Shown here piece by piece: positions 1 through 36,459 of a stretch of 36,459 nt of DNA (position 1 is the first letter of the stretch; each line of letters starts with the position of its first letter). The notes under the pieces are model-generated. The model saw only the letters and a program-made list of their open reading frames with translations. It was not told the origin of the DNA and ran no database searches. The DNA lies in NCBI GenBank assembly GCA_013152755.1, contig JAADFR010000010.1, positions 1 to 36,459 of the forward strand, read 5' to 3'. Origin of the DNA: Alphaproteobacteria bacterium. GTDB lineage: Bacteria > Pseudomonadota > Alphaproteobacteria > Sphingomonadales > Emcibacteraceae. Position numbers and translations under genes: made by a program.

Positions 1-131
1 CCACCGTTACCGCCGCCACCGTTTCCGCCGCCACCGTTTCCGCCGCCACCGTTTCCGCCGCCACCGTTACCGCCGCCGCCGTTACCGCCACCGCCGTTTC
101 CGCCACCGCCGTTACCACCACCGCCGTTACC
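1..131 (-). repeat. 15-bp tandem repeat encoding GGGGN
   Basis: About 8.7 copies of a 15-bp unit (plus strand ccaccgttaccgccg with small variations) run from the left edge to about 131. On the minus strand, in the frame of the gene starting at 1505, each unit reads Asn-Gly-Gly-Gly-Gly. Nine Asn codons occur at exact 15-base spacing (from 6-8 to 126-128). Variation is mainly at third codon positions (GGC/GGT, AAC/AAA-type changes), so the peptide repeat is conserved more than the DNA. The array continues beyond the window. Confidence 0.9.
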
Positions 132-1505
132 CGGCACCGAAGGAAGAGTAATCCTGCTACCAAATCCATCTACGGCTTGGGCGTTGGAGCTGGGCGCTGA
201 TCTGGTATTTGGTTTGGCGAAAAGTTGGTTGAATATATTGGCTGAAAAATCGTTATTGAATGTCCGGCCCGCATCCCCAACGCCGCCGGGAGCGAGGTTT
301 TGCAGCATGGCCAACAGCTGTTCATTCAGCCTTTCTTCCATATCACTAAGGTCTGTACGGGATAACACAACACCGACAATATAGGTTTCCGACGTGCCAT
401 CGCTTTCAAAGCGCATGTTTATGGGTTCGCCGTTGCTCTTGATTAATGTGGTTAATAACCAGCCATTGACGTCACCACTGGCCTTAAAGCCCATATTGAC
501 CGGGGTAGTGTTGGAGGCCAGTTGGTCCATTTCATGGGCGCTCTCACCGATTAGGCTAACCCCGTTGGTGGAGAGTTTGGCCCATTGGCTATTGCCTGTT
601 TCCGCCGTATCTATCACCCGAATTTGATTGCCATTCACGCCAAATATATCCCCGAATGGATGGGATATTTTCATACCTGAGGGTAAGGGGGCGGTGAAAA
701 CATAGAGGCGGTAATGTGCCTTTTCCACATCGGGGATACCGAACGCTTTTACATTCAGGATTCCGTCCTGAAAGAAGGTGTTCTCTTTTGATGTTTCCAG
801 AGCCAAAAGATTTTCGCCTTCAATATTGGCACTCTCCGGCGTAATGCGGATAAAACCGCGATGGGGAATTTTTTTGGCCGGGCCAAAATCCCAGCCAATA
901 TCACCAAAGCTCAATCCGAATTCCGAAATGGCGGAGAAAGGCATGCTATAGGCGGAGGTAGCCGCACGGGCCGCCGCATCAATCACCCGCGCCGCTGATT
1001 CTTGAAGGTCATGGCTGTTGCCAATAAGGGAGGATTCGCCGATTCCCTTCAAAACGCCTGAGGCAAGTTCGGTTATTTTGTCTGATTGTCCGGCAGAACT
1101 GTCAAAATATTTTTGCAGGATAATCAGAGATTCTTCAGAATCATCAAGGGCGGCATCGATAGCCTCTTCCAAGGTGACAGGCTCTACTCTTTTGGGAACT
1201 ACATCCGGAGCATATGGTTTTTTCTTGTTCTGCGGTGAGAATATCGCGCCCTGAGGTACGAGGGCCGCTATTTTATTATTGGCAGATGTCGTCTGTACAG
1301 GGGTATTCTTTGGATCTGAGATAATCATAGTGGATGAATAGGCCATCATATTGTCATCCAGAGCCATGTTTTCATCTATGGTCAGAAGGTCAATTTGATC
1401 CTGCAGGGCATTCTCAATATCATCGTTATTGATCAGGTCGTTATATACCCATGTACTCAGGGCAATTGTGCTTGCCACGGCCAATAATTTATACTTGAAT
1501 TCCAT
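1..1505 (-). CDS. Exported protein with possible Cache-like domain and Gly-Asn repeat tail (C-terminus beyond window)
   Basis: The frame is open without a stop from the ATG at 1505 to the left edge (501 codons), so the gene is truncated by the window, not broken. A stop codon lies immediately upstream of the ATG, which fixes the start; an AGGA-like ribosome site lies about 10 nt before it. Residues 1-20 form a hydrophobic signal or anchor segment. The middle is acidic with no motif I recognise. Residues about 278-395 (IFGVNGNQIRVID ... TYIVGVVLSRTDL) resemble the fold pattern of an extracytoplasmic Cache/PAS-type ligand-binding domain, by eye only. From about residue 459 the chain becomes a GGGGN pentapeptide repeat. 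Such tails act as flexible linkers or wall- or surface-associated segments; the function here is unknown. It is divergent from cobA with a 214-bp shared intergenic region. Confidence 0.8.
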   Translation of the reverse strand, partial: MEFKYKLLAVASTIALSTWVYNDLINNDDIENALQDQIDLLTIDENMALDDNMMAYSSTMIISDPKNTPVQTTSANNKIAALVPQGAIFSPQNKKKPYAPDVVPKRVEPVTLEEAIDAALDDSEESLIILQKYFDSSAGQSDKITELASGVLKGIGESSLIGNSHDLQESAARVIDAAARAATSAYSMPFSAISEFGLSFGDIGWDFGPAKKIPHRGFIRITPESANIEGENLLALETSKENTFFQDGILNVKAFGIPDVEKAHYRLYVFTAPLPSGMKISHPFGDIFGVNGNQIRVIDTAETGNSQWAKLSTNGVSLIGESAHEMDQLASNTTPVNMGFKASGDVNGWLLTTLIKSNGEPINMRFESDGTSETYIVGVVLSRTDLSDMEERLNEQLLAMLQNLAPGGVGDAGRTFNNDFSANIFNQLFAKPNTRSAPSSNAQAVDGFGSRITLPSVPGNGGGGNGGGGNGGGGNGGGGNGGGGNGGGGNGGGGNGGGGNG

Positions 1506-1719
1506 TCACTCTGTTCCTGCACCAAATATATTTTGGTAATTGTTTTTTATCACTTCTATTATTAACTTCCAAGCTATTAAAATGGTGATAATATTCAGGG
1601 TTAATGAAACGTAAATTTCATAGGAATATATGCACGTATGCAAGAGTTTAGCTGGTGTTTCCTGAATATTACATTAATAAAATATATGGGAATGAATAGG
1701 ATAGATTCAGGGTGAAAAT

Positions 1720-2559
1720 ATGACCATAGAAAATATATTGGAAAAATTACCTCGAATAGAGGCTGGATGGGTTTGGCTGGCCGGGGCGGGGCCGGGGGAT
1801 CCGGGGCTGTTGTCACTCTTGACATTGAGGGGCCTGCAACAGGCAGATGTTGTTGTTTATGATGCGCTGGTTAATTCTGAAATACTTGATTTGGCGGGCG
1901 AGGATGCGCAGCTGGAATTTGCCGGAAAGAGGGGCGGCAGGCCTTCTTTGAAACAGGCAGATATATCGGACCGGCTGGTTGAATTGGCCAGAACGGGTAA
2001 AAAGGTGTTAAGGCTTAAAGGCGGCGACCCGTTTGTTTTTGGCCGGGGCGGGGAAGAGGCACGCCATCTGGTGGAAGCAAATATCCCTTTCCGGGTGATT
2101 CCGGGTATCACCGCAGGAATTGGTGGGCTGGCCTATGCGGGGATTCCGGTAACGGACCGTCATACCAATTCGGCGGTGACCTTTCTGACTGGTCACGGTG
2201 AGGACGGGGGGCTGTCAAAAGATATTGACTGGGATGCGCTGGCTAAATCCTCTCCGGTGATTGTGGTATATATGGCCTTGAGCCGGGTTGACCTGATGTG
2301 TCAGCAATTTCTGAAGTCCGGACGCCGGCCAGATGAAGCTGTCGCCATTATCAGCAAGGCGACGACAACGGAACAAAGGGTGTTGGAAACAACATTGGCT
2401 CAGGCCGCAGAGGATGTCAAAAAAGCGAATTTGGCGGCACCTGCTATGATCGTCCTTGGGGAGAATGTTAAATTGAGGGCAGGCCTTGACTGGTACGGTG
2501 CCATGACAGGAAAACTGTTGAATGCGGATTTATCTTTTATAGCCGGGCAGGGAAAATAG
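1720..2559 (+). CDS. cobA: Uroporphyrinogen-III C-methyltransferase (SUMT)
   Basis: This enzyme transfers two methyl groups from S-adenosylmethionine to uroporphyrinogen III to give precorrin-2, the branch point to sirohaem and cobalamin. The 279 residues match a stand-alone SUMT without the CysG dehydrogenase/chelatase part. Visible family motifs are the N-terminal GAGPGDPGLL loop (about residues 22-31), VVVYDALVN, the GKRGG segment, the long RLKGGDPFVFGRGGEE motif, and PGITAGIGGLAYAGIPVTDR. The ATG at 1720 has a purine-rich AGGGTGAAA just upstream. It stands alone, divergent from the repeat-tailed gene and convergent with the next gene; no nitrite or sulfite reductase gene is nearby to say which product it serves. 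Confidence 0.95.
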   Translation: MTIENILEKLPRIEAGWVWLAGAGPGDPGLLSLLTLRGLQQADVVVYDALVNSEILDLAGEDAQLEFAGKRGGRPSLKQADISDRLVELARTGKKVLRLKGGDPFVFGRGGEEARHLVEANIPFRVIPGITAGIGGLAYAGIPVTDRHTNSAVTFLTGHGEDGGLSKDIDWDALAKSSPVIVVYMALSRVDLMCQQFLKSGRRPDEAVAIISKATTTEQRVLETTLAQAAEDVKKANLAAPAMIVLGENVKLRAGLDWYGAMTGKLLNADLSFIAGQGK

Positions 2560-2587
2560 GACAGATTCTGGCACGAGGGTCTTGGCC

Positions 2588-3331
2588 CTAAATATATTTG
2601 ATCAGGAAATAGCGAAACGATATATACAGAGCGATGAATATAACCAGAACCACATAAAGTATGTTCTTGTATGAATCTACGATAAGTGTGAAGATATTTC
2701 TGGCCTCTTGTTCTATCTTTTTATTTTCCTCATCTGTAAGTTCCCGGTCCATACGCAGCGCATTTTTTTTCCACAAGTTCTCTTGATTTTTATAATCCTC
2801 TGCATCCATATCGAAATCTAATTGTAAAGAATTTGCTATCGTTTTTTTATAGCCGAATGCCAGGTCTTTAGATGTAAAATATATGGTTTGAAGTATTGGG
2901 TCGTCTTTAAAGGCGTTCAGAAAAGAACCAACAGTTGTGTCTTTATGGTTATTTACTTTTTTATTTCCATTGATAAGTTCGTCTTGTTTCTGCTGGCTCA
3001 GGGAATAACCTGTTATCATATTCAAAGGCTTAATGGAGAATTGTGTCAGTTGGGGATTTTCTATATCCTTCATTATTTTGGTTTTATCGTTATTATTACC
3101 GGAAAAATCATCGGCAGAATATAACTGGCTAATCAGTGTTCCGCTGGTATTTTGAGATGCCTTTCCAGAGTCCCGATAGCTTGATAAGTCGTTGTAAATA
3201 ATGACTCTATGATGCAATTTATAATTATCTTTAAGGTCGCCTGTTGGCTTGATAACGCTGGCAGTGGCGCCGTGTATCGGAAAAATAATTCCGGTCAGCA
3301 ACATAAGAATAGTTAAGACGTTCGATCTCAT
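2588..3331 (-). CDS. Exported membrane-anchored protein of unknown function
   Basis: I do not recognise this 247-residue protein. Residues 1-24 form a signal peptide (hydrophobic LTILMLLTGIIF, then a small-residue AxA-like site near HGATA). The bulk (about 25-215) is polar, lysine/asparagine-rich and presumably periplasmic. A C-terminal hydrophobic helix (about 222-242, ILYVVLVIFIALYISFRYF) would anchor it in the inner membrane with a short basic tail. A GGTGAAAG element lies upstream of the ATG. It is convergent with cobA (28-nt gap) and divergent from another unknown exported protein, with an AT-rich 223-nt region between them. The AT-rich codon use suggests a lineage-specific gene. Confidence 0.7.
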   Translation of the reverse strand: MRSNVLTILMLLTGIIFPIHGATASVIKPTGDLKDNYKLHHRVIIYNDLSSYRDSGKASQNTSGTLISQLYSADDFSGNNNDKTKIMKDIENPQLTQFSIKPLNMITGYSLSQQKQDELINGNKKVNNHKDTTVGSFLNAFKDDPILQTIYFTSKDLAFGYKKTIANSLQLDFDMDAEDYKNQENLWKKNALRMDRELTDEENKKIEQEARNIFTLIVDSYKNILYVVLVIFIALYISFRYFLIKYI

Positions 3332-3473
3332 AGGATAATCAGTACTTTCACCTTTGACAGCATAGCGCAGGGTAAGCGTAATATATAGGGGGAGAAAGTT
3401 AAAGATCTTTTATTTTTCTGATTTTCTTGCCAAGTTTAAATATAAAAATGGCCAATAGCTATTAATTACTGTT

Positions 3474-3506
3474 TTACAATAATTAATATATGAATTACAA
3501 TAATTA
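3474..3506. repeat. Two 12-bp direct repeats in an AT-rich intergenic region
   Basis: The sequence TTACAATAATTA occurs at 3474-3485 and again at 3495-3506, start to start 21 bp, about two helical turns. It lies between two divergent genes for exported proteins (starts at 3331 and 3555). The spacing suits a pair of regulator half-sites on one DNA face, but AT-rich DNA gives such matches by chance more often. Confidence 0.4.
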
Positions 3507-3554
3507 TAAATATTGATTACCAATGGAAAATATTGACTATGACAAGATTTTTCT

Positions 3555-4124
3555 ATGAATAAGGTGATGGCATGCTTGTTGGGGCTTGTGTTTGTCAGTC
3601 CTGTAGGTAAGTCCTTCGCGGAAGTCTCTGATGACGGTGTAAAGCGAAAACCGCTCCGGGTTATTGTTCGGCCCAGACTGCGCACGCCCAAGCCGGCCCA
3701 GTCTGATGAGGATTCAGAAACCCAGCGCCTTTTTAAACAGCATAATCTGAATTTCAACTGGAAAAATATGCTGAATGACCGGTTCCTGTCCGGTTATGAG
3801 GATAGTGAGGCCTTAAAGAAATATGGTTACGCGGTAAATAACAATATTGGGGCAAGATTACGTATGAAAATTCGGAAAACCGATGATCCTGATAATTTAT
3901 TACATCTGAAAGACTATCGGGATAAACGGATATATTATGATGTTGCCTCAGTCGTAATTAATCCGATGCAGGAAATAAAGCAGGGTTGCAAATCAAAAGA
4001 CCCGAGCAAATGTGCCTATTCATATTACGGCCAGTTCTGGCTAAAATATAATTTGAGGCAGATGGATATTGACCGGGACAGGGCGGATAACAGCCTTGTC
4101 AATCTGATTAAATCTCTGGATTAA
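3555..4124 (+). CDS. Secreted protein of unknown function
   Basis: This 189-residue protein starts with a signal peptide (MNKVMACLLGLVFVSPVGKSFA, cleavage likely after FA at about residue 23). A basic, proline-containing stretch (KRKPLRVIVRPRLRTPKP) follows, then a soluble region with two cysteines near the C-terminus (CKSKDPSKC) that could form a disulfide. No family was recognised. The ribosome site before the ATG at 3555 is weak; no better in-frame start keeps the signal peptide. It is divergent from the membrane-anchored unknown protein at 2588-3331, so the two may form a lineage-specific pair. Its 3' end is 7 nt from that of the M19 dipeptidase. Confidence 0.65.
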   Translation: MNKVMACLLGLVFVSPVGKSFAEVSDDGVKRKPLRVIVRPRLRTPKPAQSDEDSETQRLFKQHNLNFNWKNMLNDRFLSGYEDSEALKKYGYAVNNNIGARLRMKIRKTDDPDNLLHLKDYRDKRIYYDVASVVINPMQEIKQGCKSKDPSKCAYSYYGQFWLKYNLRQMDIDRDRADNSLVNLIKSLD

Positions 4125-4131
4125 ACTTGCC

Positions 4132-5307
4132 TTAATCCGGCAATATTTCCCCAAGTACCCTTAGGGTATTCTCCCCCATGATTTTACGAATATCCGCTTC
4201 GGAAAAACCTTGTTTCAGCAGTTCTTCCGTAATTTGGGCCATGCCGCTGGCATCAAAGGGGGATTTAACGGCACCGTCAAAATCAGATCCCAGTGCCACA
4301 TGATCGACACCCACAAGGTCCGCCGTATATTTGATGGCTTTGACAATGGCTTCGGGGCTGAATTCACAGACCGCCACATCCCAGAAACCAATCCCGATCA
4401 CGCCGCCGGTCCGGGCAACCCCCCTCAGATGGTCATCGCTCAGGTTGCGCTGGTTATCGCATGTGCCACGAACGCCGGTATGTGATGAGACAATAGGTGT
4501 GGAGGTAAAGGCCAGAATATCATCAATCAGAGCCGGAGAGGCATGGGCAATATCAATCAACATACCCCGCTGTTGCATGTCCTCAAAAACCGCGCGGCCA
4601 AAATCGGTCAGTCCGCCGAGGCTAACCCCGTGGGCAGAACCGCCAAGTTCAGTATCGAAGAAATGGGTGGCGGACATCATGCGGAATCCGGCGTCATACA
4701 TTACCTTCACATTGGCAAGGTCGCCTTCCAATACCTGTGCCCCTTCTATCCCAAGGAATCCGGCGGTCAGCTTTTTGCCATTGTGTCGCGCGGCGACAAA
4801 GGACGTCAGATCGTCTTTGGTCTTGATGATGACAAACTGCCCGTTTGATCTTTTGGCATAATCATGGAGCTTTTGTGCCTGATACAAGGCTCGTTCTTTC
4901 AGGCTAGTTAGACTTTTAAAGGGCCAATGTTCGGCCAGTGCCAGCAGGGTAATTTGATCGCTGTCGGCGGTATTTTTGTGGATGTTTAAGCCATTGGGTA
5001 CTTTGCTGACGATGGTAAAGGCCTGAAGGGACAGGTTACCTTCCTGCATGCGGGGCAGATCAACCAGTCCATAATCATGCCTTTCCAAAAGGTCGCGATT
5101 CCACAACAGGAAATCTGCATGAAGGTCAGCAACAATCAGACTGTCATGGAGTTTTTGCGCACGGTCATTCACCGAATAGGGCGGAGGATTGGTGGTTTTA
5201 TTCATATTAGCGTCCATATAGGTCGCATATTCGGGCAGGGCAGCATAATAAATTATCAGAAACAGACCAACTATAATCAACAGATACGCTTTATATTTTT
5301 TCTTCAT
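4132..5307 (-). CDS. Membrane-anchored dipeptidase, peptidase family M19
   Basis: This is a renal-dipeptidase-type zinc hydrolase cleaving dipeptides, including D-amino-acid or unusual ones. The 391 residues begin with an N-terminal anchor (about 8-24) placing the catalytic domain in the periplasm. The expected metal ligands are visible: HxD in DLHADF (H63, D65), Glu in GIEGAQ (E188), His in IDIAHAS (H255), His in VSSHTGVRG (H276), and Asp in LGSDFDG (D342). The order and spacing match the family, so it should be active. It overlaps nothing and appears to be a single-gene unit, divergent from the RarD-type transporter at 5458. Confidence 0.93.
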   Translation of the reverse strand: MKKKYKAYLLIIVGLFLIIYYAALPEYATYMDANMNKTTNPPPYSVNDRAQKLHDSLIVADLHADFLLWNRDLLERHDYGLVDLPRMQEGNLSLQAFTIVSKVPNGLNIHKNTADSDQITLLALAEHWPFKSLTSLKERALYQAQKLHDYAKRSNGQFVIIKTKDDLTSFVAARHNGKKLTAGFLGIEGAQVLEGDLANVKVMYDAGFRMMSATHFFDTELGGSAHGVSLGGLTDFGRAVFEDMQQRGMLIDIAHASPALIDDILAFTSTPIVSSHTGVRGTCDNQRNLSDDHLRGVARTGGVIGIGFWDVAVCEFSPEAIVKAIKYTADLVGVDHVALGSDFDGAVKSPFDASGMAQITEELLKQGFSEADIRKIMGENTLRVLGEILPD

Positions 5308-5457
5308 GACAATTCTCGATTTCCCTTAAATCATACGTTTGATTATATTATGAGGGATAACATAGTTCTTGGCAATAAAAGATATTTATCAGGATATGAT
5401 TGATTTTTCATACATCATAAGATACCTGTGTTATCCCGTGTAATGAAAGTATATTCA

Positions 5458-6381
5458 ATGTCCGAAATCCAGACAGATCATCCTGATGAGAATAATACTG
5501 CTGGCATTGTCTATGCCTTGGGGGCCTTTGTTTTATGGGGTCTAGCCCCACTTTTTTTCAAGGAATTATCCCATGTGGCCGCTCTGGAATTTCTCGGGTT
5601 TCGTATGGTCTGGTCGTTTATATTTCTGATTATTTTGCTGTTTTTCCGGCGGTCCCTGAAAATATTGATACAGGAAATAGGCCAGACTTTTGCGAACAGA
5701 AAATTGCTGTTCATGCTGTTTATGTCGGCAATTTTAATTAGTTCCAACTGGCTTGTGTTTATCTGGGCCGTGGCCAATAATCATGTGATGGAAACCAGCC
5801 TCGGTTATTTTATCAACCCTCTGGCCAGTGTGGCTCTGGGGATGCTGGTTTTGGGCGAGAAGTTGAGCCGGACCAAGCTGGCCGCCGTGGGTCTGGCGGC
5901 CTTCGGGGTTATGTATCTGATTGTTGTGCAGGGAAAATTCCCGTGGGTTGCGTTATTTCTGGCCACAAGCTTTGCCCTCTATGGCCTTATTCGGAAAAAG
6001 GCTGTGATCGGGGCCATTCTGGGGTTATGGGTTGAGATGCTGATGTTATTGCCTTTTGCGGTTGGTTATCTGAGTTATCTCAATTTCTCGAAATCATCCG
6101 GGCGGGTCGGCCATGATGACTATACATTGTTTATGCTTATTATCAGCGGTGCCGTAACGACAATTCCGTTGATGTTTTTTGCTTCAGCTGCCCGCAGACT
6201 GCCGCTGTCACTATTGGGTCTTTTGCAATATATTGCGCCGTCCATGACGCTGCTGATGGCGGTGTTTCTGTGGAATGAGGAATTTACTACGGCCCATATG
6301 GTTGCCTTTAGCTGTATATGGGGGGCGCTGGCCATATATTCGGCAGATAGCTTCTTTCCCGTCAGGAACCGCTGGGGATGA
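5458..6381 (+). CDS. rarD: RarD-type EamA-family transporter
   Basis: This is an inner-membrane protein of the RarD branch of the drug/metabolite transporter superfamily, with about ten hydrophobic helices in two EamA halves. The N-terminal GIVYALGAFVLWGLAPLFFKEL matches the RarD signature, and NWLVFIWAV and LGYFINPL are also typical. Its substrate is not established. Three in-frame starts exist: GTG 5428, ATG 5443 and ATG 5458. I choose 5458 because GAAAG lies about 8 nt before it and the length (307 residues) is then close to the usual ~300. The last 20 bases overlap the 3' end of the convergent cyclase-family gene. Confidence 0.88.
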   Translation: MSEIQTDHPDENNTAGIVYALGAFVLWGLAPLFFKELSHVAALEFLGFRMVWSFIFLIILLFFRRSLKILIQEIGQTFANRKLLFMLFMSAILISSNWLVFIWAVANNHVMETSLGYFINPLASVALGMLVLGEKLSRTKLAAVGLAAFGVMYLIVVQGKFPWVALFLATSFALYGLIRKKAVIGAILGLWVEMLMLLPFAVGYLSYLNFSKSSGRVGHDDYTLFMLIISGAVTTIPLMFFASAARRLPLSLLGLLQYIAPSMTLLMAVFLWNEEFTTAHMVAFSCIWGALAIYSADSFFPVRNRWG

Positions 6382-7177
6382 TCGCAAATACCCGGGCCGG
6401 AAAGCCTGATCCCTGATAGGCTTTGGGCCAGCTGGCGATGATCATGGCGCCGGATTCTGGTAACTTGTCCAGATTTGTCATCATTTCAATCTGATATTTA
6501 TTGTGGCTGAGGAAGTATATTTCAAGGGTAAAATCCAGTCTGGACGCTGCCGTTCCGGGATCGGTGTCTGATGTCTCATGGCCAATGGCCGTTATATTTC
6601 GCGTGGTGATCAGATACTCTAGAACTGATCGAGACCAACCGGGGGTATGGGCAATATTATTTTCATCCCGGTTATAAAATTTTACCGGGTCGGGCCATCT
6701 TTTGGACCAGTCCGTGCGCAGCGCAACAAAGGATTTCTCCGGGATCGGGCCATTTCTGCTTTCCCAACTGATGACATCCTCCAGCGAAACCTGATAGTCG
6801 GGATCCGTCCTGACCCGTTCATGAATATCCAGCACCACAAGCGGTAATATCATTTCGCTGACCGGAATGTCATCCAGATAGCGTTTGCCTTTGATGAAAT
6901 GGGCAGGGGCATCCACATGGGTGCCCCATTGGCCAGGGAGTTGATAATAATAGATCAGTGCGCCTGATCCCACAGTACCAACGCCCGGATCATAGTGAAA
7001 CAGGGTTTCAATCTTCTCACCCTTTAATCCCGGCCCGTGGGGAATATCGGGGTGAAAGCTATGGGTCAGGTCAATATAACTGGCCTTGGAAAAATCAAAT
7101 TCCCGGTTGGGATATAAGGCAAGGGCGACCAAAAGGACCGCTCCCGTCATAAATATATATATCAGGCCTTTTCCCAT
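6362..7177 (-). CDS. Cyclase-family metal-dependent hydrolase (kynurenine-formamidase-like fold)
   Basis: The 271 residues carry the hallmark of the family (PF04199): IDLTHSFHPDIP near residue 35 and WGTHVDAPAHF at 84-94, with the metal-binding H87, D89 and H93. Members hydrolyse amide or lactone-like bonds, for example N-formylkynurenine or isatin. The exact substrate cannot be read from sequence. A hydrophobic segment at residues 4-22 suggests an anchored or exported form, unlike cytoplasmic KynB. A GAGG ribosome site lies 6-7 nt before the ATG. It lies downstream of the TonB-dependent receptor on the same strand, but the intrinsic terminator between them argues for separate transcription. 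Confidence 0.87.
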   Translation of the reverse strand: MGKGLIYIFMTGAVLLVALALYPNREFDFSKASYIDLTHSFHPDIPHGPGLKGEKIETLFHYDPGVGTVGSGALIYYYQLPGQWGTHVDAPAHFIKGKRYLDDIPVSEMILPLVVLDIHERVRTDPDYQVSLEDVISWESRNGPIPEKSFVALRTDWSKRWPDPVKFYNRDENNIAHTPGWSRSVLEYLITTRNITAIGHETSDTDPGTAASRLDFTLEIYFLSHNKYQIEMMTNLDKLPESGAMIIASWPKAYQGSGFPARVFAIIPSGS

Positions 7178-7191
7178 GGGGTTGCCTCACC

Positions 7192-7223
7192 AAAAAATGC
7201 CGATGAGGGTTAGCTCATCGACA
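7192..7223 (-). terminator. Intrinsic (rho-independent) terminator after the TonB-dependent receptor
   Basis: On the minus strand a 10-bp stem (TGTCGATGAG paired with CTCATCGGCA, one G-T wobble) encloses the 6-nt loop CTAACC and is followed directly by six T residues. It starts 28 nt after the receptor stop codon. This is the clearest terminator in the window. Confidence 0.9.
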
Positions 7224-7250
7224 GTAGTTTTAGGGACCAAAGTCAAAATT

Positions 7251-9578
7251 TTACCGCCGCCATGTGACATTCAGACCATATGTCCGGGGCCGGGTGACGA
7301 GCTGTGCCAGCGGATCCTGATCCGAGGATATGGAATCAACAATGCCGCGCGTGTCAAATAGATTGTTGACGAAAAGCTTGGCGCTCCATGTTTCGGTTTC
7401 AATACCAAGACGGGCGTTGAAATTGTTATAGCCGCCGATCTGTTCCGTATGAGGGTTAAATCCGTCCGCCTCTGCTCCTCTGGGCCGGAATTCAGTCCGT
7501 GACCGGCCTACCCAAGCGTAATCAACCCGGAACAGACCGCCAATCTCCTCTGTCACATCAAAGGAATATTGGGCCGAGGCATTGAAGGTAAATTCAGGTA
7601 CATTGGGCACCGGGTCGCCCTTGTGGCCGGGAAAGGCCACTTCGACGATGTTGCCCGGCGTGACTCCCGGCTGATCCTTGGTCAGGAAAGTGTCTGTATA
7701 GGCACCGCCCATGGTAAGCTCAAGCTGATCCGTGGGGCGTAGGGTCACATCCGCTTCTATGCCTCTGATCCGTGTATCACCAGCGTTCGCGATGAACTGA
7801 AAAGCGCCGGTGGCATCTCTGCTGACCGACTGCATATTGGACCAGTCAATCTGATAGATTGCTACATTCAGAATCACTTTGTTTTCGGCAAAACGGGATT
7901 TCATGCCAAGCTCATAGTTCCACAGGCTGTCCGGTGCAAAATTGCGCGGTATCTGCGCAATTACGGGTATGCCCGCTGAATTTAGACCACCAACCCGAAA
8001 CCCCTGAGATGCGGTGGCATAAATCATAAGGTCATCACTGGCCTTATAGGCAAGGTTAAACTTGGTCGTAAGTTTGTCATCGCTGGAATCATTCGGCTTG
8101 ATTGGGGGACGCGGGCCACCGCCAAAACCGAAGAAGGGATGGGTTTCAAGCTCTGCTGAATTCTGACTGGAATGGAAATAACGCAGACCTACCGTGGCGG
8201 TCAGTTTTTCAGTGGCCTCAAAGGACAGCTCGCCAAAGATGGCCTCCTGATTAATGCCGCCGTCATTGGTCCGGCCAAAAAGCGCAATCCCGGAGCCGGT
8301 GAAAAAGTCATTTTCCGGATCCCAGGGCCCAAGGGCGCGGCCCGTTGTCGCGTCCGAAGCGATGACCTGAACCTCAAAATTGGTTCTTTCCTGCTGGATC
8401 AATCCACCAACCACCATCTGTATCGGTCCCTCCCAGTTAGAGGCATAGCGCAGTTCATTGGACCAGACCCGCCGGGATTGGGGCTGGTGGGTGATGGCGC
8501 GCACCGGTGCGCCTAAGAAAATCAGGATAGGGGTTGAGTCAAAATTGAAATTCAATCGCCTGTCAAACCAGTTGGAGGTCGCGGTGATGGTGCCGTTTTC
8601 CATTTCATAATTGGCCGTCAGGCTATAGATTTCCCAGTTATCACTCCATTCATCCTTGGTAAAGGACACGGTTTTCAGGTCGCCGCCAAAGAAATTCGGC
8701 AAGGCGTCTGTCGGGGCATGGCCAATGGTTCCCGCCGGCGTTATGCGGGATGTGCCGCCCACATCTGTCCGCTGGATCATGATCGAGGCATCGATTGTAA
8801 GATTCTCGCTGGCCGCAAGGCGCAACATCACCCGGCCCCCGTAAGTCTTCTCATTATTGATATTATTGGTGCCAAGGCGCACATTATCCACATAACCGGA
8901 CCGGTCCACATTCCAGGCCACGACCCGCAGGGCGGCTTTGTCCTGAACAAGGGGCAGGTTGATCATGGCGTTAATGTCCCAGTTAAAGCCCCCGCCATCC
9001 GTATTGCCCAGAGAGCCGTCCACATAGGCATCAATGCCTTCCAGATCCGGTTTGTTGGGGATCATCTTTATGGTGCCTGACATGGAGCTGGCTCCATACA
9101 GGGTGCCTTGTGGTCCTTTCAGGACTTCGATGCGGTTAATGTCATAGAGCTTGATGTCTACATTGCGACCCCCGCCATCTTCTTTGCTAGAGGCTGTAAT
9201 GACGGCCTCATCAAAATAAACCCCGGTTGTGGAGGCCCCGATGGAATTCACGCCGCGCAGGAATATTCTTTTATCGCCCGGTCCAAGGTCTTCATAGCGA
9301 AGCCCCGTGATCGATGGTGCCCAGTCGGCAAAATCCTGAACGCCCCGGTCCCGCAGGCTGTCACCGCTAATGGCCTGAATGGCAATGGGTACATCAATGA
9401 GGGTCTGACTGCCCCGCTTGGTGGCTGTTACCAGAATTTCTTCAAAGTCAATTTTGTCATCTTCATTCTCTGCGGCAAATGCCGTTGGCACCTGTGCAAG
9501 CAATGCTGCGCAGGAGGCGGTTGCAAGAATGGTGGTTAATCTACCTGAGGGGTGAAACTTAGAATTTTTGGTATTCAT
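7251..9578 (-). CDS. TonB-dependent outer-membrane receptor
   Basis: This 775-residue protein imports a large or scarce ligand across the outer membrane using TonB-ExbBD energy. It has a signal peptide (residues 1-35, ending TAFAAEN), a TonB-box-like FEEILVTATKR, a plug domain (about 50-170: VPIAIQAISGDSLRDRGVQDF, RIEVLKGPQGTLYGASSMSGTIKMIPNKP), and a long beta-barrel with the receptor signature near the C-terminus (FNARLGIETETWSAKLFVNNLFDTRG ... PRTYGLNVTWRR). It resembles the oligotrophic alphaproteobacterial receptors often linked to organic substrates rather than iron alone. The ribosome site is AGGACAGGAAA. Its 5' leader contains a 6-bp hairpin (TTCCCG/CGGGAA at 9609-9628). No binding-protein or ABC gene is adjacent. 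Confidence 0.95.
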   Translation of the reverse strand: MNTKNSKFHPSGRLTTILATASCAALLAQVPTAFAAENEDDKIDFEEILVTATKRGSQTLIDVPIAIQAISGDSLRDRGVQDFADWAPSITGLRYEDLGPGDKRIFLRGVNSIGASTTGVYFDEAVITASSKEDGGGRNVDIKLYDINRIEVLKGPQGTLYGASSMSGTIKMIPNKPDLEGIDAYVDGSLGNTDGGGFNWDINAMINLPLVQDKAALRVVAWNVDRSGYVDNVRLGTNNINNEKTYGGRVMLRLAASENLTIDASIMIQRTDVGGTSRITPAGTIGHAPTDALPNFFGGDLKTVSFTKDEWSDNWEIYSLTANYEMENGTITATSNWFDRRLNFNFDSTPILIFLGAPVRAITHQPQSRRVWSNELRYASNWEGPIQMVVGGLIQQERTNFEVQVIASDATTGRALGPWDPENDFFTGSGIALFGRTNDGGINQEAIFGELSFEATEKLTATVGLRYFHSSQNSAELETHPFFGFGGGPRPPIKPNDSSDDKLTTKFNLAYKASDDLMIYATASQGFRVGGLNSAGIPVIAQIPRNFAPDSLWNYELGMKSRFAENKVILNVAIYQIDWSNMQSVSRDATGAFQFIANAGDTRIRGIEADVTLRPTDQLELTMGGAYTDTFLTKDQPGVTPGNIVEVAFPGHKGDPVPNVPEFTFNASAQYSFDVTEEIGGLFRVDYAWVGRSRTEFRPRGAEADGFNPHTEQIGGYNNFNARLGIETETWSAKLFVNNLFDTRGIVDSISSDQDPLAQLVTRPRTYGLNVTWRR

Positions 9579-9608
9579 TTTCCTGTCCTATATCTCGTGT
9601 TTGTAAGA

Positions 9609-9628
9609 TTCCCGGCCCCATACGGGAA
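9609..9628. repeat. Inverted repeat in the leader of the TonB-dependent receptor
   Basis: Perfect 6-bp arms TTCCCG and CGGGAA are separated by 8 nt, 31 nt upstream of the receptor start codon. It could be a short RNA hairpin in the 5' leader or a protein site. A second small palindrome (TAACC-N5-GGTTA, 9631-9645) lies next to it. No regulator can be assigned. Confidence 0.4.
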
Positions 9629-9865
9629 ATTAACCGGAATGGTTACAGTGATTTTTATCATTAAATTAAGTAATATGATATTTCATATGTCATGTCAAAT
9701 AAAACGGCGGCAAAATTGCGTTTACTTTAGATGTAAAACAATTTCCGTTGATATAGAAAACAGAGATATATGGGGGAGGGGCGGGGTATTTACCCAAGGC
9801 ATTATAACAGGATGCCTTGGGTTATTTCATATTTATAGACTTGGTGGGCTGACGGGCCGCCATAC

Positions 9866-10114
9866 TCAGACTGCGGCCTCAATCATTGGGGTTGAATATT
9901 GGGCATATTCCATTTTCTGTTGGGAGATAGATCCCATGGTCAGGCCCGTGATAATCAAAACAGTTGCAATGGCCAGATTGCGCAGAATTTCTTTGCTTTC
10001 TACCTTGGCATAAGACTGGCGTCTGAAGATTGCCGGACGGCTTTTTTTCTGATTGTCGCTCACAAGGCCCATAAAGCTGTTTACTTCAATAGTGTTTGTA
10101 AAAATGTTGTTCAT
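9866..10114 (-). CDS. Small single-pass membrane protein of unknown function
   Basis: The gene encodes 82 residues with no family I recognise. The first 40 residues are polar and basic, followed by one hydrophobic helix (about 49-66, LAIATVLIITGLTMGSI) and a short C-terminal tail, so an inner-membrane protein with a cytoplasmic N-terminus is likely. The gene is supported by a strong ribosome site (CGGAGAAAG, about 4-5 nt from the ATG) and by a good sigma70-like promoter about 80 nt upstream. It lies between the TonB-dependent receptor and the thiamine-diphosphate enzyme and seems to be its own transcription unit. Confidence 0.65.
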   Translation of the reverse strand: MNNIFTNTIEVNSFMGLVSDNQKKSRPAIFRRQSYAKVESKEILRNLAIATVLIITGLTMGSISQQKMEYAQYSTPMIEAAV

Positions 10115-10183
10115 AATCTTTCTCCGTTAGTTGGTTTAAATTTCTTCACCGGGTTAATACTGTTGCGCTGTCCTAGCGACTTG

Positions 10184-10205
10184 GTGTGCTACATATATAG
10201 TACAC
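10184..10205. repeat. Inverted repeat overlapping the -10 of the small membrane protein gene
   Basis: GTGTGCTA and TAGTACAC (7 of 8 positions complementary) are separated by 6 nt. The element covers the -10 hexamer of the minus-strand promoter, a position typical of a repressor operator. The cognate regulator is not identifiable. Confidence 0.4.
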
Positions 10206-10223
10206 TAGATCGATAATAGTCAA
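10194..10223 (-). promoter_or_regulatory. Sigma70-like promoter for the small membrane protein gene
   Basis: Read on the minus strand, a -35 TTGACT (10218-10223) and a -10 TATATA (10194-10199) are separated by 18 bp. The predicted start of transcription is about 70 nt upstream of the ATG at 10114. Five of six -35 bases match the consensus. Confidence 0.55.
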
Positions 10224-10304
10224 CAATAAATATGAATAAAAAATATTATCCTTTAATATCAATAGATTACTATGTTACAATTGTTGGGTAATGGTGTTGT
10301 TGGG

Positions 10305-10326
10305 GTGTTTAATAGGGCATAAACAC
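10305..10326. repeat. Inverted repeat upstream of the thiamine-diphosphate enzyme gene
   Basis: Perfect 7-bp arms GTGTTTA and TAAACAC are separated by 8 nt. No T-run follows, so it is not a terminator. A regulator site is possible. Confidence 0.35.
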
Positions 10327-10513
10327 TGTGTTAGTGGGCTCTAAATCAAGTGATTCTTCTCCTATAACACAGCAGGTTATTTCCCAACCGGCTGGAAAAG
10401 TGAATTTTACTTTCATTTTGAAATTATATATATTAGGGTGGCGTAATTTTCTGACTTGTCTAAGATGACTGTCGGACCAATTGGCGCATAATAATTATAT
10501 TAAGAGAGACCAT

Positions 10514-12148
10514 ATGACCCAGATGAATGCCAGCAGTGCAATAGCAGAAGGTTTAATCGCCAACGGTGTTGATACCGTCTTTGGCCTGCCGGGCGCGCAG
10601 ATGTATGACTTGTTTGAGGCCTTTTACCAGTATCAGGATAAACTCCGCGTTATCGGCGCGCGCCATGAACAGGCCCTAGGTTATATGGCGTTCGGTTATG
10701 CGCGGTCCACAGGCAGGCTCGGGGTATATTCGCCGGTGCCGGGGCCGGGGGTACTGAATAGTACGGCGGCATTATGCACGGCCTACGGTGCGAACACGCC
10801 TGTGCTTTGTCTGACCGGCGAAGTGCCCAACAGCTTCATGGGGCAGGGGCGGGGCCACCTCCATGAATTGCCCGATCAATTATCGCTTATTAAAGGGGTC
10901 ACCAAATGGGCAACCCATGTGGCTGATCCCACAGAGACCCCCGCACAGTTGAATGCGGCCATTACCGCCGCCTGTTCCGGGCGTCAGGGGCCGGTATCCC
11001 TGCAGCTTTGCTGGGATGATTTTGGACGTATGGCCGAAATGGAAACATTATCCGCCGCAGAGATGCCCGTGACCCCTGTGATTGATCCGGATGACCTGTT
11101 GCGCGCGGCAAAGCTTATTAAAGATGCCCGTGCGCCGATGATTTTTGTCGGCAGCGGCGCGCAACATGCCGGTGCCGAGATAAATGAACTGGCTGAAATG
11201 CTCGAAGCCCCCGTAGTTGGGTTTCGCGGCGGGCGGGGCATTGTCGGCGATGATCGGGACATGGGGCTTACCATGGCGGCGGCGTTTAAATTATGGCCGG
11301 ACACGGATTTGATGATCGGTATTGGCAGCCGTATGGAAATTCCCTTCATGCGCTGGGGCAGTTTTATGGATTACCTGCGCCGGATGCCAGGTAAAAAGCT
11401 GGTGCGGCTGGATATTGATCCGGCGGAAATGGACCGGCTGGATACGGACGCCGGAATCATTGCCGATGCCAAAGAGGGCAGCAGAAAACTAATTGACGCC
11501 CTGTCACAGTTGACTGTAACCGCCTCCGGGCGCCGGGACAAAATTGCCGCCGCCAAAGCGGCCTCGGCACAGGAAATTCAGGATATTCAGCCACAGGTGG
11601 ATTACCTGTCTGTGATCCGTGATGTGTTGCCCCGGGACGGCTTTCTGGTGGATGAAGTCTGTCAGGTGGGCTTTGCCACCCCCTACGCTTTCCCGGTTTA
11701 TGAGCCTTTGACTTTTGTCAGTGGCGGCTATCAGGGTAATCTGGGCTTTGGTTTCCCGACCTCCTTGGGGGTTAAGGTGGCCAATCCGGATAAGGCGGTT
11801 GTCTCCATCACTGGCGACGGCGGCTTTATGTTCGGGATACAGGAACTGGCCACGGCGGTGCAATATGATATTGCGGTGGTCGTCATCGTTTTTAACAATT
11901 CCGCTTACGGCAATGTGCGCCGGGATCAGCAACAGCGGTATGATAATCACATCATGGGCGCGGATCTGAAAAACCCCGATTTTATCAAGCTGGCGGAGTC
12001 TTTCGGGGTAACCGGCTATCGGGCCACCAGTCCGGCAGAGTTGAAACCTCTTCTGGAAAAAGCTTTGGCCCTTGGCAAGCCTGCCTTGATTGAGGTCGTT
12101 CAGGACAGAGGTAGTGAAGCCTCCCCCTGGAAATATCTGATGGCTTAG
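10514..12148 (+). CDS. Thiamine-diphosphate-dependent enzyme, acetolactate synthase/2-oxoacid decarboxylase family
   Basis: The family converts 2-oxo acids by decarboxylation or carboligation. The 544 residues show all three domains: a PYR domain with catalytic Glu (RHEQALGYMAFGYAR, E52), a central domain (about 190-340), and a PP domain with the thiamine-diphosphate/magnesium motif GDGGF...NN (GDG at 434-436, NN at 461-462). The start is set at 10514, not the upstream TTG at 10481, because AAGAGAGAC lies just before this ATG and MTQMNASSAIAEGLI begins the normal domain. No acetolactate synthase small subunit follows, and no ilvC is nearby, so a degradative oxoacid lyase or decarboxylase is as likely as biosynthetic IlvB. 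The exact substrate is undetermined. Confidence 0.88.
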   Translation: MTQMNASSAIAEGLIANGVDTVFGLPGAQMYDLFEAFYQYQDKLRVIGARHEQALGYMAFGYARSTGRLGVYSPVPGPGVLNSTAALCTAYGANTPVLCLTGEVPNSFMGQGRGHLHELPDQLSLIKGVTKWATHVADPTETPAQLNAAITAACSGRQGPVSLQLCWDDFGRMAEMETLSAAEMPVTPVIDPDDLLRAAKLIKDARAPMIFVGSGAQHAGAEINELAEMLEAPVVGFRGGRGIVGDDRDMGLTMAAAFKLWPDTDLMIGIGSRMEIPFMRWGSFMDYLRRMPGKKLVRLDIDPAEMDRLDTDAGIIADAKEGSRKLIDALSQLTVTASGRRDKIAAAKAASAQEIQDIQPQVDYLSVIRDVLPRDGFLVDEVCQVGFATPYAFPVYEPLTFVSGGYQGNLGFGFPTSLGVKVANPDKAVVSITGDGGFMFGIQELATAVQYDIAVVVIVFNNSAYGNVRRDQQQRYDNHIMGADLKNPDFIKLAESFGVTGYRATSPAELKPLLEKALALGKPALIEVVQDRGSEASPWKYLMA

Positions 12149-12296
12149 GTCTATTCCATGCAGTTAAAATATGGTCTCTTTTTTTGGTATAAGATAAATA
12201 GAGTGATGAAAGCCTCTATGATAATTCCCTTCTTGTTTATTAACCATTCTCACGTATAAAGAATCCTGAACATATTCTACTTGTGGAAACCGAAAT

Positions 12297-14573
12297 ATGC
12301 CTGATGAGAATTTCAAAGAAACCTCCCTGCGTTATCACCGGGAACCAACCCCGGGCAAGCTTGAAATAACCCCGACCACTTCCCTGTCGAACCAGCGTGA
12401 TCTGGCCCGGGCCTATTCGCCGGGTGTGGCTTTTGCCTGTGAGGCCATTGTGGAAGATGCGGCGGCGGTGAACGAGATGACCATACGCGGTAACCTTGTG
12501 GGGGTTGTGACCAACGGTACGGCGGTGCTGGGTCTTGGTAATATCGGACCACTGGCCTCCAAACCGGTGATGGAGGGCAAGGCGGTCTTGTTCAAGAAAT
12601 TCGCCGGTATCAATGTCTTTGACATCGAAATAGATCAGAATGACCCGGAAAAGCTCATCGATACGGTTGCCGCGCTGGAACCGACCTTTGGCGCGATTAA
12701 TCTGGAAGACATCAAGGCACCGGAATGTTTCATCGTTGAGAAAGCCCTGAAAGAGCGGATGAATATCCCGGTATTTCACGATGATCAGCATGGCACGGCC
12801 ATTGTGGTCGGGGCGGCGGTTTATAACGGCCTGCGTATTGTGGACAAGAAGATGTCCGAGGTGACGGTGGTTGCCACTGGCGGCGGGGCGGCGTCACTGG
12901 CTTGTCTCGATCTGTTGGTGAGCATGGGCTTGCGTAAAGAGAATGTCACGCTGGTGGATATTGAAGGCGTGGTTTATGAGGGCCGGGCCAAGGATATGAA
13001 TCCCTATAAGGATAAATATGCCATCAAGACGGACAAGCGAACATTGGGTGATGTGATCGGCGATGCGGATGTGTTTCTTGGCCTGTCCGCACCGGGTATT
13101 CTAAAGCCGGATATGGTGGCGCGGATGGCGGCAAAGCCGTTCATACTGGCGTTGGCCAATCCGACCCCGGAAATCCTGCCTGAGGATGTGAAAAAAGTTC
13201 GTGATGATGCGGTTATGGCCACCGGGCGGTCCGATTATCCCAATCAGGTCAATAATGTGCTATGTTTCCCCTTTCTGTTTCGCGGGGCATTGGACGTGGG
13301 GGCAACGACCATTAATGAGGAAATGAAACATGCCTGCGTCAAGGCCATCGCCGATCTGGCTTTCAAGGAATCTTCCGAGCAGGTGGCCAATGCCTATCAG
13401 GGGGAGGTGCTGAAATTCGGCCCGGAATATATCATTCCAAAGCCCCTTGACCCGCGCCTGATATTGGAAGTCGCCCCTGCCGTGGCCAAGGCGGCCATGG
13501 ACAGCGGCGTTGCCACAAGGCCGCTGGAGGATATTGATGCTTACCGGGAGCGGCTGGACAGATTTGTCTTTAAATCCAGTATATTATTGCACCCGGTGAT
13601 CGAACTTGCCAAGAAAAACCCCAAGCGGATTATCTTTGCCGAGGGCGAAAAAGAAAGCGTTCTGCTGGCGGTGCAGGCTCTGGTCGATGAGAAAATGGGG
13701 CTGCCCATTTTGGTGGGCCGTCCGGTGGTGGTTGATCAAAAGATTGAAAAACTGGGCCTGCGCTTGAAAAAGGATCAGGATTTTGAACTGATCAATCCTC
13801 AGAAAGATGACAGATACCGTCACTATTGGCATGAATATCACGGATTGGTCAGCCGCAAAGGCGTGTCACAGGATGCGGCCAGAACCATTGTGCGCACCAA
13901 TACCACGGTCATTGCCGCCCTTGCGGTGCGCATGGGGGATGCGGATGCCATGATTTGCGGCACGTATGGCCGGTTTGACTTTCATGTGAAATATATCATT
14001 GATATCATTGGCCGCAAAAGTGCGGATCAAAATCTGTCCACGGTCAGCACCCTGATACTGCCGCGCCGGACCATATTTTTTGCAGATGCCTTCATGACTG
14101 TTGATCCTGATTTGGATCAGATTGTGGAAAATACCCTTGCGGCGGCGGAAAAGGTCAGCCATTTTGGCGTGACGCCCAAGGTGGCTCTGCTGTCCCATTC
14201 CAATTTTGGCTCATCCAATGCGCCGTCGGCAAAGAAGATGCGTAAAGCCACCCGCATATTACGAAAAATGAAGCCGGATATGGAAATTGACGGTGAAATG
14301 CACGCCGATGCGGCCCTGCGCGAAGCGGTGCGGGACAAGATGGTGCCGGACAGCAAACTGACCGGTGCGGCCAACTTGTTTATCTTCCCCAATTTGGATG
14401 CGGCCAATATTTGTATTGAGATGTTACGCAGTGTGGATAATGGTTTGCTGGTGGGACCGATCCTGCTTGGAGCGGCGCAACCTGTTCATATTGTCACCCC
14501 GTCCGCCACTGCCAAAGGCATCTTCAACATGGCCGCCATCGCCCTCGCCGATGCCCAGAATTTGGACGCGTAA
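12297..14573 (+). CDS. maeB: NADP-type malic enzyme with C-terminal phosphotransacetylase-like domain
   Basis: It oxidatively decarboxylates malate to pyruvate, giving NADPH. The 758 residues match the MaeB architecture: an N-terminal malic domain ([49 protein letters not shown]), an NAD(P)-binding domain (about 170-400, [17 protein letters not shown]), and a C-terminal phosphotransacetylase-like domain (about 430-758, [10 protein letters not shown] ... [18 protein letters not shown]). In this family the tail is regulatory, not catalytic. Fused proteins of this kind are common in alphaproteobacteria. The ATG at 12297 has a weak GGAAA upstream. A 148-nt gap separates it from the previous gene, so it is probably transcribed separately. 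Confidence 0.95.
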
Positions 14574-14596
14574 TTGGGTATTAGGGACTAATCCTC

Positions 14597-14935
14597 TTAT
14601 TTAAAGGACAGGCCGCCAACTGCATCGCCCGCCGCGCCGTAAAATACGCTATAGCTGATGTCCTGCCAGATGCCTGACTTGTAATAGGGGTCCGCTTCAA
14701 GCATGGCCTGCGCGGTCTTTTGGTCAGCGGTCTTATAGATCAGGATGGAGCCACAGACAGATGCGCCGTCTTCGCTGAATATGGGCCCGGCCACCAGCAG
14801 GTCATCAATGGTCTTTTCCACATGGGCCAGGTGCTCCGTCAGCGTTTCCTGACGGACGCGCGCAATATCCGCGCCCGGCTTGTCGTGGCATATGACGGCG
14901 GTGAATAGATTACCCTTGGGGAAAGAATTTTTCAT
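14597..14935 (-). CDS. YciI-like protein
   Basis: The family has a dimeric alpha-beta-barrel (ferredoxin-like) fold, often of unknown enzymatic role. The 112 residues show the typical N-terminal strand NLFTAVICHDKPGA, a helix with RQETLTEHLAHVEK carrying the conserved His, GPIFSEDG, and the characteristic ADPYYKSGIW motif with the Asp-Pro-Tyr core. The frame extends upstream to 15073, but the ATG at 14935 is chosen because AGGAGCG precedes it and the family begins here. The upstream extension would overlap the NHL gene. It is the last gene of the MerR cassette, 61 nt after the NHL gene, and is convergent with the malic enzyme gene. Confidence 0.85.
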   Translation of the reverse strand: MKNSFPKGNLFTAVICHDKPGADIARVRQETLTEHLAHVEKTIDDLLVAGPIFSEDGASVCGSILIYKTADQKTAQAMLEADPYYKSGIWQDISYSVFYGAAGDAVGGLSFK

Positions 14936-14996
14936 GCTGGTCGCTCCTGTGTATTTTTCGGCAGTGGTATGATTTTTGAGAATTTTCCGGGCATTG

Positions 14997-15974
14997 TCAA
15001 TGCTGTTGCCATTTTTGAATTCGGTTATTGCCGTAATCAACGATGAAAATCGTTCCATCTTTTGCGACCGCAATCCCTAATGGATAGGTAAATTGTCCGC
15101 CACCCTTACCGGGGCCACCCATGGAAAAAAGAAAAGTTCCGTCTGACCGGAATGCCTGAATGCGATGATTGTAAAAGTCCGTTGCAAAAACTTTACCGTC
15201 ATTACTTACGTCGATACTGCTGACGGTTCTGAACCAGCCATTAAAGGGACCGCTGATATTCAGGGCAAAGGGGCCGCCCCATTTGTGGGAGAATTGACCA
15301 TCCGAGGTAAAGACCTGTATCCGGTCATTATAGCCATCGGCGACAAAAATTTTGCCATTTGGCCCAAGTGCCACATCAGTGGGGTAGTTAAATTGTCCGG
15401 CTAGAATACCTGTTTCACCTGTGGTGCCCCATTGGCGTATAAAATGACCATCGGCCCCAAGTTGTTGCAGGCGTTTATTATAAAAGTCAGTGACAAAAAG
15501 ATCACCGTTTTTTGCAACGGCAATGCCATCAGGGGCGTTGAATTCGCCGGGCTCCTTTCCAGCGCGGCCTATGGATTTTATATATTTGCCGGTTAGGGTG
15601 AAAATTTCAATTCTGTCATTAAAATAATCCGGCACATATAATTTATCCCCTGAAATTGCCAGATTCATCGGGCGGCCAAGGTGACCCGGCGCATCGCCTT
15701 TCGCCCCAAAGCTGCGGCGGTAGTTTCCGTCATAGTCAAAGACCTGAATTCTGGAATTTCGGGCATCGGAAACGAATATTTCATCATCGGAAAGGGCGAT
15801 GCCTACGGGGTCATTGAATTGGCCGTCACCGTCGCCTTTACTGCCCCAACTGGTGACGAATGAATATCCGGCCTCTTTGGCAGAGGGTACAAAGGCGATC
15901 CATCCTGCCAGTAAAGCAAGGGTAATAATGGCGGTTAGGCGACCTGTTACCTTGATTAACGTTTTAATTTTCAT
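14997..15974 (-). CDS. NHL-repeat six-bladed propeller protein, exported or membrane-anchored
   Basis: The 325 residues begin with a signal or anchor (about 12-30, TAIITLALLAGWIAFVPSA), so the propeller lies in the periplasm. Six NHL repeats are readable, each with a GQFN-P-GIA strand and a D-x-x-N-x-RIQVF strand; the clearest are at about 51-80, 98-127, 145-172 and 192-223. The fifth is degenerate. NHL propellers bind proteins or small ligands, and some have lyase activity (peptidyl-alpha-hydroxyglycine lyase type); no catalytic claim is made. It lies 8 nt downstream of the barrel gene and belongs to the same operon. Confidence 0.88.
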   Translation of the reverse strand: MKIKTLIKVTGRLTAIITLALLAGWIAFVPSAKEAGYSFVTSWGSKGDGDGQFNDPVGIALSDDEIFVSDARNSRIQVFDYDGNYRRSFGAKGDAPGHLGRPMNLAISGDKLYVPDYFNDRIEIFTLTGKYIKSIGRAGKEPGEFNAPDGIAVAKNGDLFVTDFYNKRLQQLGADGHFIRQWGTTGETGILAGQFNYPTDVALGPNGKIFVADGYNDRIQVFTSDGQFSHKWGGPFALNISGPFNGWFRTVSSIDVSNDGKVFATDFYNHRIQAFRSDGTFLFSMGGPGKGGGQFTYPLGIAVAKDGTIFIVDYGNNRIQKWQQH

Positions 15975-15982
15975 GGTATTTC

Positions 15983-16891
15983 CTAGAAATTGAACCTGAA
16001 TCCTGTTCGGGCGATATAGTCATTTTCAAGTCCTGTTCCATTCATATCCTGGATGATCGGCAGTTGGACGGAGATTTCGGCGATCCATCGCCGGGTCACA
16101 TATTGTATGCCCGGCACAAGAAACAGTCTGGTGCCCCCCGAATTCAGGTCTTTCACCGCATTGATTTTATTTTTGCCTTGATGGATGAGGTTCATTTCAA
16201 GAACCCCATAGAGGAAACCGGGCACACCGCCGCTCAGGCTTTTTGGCCACAGGCGGTATTGGAGGGAGCTGTCCATCCGGCTGACATCACCGGCTTCAAA
16301 ACCATTGGCGGTCATATTGGCTTTGTAACTGATCTGGGTATCAACCTGCATAGAAAGAGTTTGATAGGTCATGACAATACCGCCCAAAGGATCCCATGAC
16401 CCGGATCCGGGTTGCAGGCTGGCAGGCAATTGGCCAAAGCTGTCCCTGTTCCGGCTGTTCCCGGTTGGCATTTTAATGCCGGCAAAGGGGGCAATACGGA
16501 AGTTTCCGCCTTTAAAATTATTCTTGTAAATCGTATATCGGCCAAAGAAGGTCATATCACCGAAACCGCGGGTGCTTCGGGTAAGGCGGGCGCTATTCAT
16601 GGTCAGTTTCAGGGTCTTGTTAACATAGGGCAGGGCGGCAAACAGGGCGAGGTCGCTGTTGATACCATATGCCAATATGGAAACCACGGATTGTGTTGAA
16701 ACATCCCGTTCGGCAGCTGTGAAATCCTTGCCGGATTGCCCCAGAATAAATTGCTGACGGATTAAAAATTCATCCTTGGCAACCGGTAATGCCGTGTTGA
16801 ATGTGATGGGGGCCCCCCATGCGACAATATTTTGACTGAGAAAAACCATTGCTACAGCAAATAATAAGAGAAAGGAATGTCGAATACGCAT
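15983..16891 (-). CDS. Outer-membrane barrel-like protein (phenol-degradation meta-pathway/transporter family)
   Basis: This 302-residue protein has a signal peptide (residues 1-26, ending NIVAWGA) and then alternating amphipathic strands typical of a small outer-membrane barrel, ending in an aromatic residue (GFRFNF), as expected for barrel insertion. Strands such as GFGDMTFFGRYTIYKNN, NFRIAPFAGIKMPTG and LFLVPGIQYVTRRWIAEISVQLPI resemble the PF13557 family (called MetA-pathway phenol degradation or simply transporter). Members of this family also occur beside heavy-metal genes. Here it lies 2 nt after an exported HMA protein, so passage or sensing of a metal or its complex is an inference from context. 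Confidence 0.75.
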   Translation of the reverse strand: MRIRHSFLLLFAVAMVFLSQNIVAWGAPITFNTALPVAKDEFLIRQQFILGQSGKDFTAAERDVSTQSVVSILAYGINSDLALFAALPYVNKTLKLTMNSARLTRSTRGFGDMTFFGRYTIYKNNFKGGNFRIAPFAGIKMPTGNSRNRDSFGQLPASLQPGSGSWDPLGGIVMTYQTLSMQVDTQISYKANMTANGFEAGDVSRMDSSLQYRLWPKSLSGGVPGFLYGVLEMNLIHQGKNKINAVKDLNSGGTRLFLVPGIQYVTRRWIAEISVQLPIIQDMNGTGLENDYIARTGFRFNF

Positions 16892-16893
16892 GC

Positions 16894-17220
16894 CTATTTC
16901 TCATTTGTTTTTGGGGATGGCGTTTTGATTTTATCAAAGCCGCGCAGGGTAAATCCGGCCTGCTCTACCGCCTGTTCAGCTTTTGTTTTATCCAGAAGGA
17001 CACCGTTTTTCATGGTCATCAAGACCACACCGGAGTCCAGATCAGTCGACAGCTTGTCCACGCCATTAATTTTGCCGAGCTGTTTTTCAATTCCGAAGGT
17101 ACAAAAAGGACAGGCCAACCCGTCAACCTTTAGCGCATAGGTTAGAGGTTCGGCAAATGTCCCCATTGTGGAAAATAACATGAGCATAGAAGCCAAGGCT
17201 GTTTTCAGTATTATTTTCAT
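16894..17220 (-). CDS. Exported heavy-metal-associated (HMA) domain protein, MerP-like
   Basis: The 108 residues include a signal peptide (1-23, ending GTFA) and one HMA ferredoxin-like domain (about 27-95). The metal-binding CxxC is present as LACPFC (C37, C40) in place of the more usual GMTCxxC. The rest of the fold is recognisable (GIEKQLGKINGVDKLSTDLDSG ... AEQAVEQAGF). A soluble periplasmic location would suit a MerP-type scavenger delivering a soft metal to a membrane partner, but no MerT, MerA or P-type ATPase is encoded nearby. It lies 22 nt after merR and 2 nt before the barrel gene. The ribosome site is weak. Confidence 0.85.
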   Translation of the reverse strand: MKIILKTALASMLMLFSTMGTFAEPLTYALKVDGLACPFCTFGIEKQLGKINGVDKLSTDLDSGVVLMTMKNGVLLDKTKAEQAVEQAGFTLRGFDKIKTPSPKTNEK

Positions 17221-17242
17221 CTTGTTGGGGTGCTTTCTATAA

Positions 17243-17632
17243 TTAAGTATTATCTATGGCCTCAAGGATAGGGCAGTTTTCCTTGTCATCGGTACAGAGA
17301 TTTATTAAAAGCCGGAACTCGGCCTGAAGGACGTTCAGGTCATTCAGGCGGCTTTCAATGTCGCGTAATTTCTTGCCGGCCAATTGCCGGACCTCCGGCT
17401 TTGCACCTGTCGGGTTTTCGCGGAACCTGAGCAATTCCTTGATTTCATCAAGGCTGAAGCCCATGGATTTTGAGCGCATGATAAAGCGCAATCGGGATAT
17501 ATCTTTTTCACTATAAAGTCTCAATCCTGATTTTTTTCTGTTTATGTGGGGTAACAGGTCGATCTTTTCATAATAGCGCAATGTATCCATACTAATATCA
17601 AGCTGTTTGCTTATTTCACCTATTTGATACAT
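17243..17632 (-). CDS. MerR-family metal-responsive transcriptional regulator
   Basis: The 129 residues show a winged-helix DNA-binding domain (residues 1-70, IGEISKQLDISMDTLRYYEKIDLLPHINRKKSGLRLYSEKDI), a coiled dimerisation helix (about 80-110), and a metal-binding loop CTDDKENCPIL (C113, C120) near the C-terminus, placed as in CueR/HmrR. The loop has six residues between the cysteines, one fewer than in CueR. The residue aligned by eye with CueR Ser77 or ZntR Cys79 is Lys78, so neither the monovalent nor the divalent rule applies and the metal cannot be predicted. It overlaps the thioredoxin-like gene by 17 nt and is therefore autoregulated from the promoter at 17970-18000. Confidence 0.93.
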   Translation of the reverse strand: MYQIGEISKQLDISMDTLRYYEKIDLLPHINRKKSGLRLYSEKDISRLRFIMRSKSMGFSLDEIKELLRFRENPTGAKPEVRQLAGKKLRDIESRLNDLNVLQAEFRLLINLCTDDKENCPILEAIDNT

Positions 17633-17951
17633 TTTCGGACCCTTCCTGGTTATGTCTGTTCAGATGTTCCAGTATCACATTCCGCAGGTTTTTTATGGAT
17701 AAGCGTGATGGCGAAAAAAGCTTGCCATTCAAAGCGATGGCAGGTGTTTTCAGGACACCGAGCTTTACGGCATAGTCTATTTCTTCCACGATATCCAATT
17801 CCTGATAAAACAGGCGGGTTTGATCGAACTCATTGATAATTGCTTTAAGTTTATCTTTCATTGTGATGCACGCCGGACATGACGTTCCGGTAAATAATTC
17901 AATTTTCAATTTTTGTATTTGTTCATGGGACGTCATTAAATAATCCGGCAT
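17616..17951 (-). CDS. Thioredoxin-fold protein with CPAC motif, first gene of the MerR cassette
   Basis: This small cytoplasmic protein (up to 111 residues) has the thioredoxin-like pattern KIELFTGTSCPACITMKDKL (redox pair C25/C28) and a later cis-proline segment VLKTPAIALNG. It resembles small redox-active thioredoxin or glutaredoxin-like proteins. Two starts are possible: ATG 17951, only about 10-12 nt after the predicted transcription start, or ATG 17936, which gives a normal leader and has GGA about 8 nt before it. Its position in front of merR under the metal-responsive promoter suggests a role in thiol or metal reduction or transfer; that is inference. Confidence 0.82.
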   Translation of the reverse strand: MPDYLMTSHEQIQKLKIELFTGTSCPACITMKDKLKAIINEFDQTRLFYQELDIVEEIDYAVKLGVLKTPAIALNGKLFSPSRLSIKNLRNVILEHLNRHNQEGSENVSNR

Positions 17952-17969
17952 AATTCTGTTTGTCCGTAG

Positions 17970-18000
17970 AGTTTAACCTATGGAGTCAACTCCAGATCAA
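17970..18000 (-). promoter_or_regulatory. MerR-family promoter/operator with 19-bp spacer
   Basis: On the minus strand a -35 TTGATC (17995-18000) and a -10 TAAACT (17970-17975) are separated by 19 bp, the overlong spacing diagnostic of MerR-activated promoters. The spacer holds a perfect dyad, TGGAGT-TG-ACTCCA, where the MerR dimer would bind and untwist DNA. The predicted transcript starts about 17963 and covers the six genes down to 14597. Confidence 0.9.
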
Positions 18001-18034
18001 GTAAATTCTTTGTGAACCGTTCCAGAAATATTAT

Positions 18035-19471
18035 TTACGGTGCTGTGGAATTGGCTTCGTCGAACATGTCTATGGGAAAGACATCGGCGGTGTTTGTCAT
18101 GAAAGATTGTTTGCGGAAGAAACGCAGATAGCCGCTCGGCCCCATGCGGGACGCGCCAAGGCCGCTGAGTTTGAAAGAATTTTTCTCGGCCTCATACATC
18201 AGGCTGGTCAGGGCCGCGTCATTGATGCTGATGGCCCCGGCTTCGATCTGTTGCCCAACCTTGACTGCGTCTGCATCATTGCCGGCAAAAACACAGGCGC
18301 TGAGACCAAAGTCACTGTCATTGGCCATCTTTATGGCCTCATCCACTTCCTCAAAGGCGATAATGGGCAGCAGGGGGCCGAAGGTTTCGTCGCGCATGAT
18401 CTTCATATCGGGGGTCAGGCCGGTGATAACCGTGGGGGCACACCATAGTCCGCCATGATTTTCAATTTTGCCGCCGGAATGGATGGTGGCTCCCTTGTCG
18501 CGGGCGTCGGTGATCTGGCTTTCAATGATGGCGGCCTGCCGGTCAAAAATGATCGGGCCCAAATGGCCTGCGTTAATATCCGGGGTGTTGAAGGTCACTT
18601 TTTTGGCTTTTTCCACCAGAAGCCGGACAAAATTCTCATAAATTTCGCGGGCCACATAAATGCGTTCAATGGATTGACAGGCCTGTCCGCTATTGACGAT
18701 AGAACCGCGCAGGAGGGCGGTTGTCGCCCGCTCTATATCCGCATCCGCCAGCACAATGGCCGGGTCTTTGCCGCCCAGCTCCAGAAAGGAAACCGCGAAA
18801 TTACGGGCCGCCTGTTGGCCGACCTTTCGGCCGGTGGCCACACTGCCGGTAAAGCAGATCACATCCACCTGATCTACCACGGCCTGTCCGGCGCTGCCAT
18901 CCCCATCAACGATGGTCAAGACGGGGCTGAGGTCCGGGATGCTGGCGATAATGTCGCGTAAGGGCGCGGCAAAGCGCGGGGTGATTTCGCTGGGCTTGAT
19001 GATCACCGCCGCCCCGGCGAGCAGGGCGGGAATGGCATCTATCAGCGACAGGGTGAGCGGGAAATTCCACGGACTGATCACCCCCACGAGGGCATAGGGT
19101 TGCTTGTCAATATGATAGGTGATGAAGGGCAGGGCGGTGGAGCGTCCCTCATAGGGGGCGTCTTCCGCACGGGCAATTTTGATCCAGCGTTCTAGGGCCG
19201 GGGCGATGGTATCCACCTCCATGATGGAAATTCCCTGCCGTCCGGTATCATTGATCAGGCTGTTGATCAGCTCCTTACGCTTATCTTTCAGAGCGGCCCC
19301 AAAGGCCAAAAGACTTTTGATCCGGCCCTCCAGCCCCATGTCTCGCCATGTGGGTTGAGCCGCCCGTAATTTCTGGCAGGTGTCTTTTATTTCAGTGGCA
19401 TTGGCTGGCGTGAAATGATAGTCGATCAGGCCGGTTCGGGGGTTGCGTACCTGTATATCCTGGCCTGTCAT
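18035..19471 (-). CDS. Aldehyde dehydrogenase (NAD(P)-dependent)
   Basis: This enzyme oxidises an aldehyde to the acid. The 478 residues carry the full catalytic set: VISPWNFPL with N136, IIKPSE with K159, LELGGKDPAIVL with general base E231, and SGQACQSIERIYV with nucleophile C265. Overall it resembles the coniferyl-aldehyde dehydrogenase/class-3-like branch, but the substrate cannot be fixed. Its ATG overlaps the DUF1330 stop by 4 nt (ATGA), and the Rieske oxygenase gene lies first in the same operon. An aldehyde released by oxygenase action, for example by O-dealkylation or ring cleavage, is therefore the likely substrate. Confidence 0.94.
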   Translation of the reverse strand: MTGQDIQVRNPRTGLIDYHFTPANATEIKDTCQKLRAAQPTWRDMGLEGRIKSLLAFGAALKDKRKELINSLINDTGRQGISIMEVDTIAPALERWIKIARAEDAPYEGRSTALPFITYHIDKQPYALVGVISPWNFPLTLSLIDAIPALLAGAAVIIKPSEITPRFAAPLRDIIASIPDLSPVLTIVDGDGSAGQAVVDQVDVICFTGSVATGRKVGQQAARNFAVSFLELGGKDPAIVLADADIERATTALLRGSIVNSGQACQSIERIYVAREIYENFVRLLVEKAKKVTFNTPDINAGHLGPIIFDRQAAIIESQITDARDKGATIHSGGKIENHGGLWCAPTVITGLTPDMKIMRDETFGPLLPIIAFEEVDEAIKMANDSDFGLSACVFAGNDADAVKVGQQIEAGAISINDAALTSLMYEAEKNSFKLSGLGASRMGPSGYLRFFRKQSFMTNTADVFPIDMFDEANSTAP

Positions 19472-19770
19472 AAATCTTCTATTCCCTCAATCAACCGAAC
19501 GCGCACGGTCGCATTATCCTGACGCAATTTTTTGATCTCGGCGTAGGATTCACTTTGCCAGAAGGCCCGGGCCGTGGCCATGGAGGGCCATTTTGAGATA
19601 ACCAACCGGGTGGTATCAGGCCAGTCGCCCTCCAGACATTCGCTTTCGCCTATGCCGCGCACAATATATTCTCCGCCGAATTCCGTAATAAGCTTGGCGG
19701 CCTTCAGAGCATAGCATCTAAAGGCCGCCGGGTCATTAATTTCGGCGAGGATCACCATATAGGCAGTCAT
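19468..19770 (-). CDS. DUF1330 family protein
   Basis: This 100-residue cytoplasmic protein has a dimeric alpha-beta (ferredoxin-like) fold. Family features are the N-terminal AYMVILAEINDPAAFRCYALKA, GGEYIVRG and KWPSMATARAFWQSESYAEIKKLR. No activity is established for the family. Translational coupling on both sides (TAATG with the Rieske gene, ATGA with the aldehyde dehydrogenase gene) says it belongs to the same function, perhaps as a small isomerase-like or product-handling subunit; that is inference only. Confidence 0.88.
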   Translation of the reverse strand: MTAYMVILAEINDPAAFRCYALKAAKLITEFGGEYIVRGIGESECLEGDWPDTTRLVISKWPSMATARAFWQSESYAEIKKLRQDNATVRVRLIEGIEDL

Positions 19771-20897
19771 TAGCTTTTAGGCAGCAACGGGGTCTCATCC
19801 AGAACCCAGTTGTCCTCCGTACGGCGACGGGGAGAGGGAATGGCGTGGACTATTTTACCGCTGGCCCGTTCCGCATTCATTTTCGGAACATCGATACGCC
19901 AGCCATTCTTTTCATATTTCTTGATATGATCGCGGTATTTCACGATGCAGCTATCCGCAGGCATCATAAACTCCTTGGTGATGTCGCGGGGAGTCTGTGG
20001 GGGTTCGACCTCGTCCAGAACATCAATATCCTGTTGGGCAACGATCAGGTTTCTTGACCGTAATCTGGCCCCCATTTCATCGTCAAGACCGGCATTGCGC
20101 ATATTAACCAGAAATACCCGGGTGTTATTTTCATCAATGGGCAGATCATAGGTATATTGATGCATGAAGAATTTACCGCTGGGATGAATTTTGGTCCAGA
20201 ATTGGGAAGGGCCAAAGGTGCCGGACCCGGCCCTTGTGGTCGCCTTGTCCCGCAGTTTGCCGTATTTTTCATCGGGTGTGCCGGAGGATTCATAATCGGT
20301 CATGAAGCCAACCCCCCATTCTTCCTCAATCAGGTCCAGTTTTGGAACCACATAATCATCACGCTCGCCGGAGAAACCGTGGGTGGGATGGACAAATTCA
20401 TTATGGGCCGGGTCAATAGCATTCTCAATGGACCGTTGATAGCTGGTTTTCAGGTTATAAGTCTGAATATTGGCCGCCCAGCCTTCCTGACCAAATTCCA
20501 CAGCGTCCAGCAATGGGGGCCGTTCTTCTTCGGGCAGATCGCCAAGGAAGACAAAAACGATACCGTATTTTTCCTGAGTCGGATAAGCGTCAATCTTGGC
20601 CTTGGGCGGGATGGGGGCATCGGCGCCCCGTGACGGAATTTTGACGCAATCGCCATCCTTGTTAAATTCCCAGCCATGATAGGGGCAGCGGATATTATCG
20701 CCAATCACCTTGCCGGGGGCCGCATCGCCCTGACAGGCCAGAGAGCCGCCCCGGTGAATACAAGTGTTGCTCAGACAATGGGCTTCAGCCTTTTTATCCC
20801 GGAACAGGGCAAAGTTACAGCCAAGCATCATGACTTTCAGGGGCCGTTCGGTAAGTTCTTCGCTAAGGCAAGCAGGATACCAGAAATTGATAAACAT
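19770..20897 (-). CDS. Rieske-type aromatic-ring-hydroxylating oxygenase, alpha subunit
   Basis: The 375 residues carry a Rieske [2Fe-2S] domain with CxH (C46, H48 in NTCIHRGG) and CxxH (C71, H74 in IRCPYHGWEF), and a catalytic domain with the bridging Asp and mononuclear iron ligands in the motif N159-A-I-D162-P-A-H165-x4-H170. A C-terminal Asp within QQDIDVLDE may supply the third ligand. Such enzymes dihydroxylate rings or remove O- or N-alkyl groups using electrons from a reductase. No ferredoxin, reductase or beta subunit is encoded in the window, so partners must lie elsewhere and an alpha-only type is likely. GGAAGGAAA precedes the ATG. The operator at 21015-21031 lies upstream. Confidence 0.93.
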   Translation of the reverse strand: MFINFWYPACLSEELTERPLKVMMLGCNFALFRDKKAEAHCLSNTCIHRGGSLACQGDAAPGKVIGDNIRCPYHGWEFNKDGDCVKIPSRGADAPIPPKAKIDAYPTQEKYGIVFVFLGDLPEEERPPLLDAVEFGQEGWAANIQTYNLKTSYQRSIENAIDPAHNEFVHPTHGFSGERDDYVVPKLDLIEEEWGVGFMTDYESSGTPDEKYGKLRDKATTRAGSGTFGPSQFWTKIHPSGKFFMHQYTYDLPIDENNTRVFLVNMRNAGLDDEMGARLRSRNLIVAQQDIDVLDEVEPPQTPRDITKEFMMPADSCIVKYRDHIKKYEKNGWRIDVPKMNAERASGKIVHAIPSPRRRTEDNWVLDETPLLPKS

Positions 20898-20969
20898 TTA
20901 TTTTCCTTCCAAAATGCGTTCGACTTTAAAAAATGTCAATTTTTCAAATAACAGTTTACTTCATTTTGG

Positions 20970-20998
20970 ATTTTGATCCAATTTCTGATCAGTGCCAA
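20970..20998 (-). promoter_or_regulatory. Candidate promoter of the Rieske operon
   Basis: Read on the minus strand, TTGGCA (20993-20998) and CAAAAT (20970-20975) are 17 bp apart. The -10 is poor (4 of 6), as expected for an activator-dependent promoter. The palindrome centred at 21023 would sit near position -60. Confidence 0.35.
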
Positions 20999-21014
20999 AC
21001 AGCTGTTTCTAATG

Positions 21015-21031
21015 TGTCCATATACTGGTCA
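21015..21031. promoter_or_regulatory. IclR-regulon operator 1, facing the Rieske operon
   Basis: TGTCCA-TATAC-TGGTCA, one mismatch from the palindrome TGACCA-N5-TGGTCA. It lies 118 nt upstream of the Rieske start codon at 20897. Confidence 0.65.
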
Positions 21032-21088
21032 TAATGAAGGTATCAGCCTGATGTAAATAGAATGCTTGAGGATGCGTTTAAGCTCTAG

Positions 21089-21105
21089 TGACCATAAAGT
21101 GGTTG
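21089..21105. promoter_or_regulatory. IclR-regulon operator 2, facing the small gene at 21191
   Basis: TGACCA-TAAAG-TGGTTG, two mismatches in the right arm. Its centre is 94 nt before the start codon at 21191 and 74 bp (about seven helical turns) from operator 1, so it may serve the plus-strand gene or act with operator 1. Confidence 0.6.
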
Positions 21106-21190
21106 GATGGGCATAAAAAACCTTTTGCAGCAGGGATTTATTTTAGGGTACGCGCTTCTATTGTTTAACGTAAGTCATTTGGAGAATAAA

Positions 21191-21547
21191 ATGATAAAAG
21201 AAATCATATTGATGATTATGATGACCGGTGGCGGCGAAGCCCCGGTTGATGCGTCCTTCATTCAGGTTGATACCCGTGAGGAATGTGAGCAGCGGGCTGC
21301 TAATGCCATCGCGGTTTTCCCAAAGGCAGGCATAAAATATGTCGGTCATCATTGCGCAGGCTCCAAATTTATCTTTGATGATTTCCTGCATAATCCGGAG
21401 CCAACCGGACCCAAGTATTTCTTTGACCTGACATTCTCTGGTGATGGCAAACAGCTGACAGGGGTGACTTCTTATGCCGGTTTGAAAGAATGTGTCGCCG
21501 CCGGGGGGCATAACTGCGTTATTGCTTATCAGAATATTCAGAAATAG
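21191..21547 (+). CDS. Small protein of unknown function
   Basis: I do not recognise the 118-residue protein. It starts with a short hydrophobic run (MIKEIILMIMMTGG) that could be a weak export signal. The rest is polar with four cysteines (EECEQR, HHCAGS, KECVAA, HNCVIA), suggesting two disulfides in an exported form. The frame extends up to ATG 21107, but 21191 is chosen because GGAG lies 7 nt before it and the longer version would start inside an apparent operator. It is divergent from the Rieske operon, with a candidate IclR operator upstream, so it may respond to the same inducer. Confidence 0.65.
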   Translation: MIKEIILMIMMTGGGEAPVDASFIQVDTREECEQRAANAIAVFPKAGIKYVGHHCAGSKFIFDDFLHNPEPTGPKYFFDLTFSGDGKQLTGVTSYAGLKECVAAGGHNCVIAYQNIQK

Positions 21548-21627
21548 ACCGCAAATTCTCGGGTAAAATTATATCTCCTTGAATGAGGGGACAATCAGGT
21601 TTATGGATAGCTTCATTGAAAGTTATG

Positions 21628-21647
21628 CATACCCACGATGTGGTATG
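21628..21647. repeat. Inverted repeat upstream of an MFS transporter gene
   Basis: Perfect 6-bp arms CATACC and GGTATG are separated by 8 nt. Parts of it (ACCCA ... TGGTAT) resemble a diverged copy of the TGACCA-N5-TGGTCA palindrome, with about 8 of 12 positions matching. It lies 78 nt before the start codon at 21725. Confidence 0.35.
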
Positions 21648-21724
21648 AGTTGTAATCTGCCCACGGCGGCCCTGTTATTGATATTTTCTTCACGGCGGGA
21701 GGGGGGCATAACAGGGATCATTTG

Positions 21725-22915
21725 ATGAGAGTTTTGTTCTTTATTATCCTGCTGGATATTTCCGGTTTTGGTATTCTGCTTCCTTCGGTGATGTTTGTTT
21801 TACAGAATATGGGCGCGAGCCCCGGATATGCGACTCTGGTCGTCGCCATGTATTCTATTGGTCAATTCGTTGCCGGCCCCGTTTGGGGGCAGTTGTCCGA
21901 TAGGGTGGGCCGTAAACCCATATTGCTGATTTCCATGTTCGGGGCCTTTCTGGCCTATATCCTGATGATTTTTGCCACCACGCCTGAAATGATCCTGGTT
22001 TCCCGTCTGCTGGCCGGTGTGATGGCCGGCAATATTGCCACGGCCTATGCCGCTGTAGCAGACCTGACACCGCCGGAACAAAGGTCAAAGGGCATGGGGG
22101 TATTGGGCGCCGCCTTTGGTCTTGGCTTTGTCATTGGTCCGGCAATTGGGGGTTTTCTGGGCGGGGCGACGCCGGAAACGGCAACTATATTTTACCCGTC
22201 CATCGCTTCGGCGGTCATGGTGGCGCTGGCCATGCTGGCAACCATATTTTTCTTTAAGGAAAGCCTGAGCAAGGAACATCGGGATGAGCTGCTGTCTCAG
22301 CCAAAGATTGGCCGCATAGAGGCCCTTCGGAAGGTGGTCCTGCACCCTATTCTGATGCGTTTTTGCATCTTTATTTTCATGGTCTCCCTGACGGCGGCTT
22401 TCATGGAGCCGGTTCTGCCATTGCTGGTGGGGAACCGTTATGGCTGGGGGCCGCTTAATATGGGCTATATCTTTATCTTTGTCGGATTGGTAATAGCCGC
22501 CGTACAGGGGGGGCTGGTTGGCCGTCTTGCCCGGAAATACGGTGAGAAGAATATGGTAAGAATGGCATTCTCCCTGCTTATTATCGGCCTGTTGGTGATT
22601 ATTTATACCCCGGTATCATACGGCATCATAATAGGCTTAAGTTGCACGGGCGTTGGGACCACCTTGTTCACCACCGCCATGAGCGCGCTGGCATCCCACC
22701 GGGCGAAACCAACGGAGCGCGGCCTTGTTATGGGCGTTGTTCAATCAATGCAGTCTTTCGGACGGTCTGTGGGACCATTATTCGCCGGCAGCTTTTTTGC
22801 CATATGGGAAGGGTTGCCTTATTTTATCGGCGTTCTTTTGATGGTGTTCGCCCTTATCTGGATGACGGTTCTTACCCGGAAAGTGGTTATTGAAGATGCC
22901 AGCGTAAGAAGCTAA
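21725..22915 (+). CDS. Major facilitator superfamily transporter, TetA-like drug/proton antiporter group
   Basis: The 396-residue inner-membrane protein has 12 predicted helices. The conserved loop 2-3 motif A is present (GQLSDRVGRKPIL, about 59-71), along with RLLAGVMAGNIATAYAAVADLTPPEQRSKGMG and GPAIGGFLGG (motif C-like), typical of the TetA/multidrug antiporter branch that exports hydrophobic compounds. The first codon of the open frame is TTG (21722), but ATG 21725 directly follows and is taken as the start; GGGA lies 8-9 nt upstream. It stands alone between the Rieske operon and the RND pump genes and may add to efflux of the same compound; the substrate is unknown. Confidence 0.9.
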   Translation: MRVLFFIILLDISGFGILLPSVMFVLQNMGASPGYATLVVAMYSIGQFVAGPVWGQLSDRVGRKPILLISMFGAFLAYILMIFATTPEMILVSRLLAGVMAGNIATAYAAVADLTPPEQRSKGMGVLGAAFGLGFVIGPAIGGFLGGATPETATIFYPSIASAVMVALAMLATIFFFKESLSKEHRDELLSQPKIGRIEALRKVVLHPILMRFCIFIFMVSLTAAFMEPVLPLLVGNRYGWGPLNMGYIFIFVGLVIAAVQGGLVGRLARKYGEKNMVRMAFSLLIIGLLVIIYTPVSYGIIIGLSCTGVGTTLFTTAMSALASHRAKPTERGLVMGVVQSMQSFGRSVGPLFAGSFFAIWEGLPYFIGVLLMVFALIWMTVLTRKVVIEDASVRS

Positions 22916-23010
22916 CCCCTTATTTTAGAGAGTGCTTTAACCATAGGTCGGTCACAAGGTTAGATATTAATCGGGAGAATATTTAGCAGCTACCGTCTAG
23001 GGCCATGATA

Positions 23011-23027
23011 CGACCATGTAATGGTCA
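23011..23027. promoter_or_regulatory. IclR-regulon operator 3, upstream of the RND efflux operon
   Basis: CGACCA-TGTAA-TGGTCA, one mismatch from the perfect palindrome. A half-site GGACCA follows at 23042-23047, and a -10-like TATAAT lies at 23074-23079, 55 bp from the operator centre. No good -35 is seen. Confidence 0.65.
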
Positions 23028-23192
23028 GTTATGTAAAATGAGGACCATACGCAGGGTTCTTGTCGTTAATACGTATAATATATTTAACGTTACGGCGTGG
23101 GTCATGCCGATAATAACAGACTTTTTTAATTGTCTAGCCCCTGTGCCAGAATTCTTTGATTTTATTGAGAGTCTTTTTTTGAGACAGAAAAA

Positions 23193-24398
23193 ATGAATAA
23201 AGACAAAAACGGTTTATTTAGTAAATTGCTAAAATGGATGTTACCGGTTCTCGTGATCGTGGCAGGACTATTTATCAGTAGCGTCATAAAAAATTCCCGG
23301 CCAGAGGTGGATATAATCACGCCGGTGAAAAAAGTGACCATCATCAGGGGAATTGTTGCCAAAAAAACCTCTTTTCAGCCGGTAATCCATGCCCAAGGCA
23401 CCGTTCAGGCAAAGCGTCAGATCGAACTGGTGCCGGAAGTTGCCGGTAAAATTATCTGGGTTTCCTCTGATTTTGCCCAGGGCGGTCTGTTCAGCAAGGA
23501 TGATAGACTGGTCCTGATCGACCCGCGAAATTACGAATTCGCGGTTTCCCGGGCGCAGGCAAGTGTCGCTGATGCTCGAAATAAACTTGTTTTGGAAGAA
23601 GCGGAAGCGGAACTGGCAAAGACCGAATGGGAAGACCTGGGCAGCGGCGAGGCTTCTCCGCTTGTGTTGCGCGAGCCTCAGATGGCAACGGCCCGGGCCA
23701 AACTTGCCTCTGCCAGGGCTGATCTTGACCGGGCGTTGCTCGACCTTGAACGTACCGTCATCAAGGCGCCCTTTGATGGCCGGGTCGAGGAAAAGAAAGT
23801 CGATATTGGGCAATATGTCTCACTGGGTAGTCAGCTTGCGGTATTATATTCCACGGATGTGGCAGAAATTTCCCTGCCGCTGACGGACCGGGAGTTGGGC
23901 AAGCTGGACCTGCAACTTATTTACGGTGAACAGAATAAAAACAAGAAGACACTGGAAAAATCTCTGGCGGTGCGCTTATATGCCCCCGTTGGCGGCAAAC
24001 GCCGGAGCTGGACGGGTAACATTGTCCGGACCGCCGGCACAATTGATCTGAACAGTCGTATTTTGAGCGTCATTGTTGAGGTGAAAAATCCCTATAAAGT
24101 TCATAAAGGGGGCGCGCCGTTGCTCAATGGTCTGTTTGTGGAAGCAGAAATACCGGGCAAGGAAATGCATGATGTGTATGTTCTGCCAAAGTCTGCTCTC
24201 TATAAACAAAACAGAGTAGTTATCGTTGATCAGGATGACAGGCTACGTTCTCTGGAGGTGGAGATTATTCATTCAACCCCGCAACATGTGGTGGTGCGTG
24301 GGCTGAAAGAAGGGCAACGGGTAAATACCGTGCCGCTGGATGTGCTGATCGAAGGCACAAAAGTAAAATGGCAACTGGTTGAGGAGGACAGTCCGTGA
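23193..24398 (+). CDS. RND efflux periplasmic adaptor (membrane fusion protein)
   Basis: The 401-residue adaptor links the inner-membrane RND pump to an outer-membrane channel. An N-terminal anchor (about 11-29, WMLPVLVIVAGLFISSVI) precedes a lipoyl half-motif (VIHAQGTVQAKRQIELVPEVAGKI), a coiled-coil hairpin (about 112-185, RAQASVADARNKLVLEEAEAELAKTEW ... ARAKLASARADLDRALLDLERT), the second lipoyl half (VIKAPFDGRVEEKKVDIGQYVS), and beta-barrel and membrane-proximal domains. GAGACAG lies before the ATG. It overlaps the pump gene by 4 nt (GTGA). No TolC-like gene follows, so the outer channel must be encoded elsewhere. Confidence 0.93.
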   Translation: MNKDKNGLFSKLLKWMLPVLVIVAGLFISSVIKNSRPEVDIITPVKKVTIIRGIVAKKTSFQPVIHAQGTVQAKRQIELVPEVAGKIIWVSSDFAQGGLFSKDDRLVLIDPRNYEFAVSRAQASVADARNKLVLEEAEAELAKTEWEDLGSGEASPLVLREPQMATARAKLASARADLDRALLDLERTVIKAPFDGRVEEKKVDIGQYVSLGSQLAVLYSTDVAEISLPLTDRELGKLDLQLIYGEQNKNKKTLEKSLAVRLYAPVGGKRRSWTGNIVRTAGTIDLNSRILSVIVEVKNPYKVHKGGAPLLNGLFVEAEIPGKEMHDVYVLPKSALYKQNRVVIVDQDDRLRSLEVEIIHSTPQHVVVRGLKEGQRVNTVPLDVLIEGTKVKWQLVEEDSP

Positions 24399-27300
24399 AA
24401 GGCCTGATTAACTGGTTTGCCAATAACCCTGTCGCCGCCAATCTGATGATGATTGCCATTATTTTTGGTGGCTTGATGAGTATGACGACCCTCAACCGGG
24501 AAATCATGCCGTCCATGCCGTCAAAATTTATCGAGGTTTCGGTGGTCTATCTGGGCGCTGACCCGATAGAGGTGGAAGACCGTATAGCCATTCGGGTTGA
24601 GGAAGCCATTCGTGAGATTGAGGGCATTATTAACATCAATTCTGTCTCCATGCAGGGGCGCGGCATCATTACCGCAGAAGTATCCGCAGGCTATGATCTG
24701 CAAAAGGTCCTGAATGAGATTAAGGTTCAGGTGGATGCCATTAATACCTTTCCCAAAGAGGGAGAGCGACCAAAAATCCGGCTGATAAAATTCCGTGAGC
24801 GGGTCATTCAGGTGGCTGTCATGGCCGATACGGATGAGAAATCCCTGAAAATCATTGCCCAGAAAGTCCGGGATGACATTGCAGCCCTGCCCGGTGTGGA
24901 CTTTGCCGAAATGAAGGGTGATCGCCGTTATGAGGTTGGTATAGAGGTTTCGGAAGTGGCGCTGAGGCGTTATGGCCTGACCTTTGATGCGGTGGTTGAA
25001 GCGGTTCGGCAATCTTCCATTAATATGCCCGCCGGGACTATCAAGGCCATTGCGGGGGATATGATCCTGCGGACCAAATCACAGGCCTATAATACCAGCG
25101 ATTTTAAGAATATCACCTTGCTGAAAAAACGGGACGGAACCCGGGTTCTTCTGGGGGATGTGGCAGAGGTGGTTGATGGCTTTGAAGAAGATCAGGTACT
25201 GGCGCGGTTTAACAACAAGCCCGCCATCTTCATTAACGTCCTGTTGACAACGGCCCCTGATGTGGTGGCCGTGACCAAGAGGGTCCGGGATTATATTGCT
25301 AAGAGTGGTTCTTTCCTGCCCGATGGGGTGACGCTTGTCTCCTGGCTGGATTTATCAAATACTTTCAAGGGGCGGGTGAATATTCTGTTGTCCAGCGGGG
25401 TAAACGGGCTTATTCTGGTCTTTTCCCTGTTGATGCTTTTCCTGCGCCCGGCCATTGCCTTTTGGGTATGCGGGGGGATTATTACGTCTTTTATGGGGGC
25501 CTTGTGGATATTGCCCATGCTGGATGTTTCCCTGAATATGCTGACGCTGTTTGCTTTTATTCTGGTGCTGGGGATTGTTGTTGATGATGCGATTATCATC
25601 GGTGAAAGTGTTCATTCCGGTCAGGAGCGGGGCTTGCGCGGGCTTGAGGCCGCCACATCCGGGGCCAATAATGTATCAAAGCCGGTCATGTTCGCCGCCC
25701 TGACCACCATGGTTGCTTTCTCGCCGATATTGTTTTTGGACGGGGTGGCTGCCGCCGTGATGAAACCCTTGCCGATTGTGGTTATTCTGGCGTTGACTTT
25801 TTCTTTGATTGAAGCATTTTTTATTTTACCCTCCCATTTGGCGCATATGAAGCCACCGGGGGAGGCCAAAGGTTTTATCACCCGTTTTCTAAGAAAAATC
25901 CGTCAGACCGTATCGGGGCAGTTAAGTAAATTTGTCCAAAAATACTATGTACCGTTTCTGGCAAAAACCCTGAAGAAAAAATATTTGACCCTGTCGGCCT
26001 TTGTCGCCATCTGGCTGGTTTTATTTTCATTCGTGCAGGGCGGCTGGATGCGGCAGGATTTCTTTCCAACTATCCCCAGCGATTATATTATAGCCGATGT
26101 GGTTCTGACCGATGGGATCGCCTTTGGCCGGGCGGAAAGCGTTATGCGACAGGTGGAAAAGGGGGCTCAGACCTTGTCCCACGCGGAATTTAAAAATGAG
26201 GATGGGGAGCCAGAGGCCAATCCGATAAAGAATATTCAGACCTTCGTCAAAGGAAACAAGGTGCAGGTTTTCGTTGACCTGCTTCCTGCCGAGGAACGGT
26301 CAGTTGATATTGTCGAGATTTCCCGCCGCTGGCGTCATCTTATCGGGGATATGGCCGATGTGAAGCAGTTTGACATGCGTTTTCAGTTGCGGTCGCGAAA
26401 TAAACCGCTTAGTTTTGTCTTGGCCAGCAACAATCGGCGGACGCTGGAACAGGCCACTGTTGACCTGACGACCGCACTGAGTAAATTTTCTGGGGTACTG
26501 GATATTGGTGATACTCTGCGGTCTGCCCGTCAGGAAATGGTGCTCGACCTGAAAAAAGAGGCTGAGAGCCTCGGGGTTTCAACTCGTGATCTCGCCCGGC
26601 AGGTGCGTCAGGGCTTTTTCGGTGAGGAAGCCCAGCGCATTCCCCGGGGCAAGGATGATGTGAAAGTCATGATCCGTTATCCCCTTGAATCCCGAAAAAC
26701 GGTGGAAACCTTAAAGACCATGCGCATCCGGACCACCAACGGTACAGAGGTGCCTTTTGAGGTCGTCGCGGATATTCATTTTGAGCAGGGGTCCACGGAA
26801 ATCCGGCGTCTTAACCGGCGGCGGGTTGTGGAAATTACCGGTGATGTGGATACGGAAATCACCAATGCTCAGGAAGTGATCCGCAAGGTAGAGCGCGAGG
26901 TCATTCCGGCTTTACAGGAAAAATACCCTGATCTGGAATATCTTCTGGAAGGGGACCAGAAAGAGATTAAATCGTTTCAGGCTGGATTGTTGCGCAATAC
27001 GGCTATGGCGCTTCTGGCCATCTATGCCCTGATCGCCGTTGCCTTCCGGTCCTATTCACAGCCGATCCTCGTTATGCTGGCCATTCCGTTTGGTTATTTG
27101 GGGTCGGTGCTGGGGCATATGTTCCTTGACCTACCCTTTTCCATGTTCTCCTTTTTAGGGGTTGTGGCCACGGCGGGGGTGGTGGTCAATGATAATCTTG
27201 TCCTGATTGATTATATCAACAAGCTGAGGGCCAGCGGTGAAAGTGCAATTGATGCGGTAAGGAAAGCGGCAGAAAGTCGCTTCCGGCCCATATTCCTGAC

Positions 27301-27526
27301 CACATTGACCACATTTATCGGTTTGATGCCAATCATCTCAGAACAAAGCAAACAGGCGCAATTCCTGATTCCCATGGCCATATCGCTGGCCTTCGGGGTT
27401 GTCTTGTCTTCTTTTGTGACGTTGATTTTGGTGCCGAACCTCTTTGTCGTACTGGATTCTTTCAAGACATGGGTTAAAGCTAAAATTTTCCGGATACGGC
27501 AACATCGCCGGGGCCAGAATTTATAG
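24395..27526 (+). CDS. RND efflux transporter, inner-membrane pump
   Basis: The 1043 residues match a full-length AcrB/MexF-type or HAE-family pump with 12 helices and two large periplasmic loops. The proton-relay aspartates appear in TM4 (LGIVVDDAIIIGE). The second half has the matching VVVNDNLVLIDYIN in TM10, and SRFRPIFLTTLTTFIGLMPII follows, a family signature. The start is GTG overlapping the adaptor stop, so the two are translationally coupled. Its 3' end overlaps the IclR gene stop by 6 nt in convergent orientation. Sequence type (HAE2/3-like, with short periplasmic domains such as GDMILRTKSQAYNTSDFKNI) does not identify the exported compound. The operator at 23011 suggests substrate-induced efflux. 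Confidence 0.95.
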   Translation: MKGLINWFANNPVAANLMMIAIIFGGLMSMTTLNREIMPSMPSKFIEVSVVYLGADPIEVEDRIAIRVEEAIREIEGIININSVSMQGRGIITAEVSAGYDLQKVLNEIKVQVDAINTFPKEGERPKIRLIKFRERVIQVAVMADTDEKSLKIIAQKVRDDIAALPGVDFAEMKGDRRYEVGIEVSEVALRRYGLTFDAVVEAVRQSSINMPAGTIKAIAGDMILRTKSQAYNTSDFKNITLLKKRDGTRVLLGDVAEVVDGFEEDQVLARFNNKPAIFINVLLTTAPDVVAVTKRVRDYIAKSGSFLPDGVTLVSWLDLSNTFKGRVNILLSSGVNGLILVFSLLMLFLRPAIAFWVCGGIITSFMGALWILPMLDVSLNMLTLFAFILVLGIVVDDAIIIGESVHSGQERGLRGLEAATSGANNVSKPVMFAALTTMVAFSPILFLDGVAAAVMKPLPIVVILALTFSLIEAFFILPSHLAHMKPPGEAKGFITRFLRKIRQTVSGQLSKFVQKYYVPFLAKTLKKKYLTLSAFVAIWLVLFSFVQGGWMRQDFFPTIPSDYIIADVVLTDGIAFGRAESVMRQVEKGAQTLSHAEFKNEDGEPEANPIKNIQTFVKGNKVQVFVDLLPAEERSVDIVEISRRWRHLIGDMADVKQFDMRFQLRSRNKPLSFVLASNNRRTLEQATVDLTTALSKFSGVLDIGDTLRSARQEMVLDLKKEAESLGVSTRDLARQVRQGFFGEEAQRIPRGKDDVKVMIRYPLESRKTVETLKTMRIRTTNGTEVPFEVVADIHFEQGSTEIRRLNRRRVVEITGDVDTEITNAQEVIRKVEREVIPALQEKYPDLEYLLEGDQKEIKSFQAGLLRNTAMALLAIYALIAVAFRSYSQPILVMLAIPFGYLGSVLGHMFLDLPFSMFSFLGVVATAGVVVNDNLVLIDYINKLRASGESAIDAVRKAAESRFRPIFLTTLTTFIGLMPIISEQSKQAQFLIPMAISLAFGVVLSSFVTLILVPNLFVVLDSFKTWVKAKIFRIRQHRRGQNL

Positions 27527-28306
27527 GCTGTGACCGGCGGTGGCCAGTTCTTCTTCCATCTGATCCCGGATTTCGATCAAGGTGGGCAGGTATCTTTCTT
27601 TAAGCTCCGTGGTGCTCATGGCCACGGAAATATAGCGCATGGCCAGCGCGGCCAGAAACTGGCCGTTGCGCATGATGGGCAGGGCAATGGTGTTGGTCTT
27701 GCCCGGTTCCATGGCTCTGGGGGAGCGGATATTTATCGCATAACCATTCTGGCGGATTGTCTCAATCAGTTTGGCAACCGTTTCGGGGCTGTTGGCCAGC
27801 ATATTGGTCTCATCGGGTTTTTCATGGCGCAGGGCAGATAGAACAATTTCACGTTCCGTATCGCTACAATAGGCCAGATAGACATTGCCTGTTGCCGTGG
27901 ACAGGATGGGCAGGCGCAAACCTTCATTATAATAATCAAGGGACAGGGGGCTGTCCGTGTCGGTGGTAAAACGCAGTGACATCCGCACATTGCGCGGCGA
28001 CATGATGGACACCGGCCAGATGACAATCTTGGATAGCTCAATGACCAGCGGCTTGACTATCTCACTGAGCCACGCGTCTTCATTAAAGCCGGAGGCCAGA
28101 TTGCGCACGCGAATAGTCAGGCTGTAACGGCCTTTTTTATCGTTGCGCTTTAAATAGCCGAAAGTGACCAGATTCTCCAGAATACGGAAGGTTGTGGTAC
28201 GCGGCAGGTTTATTTCACGCGCCATCTCGGCAACAGTCATCCTTTTGCGACTGTTGAGAATCTCCAATGCCATTAATCCCCGGCGTAATGACCGAATAGT
28301 ATGCAT
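27521..28306 (-). CDS. IclR-family transcriptional regulator, likely controller of the island
   Basis: The 261 residues comprise an N-terminal winged helix (about 5-70: RSLRRGLMALEILNSRKRMTVAEMAREINLPRTTTFRILENL) and the C-terminal IclR effector-binding domain (about 80-255, with LPILSTATGNVYLAYCS and ALPIMRNGQFLAALAMRY). IclR proteins bind aromatic acids, glyoxylate or similar metabolites and act as activators or repressors of catabolic operons. The divergent gap to the gene at 28476 holds a perfect palindrome (28371-28389), and near-copies occur before four other units, so this is the most likely regulator for all of them. No other regulator gene lies in the right half of the window. Confidence 0.93.
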   Translation of the reverse strand: MHTIRSLRRGLMALEILNSRKRMTVAEMAREINLPRTTTFRILENLVTFGYLKRNDKKGRYSLTIRVRNLASGFNEDAWLSEIVKPLVIELSKIVIWPVSIMSPRNVRMSLRFTTDTDSPLSLDYYNEGLRLPILSTATGNVYLAYCSDTEREIVLSALRHEKPDETNMLANSPETVAKLIETIRQNGYAINIRSPRAMEPGKTNTIALPIMRNGQFLAALAMRYISVAMSTTELKERYLPTLIEIRDQMEEELATAGHSL

Positions 28307-28370
28307 ATTCTTCTCCCTAAGGGCCTTATTTATTATTATATTAGATTATTGTGTAAAATTAAACATATTA

Positions 28371-28389
28371 ATGACCATTAAGTGGTCAT
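28371..28389. promoter_or_regulatory. IclR-regulon operator 4, perfect palindrome between iclR-type gene and propeller gene
   Basis: ATGACCA-TTAAG-TGGTCAT, perfect 7-bp arms around an AT-rich centre. It lies 65 nt before the regulator start codon and 87 nt before the start at 28476, so it could control both directions. A -10-like TATCAT (28429-28434) is 49 bp from its centre on the plus strand. Confidence 0.75.
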
Positions 28390-28475
28390 CATAACCCTTT
28401 TGGCTCTGATGCGCTTGCCTGCCGTGACTATCATGGGCACAATCAGGGATCAAAAGCATAAACGGGAGCTTTCAA

Positions 28476-29393
28476 ATGTCAGAACAGGACGCCACATATT
28501 TTACGCCGGATAACAAGATGCCGGTTTCACTGGAGCCGGGGGATGTGTGCATCGCGGCCAGCTATTCAGAGGGCGAGGTCGATATACGCCGCAATTCCGG
28601 TGCGGGCCGGGTGCTGGTCTATGACAAGGATTTAACCCTTAAGGGCGCGTTATGGACTGGTGAGGAAGGGCTGATTGTCGGGCTGGAATATTGCCCCTTG
28701 GCACGGGCCTTGTATGTAAGCGATGTCTCCAGCCAGACAGTGAAACGCTTTTCCCTTGCCGGCGATATGCTGGATTCTTTTCCGGCGATGCAGGGCAAAC
28801 CCTTTGGCGTCATGGCGGCAGCGGCGGACGGCTCTATTGTCATCGGCGAACATATCAAAGGCGAAAAATTCCCCTTCATTGGCGGCGGCGAGATTTATCA
28901 CTTTGCGGCGGACGGTGCGTTGCTGGGGCATTACGGGGCAGAGCATGACCCCGGAAAATTTGGTTTTCACGGCGTGACAAATATGTTTCTGGCTGATGGC
29001 GACAAGACAGCCATCTATATTTCAGAGACCGGAAAACGGGTGATGCAGTACGATCTTGCGGCTGGCCAGCAGGGCGCAGATTTATTTGTACTGGATGATG
29101 AAGGTGAGAAATCAACGGCAGGCATAGCCAAGGCGCCGGGGGGTAATATTCTCATGGCCACAGTATATGGTGTCTGCCTCTATTCACGGGCGGGGGAAAT
29201 GCTGAAAGAATATGATATTCCAAAAGAACGCGGCTGGTCTGCTGTACGTCTGTCCGCAGATGGAACAGCTTTTTTTGCGGCGAATTTCTTCACCGGACGG
29301 CTGGAAAAAAGAGCCTTGGACAGCGGCAAAATTATCGCAGCCAAGGATACGGGGTTGGTCTACCGGCTGGCGTCTATTGCGGAAATTTTCTGA
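28476..29393 (+). CDS. Beta-propeller protein, SMP-30/NHL-like, cytoplasmic
   Basis: The 305 residues lack a signal peptide and show repeated strand patterns of a six-bladed propeller, such as GRVLVYDKDLTLKGALWTG, ARALYVSDVSSQTVKRFSLAGDML, TAIYISETGKRVMQYDLAAGQ and GNILMATVYGVCLYSRAGEMLKEYD. It resembles SMP-30/gluconolactonase-type proteins, which often hydrolyse lactones in aromatic or sugar catabolism, but clear calcium and catalytic residues could not be assigned, so the function is open. GGGAG lies about 9 nt before the ATG. It is the first gene after operator 4, and its stop overlaps the start of the VOC gene by 1 nt, implying coupled translation. Confidence 0.75.
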   Translation: MSEQDATYFTPDNKMPVSLEPGDVCIAASYSEGEVDIRRNSGAGRVLVYDKDLTLKGALWTGEEGLIVGLEYCPLARALYVSDVSSQTVKRFSLAGDMLDSFPAMQGKPFGVMAAAADGSIVIGEHIKGEKFPFIGGGEIYHFAADGALLGHYGAEHDPGKFGFHGVTNMFLADGDKTAIYISETGKRVMQYDLAAGQQGADLFVLDDEGEKSTAGIAKAPGGNILMATVYGVCLYSRAGEMLKEYDIPKERGWSAVRLSADGTAFFAANFFTGRLEKRALDSGKIIAAKDTGLVYRLASIAEIF

Positions 29394-29881
29394 TGACGGA
29401 CGGCAAGGTCAATAACCTGCTGCGGCGCACCAGCTTTATCGTGGAAGATGTTGAGAAAACGGCTGTTTTCTATCAGGATATATTTGGCTGGACGCGTTTT
29501 TATGACACCGAAACACCGGTTGATATGCGCTTTCCGCCCTGCGCACCAGATCAGACAACGGGTAAGATTATCATCCTGAAAGTGGATGATCCCTTCATCG
29601 GCATGATCGGTTTTATGGAATATGATGGCTTTATGCCCGAAAGCCGGGTGGACTCGAGTCGCAAGACTTTGGGCATTGGGGACGCCATTTTGATTATAGA
29701 AAGCAAAAATATTCAGGAAACTTATCAGAAGGCACAGGATAGCGAGGCTAATCTGGTGACATCTCCTGTGGAATGGTCGGTGAAAGGTCAACCGGGTCAG
29801 GATGTTATCAGGCTTTCTACTTTCTCATTTTTTGACCTGAACGGCATCTATGTGGAAGTGAATAGGCGGCTTTCCGATTGA
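29393..29881 (+). CDS. VOC-superfamily (glyoxalase/dioxygenase fold) protein
   Basis: The 162 residues show a paired beta-alpha-beta-beta-beta unit: LRRTSFIVEDVEKTAVFYQDIFGWTRFYD in the first half and a second half ending SFFDLNGIYVEVNRRLSD, which carries the usual terminal Glu ligand. The first-strand position that normally holds a metal His appears to be Arg or Thr, so metal binding at that site is doubtful. VOC proteins in catabolic operons act as extradiol dioxygenases, isomerases or lyases, or bind small compounds. The class cannot be decided here. It overlaps the propeller gene by 1 nt (TGATG), and the next unit starts after operator 5. Confidence 0.85.
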   Translation: MTDGKVNNLLRRTSFIVEDVEKTAVFYQDIFGWTRFYDTETPVDMRFPPCAPDQTTGKIIILKVDDPFIGMIGFMEYDGFMPESRVDSSRKTLGIGDAILIIESKNIQETYQKAQDSEANLVTSPVEWSVKGQPGQDVIRLSTFSFFDLNGIYVEVNRRLSD

Positions 29882-29916
29882 TTTTACCAATCGTATTTCA
29901 GGCGAAATTCCAATTT

Positions 29917-29933
29917 TGACCAGTATGTGGTCG
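29917..29933. promoter_or_regulatory. IclR-regulon operator 5, upstream of the nitrilase-like operon
   Basis: TGACCA-GTATG-TGGTCG, one mismatch at the outer right base. A -10-like TATCAT (29978-29983) lies 53 bp from its centre, the same hexamer and similar spacing as downstream of operator 4. The start codon at 30042 is 108 nt downstream. Confidence 0.68.
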
Positions 29934-30041
29934 GTCAAACAGGATGGTCTGTTAATATGTGAAATATTATATTACTATATCATTAGGGCTTTAATATTTA
30001 ATTAAGCATGTAAACAATAAAAAAATAAAGGGTTGGAAATA

Positions 30042-31073
30042 ATGTCAGAGTATCTGGTTGCGCAGGACGGGAGTTATGAAACAGTACCGTTGAAGAAAGA
30101 TGACATCGTGGTCATGGCGGTTCAGTCCCGGGTTGTTCCGGTCAAGGTTGAAAATGCCGTTCAGATGAAACGGGATAATCTTAACCATATGCTGGACCTT
30201 ATCGATGCGGCGGCCACATGGATGGGGCCAAAAGACCTTATTCAGTTTCATGAATTTCCGATTACCGGCTTTTCCTTTATGTGGACAAGGGCAGACCTTC
30301 AGAAAGTTGCCATTGAAATTCCGGGCGTTGAGACCGAGGCCGTGGCGGCCCGGGCCAAACGGTATGGCTGCTATATTGTATTTGGCTCTTACGCTATTGA
30401 CCCGGACTGGCCGGAGCATATCCTGTCCATCACCACCATCATCGGCCCCGATGGCTCAATCGTAGATAAGCATTGGAAGCTCCGCAATATCAAGGGCGTC
30501 TTTGCCGGGTTTGAGGTAATTACCACCACTATTTTTGATGTGCTGGATCAATATACGGAAATGTATGGCCGGGATGCGGTCATTCCGGTAACCCGTACCG
30601 ATATTGGCAATCTGGCCACTACCGCAACGCAGTATGAACCGGAGCTTATCCGGGCCTATGCACTGAAAGGTGCGGAGATCATGTTACGGTCAGCCACCAG
30701 TGGTGCGGACCCCATTGATGTGCGCGCTGGCGCCATGCATAACAATATGTACACAACGCTGGTCAATAATTCCATCAGCCATAATCCGGGGCCTTTCTTT
30801 GAAGATGTACGCTCTGGCGGCACAGCGATTTACGGGCCAAAGGGTGAGGAGCTGGATATTGCCAATTCGGTCAATGAAACCGGGGTCATGGCGTCTATTC
30901 CCATAGCATCCTTTCGAAAAACCCGGCGGTTACCGCGTATTCACCCCAGCCTTTACGGTGATCTTTATGACCAATATCAGGAGGCTTATCCGCCCAACCT
31001 GATGTCTACGGATTTACCCAATGACGGCTTTTCTGCCGCCAAATTTCTAAAAGACAAAAGCCGTTGGGGTTGA
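30042..31073 (+). CDS. Nitrilase-superfamily protein lacking the catalytic cysteine
   Basis: Active carbon-nitrogen hydrolases use a Glu-Lys-Cys triad to cleave nitriles or amides. This 343-residue protein keeps the fold (FHEFPITGF with Glu E71, VDKHWKLRNIKG with Lys K146, and PELIRAYALKGAEIMLRSATSG, like aliphatic amidases), but at the nucleophile elbow it reads IGNLATTATQYEPE, with Thr193 where Cys is expected. The only nearby cysteine, in YGCYIVFG, is elsewhere. It may be a pseudoenzyme, a binding or regulatory subunit, or use different chemistry. The ATG at 30042 is preferred to the TTG at 30033; AAGGG lies upstream. It heads an operon with aldehyde dehydrogenase (4-nt gap) and MFS transporter genes. 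Confidence 0.85.
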   Translation: MSEYLVAQDGSYETVPLKKDDIVVMAVQSRVVPVKVENAVQMKRDNLNHMLDLIDAAATWMGPKDLIQFHEFPITGFSFMWTRADLQKVAIEIPGVETEAVAARAKRYGCYIVFGSYAIDPDWPEHILSITTIIGPDGSIVDKHWKLRNIKGVFAGFEVITTTIFDVLDQYTEMYGRDAVIPVTRTDIGNLATTATQYEPELIRAYALKGAEIMLRSATSGADPIDVRAGAMHNNMYTTLVNNSISHNPGPFFEDVRSGGTAIYGPKGEELDIANSVNETGVMASIPIASFRKTRRLPRIHPSLYGDLYDQYQEAYPPNLMSTDLPNDGFSAAKFLKDKSRWG

Positions 31074-31077
31074 ATTT

Positions 31078-32607
31078 GTGAATGAAATAATAGACCACGA
31101 CAAAATTACGTCGCAAATTCAGGCTTTTCTGGACAAGCCCCATGGCCATTTCATTGATGGTCAGTGGATTAATGCCCACTGTATTGATGGTAACTCCGGA
31201 AAGACCATTGATGTAATCAGTCCGGCAACGGGTAATATTGTCTCATCCATACAAAGCGGGGACGGGGCTGATGTGGACAGAGCGGTTGCGGCCGCCCGCC
31301 GGGCCTTTGATTCTGGCGTATGGTCAAAGGCTCTTCCCGTGGAACGGGCGCGTATTATGTTCAAGCTCGCCGATCTGATAGAGCTTCATGCCAGCCAGAT
31401 CAGCCAGCTGGAGGCCCTTGATATTGGCGTTTCCCGTCATATGATGGAAACCATCGGGGTTAAATTATCCGCCAATCAGCTCAGATATTATGCCGGATGG
31501 GCGACCAAAATAAACGGTGAAACCATTACCAACAGTCGTCCGAGACCAGAGGGCCGGGAGTTCCTGACCTATACGGAAAAGGAACCTGTGGGGGTTGTGG
31601 GCCAGATTATTCCATGGAACTTCCCCTTTGCCATGGCAGTGCAGAAAATTGCTCCGGCTTTGGCCGCAGGATGCACTATTGTCATGAAACCGGCAGAAGA
31701 TGCGCCGCTGTCAACGCTTTATCTGGCGGATTTGATTGCCCAGACGGGATTACCGTCGGGGGTATTTAACCTTGTGAATGGGTATGGCCGTAAGGCGGGG
31801 GCCGCCATTGCCGCCCATGAGGGTGTTGATAAAGTATCCTTCACCGGCTCCACAGATGTGGGCAAGGAAATTATCCGCTCGGCCACTGGCAACCTGAAAC
31901 GCACCACGTTGGAGCTTGGCGGGAAATCGCCGGTGATCCTGTTGAAAGATGCCGATCTGGATGAGGCCATTCCGGCAGTAGCCAGAGCCATATTCTTTCT
32001 GTCCGGACAGAATTGCATGGCTGGGTCGCGCCTTCTGGTTCACGGTGATATTTATGACCGGGTTCTTGAAGGACTTGTCACGCTGGCCAAATCAATGACC
32101 ATTGGCGCGGATATGACCGGGACATATGACATTGGTCCTCTGATTTCAGAAAAACAGCTCACCCGTGTTCTGGCCTATATTGATATTGGTATCAGTGAGG
32201 GCGCGCGCCTGATTGCGGGCGGGAAACGGGTGGAAAAACTGCCCGGTTTCTTTGTGGAGCCGACAATATTTGCCGATTGTGATCCAGGCATGAGGATTGT
32301 TAAAGAGGAAATTTTTGGCCCTGTTCTGACAGTTCAGAAATTCAACGGTGATGATCTTGATGATATTGCGGCGCTGGCCAATGACAATATTTTTGGGCTT
32401 TCCGCTAGTGTCTGGACAGCTGATTTGGCGCAGGGGCACAAGCTGGCCCGTAAGATAAAATCTGGTCAGGTGGGCATAAATGTTCATGCCGCCATTGATC
32501 CGGCAACCCCGTTTGGCGGCTATAAACAGTCGGGCTGGGGCCGTGAGTTTGGCCGCGAGGGTCTTGAGCCATACCTGGAAACCAAGGCAATTACAGCGTA
32601 TTTGTAG
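31078..32607 (+). CDS. Aldehyde dehydrogenase (NAD(P)-dependent), second copy
   Basis: The 509 residues carry the catalytic set IIPWNFPFA (N181), IVMKPAE (K204), TLELGGKSPVILL (general base E279) and SGQNCMAGSRLLV (nucleophile C313), and the closing GGYKQSGWGREFGREGLEPYLETKAI. It resembles the betaine/phenylacetaldehyde-type branch more than the aldehyde dehydrogenase at 18035, so the two probably act on different aldehydes. The start is a GTG 4 nt after the nitrilase-like stop. It lies before an MFS transporter gene (15-nt gap). Regulation through operator 5 is inferred. Confidence 0.94.
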   Translation: MNEIIDHDKITSQIQAFLDKPHGHFIDGQWINAHCIDGNSGKTIDVISPATGNIVSSIQSGDGADVDRAVAAARRAFDSGVWSKALPVERARIMFKLADLIELHASQISQLEALDIGVSRHMMETIGVKLSANQLRYYAGWATKINGETITNSRPRPEGREFLTYTEKEPVGVVGQIIPWNFPFAMAVQKIAPALAAGCTIVMKPAEDAPLSTLYLADLIAQTGLPSGVFNLVNGYGRKAGAAIAAHEGVDKVSFTGSTDVGKEIIRSATGNLKRTTLELGGKSPVILLKDADLDEAIPAVARAIFFLSGQNCMAGSRLLVHGDIYDRVLEGLVTLAKSMTIGADMTGTYDIGPLISEKQLTRVLAYIDIGISEGARLIAGGKRVEKLPGFFVEPTIFADCDPGMRIVKEEIFGPVLTVQKFNGDDLDDIAALANDNIFGLSASVWTADLAQGHKLARKIKSGQVGINVHAAIDPATPFGGYKQSGWGREFGREGLEPYLETKAITAYL

Positions 32608-32622
32608 AAAGTGCAGACGTAA

Positions 32623-33942
32623 ATGACAGACGTGACAGCAGAAGAGGAAGGCATAAAATTCGGCCCGGTATATCTGGAGCCGGGGGTGACCAAATGGAAT
32701 GCGCGAACCTATTTATTCTCCGCATTCTGGACCATTGGTTTTCTGTCCTTCATGAGCTTTTTGCAGAATTATGTGCTGAAGGTTCACTTGAATATGCCCG
32801 CCAATGAAATTGGCCGGGCTATTGGTACGCTGTCCTTCGTGGGTGAGATTGCTCTGCTGACCGTATCACCATTTTTTGGCTCCCTGTCCGACAAGGTTGG
32901 GCGGCGGCCAATTTTTGCTCTGGGCTTTTTGTGGGTCGGGGCCGGATTTGCCTTATACCCTCTGGCGACCAGCTATGAAATGCTGTTGATTTTCCGGGCC
33001 TTCATGGGGGTCGGGGCGGCGGCGCTTGGTGGCATGATGGCAACGGTATTGTCGGATTATCCGCAAAACAGGTCACGCGGATTTATGGCGGCCATGAGCG
33101 GCTGGGCAAATGGCCTTGGCGCCATGATGATGATTTTCCTGCTCAGCAAGCTGCCACAATATTTCAACGGCAAGGGTGTATCGGCGGAGATGGCCGGAAC
33201 CTATACCTTCTGGGTAACGACGGGCCTATGTGTCCTGACGGCGGCAGTTTGCTTTATCGGTTTGAAACCCGGCAAACCCGGAAAATCCAGAAAAAGAGAA
33301 AAAGTTACTATTTTAATAAAACAAGGCTTCGGCGCGGCGCGGGGCAACCCCCGGCTGGCCCTGGCCTATTCCGAGAGCTTTATCGCGCGCGGTGACCTGT
33401 TGATGATTGGCACCTTCCTGTCTGCGTGGCTTATTCAGGCGGGCATGTCGAACGGTCTTGATGCCCCGGAAGCAACCAGTAATGCGGGCCGGATTGGCGG
33501 TATGGTACAGGCGGTGACCCTGGTATGGGCTCCTATATTTGGCATAATACTGGACCGGTTCGATCGGACATCGGTGGTGATATTTGCCATGATGCTGGCT
33601 GTGATTGGGTATGCAGGCGTGGGCTTGACCGAAGACCCCACTTCACCATCGGCTATATTGGCATTGGTGATGCTGGGGATCGGGGAGTTTTCGGCCATCA
33701 TGGCGGGGCAGGCTCTTGTGGCGCAGGAGGCGCCCATTGACAACCGGGGGTCCGTGCTTGGTGTTTTTGCCTTTTGCGGCGCGCTGGGGTTATTAACGCT
33801 CAGCATGATCGGGGGACATTTATTTGATGATATTGGGCCGGGAGCACCATTTCTACTGGTGGCTGCGGTGAATGGAGTCATCCTGTGTTTCGCAATATAT
33901 GTGCGGAAAAAAACGGGATACAAGTCGCCGAAATTACGATGA
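32623..33942 (+). CDS. Major facilitator superfamily transporter
   Basis: The 439-residue inner-membrane protein has about 12 helices and a central hydrophilic loop (GKPGKSRKREKV, near residue 220). Motif A is visible between helices 2 and 3 (GSLSDKVGRRPIFAL), and RAFMGVGAAALGGMMATVLSDYPQNRSRGFMAAMSG is like the aromatic-acid or polyol proton symporter groups. Position as the third gene of the nitrilase-like operon suggests uptake of the pathway substrate rather than drug export, in contrast to the TetA-like transporter at 21725; this is inference. The ribosome site before the ATG at 32623 is weak. Confidence 0.9.
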   Translation: MTDVTAEEEGIKFGPVYLEPGVTKWNARTYLFSAFWTIGFLSFMSFLQNYVLKVHLNMPANEIGRAIGTLSFVGEIALLTVSPFFGSLSDKVGRRPIFALGFLWVGAGFALYPLATSYEMLLIFRAFMGVGAAALGGMMATVLSDYPQNRSRGFMAAMSGWANGLGAMMMIFLLSKLPQYFNGKGVSAEMAGTYTFWVTTGLCVLTAAVCFIGLKPGKPGKSRKREKVTILIKQGFGAARGNPRLALAYSESFIARGDLLMIGTFLSAWLIQAGMSNGLDAPEATSNAGRIGGMVQAVTLVWAPIFGIILDRFDRTSVVIFAMMLAVIGYAGVGLTEDPTSPSAILALVMLGIGEFSAIMAGQALVAQEAPIDNRGSVLGVFAFCGALGLLTLSMIGGHLFDDIGPGAPFLLVAAVNGVILCFAIYVRKKTGYKSPKLR

Positions 33943-34004
33943 AATTTAGTTTTTTACAGATCAGTCTGTAGAGGAAAAGTAGGGCTAACTAAAGGAAAGA
34001 AACG

Positions 34005-34976
34005 ATGCTTAAAATATTTAAGGAACCTCCGTTTGTGGGCATTATTGCCTTTATGGCGGTGCTGTTTTTTCAGCCATTGGGTCACATAGCCATGATCCTG
34101 ATGGAGAAATTAATCAGTAGTGGGACAAGGTGGTATTCACCTGTTTTCGATACGCCGCCTGTGATTCCGCCGGGATTTGATGATTATTCTATCATTGACA
34201 ACAGTATTTATTGGTCCGCTTTTGTGATTGGTCTGATAGGGCTGATCGTTATAATATGGGGAATTAGGAAAAATACAGAAATTGCCGGAACCTGGGCCGG
34301 CTTTATCGGGGCCTCTTTGCTCTGGACAGGTTGGGTTGAGTTTTCCATACATTTCCACGCACGTTATTTTGGGGTCAAGGCATTATGTGCGCCGGGCCAA
34401 TGGGCTTATGCCTGTGCGGAAAATCCTTCTACAAAGCCGGAATATTTCCTGATGCAGGGGTCGGTGGGGTTCTTGCTGGGTATCGGCCTTTTCTTTCTGT
34501 TTAACAAAGAAACCCGGTGCAATGCCTTTCGCTGGATGCACCGGGTATTCAGGATAAATGTGGGCAAACCATCTCCTGGCCTGACCCGTAATTTTGCCAA
34601 TATTGTAGCGGCGGAAACCATCGGTATTCTGTGGTTCTTCTATGTTTATCTGATGTTTATTTATGATGAGACCATGTTCGGTGAGCATCATTGGTTTACC
34701 TATTTTTCCTTTGTTGGTGCCGGCCTGTGGAGCCTGTATCTTATCCGGCGGCTTTTGCTGTTTAAACGGGTGACCATTGCGCTGCGCTATGCCATTCCAA
34801 CAGCCATCATCTTCTGGAACACCATTGAGATCATGGGCCGGTGGCACTGGTTTAAGGAATTCTGGATTCACCCGCTGGATTACAAACTGGAATCAGCGGC
34901 TGTGTTGGTGGCGGTGATCGGTTTCGCGGTTATCAGTGTTAAATCAGCCCGGAAAAAAGAAAATCAAATTGATTAA
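34005..34976 (+). CDS. Eight-helix inner-membrane protein of unknown function
   Basis: The 323 residues contain about eight hydrophobic segments (near 9-29, 69-88, 94-113, 149-168, 205-225, 233-251, 257-275 and 297-315). Notable are clustered histidines near membrane edges (SIHFHARYFG, GEHHWF, RWHWF, FWIHP) and a paired-cysteine loop (ALCAPGQWAYAC), which could bind metal or haem and form a disulfide. I do not recognise a family. AAAGGAAAG lies before the ATG. It is 62 nt after the MFS gene and 13 nt before a lipoprotein gene, with a TonB-dependent receptor next, so a membrane-spanning uptake or redox module is plausible but unproven. Confidence 0.8.
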   Translation: MLKIFKEPPFVGIIAFMAVLFFQPLGHIAMILMEKLISSGTRWYSPVFDTPPVIPPGFDDYSIIDNSIYWSAFVIGLIGLIVIIWGIRKNTEIAGTWAGFIGASLLWTGWVEFSIHFHARYFGVKALCAPGQWAYACAENPSTKPEYFLMQGSVGFLLGIGLFFLFNKETRCNAFRWMHRVFRINVGKPSPGLTRNFANIVAAETIGILWFFYVYLMFIYDETMFGEHHWFTYFSFVGAGLWSLYLIRRLLLFKRVTIALRYAIPTAIIFWNTIEIMGRWHWFKEFWIHPLDYKLESAAVLVAVIGFAVISVKSARKKENQID

Positions 34977-34989
34977 GGAGGAAGTAAAA

Positions 34990-36090
34990 ATGAAAATATC
35001 CATGAAATATGGCTTGCTGGCGACAATTATTCTGGTGGCTGGCTGTTCCGAACAGGCGACTGAACAGGCAAAGAAACCTGCGGTGGCTGAAGGTACCGAC
35101 TATACGCTGGTGACACCAAAAAGTGTTAATGACAAGGAATTACCTATCTGGATGATTCCCAATATGCCGGAATCTGCCGAGGCCTATTACGGGCCGGACA
35201 GCTACCATGTCATTGCCCAGACTCAGGATCCGGACGCGGTTCGCCCGTCCAGTGCGCGAGCGGCTGGTGGTGCCTTGACCTGGATTACCACTGACGATGG
35301 CAAAAAGAAATGGCGGATCAATGACCACGGTCAGGACGCCTGCTCATACATTATGCCGGACGGCAATCAGGTGGTTTTTACATCAACCAAGGATCACCCG
35401 GAAATGCCGGTCGGTAACTGGTCCAGTGAGACCGATTACCCACAGGGTGCCGAGCTGTATATGGCTGATCTGGACGGCAAGAATGTTCGCCGTCTGACTG
35501 ATAATGACGTTTATGATGCGGAGGTTTCCGTCAGCCCCGATGGTAGCAAAATTGTCTTCACCCGTCAGATTGATGGCAAGCTGGATATCTGGATGATGAA
35601 TTCGGACGGCACCAACGAACATCAATTAACCTTTACCGAAGACTGGCAGGAGGGTGCGCCCTTTTTCCTGCCCGATAACAAAACATTGACCATGCGGGCC
35701 TGGAAACGGTCCGAGCATGATATTTCCCCGACACCGATGACCGTCTTTACGGTCGATACGGAGACGGGCAAGGCGACCCCGAAAACCAGCGATGGCTGGA
35801 TGAACTGGGCGCCTTATCCGACGCCGGATGGCAAGCATTACGTCTTTGTCCGTCCTTTAAAAGAAAATCCCATGAACTGGGAAATTTATCTGGGGAGCCT
35901 TGAGGGCGGCGACCCGGTACGGCTGACATATAATGACAGCTTTGACGGTTTTCCTTCTGTCTCCCCGGACGGAAAGAAAATGCTTTTTACCCGTAGTACA
36001 GGCGAACATTTTATGTCTGACCTTTTTACCTTTGTGATGGATATATCCTCATTGAATGTAGGGCCGGAAAATGCAGATGTGAGTGAGTAG
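34990..36090 (+). CDS. TolB-like (WD40/PD40) propeller lipoprotein
   Basis: The 366 residues start with a lipoprotein signal, hydrophobic LLATIILVAGC with Cys20 of the lipobox, so the protein is lipid-anchored in the periplasm. The domain carries PD40-type repeats, seen as LYMADLDGKNVRRLT, VSVSPDGSKIVFTRQIDGKLDIWMMNSDG, and FPSVSPDGKKMLFTRST. PD40 propellers bind proteins (TolB binds Pal) or sugars, or act as periplasmic enzymes; no catalytic residues were identified. The ATG at 34990 is chosen because it has a perfect AAGGAGGAAG site and the lipobox; the upstream frame would overlap the membrane-protein gene. It is followed by the TonB-dependent receptor gene, so the three probably cooperate. 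Confidence 0.85.
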   Translation: MKISMKYGLLATIILVAGCSEQATEQAKKPAVAEGTDYTLVTPKSVNDKELPIWMIPNMPESAEAYYGPDSYHVIAQTQDPDAVRPSSARAAGGALTWITTDDGKKKWRINDHGQDACSYIMPDGNQVVFTSTKDHPEMPVGNWSSETDYPQGAELYMADLDGKNVRRLTDNDVYDAEVSVSPDGSKIVFTRQIDGKLDIWMMNSDGTNEHQLTFTEDWQEGAPFFLPDNKTLTMRAWKRSEHDISPTPMTVFTVDTETGKATPKTSDGWMNWAPYPTPDGKHYVFVRPLKENPMNWEIYLGSLEGGDPVRLTYNDSFDGFPSVSPDGKKMLFTRSTGEHFMSDLFTFVMDISSLNVGPENADVSE

Positions 36091-36106
36091 GGAGGGGGTC
36101 GGTATA

Positions 36107-36129
36107 GGGGTCATCCACGGGGTGATCCC
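36107..36129. other. Strong hairpin between lipoprotein and receptor genes
   Basis: A 10-bp stem (GGGGTCATCC with GGGTGATCCC, two G-T wobbles) encloses the loop ACG. No T-run follows on the plus strand, so it is not a standard intrinsic terminator; it could attenuate transcription or stabilise the upstream mRNA. The receptor start is 68 nt downstream. Confidence 0.5.
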
Positions 36130-36196
36130 ATACTGAAGTATAAAATTTGTGAGGTAATAAAAATAAAATAGAGCAAAAAATAGAGGAGTGAAGAAA

Positions 36197-36459
36197 ATGT
36201 TTGGAAAAACAAAATTATTAAGTTCAGTGGCCATAGCCATTGCATTCACCGCATCCGGCGGATTTGTTTACGCGGAAGAAGATGATGATGATAAAGCGAC
36301 TGGCTTTGAAGAAATTGTTGTGACATCGCGTAAAATGGAGGAAAATATCCTTGAGGTTCCATTGGCGATCACCGTATTCGATGCCAAGGCAATTGAAAGT
36401 GCCGGCATTGATAATATGGGTGATGTGGCGGCCTTGACGCCCGGGTTGACTTTCTATAA
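36197..36459 (+). CDS. TonB-dependent receptor, N-terminal part (runs off window)
   Basis: Only 87 codons are in the window. The signal peptide (about residues 1-26, ending GGFVYAEE) is followed by an acidic DDDD run and a TonB-box-like GFEEIVVTSRKMEEN, then the beginning of the plug (LEVPLAITVFDAKAIESAGIDNMGDVAALTPGLTF), all typical of the family. GGAG lies about 8 nt before the ATG. The gene is on the same strand as the propeller lipoprotein, 106 nt downstream, and would supply the outer-membrane entry for the substrate of this island. It is distinct from the receptor at 7251-9578 (EEILVTATKRGS versus EEIVVTSRKMEE). The final bases tataa are not a stop in this frame. Confidence 0.93.
   Translation, partial: MFGKTKLLSSVAIAIAFTASGGFVYAEEDDDDKATGFEEIVVTSRKMEENILEVPLAITVFDAKAIESAGIDNMGDVAALTPGLTFY

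Follow-up and report, generated by a model that had tools for sequence, protein, structure and literature searches.

Glu, Lys and Cys are the catalytic residues of the nitrilase superfamily, and Cys is treated as a defining one. The window, i.e. the whole 36,459-nucleotide stretch of DNA analyzed here, encodes a superfamily member, P0001 (343 amino acids, ATG start, CDS 30042-31073, plus strand), in which no catalytic Cys was found within the elbow (residues 189-201) and the other two catalytic residues are kept, so that it may still bind its substrate as nitrilases do and carry out a different reaction on it. The features of the gene are given below; fractions refer to the 33 rows of an alignment of sequences of the P0001 type (window-type), from which the near-copies L003, L005, L008 and L012 were omitted, in which many rows span the matched stretch only, and after which L099 was found.

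30042-31073, plus strand: Cys-less nitrilase-superfamily protein P0001 (translation, Pfam, AlphaFold model)
30249-30254, plus strand: His70-Glu71 in HEFPITG, Glu71 being the counterpart of the catalytic Glu (each 32/33)
30369-30371, plus strand: Cys110, the sole cysteine of P0001 (Cys in 15/33)
30477-30479, plus strand: Lys146, counterpart of the catalytic Lys (33/33)
30606-30644, plus strand: GNLATTATQYEPE (residues 189-201), the remodelled elbow, two residues short of the pattern G-x6-[CSA]-x5-P (alignments)
30618-30620, plus strand: Thr193, initially taken as the Cys counterpart (Thr in 21/33; opposite Cys in no alignment made)
30621-30623, plus strand: Thr194, one candidate for the Cys position (Ser 23, Thr 10 of 33)
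30627-30632, plus strand: Thr196 and Gln197, the other candidates (residue 196 V, T, S, A or I; Gln197 in 32/33)

P0001 matched the Pfam CN_hydrolase domain (PF00795) with 58.2 bits (curated cut-off 23.2, E 1e-15) and thus carries the superfamily domain. None of the NCBIfam equivalogs reached its cut-off, and the scores for the aliphatic amidase/formamidase equivalogs NF009802 and NF009803 (30.2 and 34.1 bits) were far below the required 427 and 406 bits. The fold of P0001 is that of a nitrilase in a predicted model only. A first AlphaFold model, built with 11 close relatives without canonical rows, had a pLDDT of 43.6 and gave good chain matches to the N-terminal half only, e.g. to 5g3o (136 columns at 2.4 Å). 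A second model was built from 18 rows, seven of which were canonical members of the nitrilase family taken from viral contigs, and is therefore biased towards the nitrilase fold; it had a pLDDT of 71.8 and a pTM of 0.78, and residues 191-200 of the elbow averaged a low pLDDT of 64. With this second model, Foldseek matched nitrilase-superfamily chains at E values down to 2.4e-17, and VIA-align gave Z 29.4 and rmsd 3.2 over 283 residues with the amidase 4kzf, and Z 28.3 and rmsd 2.1 over 246 residues with 1j31. The predicted fold is shared with AmiE/AmiF (PDB 2uxy, 4kzf, 2dyu, 5g3o; Z 28-29), and the Glu region, the Lys region and the PE...KGAE helix all align, at approximately 20% identity in the structural alignment. 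AmiE/AmiF use a Cys, whereas P0001 has none at the elbow. Glu71 (codon 30252-30254) and Lys146 (codon 30477-30479) are present, as the initial annotation had stated.

That annotation had further read the elbow as one with Thr in place of Cys and had assigned Thr193 as the counterpart. The positions given for the elbow (30606-30644) and for the Thr193 codon (30618-30620) were correct and the absence of Cys was confirmed; the assignment of Thr193 found support in no alignment, and Thr occurs there in only 21 of the 33 relatives (Val in seven, Met in four, Ile in one). The pattern G-x6-[CSA]-x5-P fits 27 of 30 sequences outside the clade, and the three others (L028, L100, L103) miss it via another residue with the length intact. 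All 38 window-type rows lack two of the elbow residues that the Cys, Ser and Ala relatives have; the elbow is therefore remodelled, and a plain replacement of Cys by Thr does not describe it adequately. Where the lost Cys would have stood depends on the method. Of three profile-profile comparisons, two matched residue 196 with the Cys or the Ser, and in the remaining one the Ala faced a gap. A window-type HMM aligned with 15 of 16 outside sequences (none for L104) gave residue 194 in nine cases and 196 in six, at low posterior values. MAFFT with distant nitrilases from viral contigs gave 197, and in a pairwise match to cyanide dihydratase the Cys lay opposite a gap. Thr193 was rejected as counterpart, the alignments pointing to 194, 196, 197 or a gap and never to 193. 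In the second AlphaFold model, a strand spans residues 189-193, a loop 194-199, and a helix starts at 200; these limits suit residue 194, at the elbow's mean pLDDT of 64.

The loss of the elbow Cys is genuine. Ten loci with 79 to 99% identity to P0001 came from a scan of genome contigs, in records titled Emcibacter, Sphingomonadales, Robiginitomaculum, Alphaproteobacteria and Proteobacteria. Among sampled whole genomes of the family, 13 of 32 gave a match at E 0.001, seven of them with an intact window-type gene; 27 of 396 genomes of the order and three of 385 of the class gave a match at E 1e-25, and two of 398 of the phylum did so in a clade profile search at E 1e-40, each of these counts including the host genome. 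G686 and G763 lie within the class but outside the order, and G850 within the phylum but outside the class. From these counts, the spread of window-type genes is sporadic. Three copies each are present in G154 (L046, L059, L061) and in G686 (L063, L064, L065). Viral-contig scans with the clade alignment, two Cys-type relatives and L100 found no relative. In a plasmid collection, relatives reached at most 31.0% identity with P0001 as query, and at most 33.7% with the relative L042 among the 15 of 18 records listed. In a tree of 58 rows, from which near-copies (L003, L005, L008, L012, L029, L030, L033), the partial L063, two outliers (L102, L103) and the pieces of an interrupted copy were left out, all 33 window-type rows fell on one side of a branch with 100/100 support. 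The conserved Cys-less branch proposed initially therefore exists as a single clade; owing to long deep branches and an outgroup that does not make up one side of a branch, the tree gives no firm order of Cys loss among the groups.

Selection on the P0001 gene is strongly purifying. For P0001 against five relatives (of eight pairs), dN/dS was 0.027 to 0.072; in the remaining three pairs dS was saturated, with pN/pS of 0.14 to 0.18. Across residues 189-201 of nine sequences, only residues 191 (L/I) and 196 (T/V) change, and codons differ silently. The open frame, this selection and relatives with the same kind of elbow bear out the initial view that the elbow did not arise by frameshift decay. 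Decay or an assembly artefact in a single fragmented genome might have been suspected, as the host genome is in 191 contigs and its Lnt gene appears split by a frameshift, but is very improbable given that the same kind of elbow occurs in independent records from distant genera and that the gene is free of stops and under purifying selection. A window-type-like relative broken by stops, seemingly a decaying copy, was observed at G020:C55:73645-74309 (L026, L036, L038). Frameshift, decay and artefact were rejected on the evidence of the relatives, and in comparison with the broken copy the P0001 gene has no stops.

Glu71 was found in 32 and Lys146 in all 33 window-type rows, and R148, N149, E158 and Q197 were each found in 32, as was H70. 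Residue 194 is Ser or Thr throughout, and at 196 the rows have 17 Val, 10 Thr, 4 Ser, 1 Ala and 1 Ile. The conserved polar set of the clade thus comprises H70, R148, N149, E158, S/T194 and Q197; the exception is the long-branch member L061, which lacks Glu71 and Gln197. A displaced Cys acting as nucleophile, the case named in the initial annotation as contradicting its reading, was looked for in the relatives. Cys110 is Cys in only 15 of 33 rows, and neither it nor Cys192 of L062, L063, L064, L045 and L099 is conserved. Six of the 33 rows contain no Cys throughout the aligned stretch, which excludes a displaced Cys nucleophile for the clade; five of the six were also Cys-free from an upstream Met to the stop (L010 was not matched in that check). 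The clade of P0001 is a distinct nitrilase branch that has lost Cys and two elbow residues and has kept the Glu-Lys pair, the polar set and, as modelled, the fold.

Nine PF00795 matches in the host genome correspond to eight proteins. Six of them contain the Cys (L100 to L104 by alignment, and the apolipoprotein N-acyltransferase Lnt on contig C8); the two without it are P0001 and a paralogue on contig C162. The Lnt gene (L106/L108, contig C8) is split across two frames by an apparent frameshift, read by eye. The paralogue (L002 702-1757, also L105; G000 contig C162; 29% identity to P0001) forms with 12 other tree rows a Glu-Arg-Ser (E-R-S) family that has likewise lost Cys. In this family, Arg stands in for Lys and Ser for Cys on an elbow of normal length, whereas the P0001 type has kept Lys on a short elbow; the 13 rows form their own clade (100/100) apart from the window-type clade, and P0001 is not a member. 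As the E-R-S family retains Glu without Lys and Cys, a conserved Glu could be structural. A further group, the Ala-type relatives (L022 and L068 5908-6999 on a Tsukamurella plasmid), has also lost Cys and has Ala at the position; unlike P0001, its elbow has the normal length and it groups with Cys-type rows in the tree. The Tsukamurella gene adjoins genes annotated as cyclase family, indolepyruvate ferredoxin oxidoreductase and salicylyl-CoA 5-hydroxylase.

For the role of P0001, its gene neighborhood was considered. Neighbors were placed by tblastn and Pfam positions, as in some genomes simple ORF calls hid a gene behind antisense ORFs.

27521-28306, minus strand: IclR-type regulator, divergent from the cluster (Pfam)
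28476-29393, plus strand: SMP-30/gluconolactonase-like protein (Pfam match just below cut-off)
29393-29881, plus strand: VOC (glyoxalase/dioxygenase superfamily) protein directly upstream of P0001 (weak Pfam match, E 1.8e-4)
31078-32607, plus strand: aldehyde dehydrogenase directly downstream of P0001 (Pfam, NCBIfam)
32623-33942, plus strand: MFS transporter (Pfam)
34005-36090, plus strand: two co-directional ORFs, one with no Pfam match followed by a PD40-repeat protein (ORF list, Pfam)

The gene set of P0001, placed beside a divergent IclR gene, fits the regulated catabolic cluster that had been suggested initially. The order IclR, SMP-30-like, VOC, P0001 counterpart, aldehyde dehydrogenase is shared by L004 to L009. 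At the Robiginitomaculum loci L010-L012, tblastn found no IclR, SMP-30-like or VOC gene, and the aldehyde dehydrogenase is retained. A VanA-type Rieske oxygenase is encoded in the window at 19770-20897; by tblastn, a relative of it is located within the L009 cluster, near L011 and, with an SMP-30-like gene, beside the distant members in L080 and L081. For L052 and L059, which are distant members, genes of both kinds lie nearby. Elsewhere in the window (6362-7177, 10481-12148 and 18035-20897), genes for a cyclase-family protein, a thiamine-pyrophosphate enzyme, an aldehyde dehydrogenase and the VanA-type Rieske oxygenase were observed, which may be part of an aromatic degradation island. PDB sequence searches at E 0.001 gave no match for the VOC protein of the window (one at E 0.14), for its SMP-30-like protein or for the VOC protein adjoining the E-R-S paralogue.

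The association with VOC genes was quantified. The VOC protein of the window had a tblastn match at 13 of 34 window-type loci. Of 23 genomes from 18 genera, 12 (9 genera) had a PF00903 gene no more than 6 kb away from a window-type gene, with approximately 1.8 genomes expected from VOC counts. Such a gene was seen in G000, in G319, G355, G358, G312, G127 and G044 among the matches listed, and in G387, G027 (5.9 kb), G045, G196 and G154 (one of three copies). In the other 11 of 23, no VOC gene lay within 6 kb (G850, G033, G034, G056, G074, G088, G232, G763, G686, G247 and G188, where one lies 6.2 kb away); G006, G008, G009, G011, G015, G076 and G086 were outside the count. The rough probabilities of this proximity, 3e-8 when counted by genome (4e-7 without G027) and 9e-6 when counted by genus (9e-5 without G027), are to be taken as indications only, owing to genome relatedness, contig ends and the choice of genomes. 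A VOC gene within 6 kb was also found for six of seven E-R-S copies examined, versus none of four Cys-type and none of one Ala-type copies (small numbers), and in five of the seven it lies directly upstream on the same strand.

The likeliest role of P0001, at a probability of about 0.43, is that of a catabolic enzyme that works without Cys, the catalysis being deduced from conserved residues and gene context. The retention of E71 and K146 favors a working active site; a pocket that still works without its nucleophile would be expected to lose Cys and yet keep Glu and Lys along with newly conserved residues, and an accessory catabolic role is in keeping with the sporadic spread and with genomes that hold as many as three copies. 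P0001 would bind a small intermediate supplied by the neighboring enzymes (the VOC-fold protein, the Rieske oxygenase, the aldehyde dehydrogenase), and Glu71 and Lys146 could then provide general acid-base catalysis; addition of water, hydrolysis of a lactone or imine, and tautomerization are candidate reactions. The neighbors suggest an oxidized or ring-cleaved intermediate as substrate. Several observations speak against a Cys-independent enzyme: the persistence of Glu in the E-R-S family, the absence of Glu71 and Gln197 from L061, the low pLDDT of the elbow, the 11 of 23 genomes with no VOC gene nearby, the lack of VOC, SMP-30-like and IclR genes at L010-L012, and the diversity of VOC-fold proteins together with the weak match of the one in the window. 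The retention of the pocket weighed against the warning from the E-R-S family sets both this estimate and those for the two readings below.

A pseudoenzyme that binds a ligand or a partner such as the VOC protein or the aldehyde dehydrogenase, with Glu and Lys kept for folding or binding, is somewhat unlikely. In its favor are the variable residue type at 196, if that is the Cys position, the E-R-S paralogues that keep Glu without Lys and Cys, and the neighbor type shared by two Cys-less groups. The invariant K146 and the nearly invariant H70, E71, R148, N149 and Q197 argue against it, and the contig of the window holds no second PF00795 match as a possible partner. P0001 might instead be an ordinary covalent hydrolase in which Ser/Thr194 replaces Cys, the two missing residues belonging to the preceding strand and the [S/T]-x5-P spacing being intact. 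This we regard as rather improbable, even though residue 194 is Ser or Thr in every row, stands six residues before Pro200 as Cys does in relatives, was paired with the Cys/Ser/Ala position in nine of 15 HMM alignments, lies where the model strand has ended (193) ahead of the helix (200), and has a parallel in the squid E-K-S homologues described in the excerpted text of PMC5541922. The profile-profile comparisons (two favoring 196, one a gap), the six HMM alignments giving 196 at low posteriors and the MAFFT result of 197 all point elsewhere, and Ser and Thr are common in strands.

In a literature search with subscription papers mostly outside its reach, no description of a Cys-less short-elbow branch was found. 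According to the excerpted text of PMC5541922, symplectin/pantetheinase homologues of cephalopods (squid) carry E-K-S or E-R-S, a natural Cys-to-Ser replacement, so the loss of Cys as such is not new in the superfamily. These homologues belong to an animal branch with Ser in place of Cys, and the excerpted text mentions no shortening of the elbow; a conserved clade of bacterial proteins with a short elbow seems to be a new variation. The most far-reaching possibility, at a little under even odds, is a nitrilase-fold enzyme class without Cys that would use either Ser/Thr194 as nucleophile on the short elbow or Glu71-Lys146 without a covalent intermediate, and would act on the product of an oxygenase or VOC protein in an undescribed pathway. 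Proteins are called hydrolases on the nitrilase domain alone. If the findings hold true, a conserved Cys-less branch with Glu and Lys would mean either non-cysteine chemistry in the nitrilase fold or a group that is misannotated as hydrolases, and with three Cys-less groups among the sampled relatives this question is open to comparative testing.
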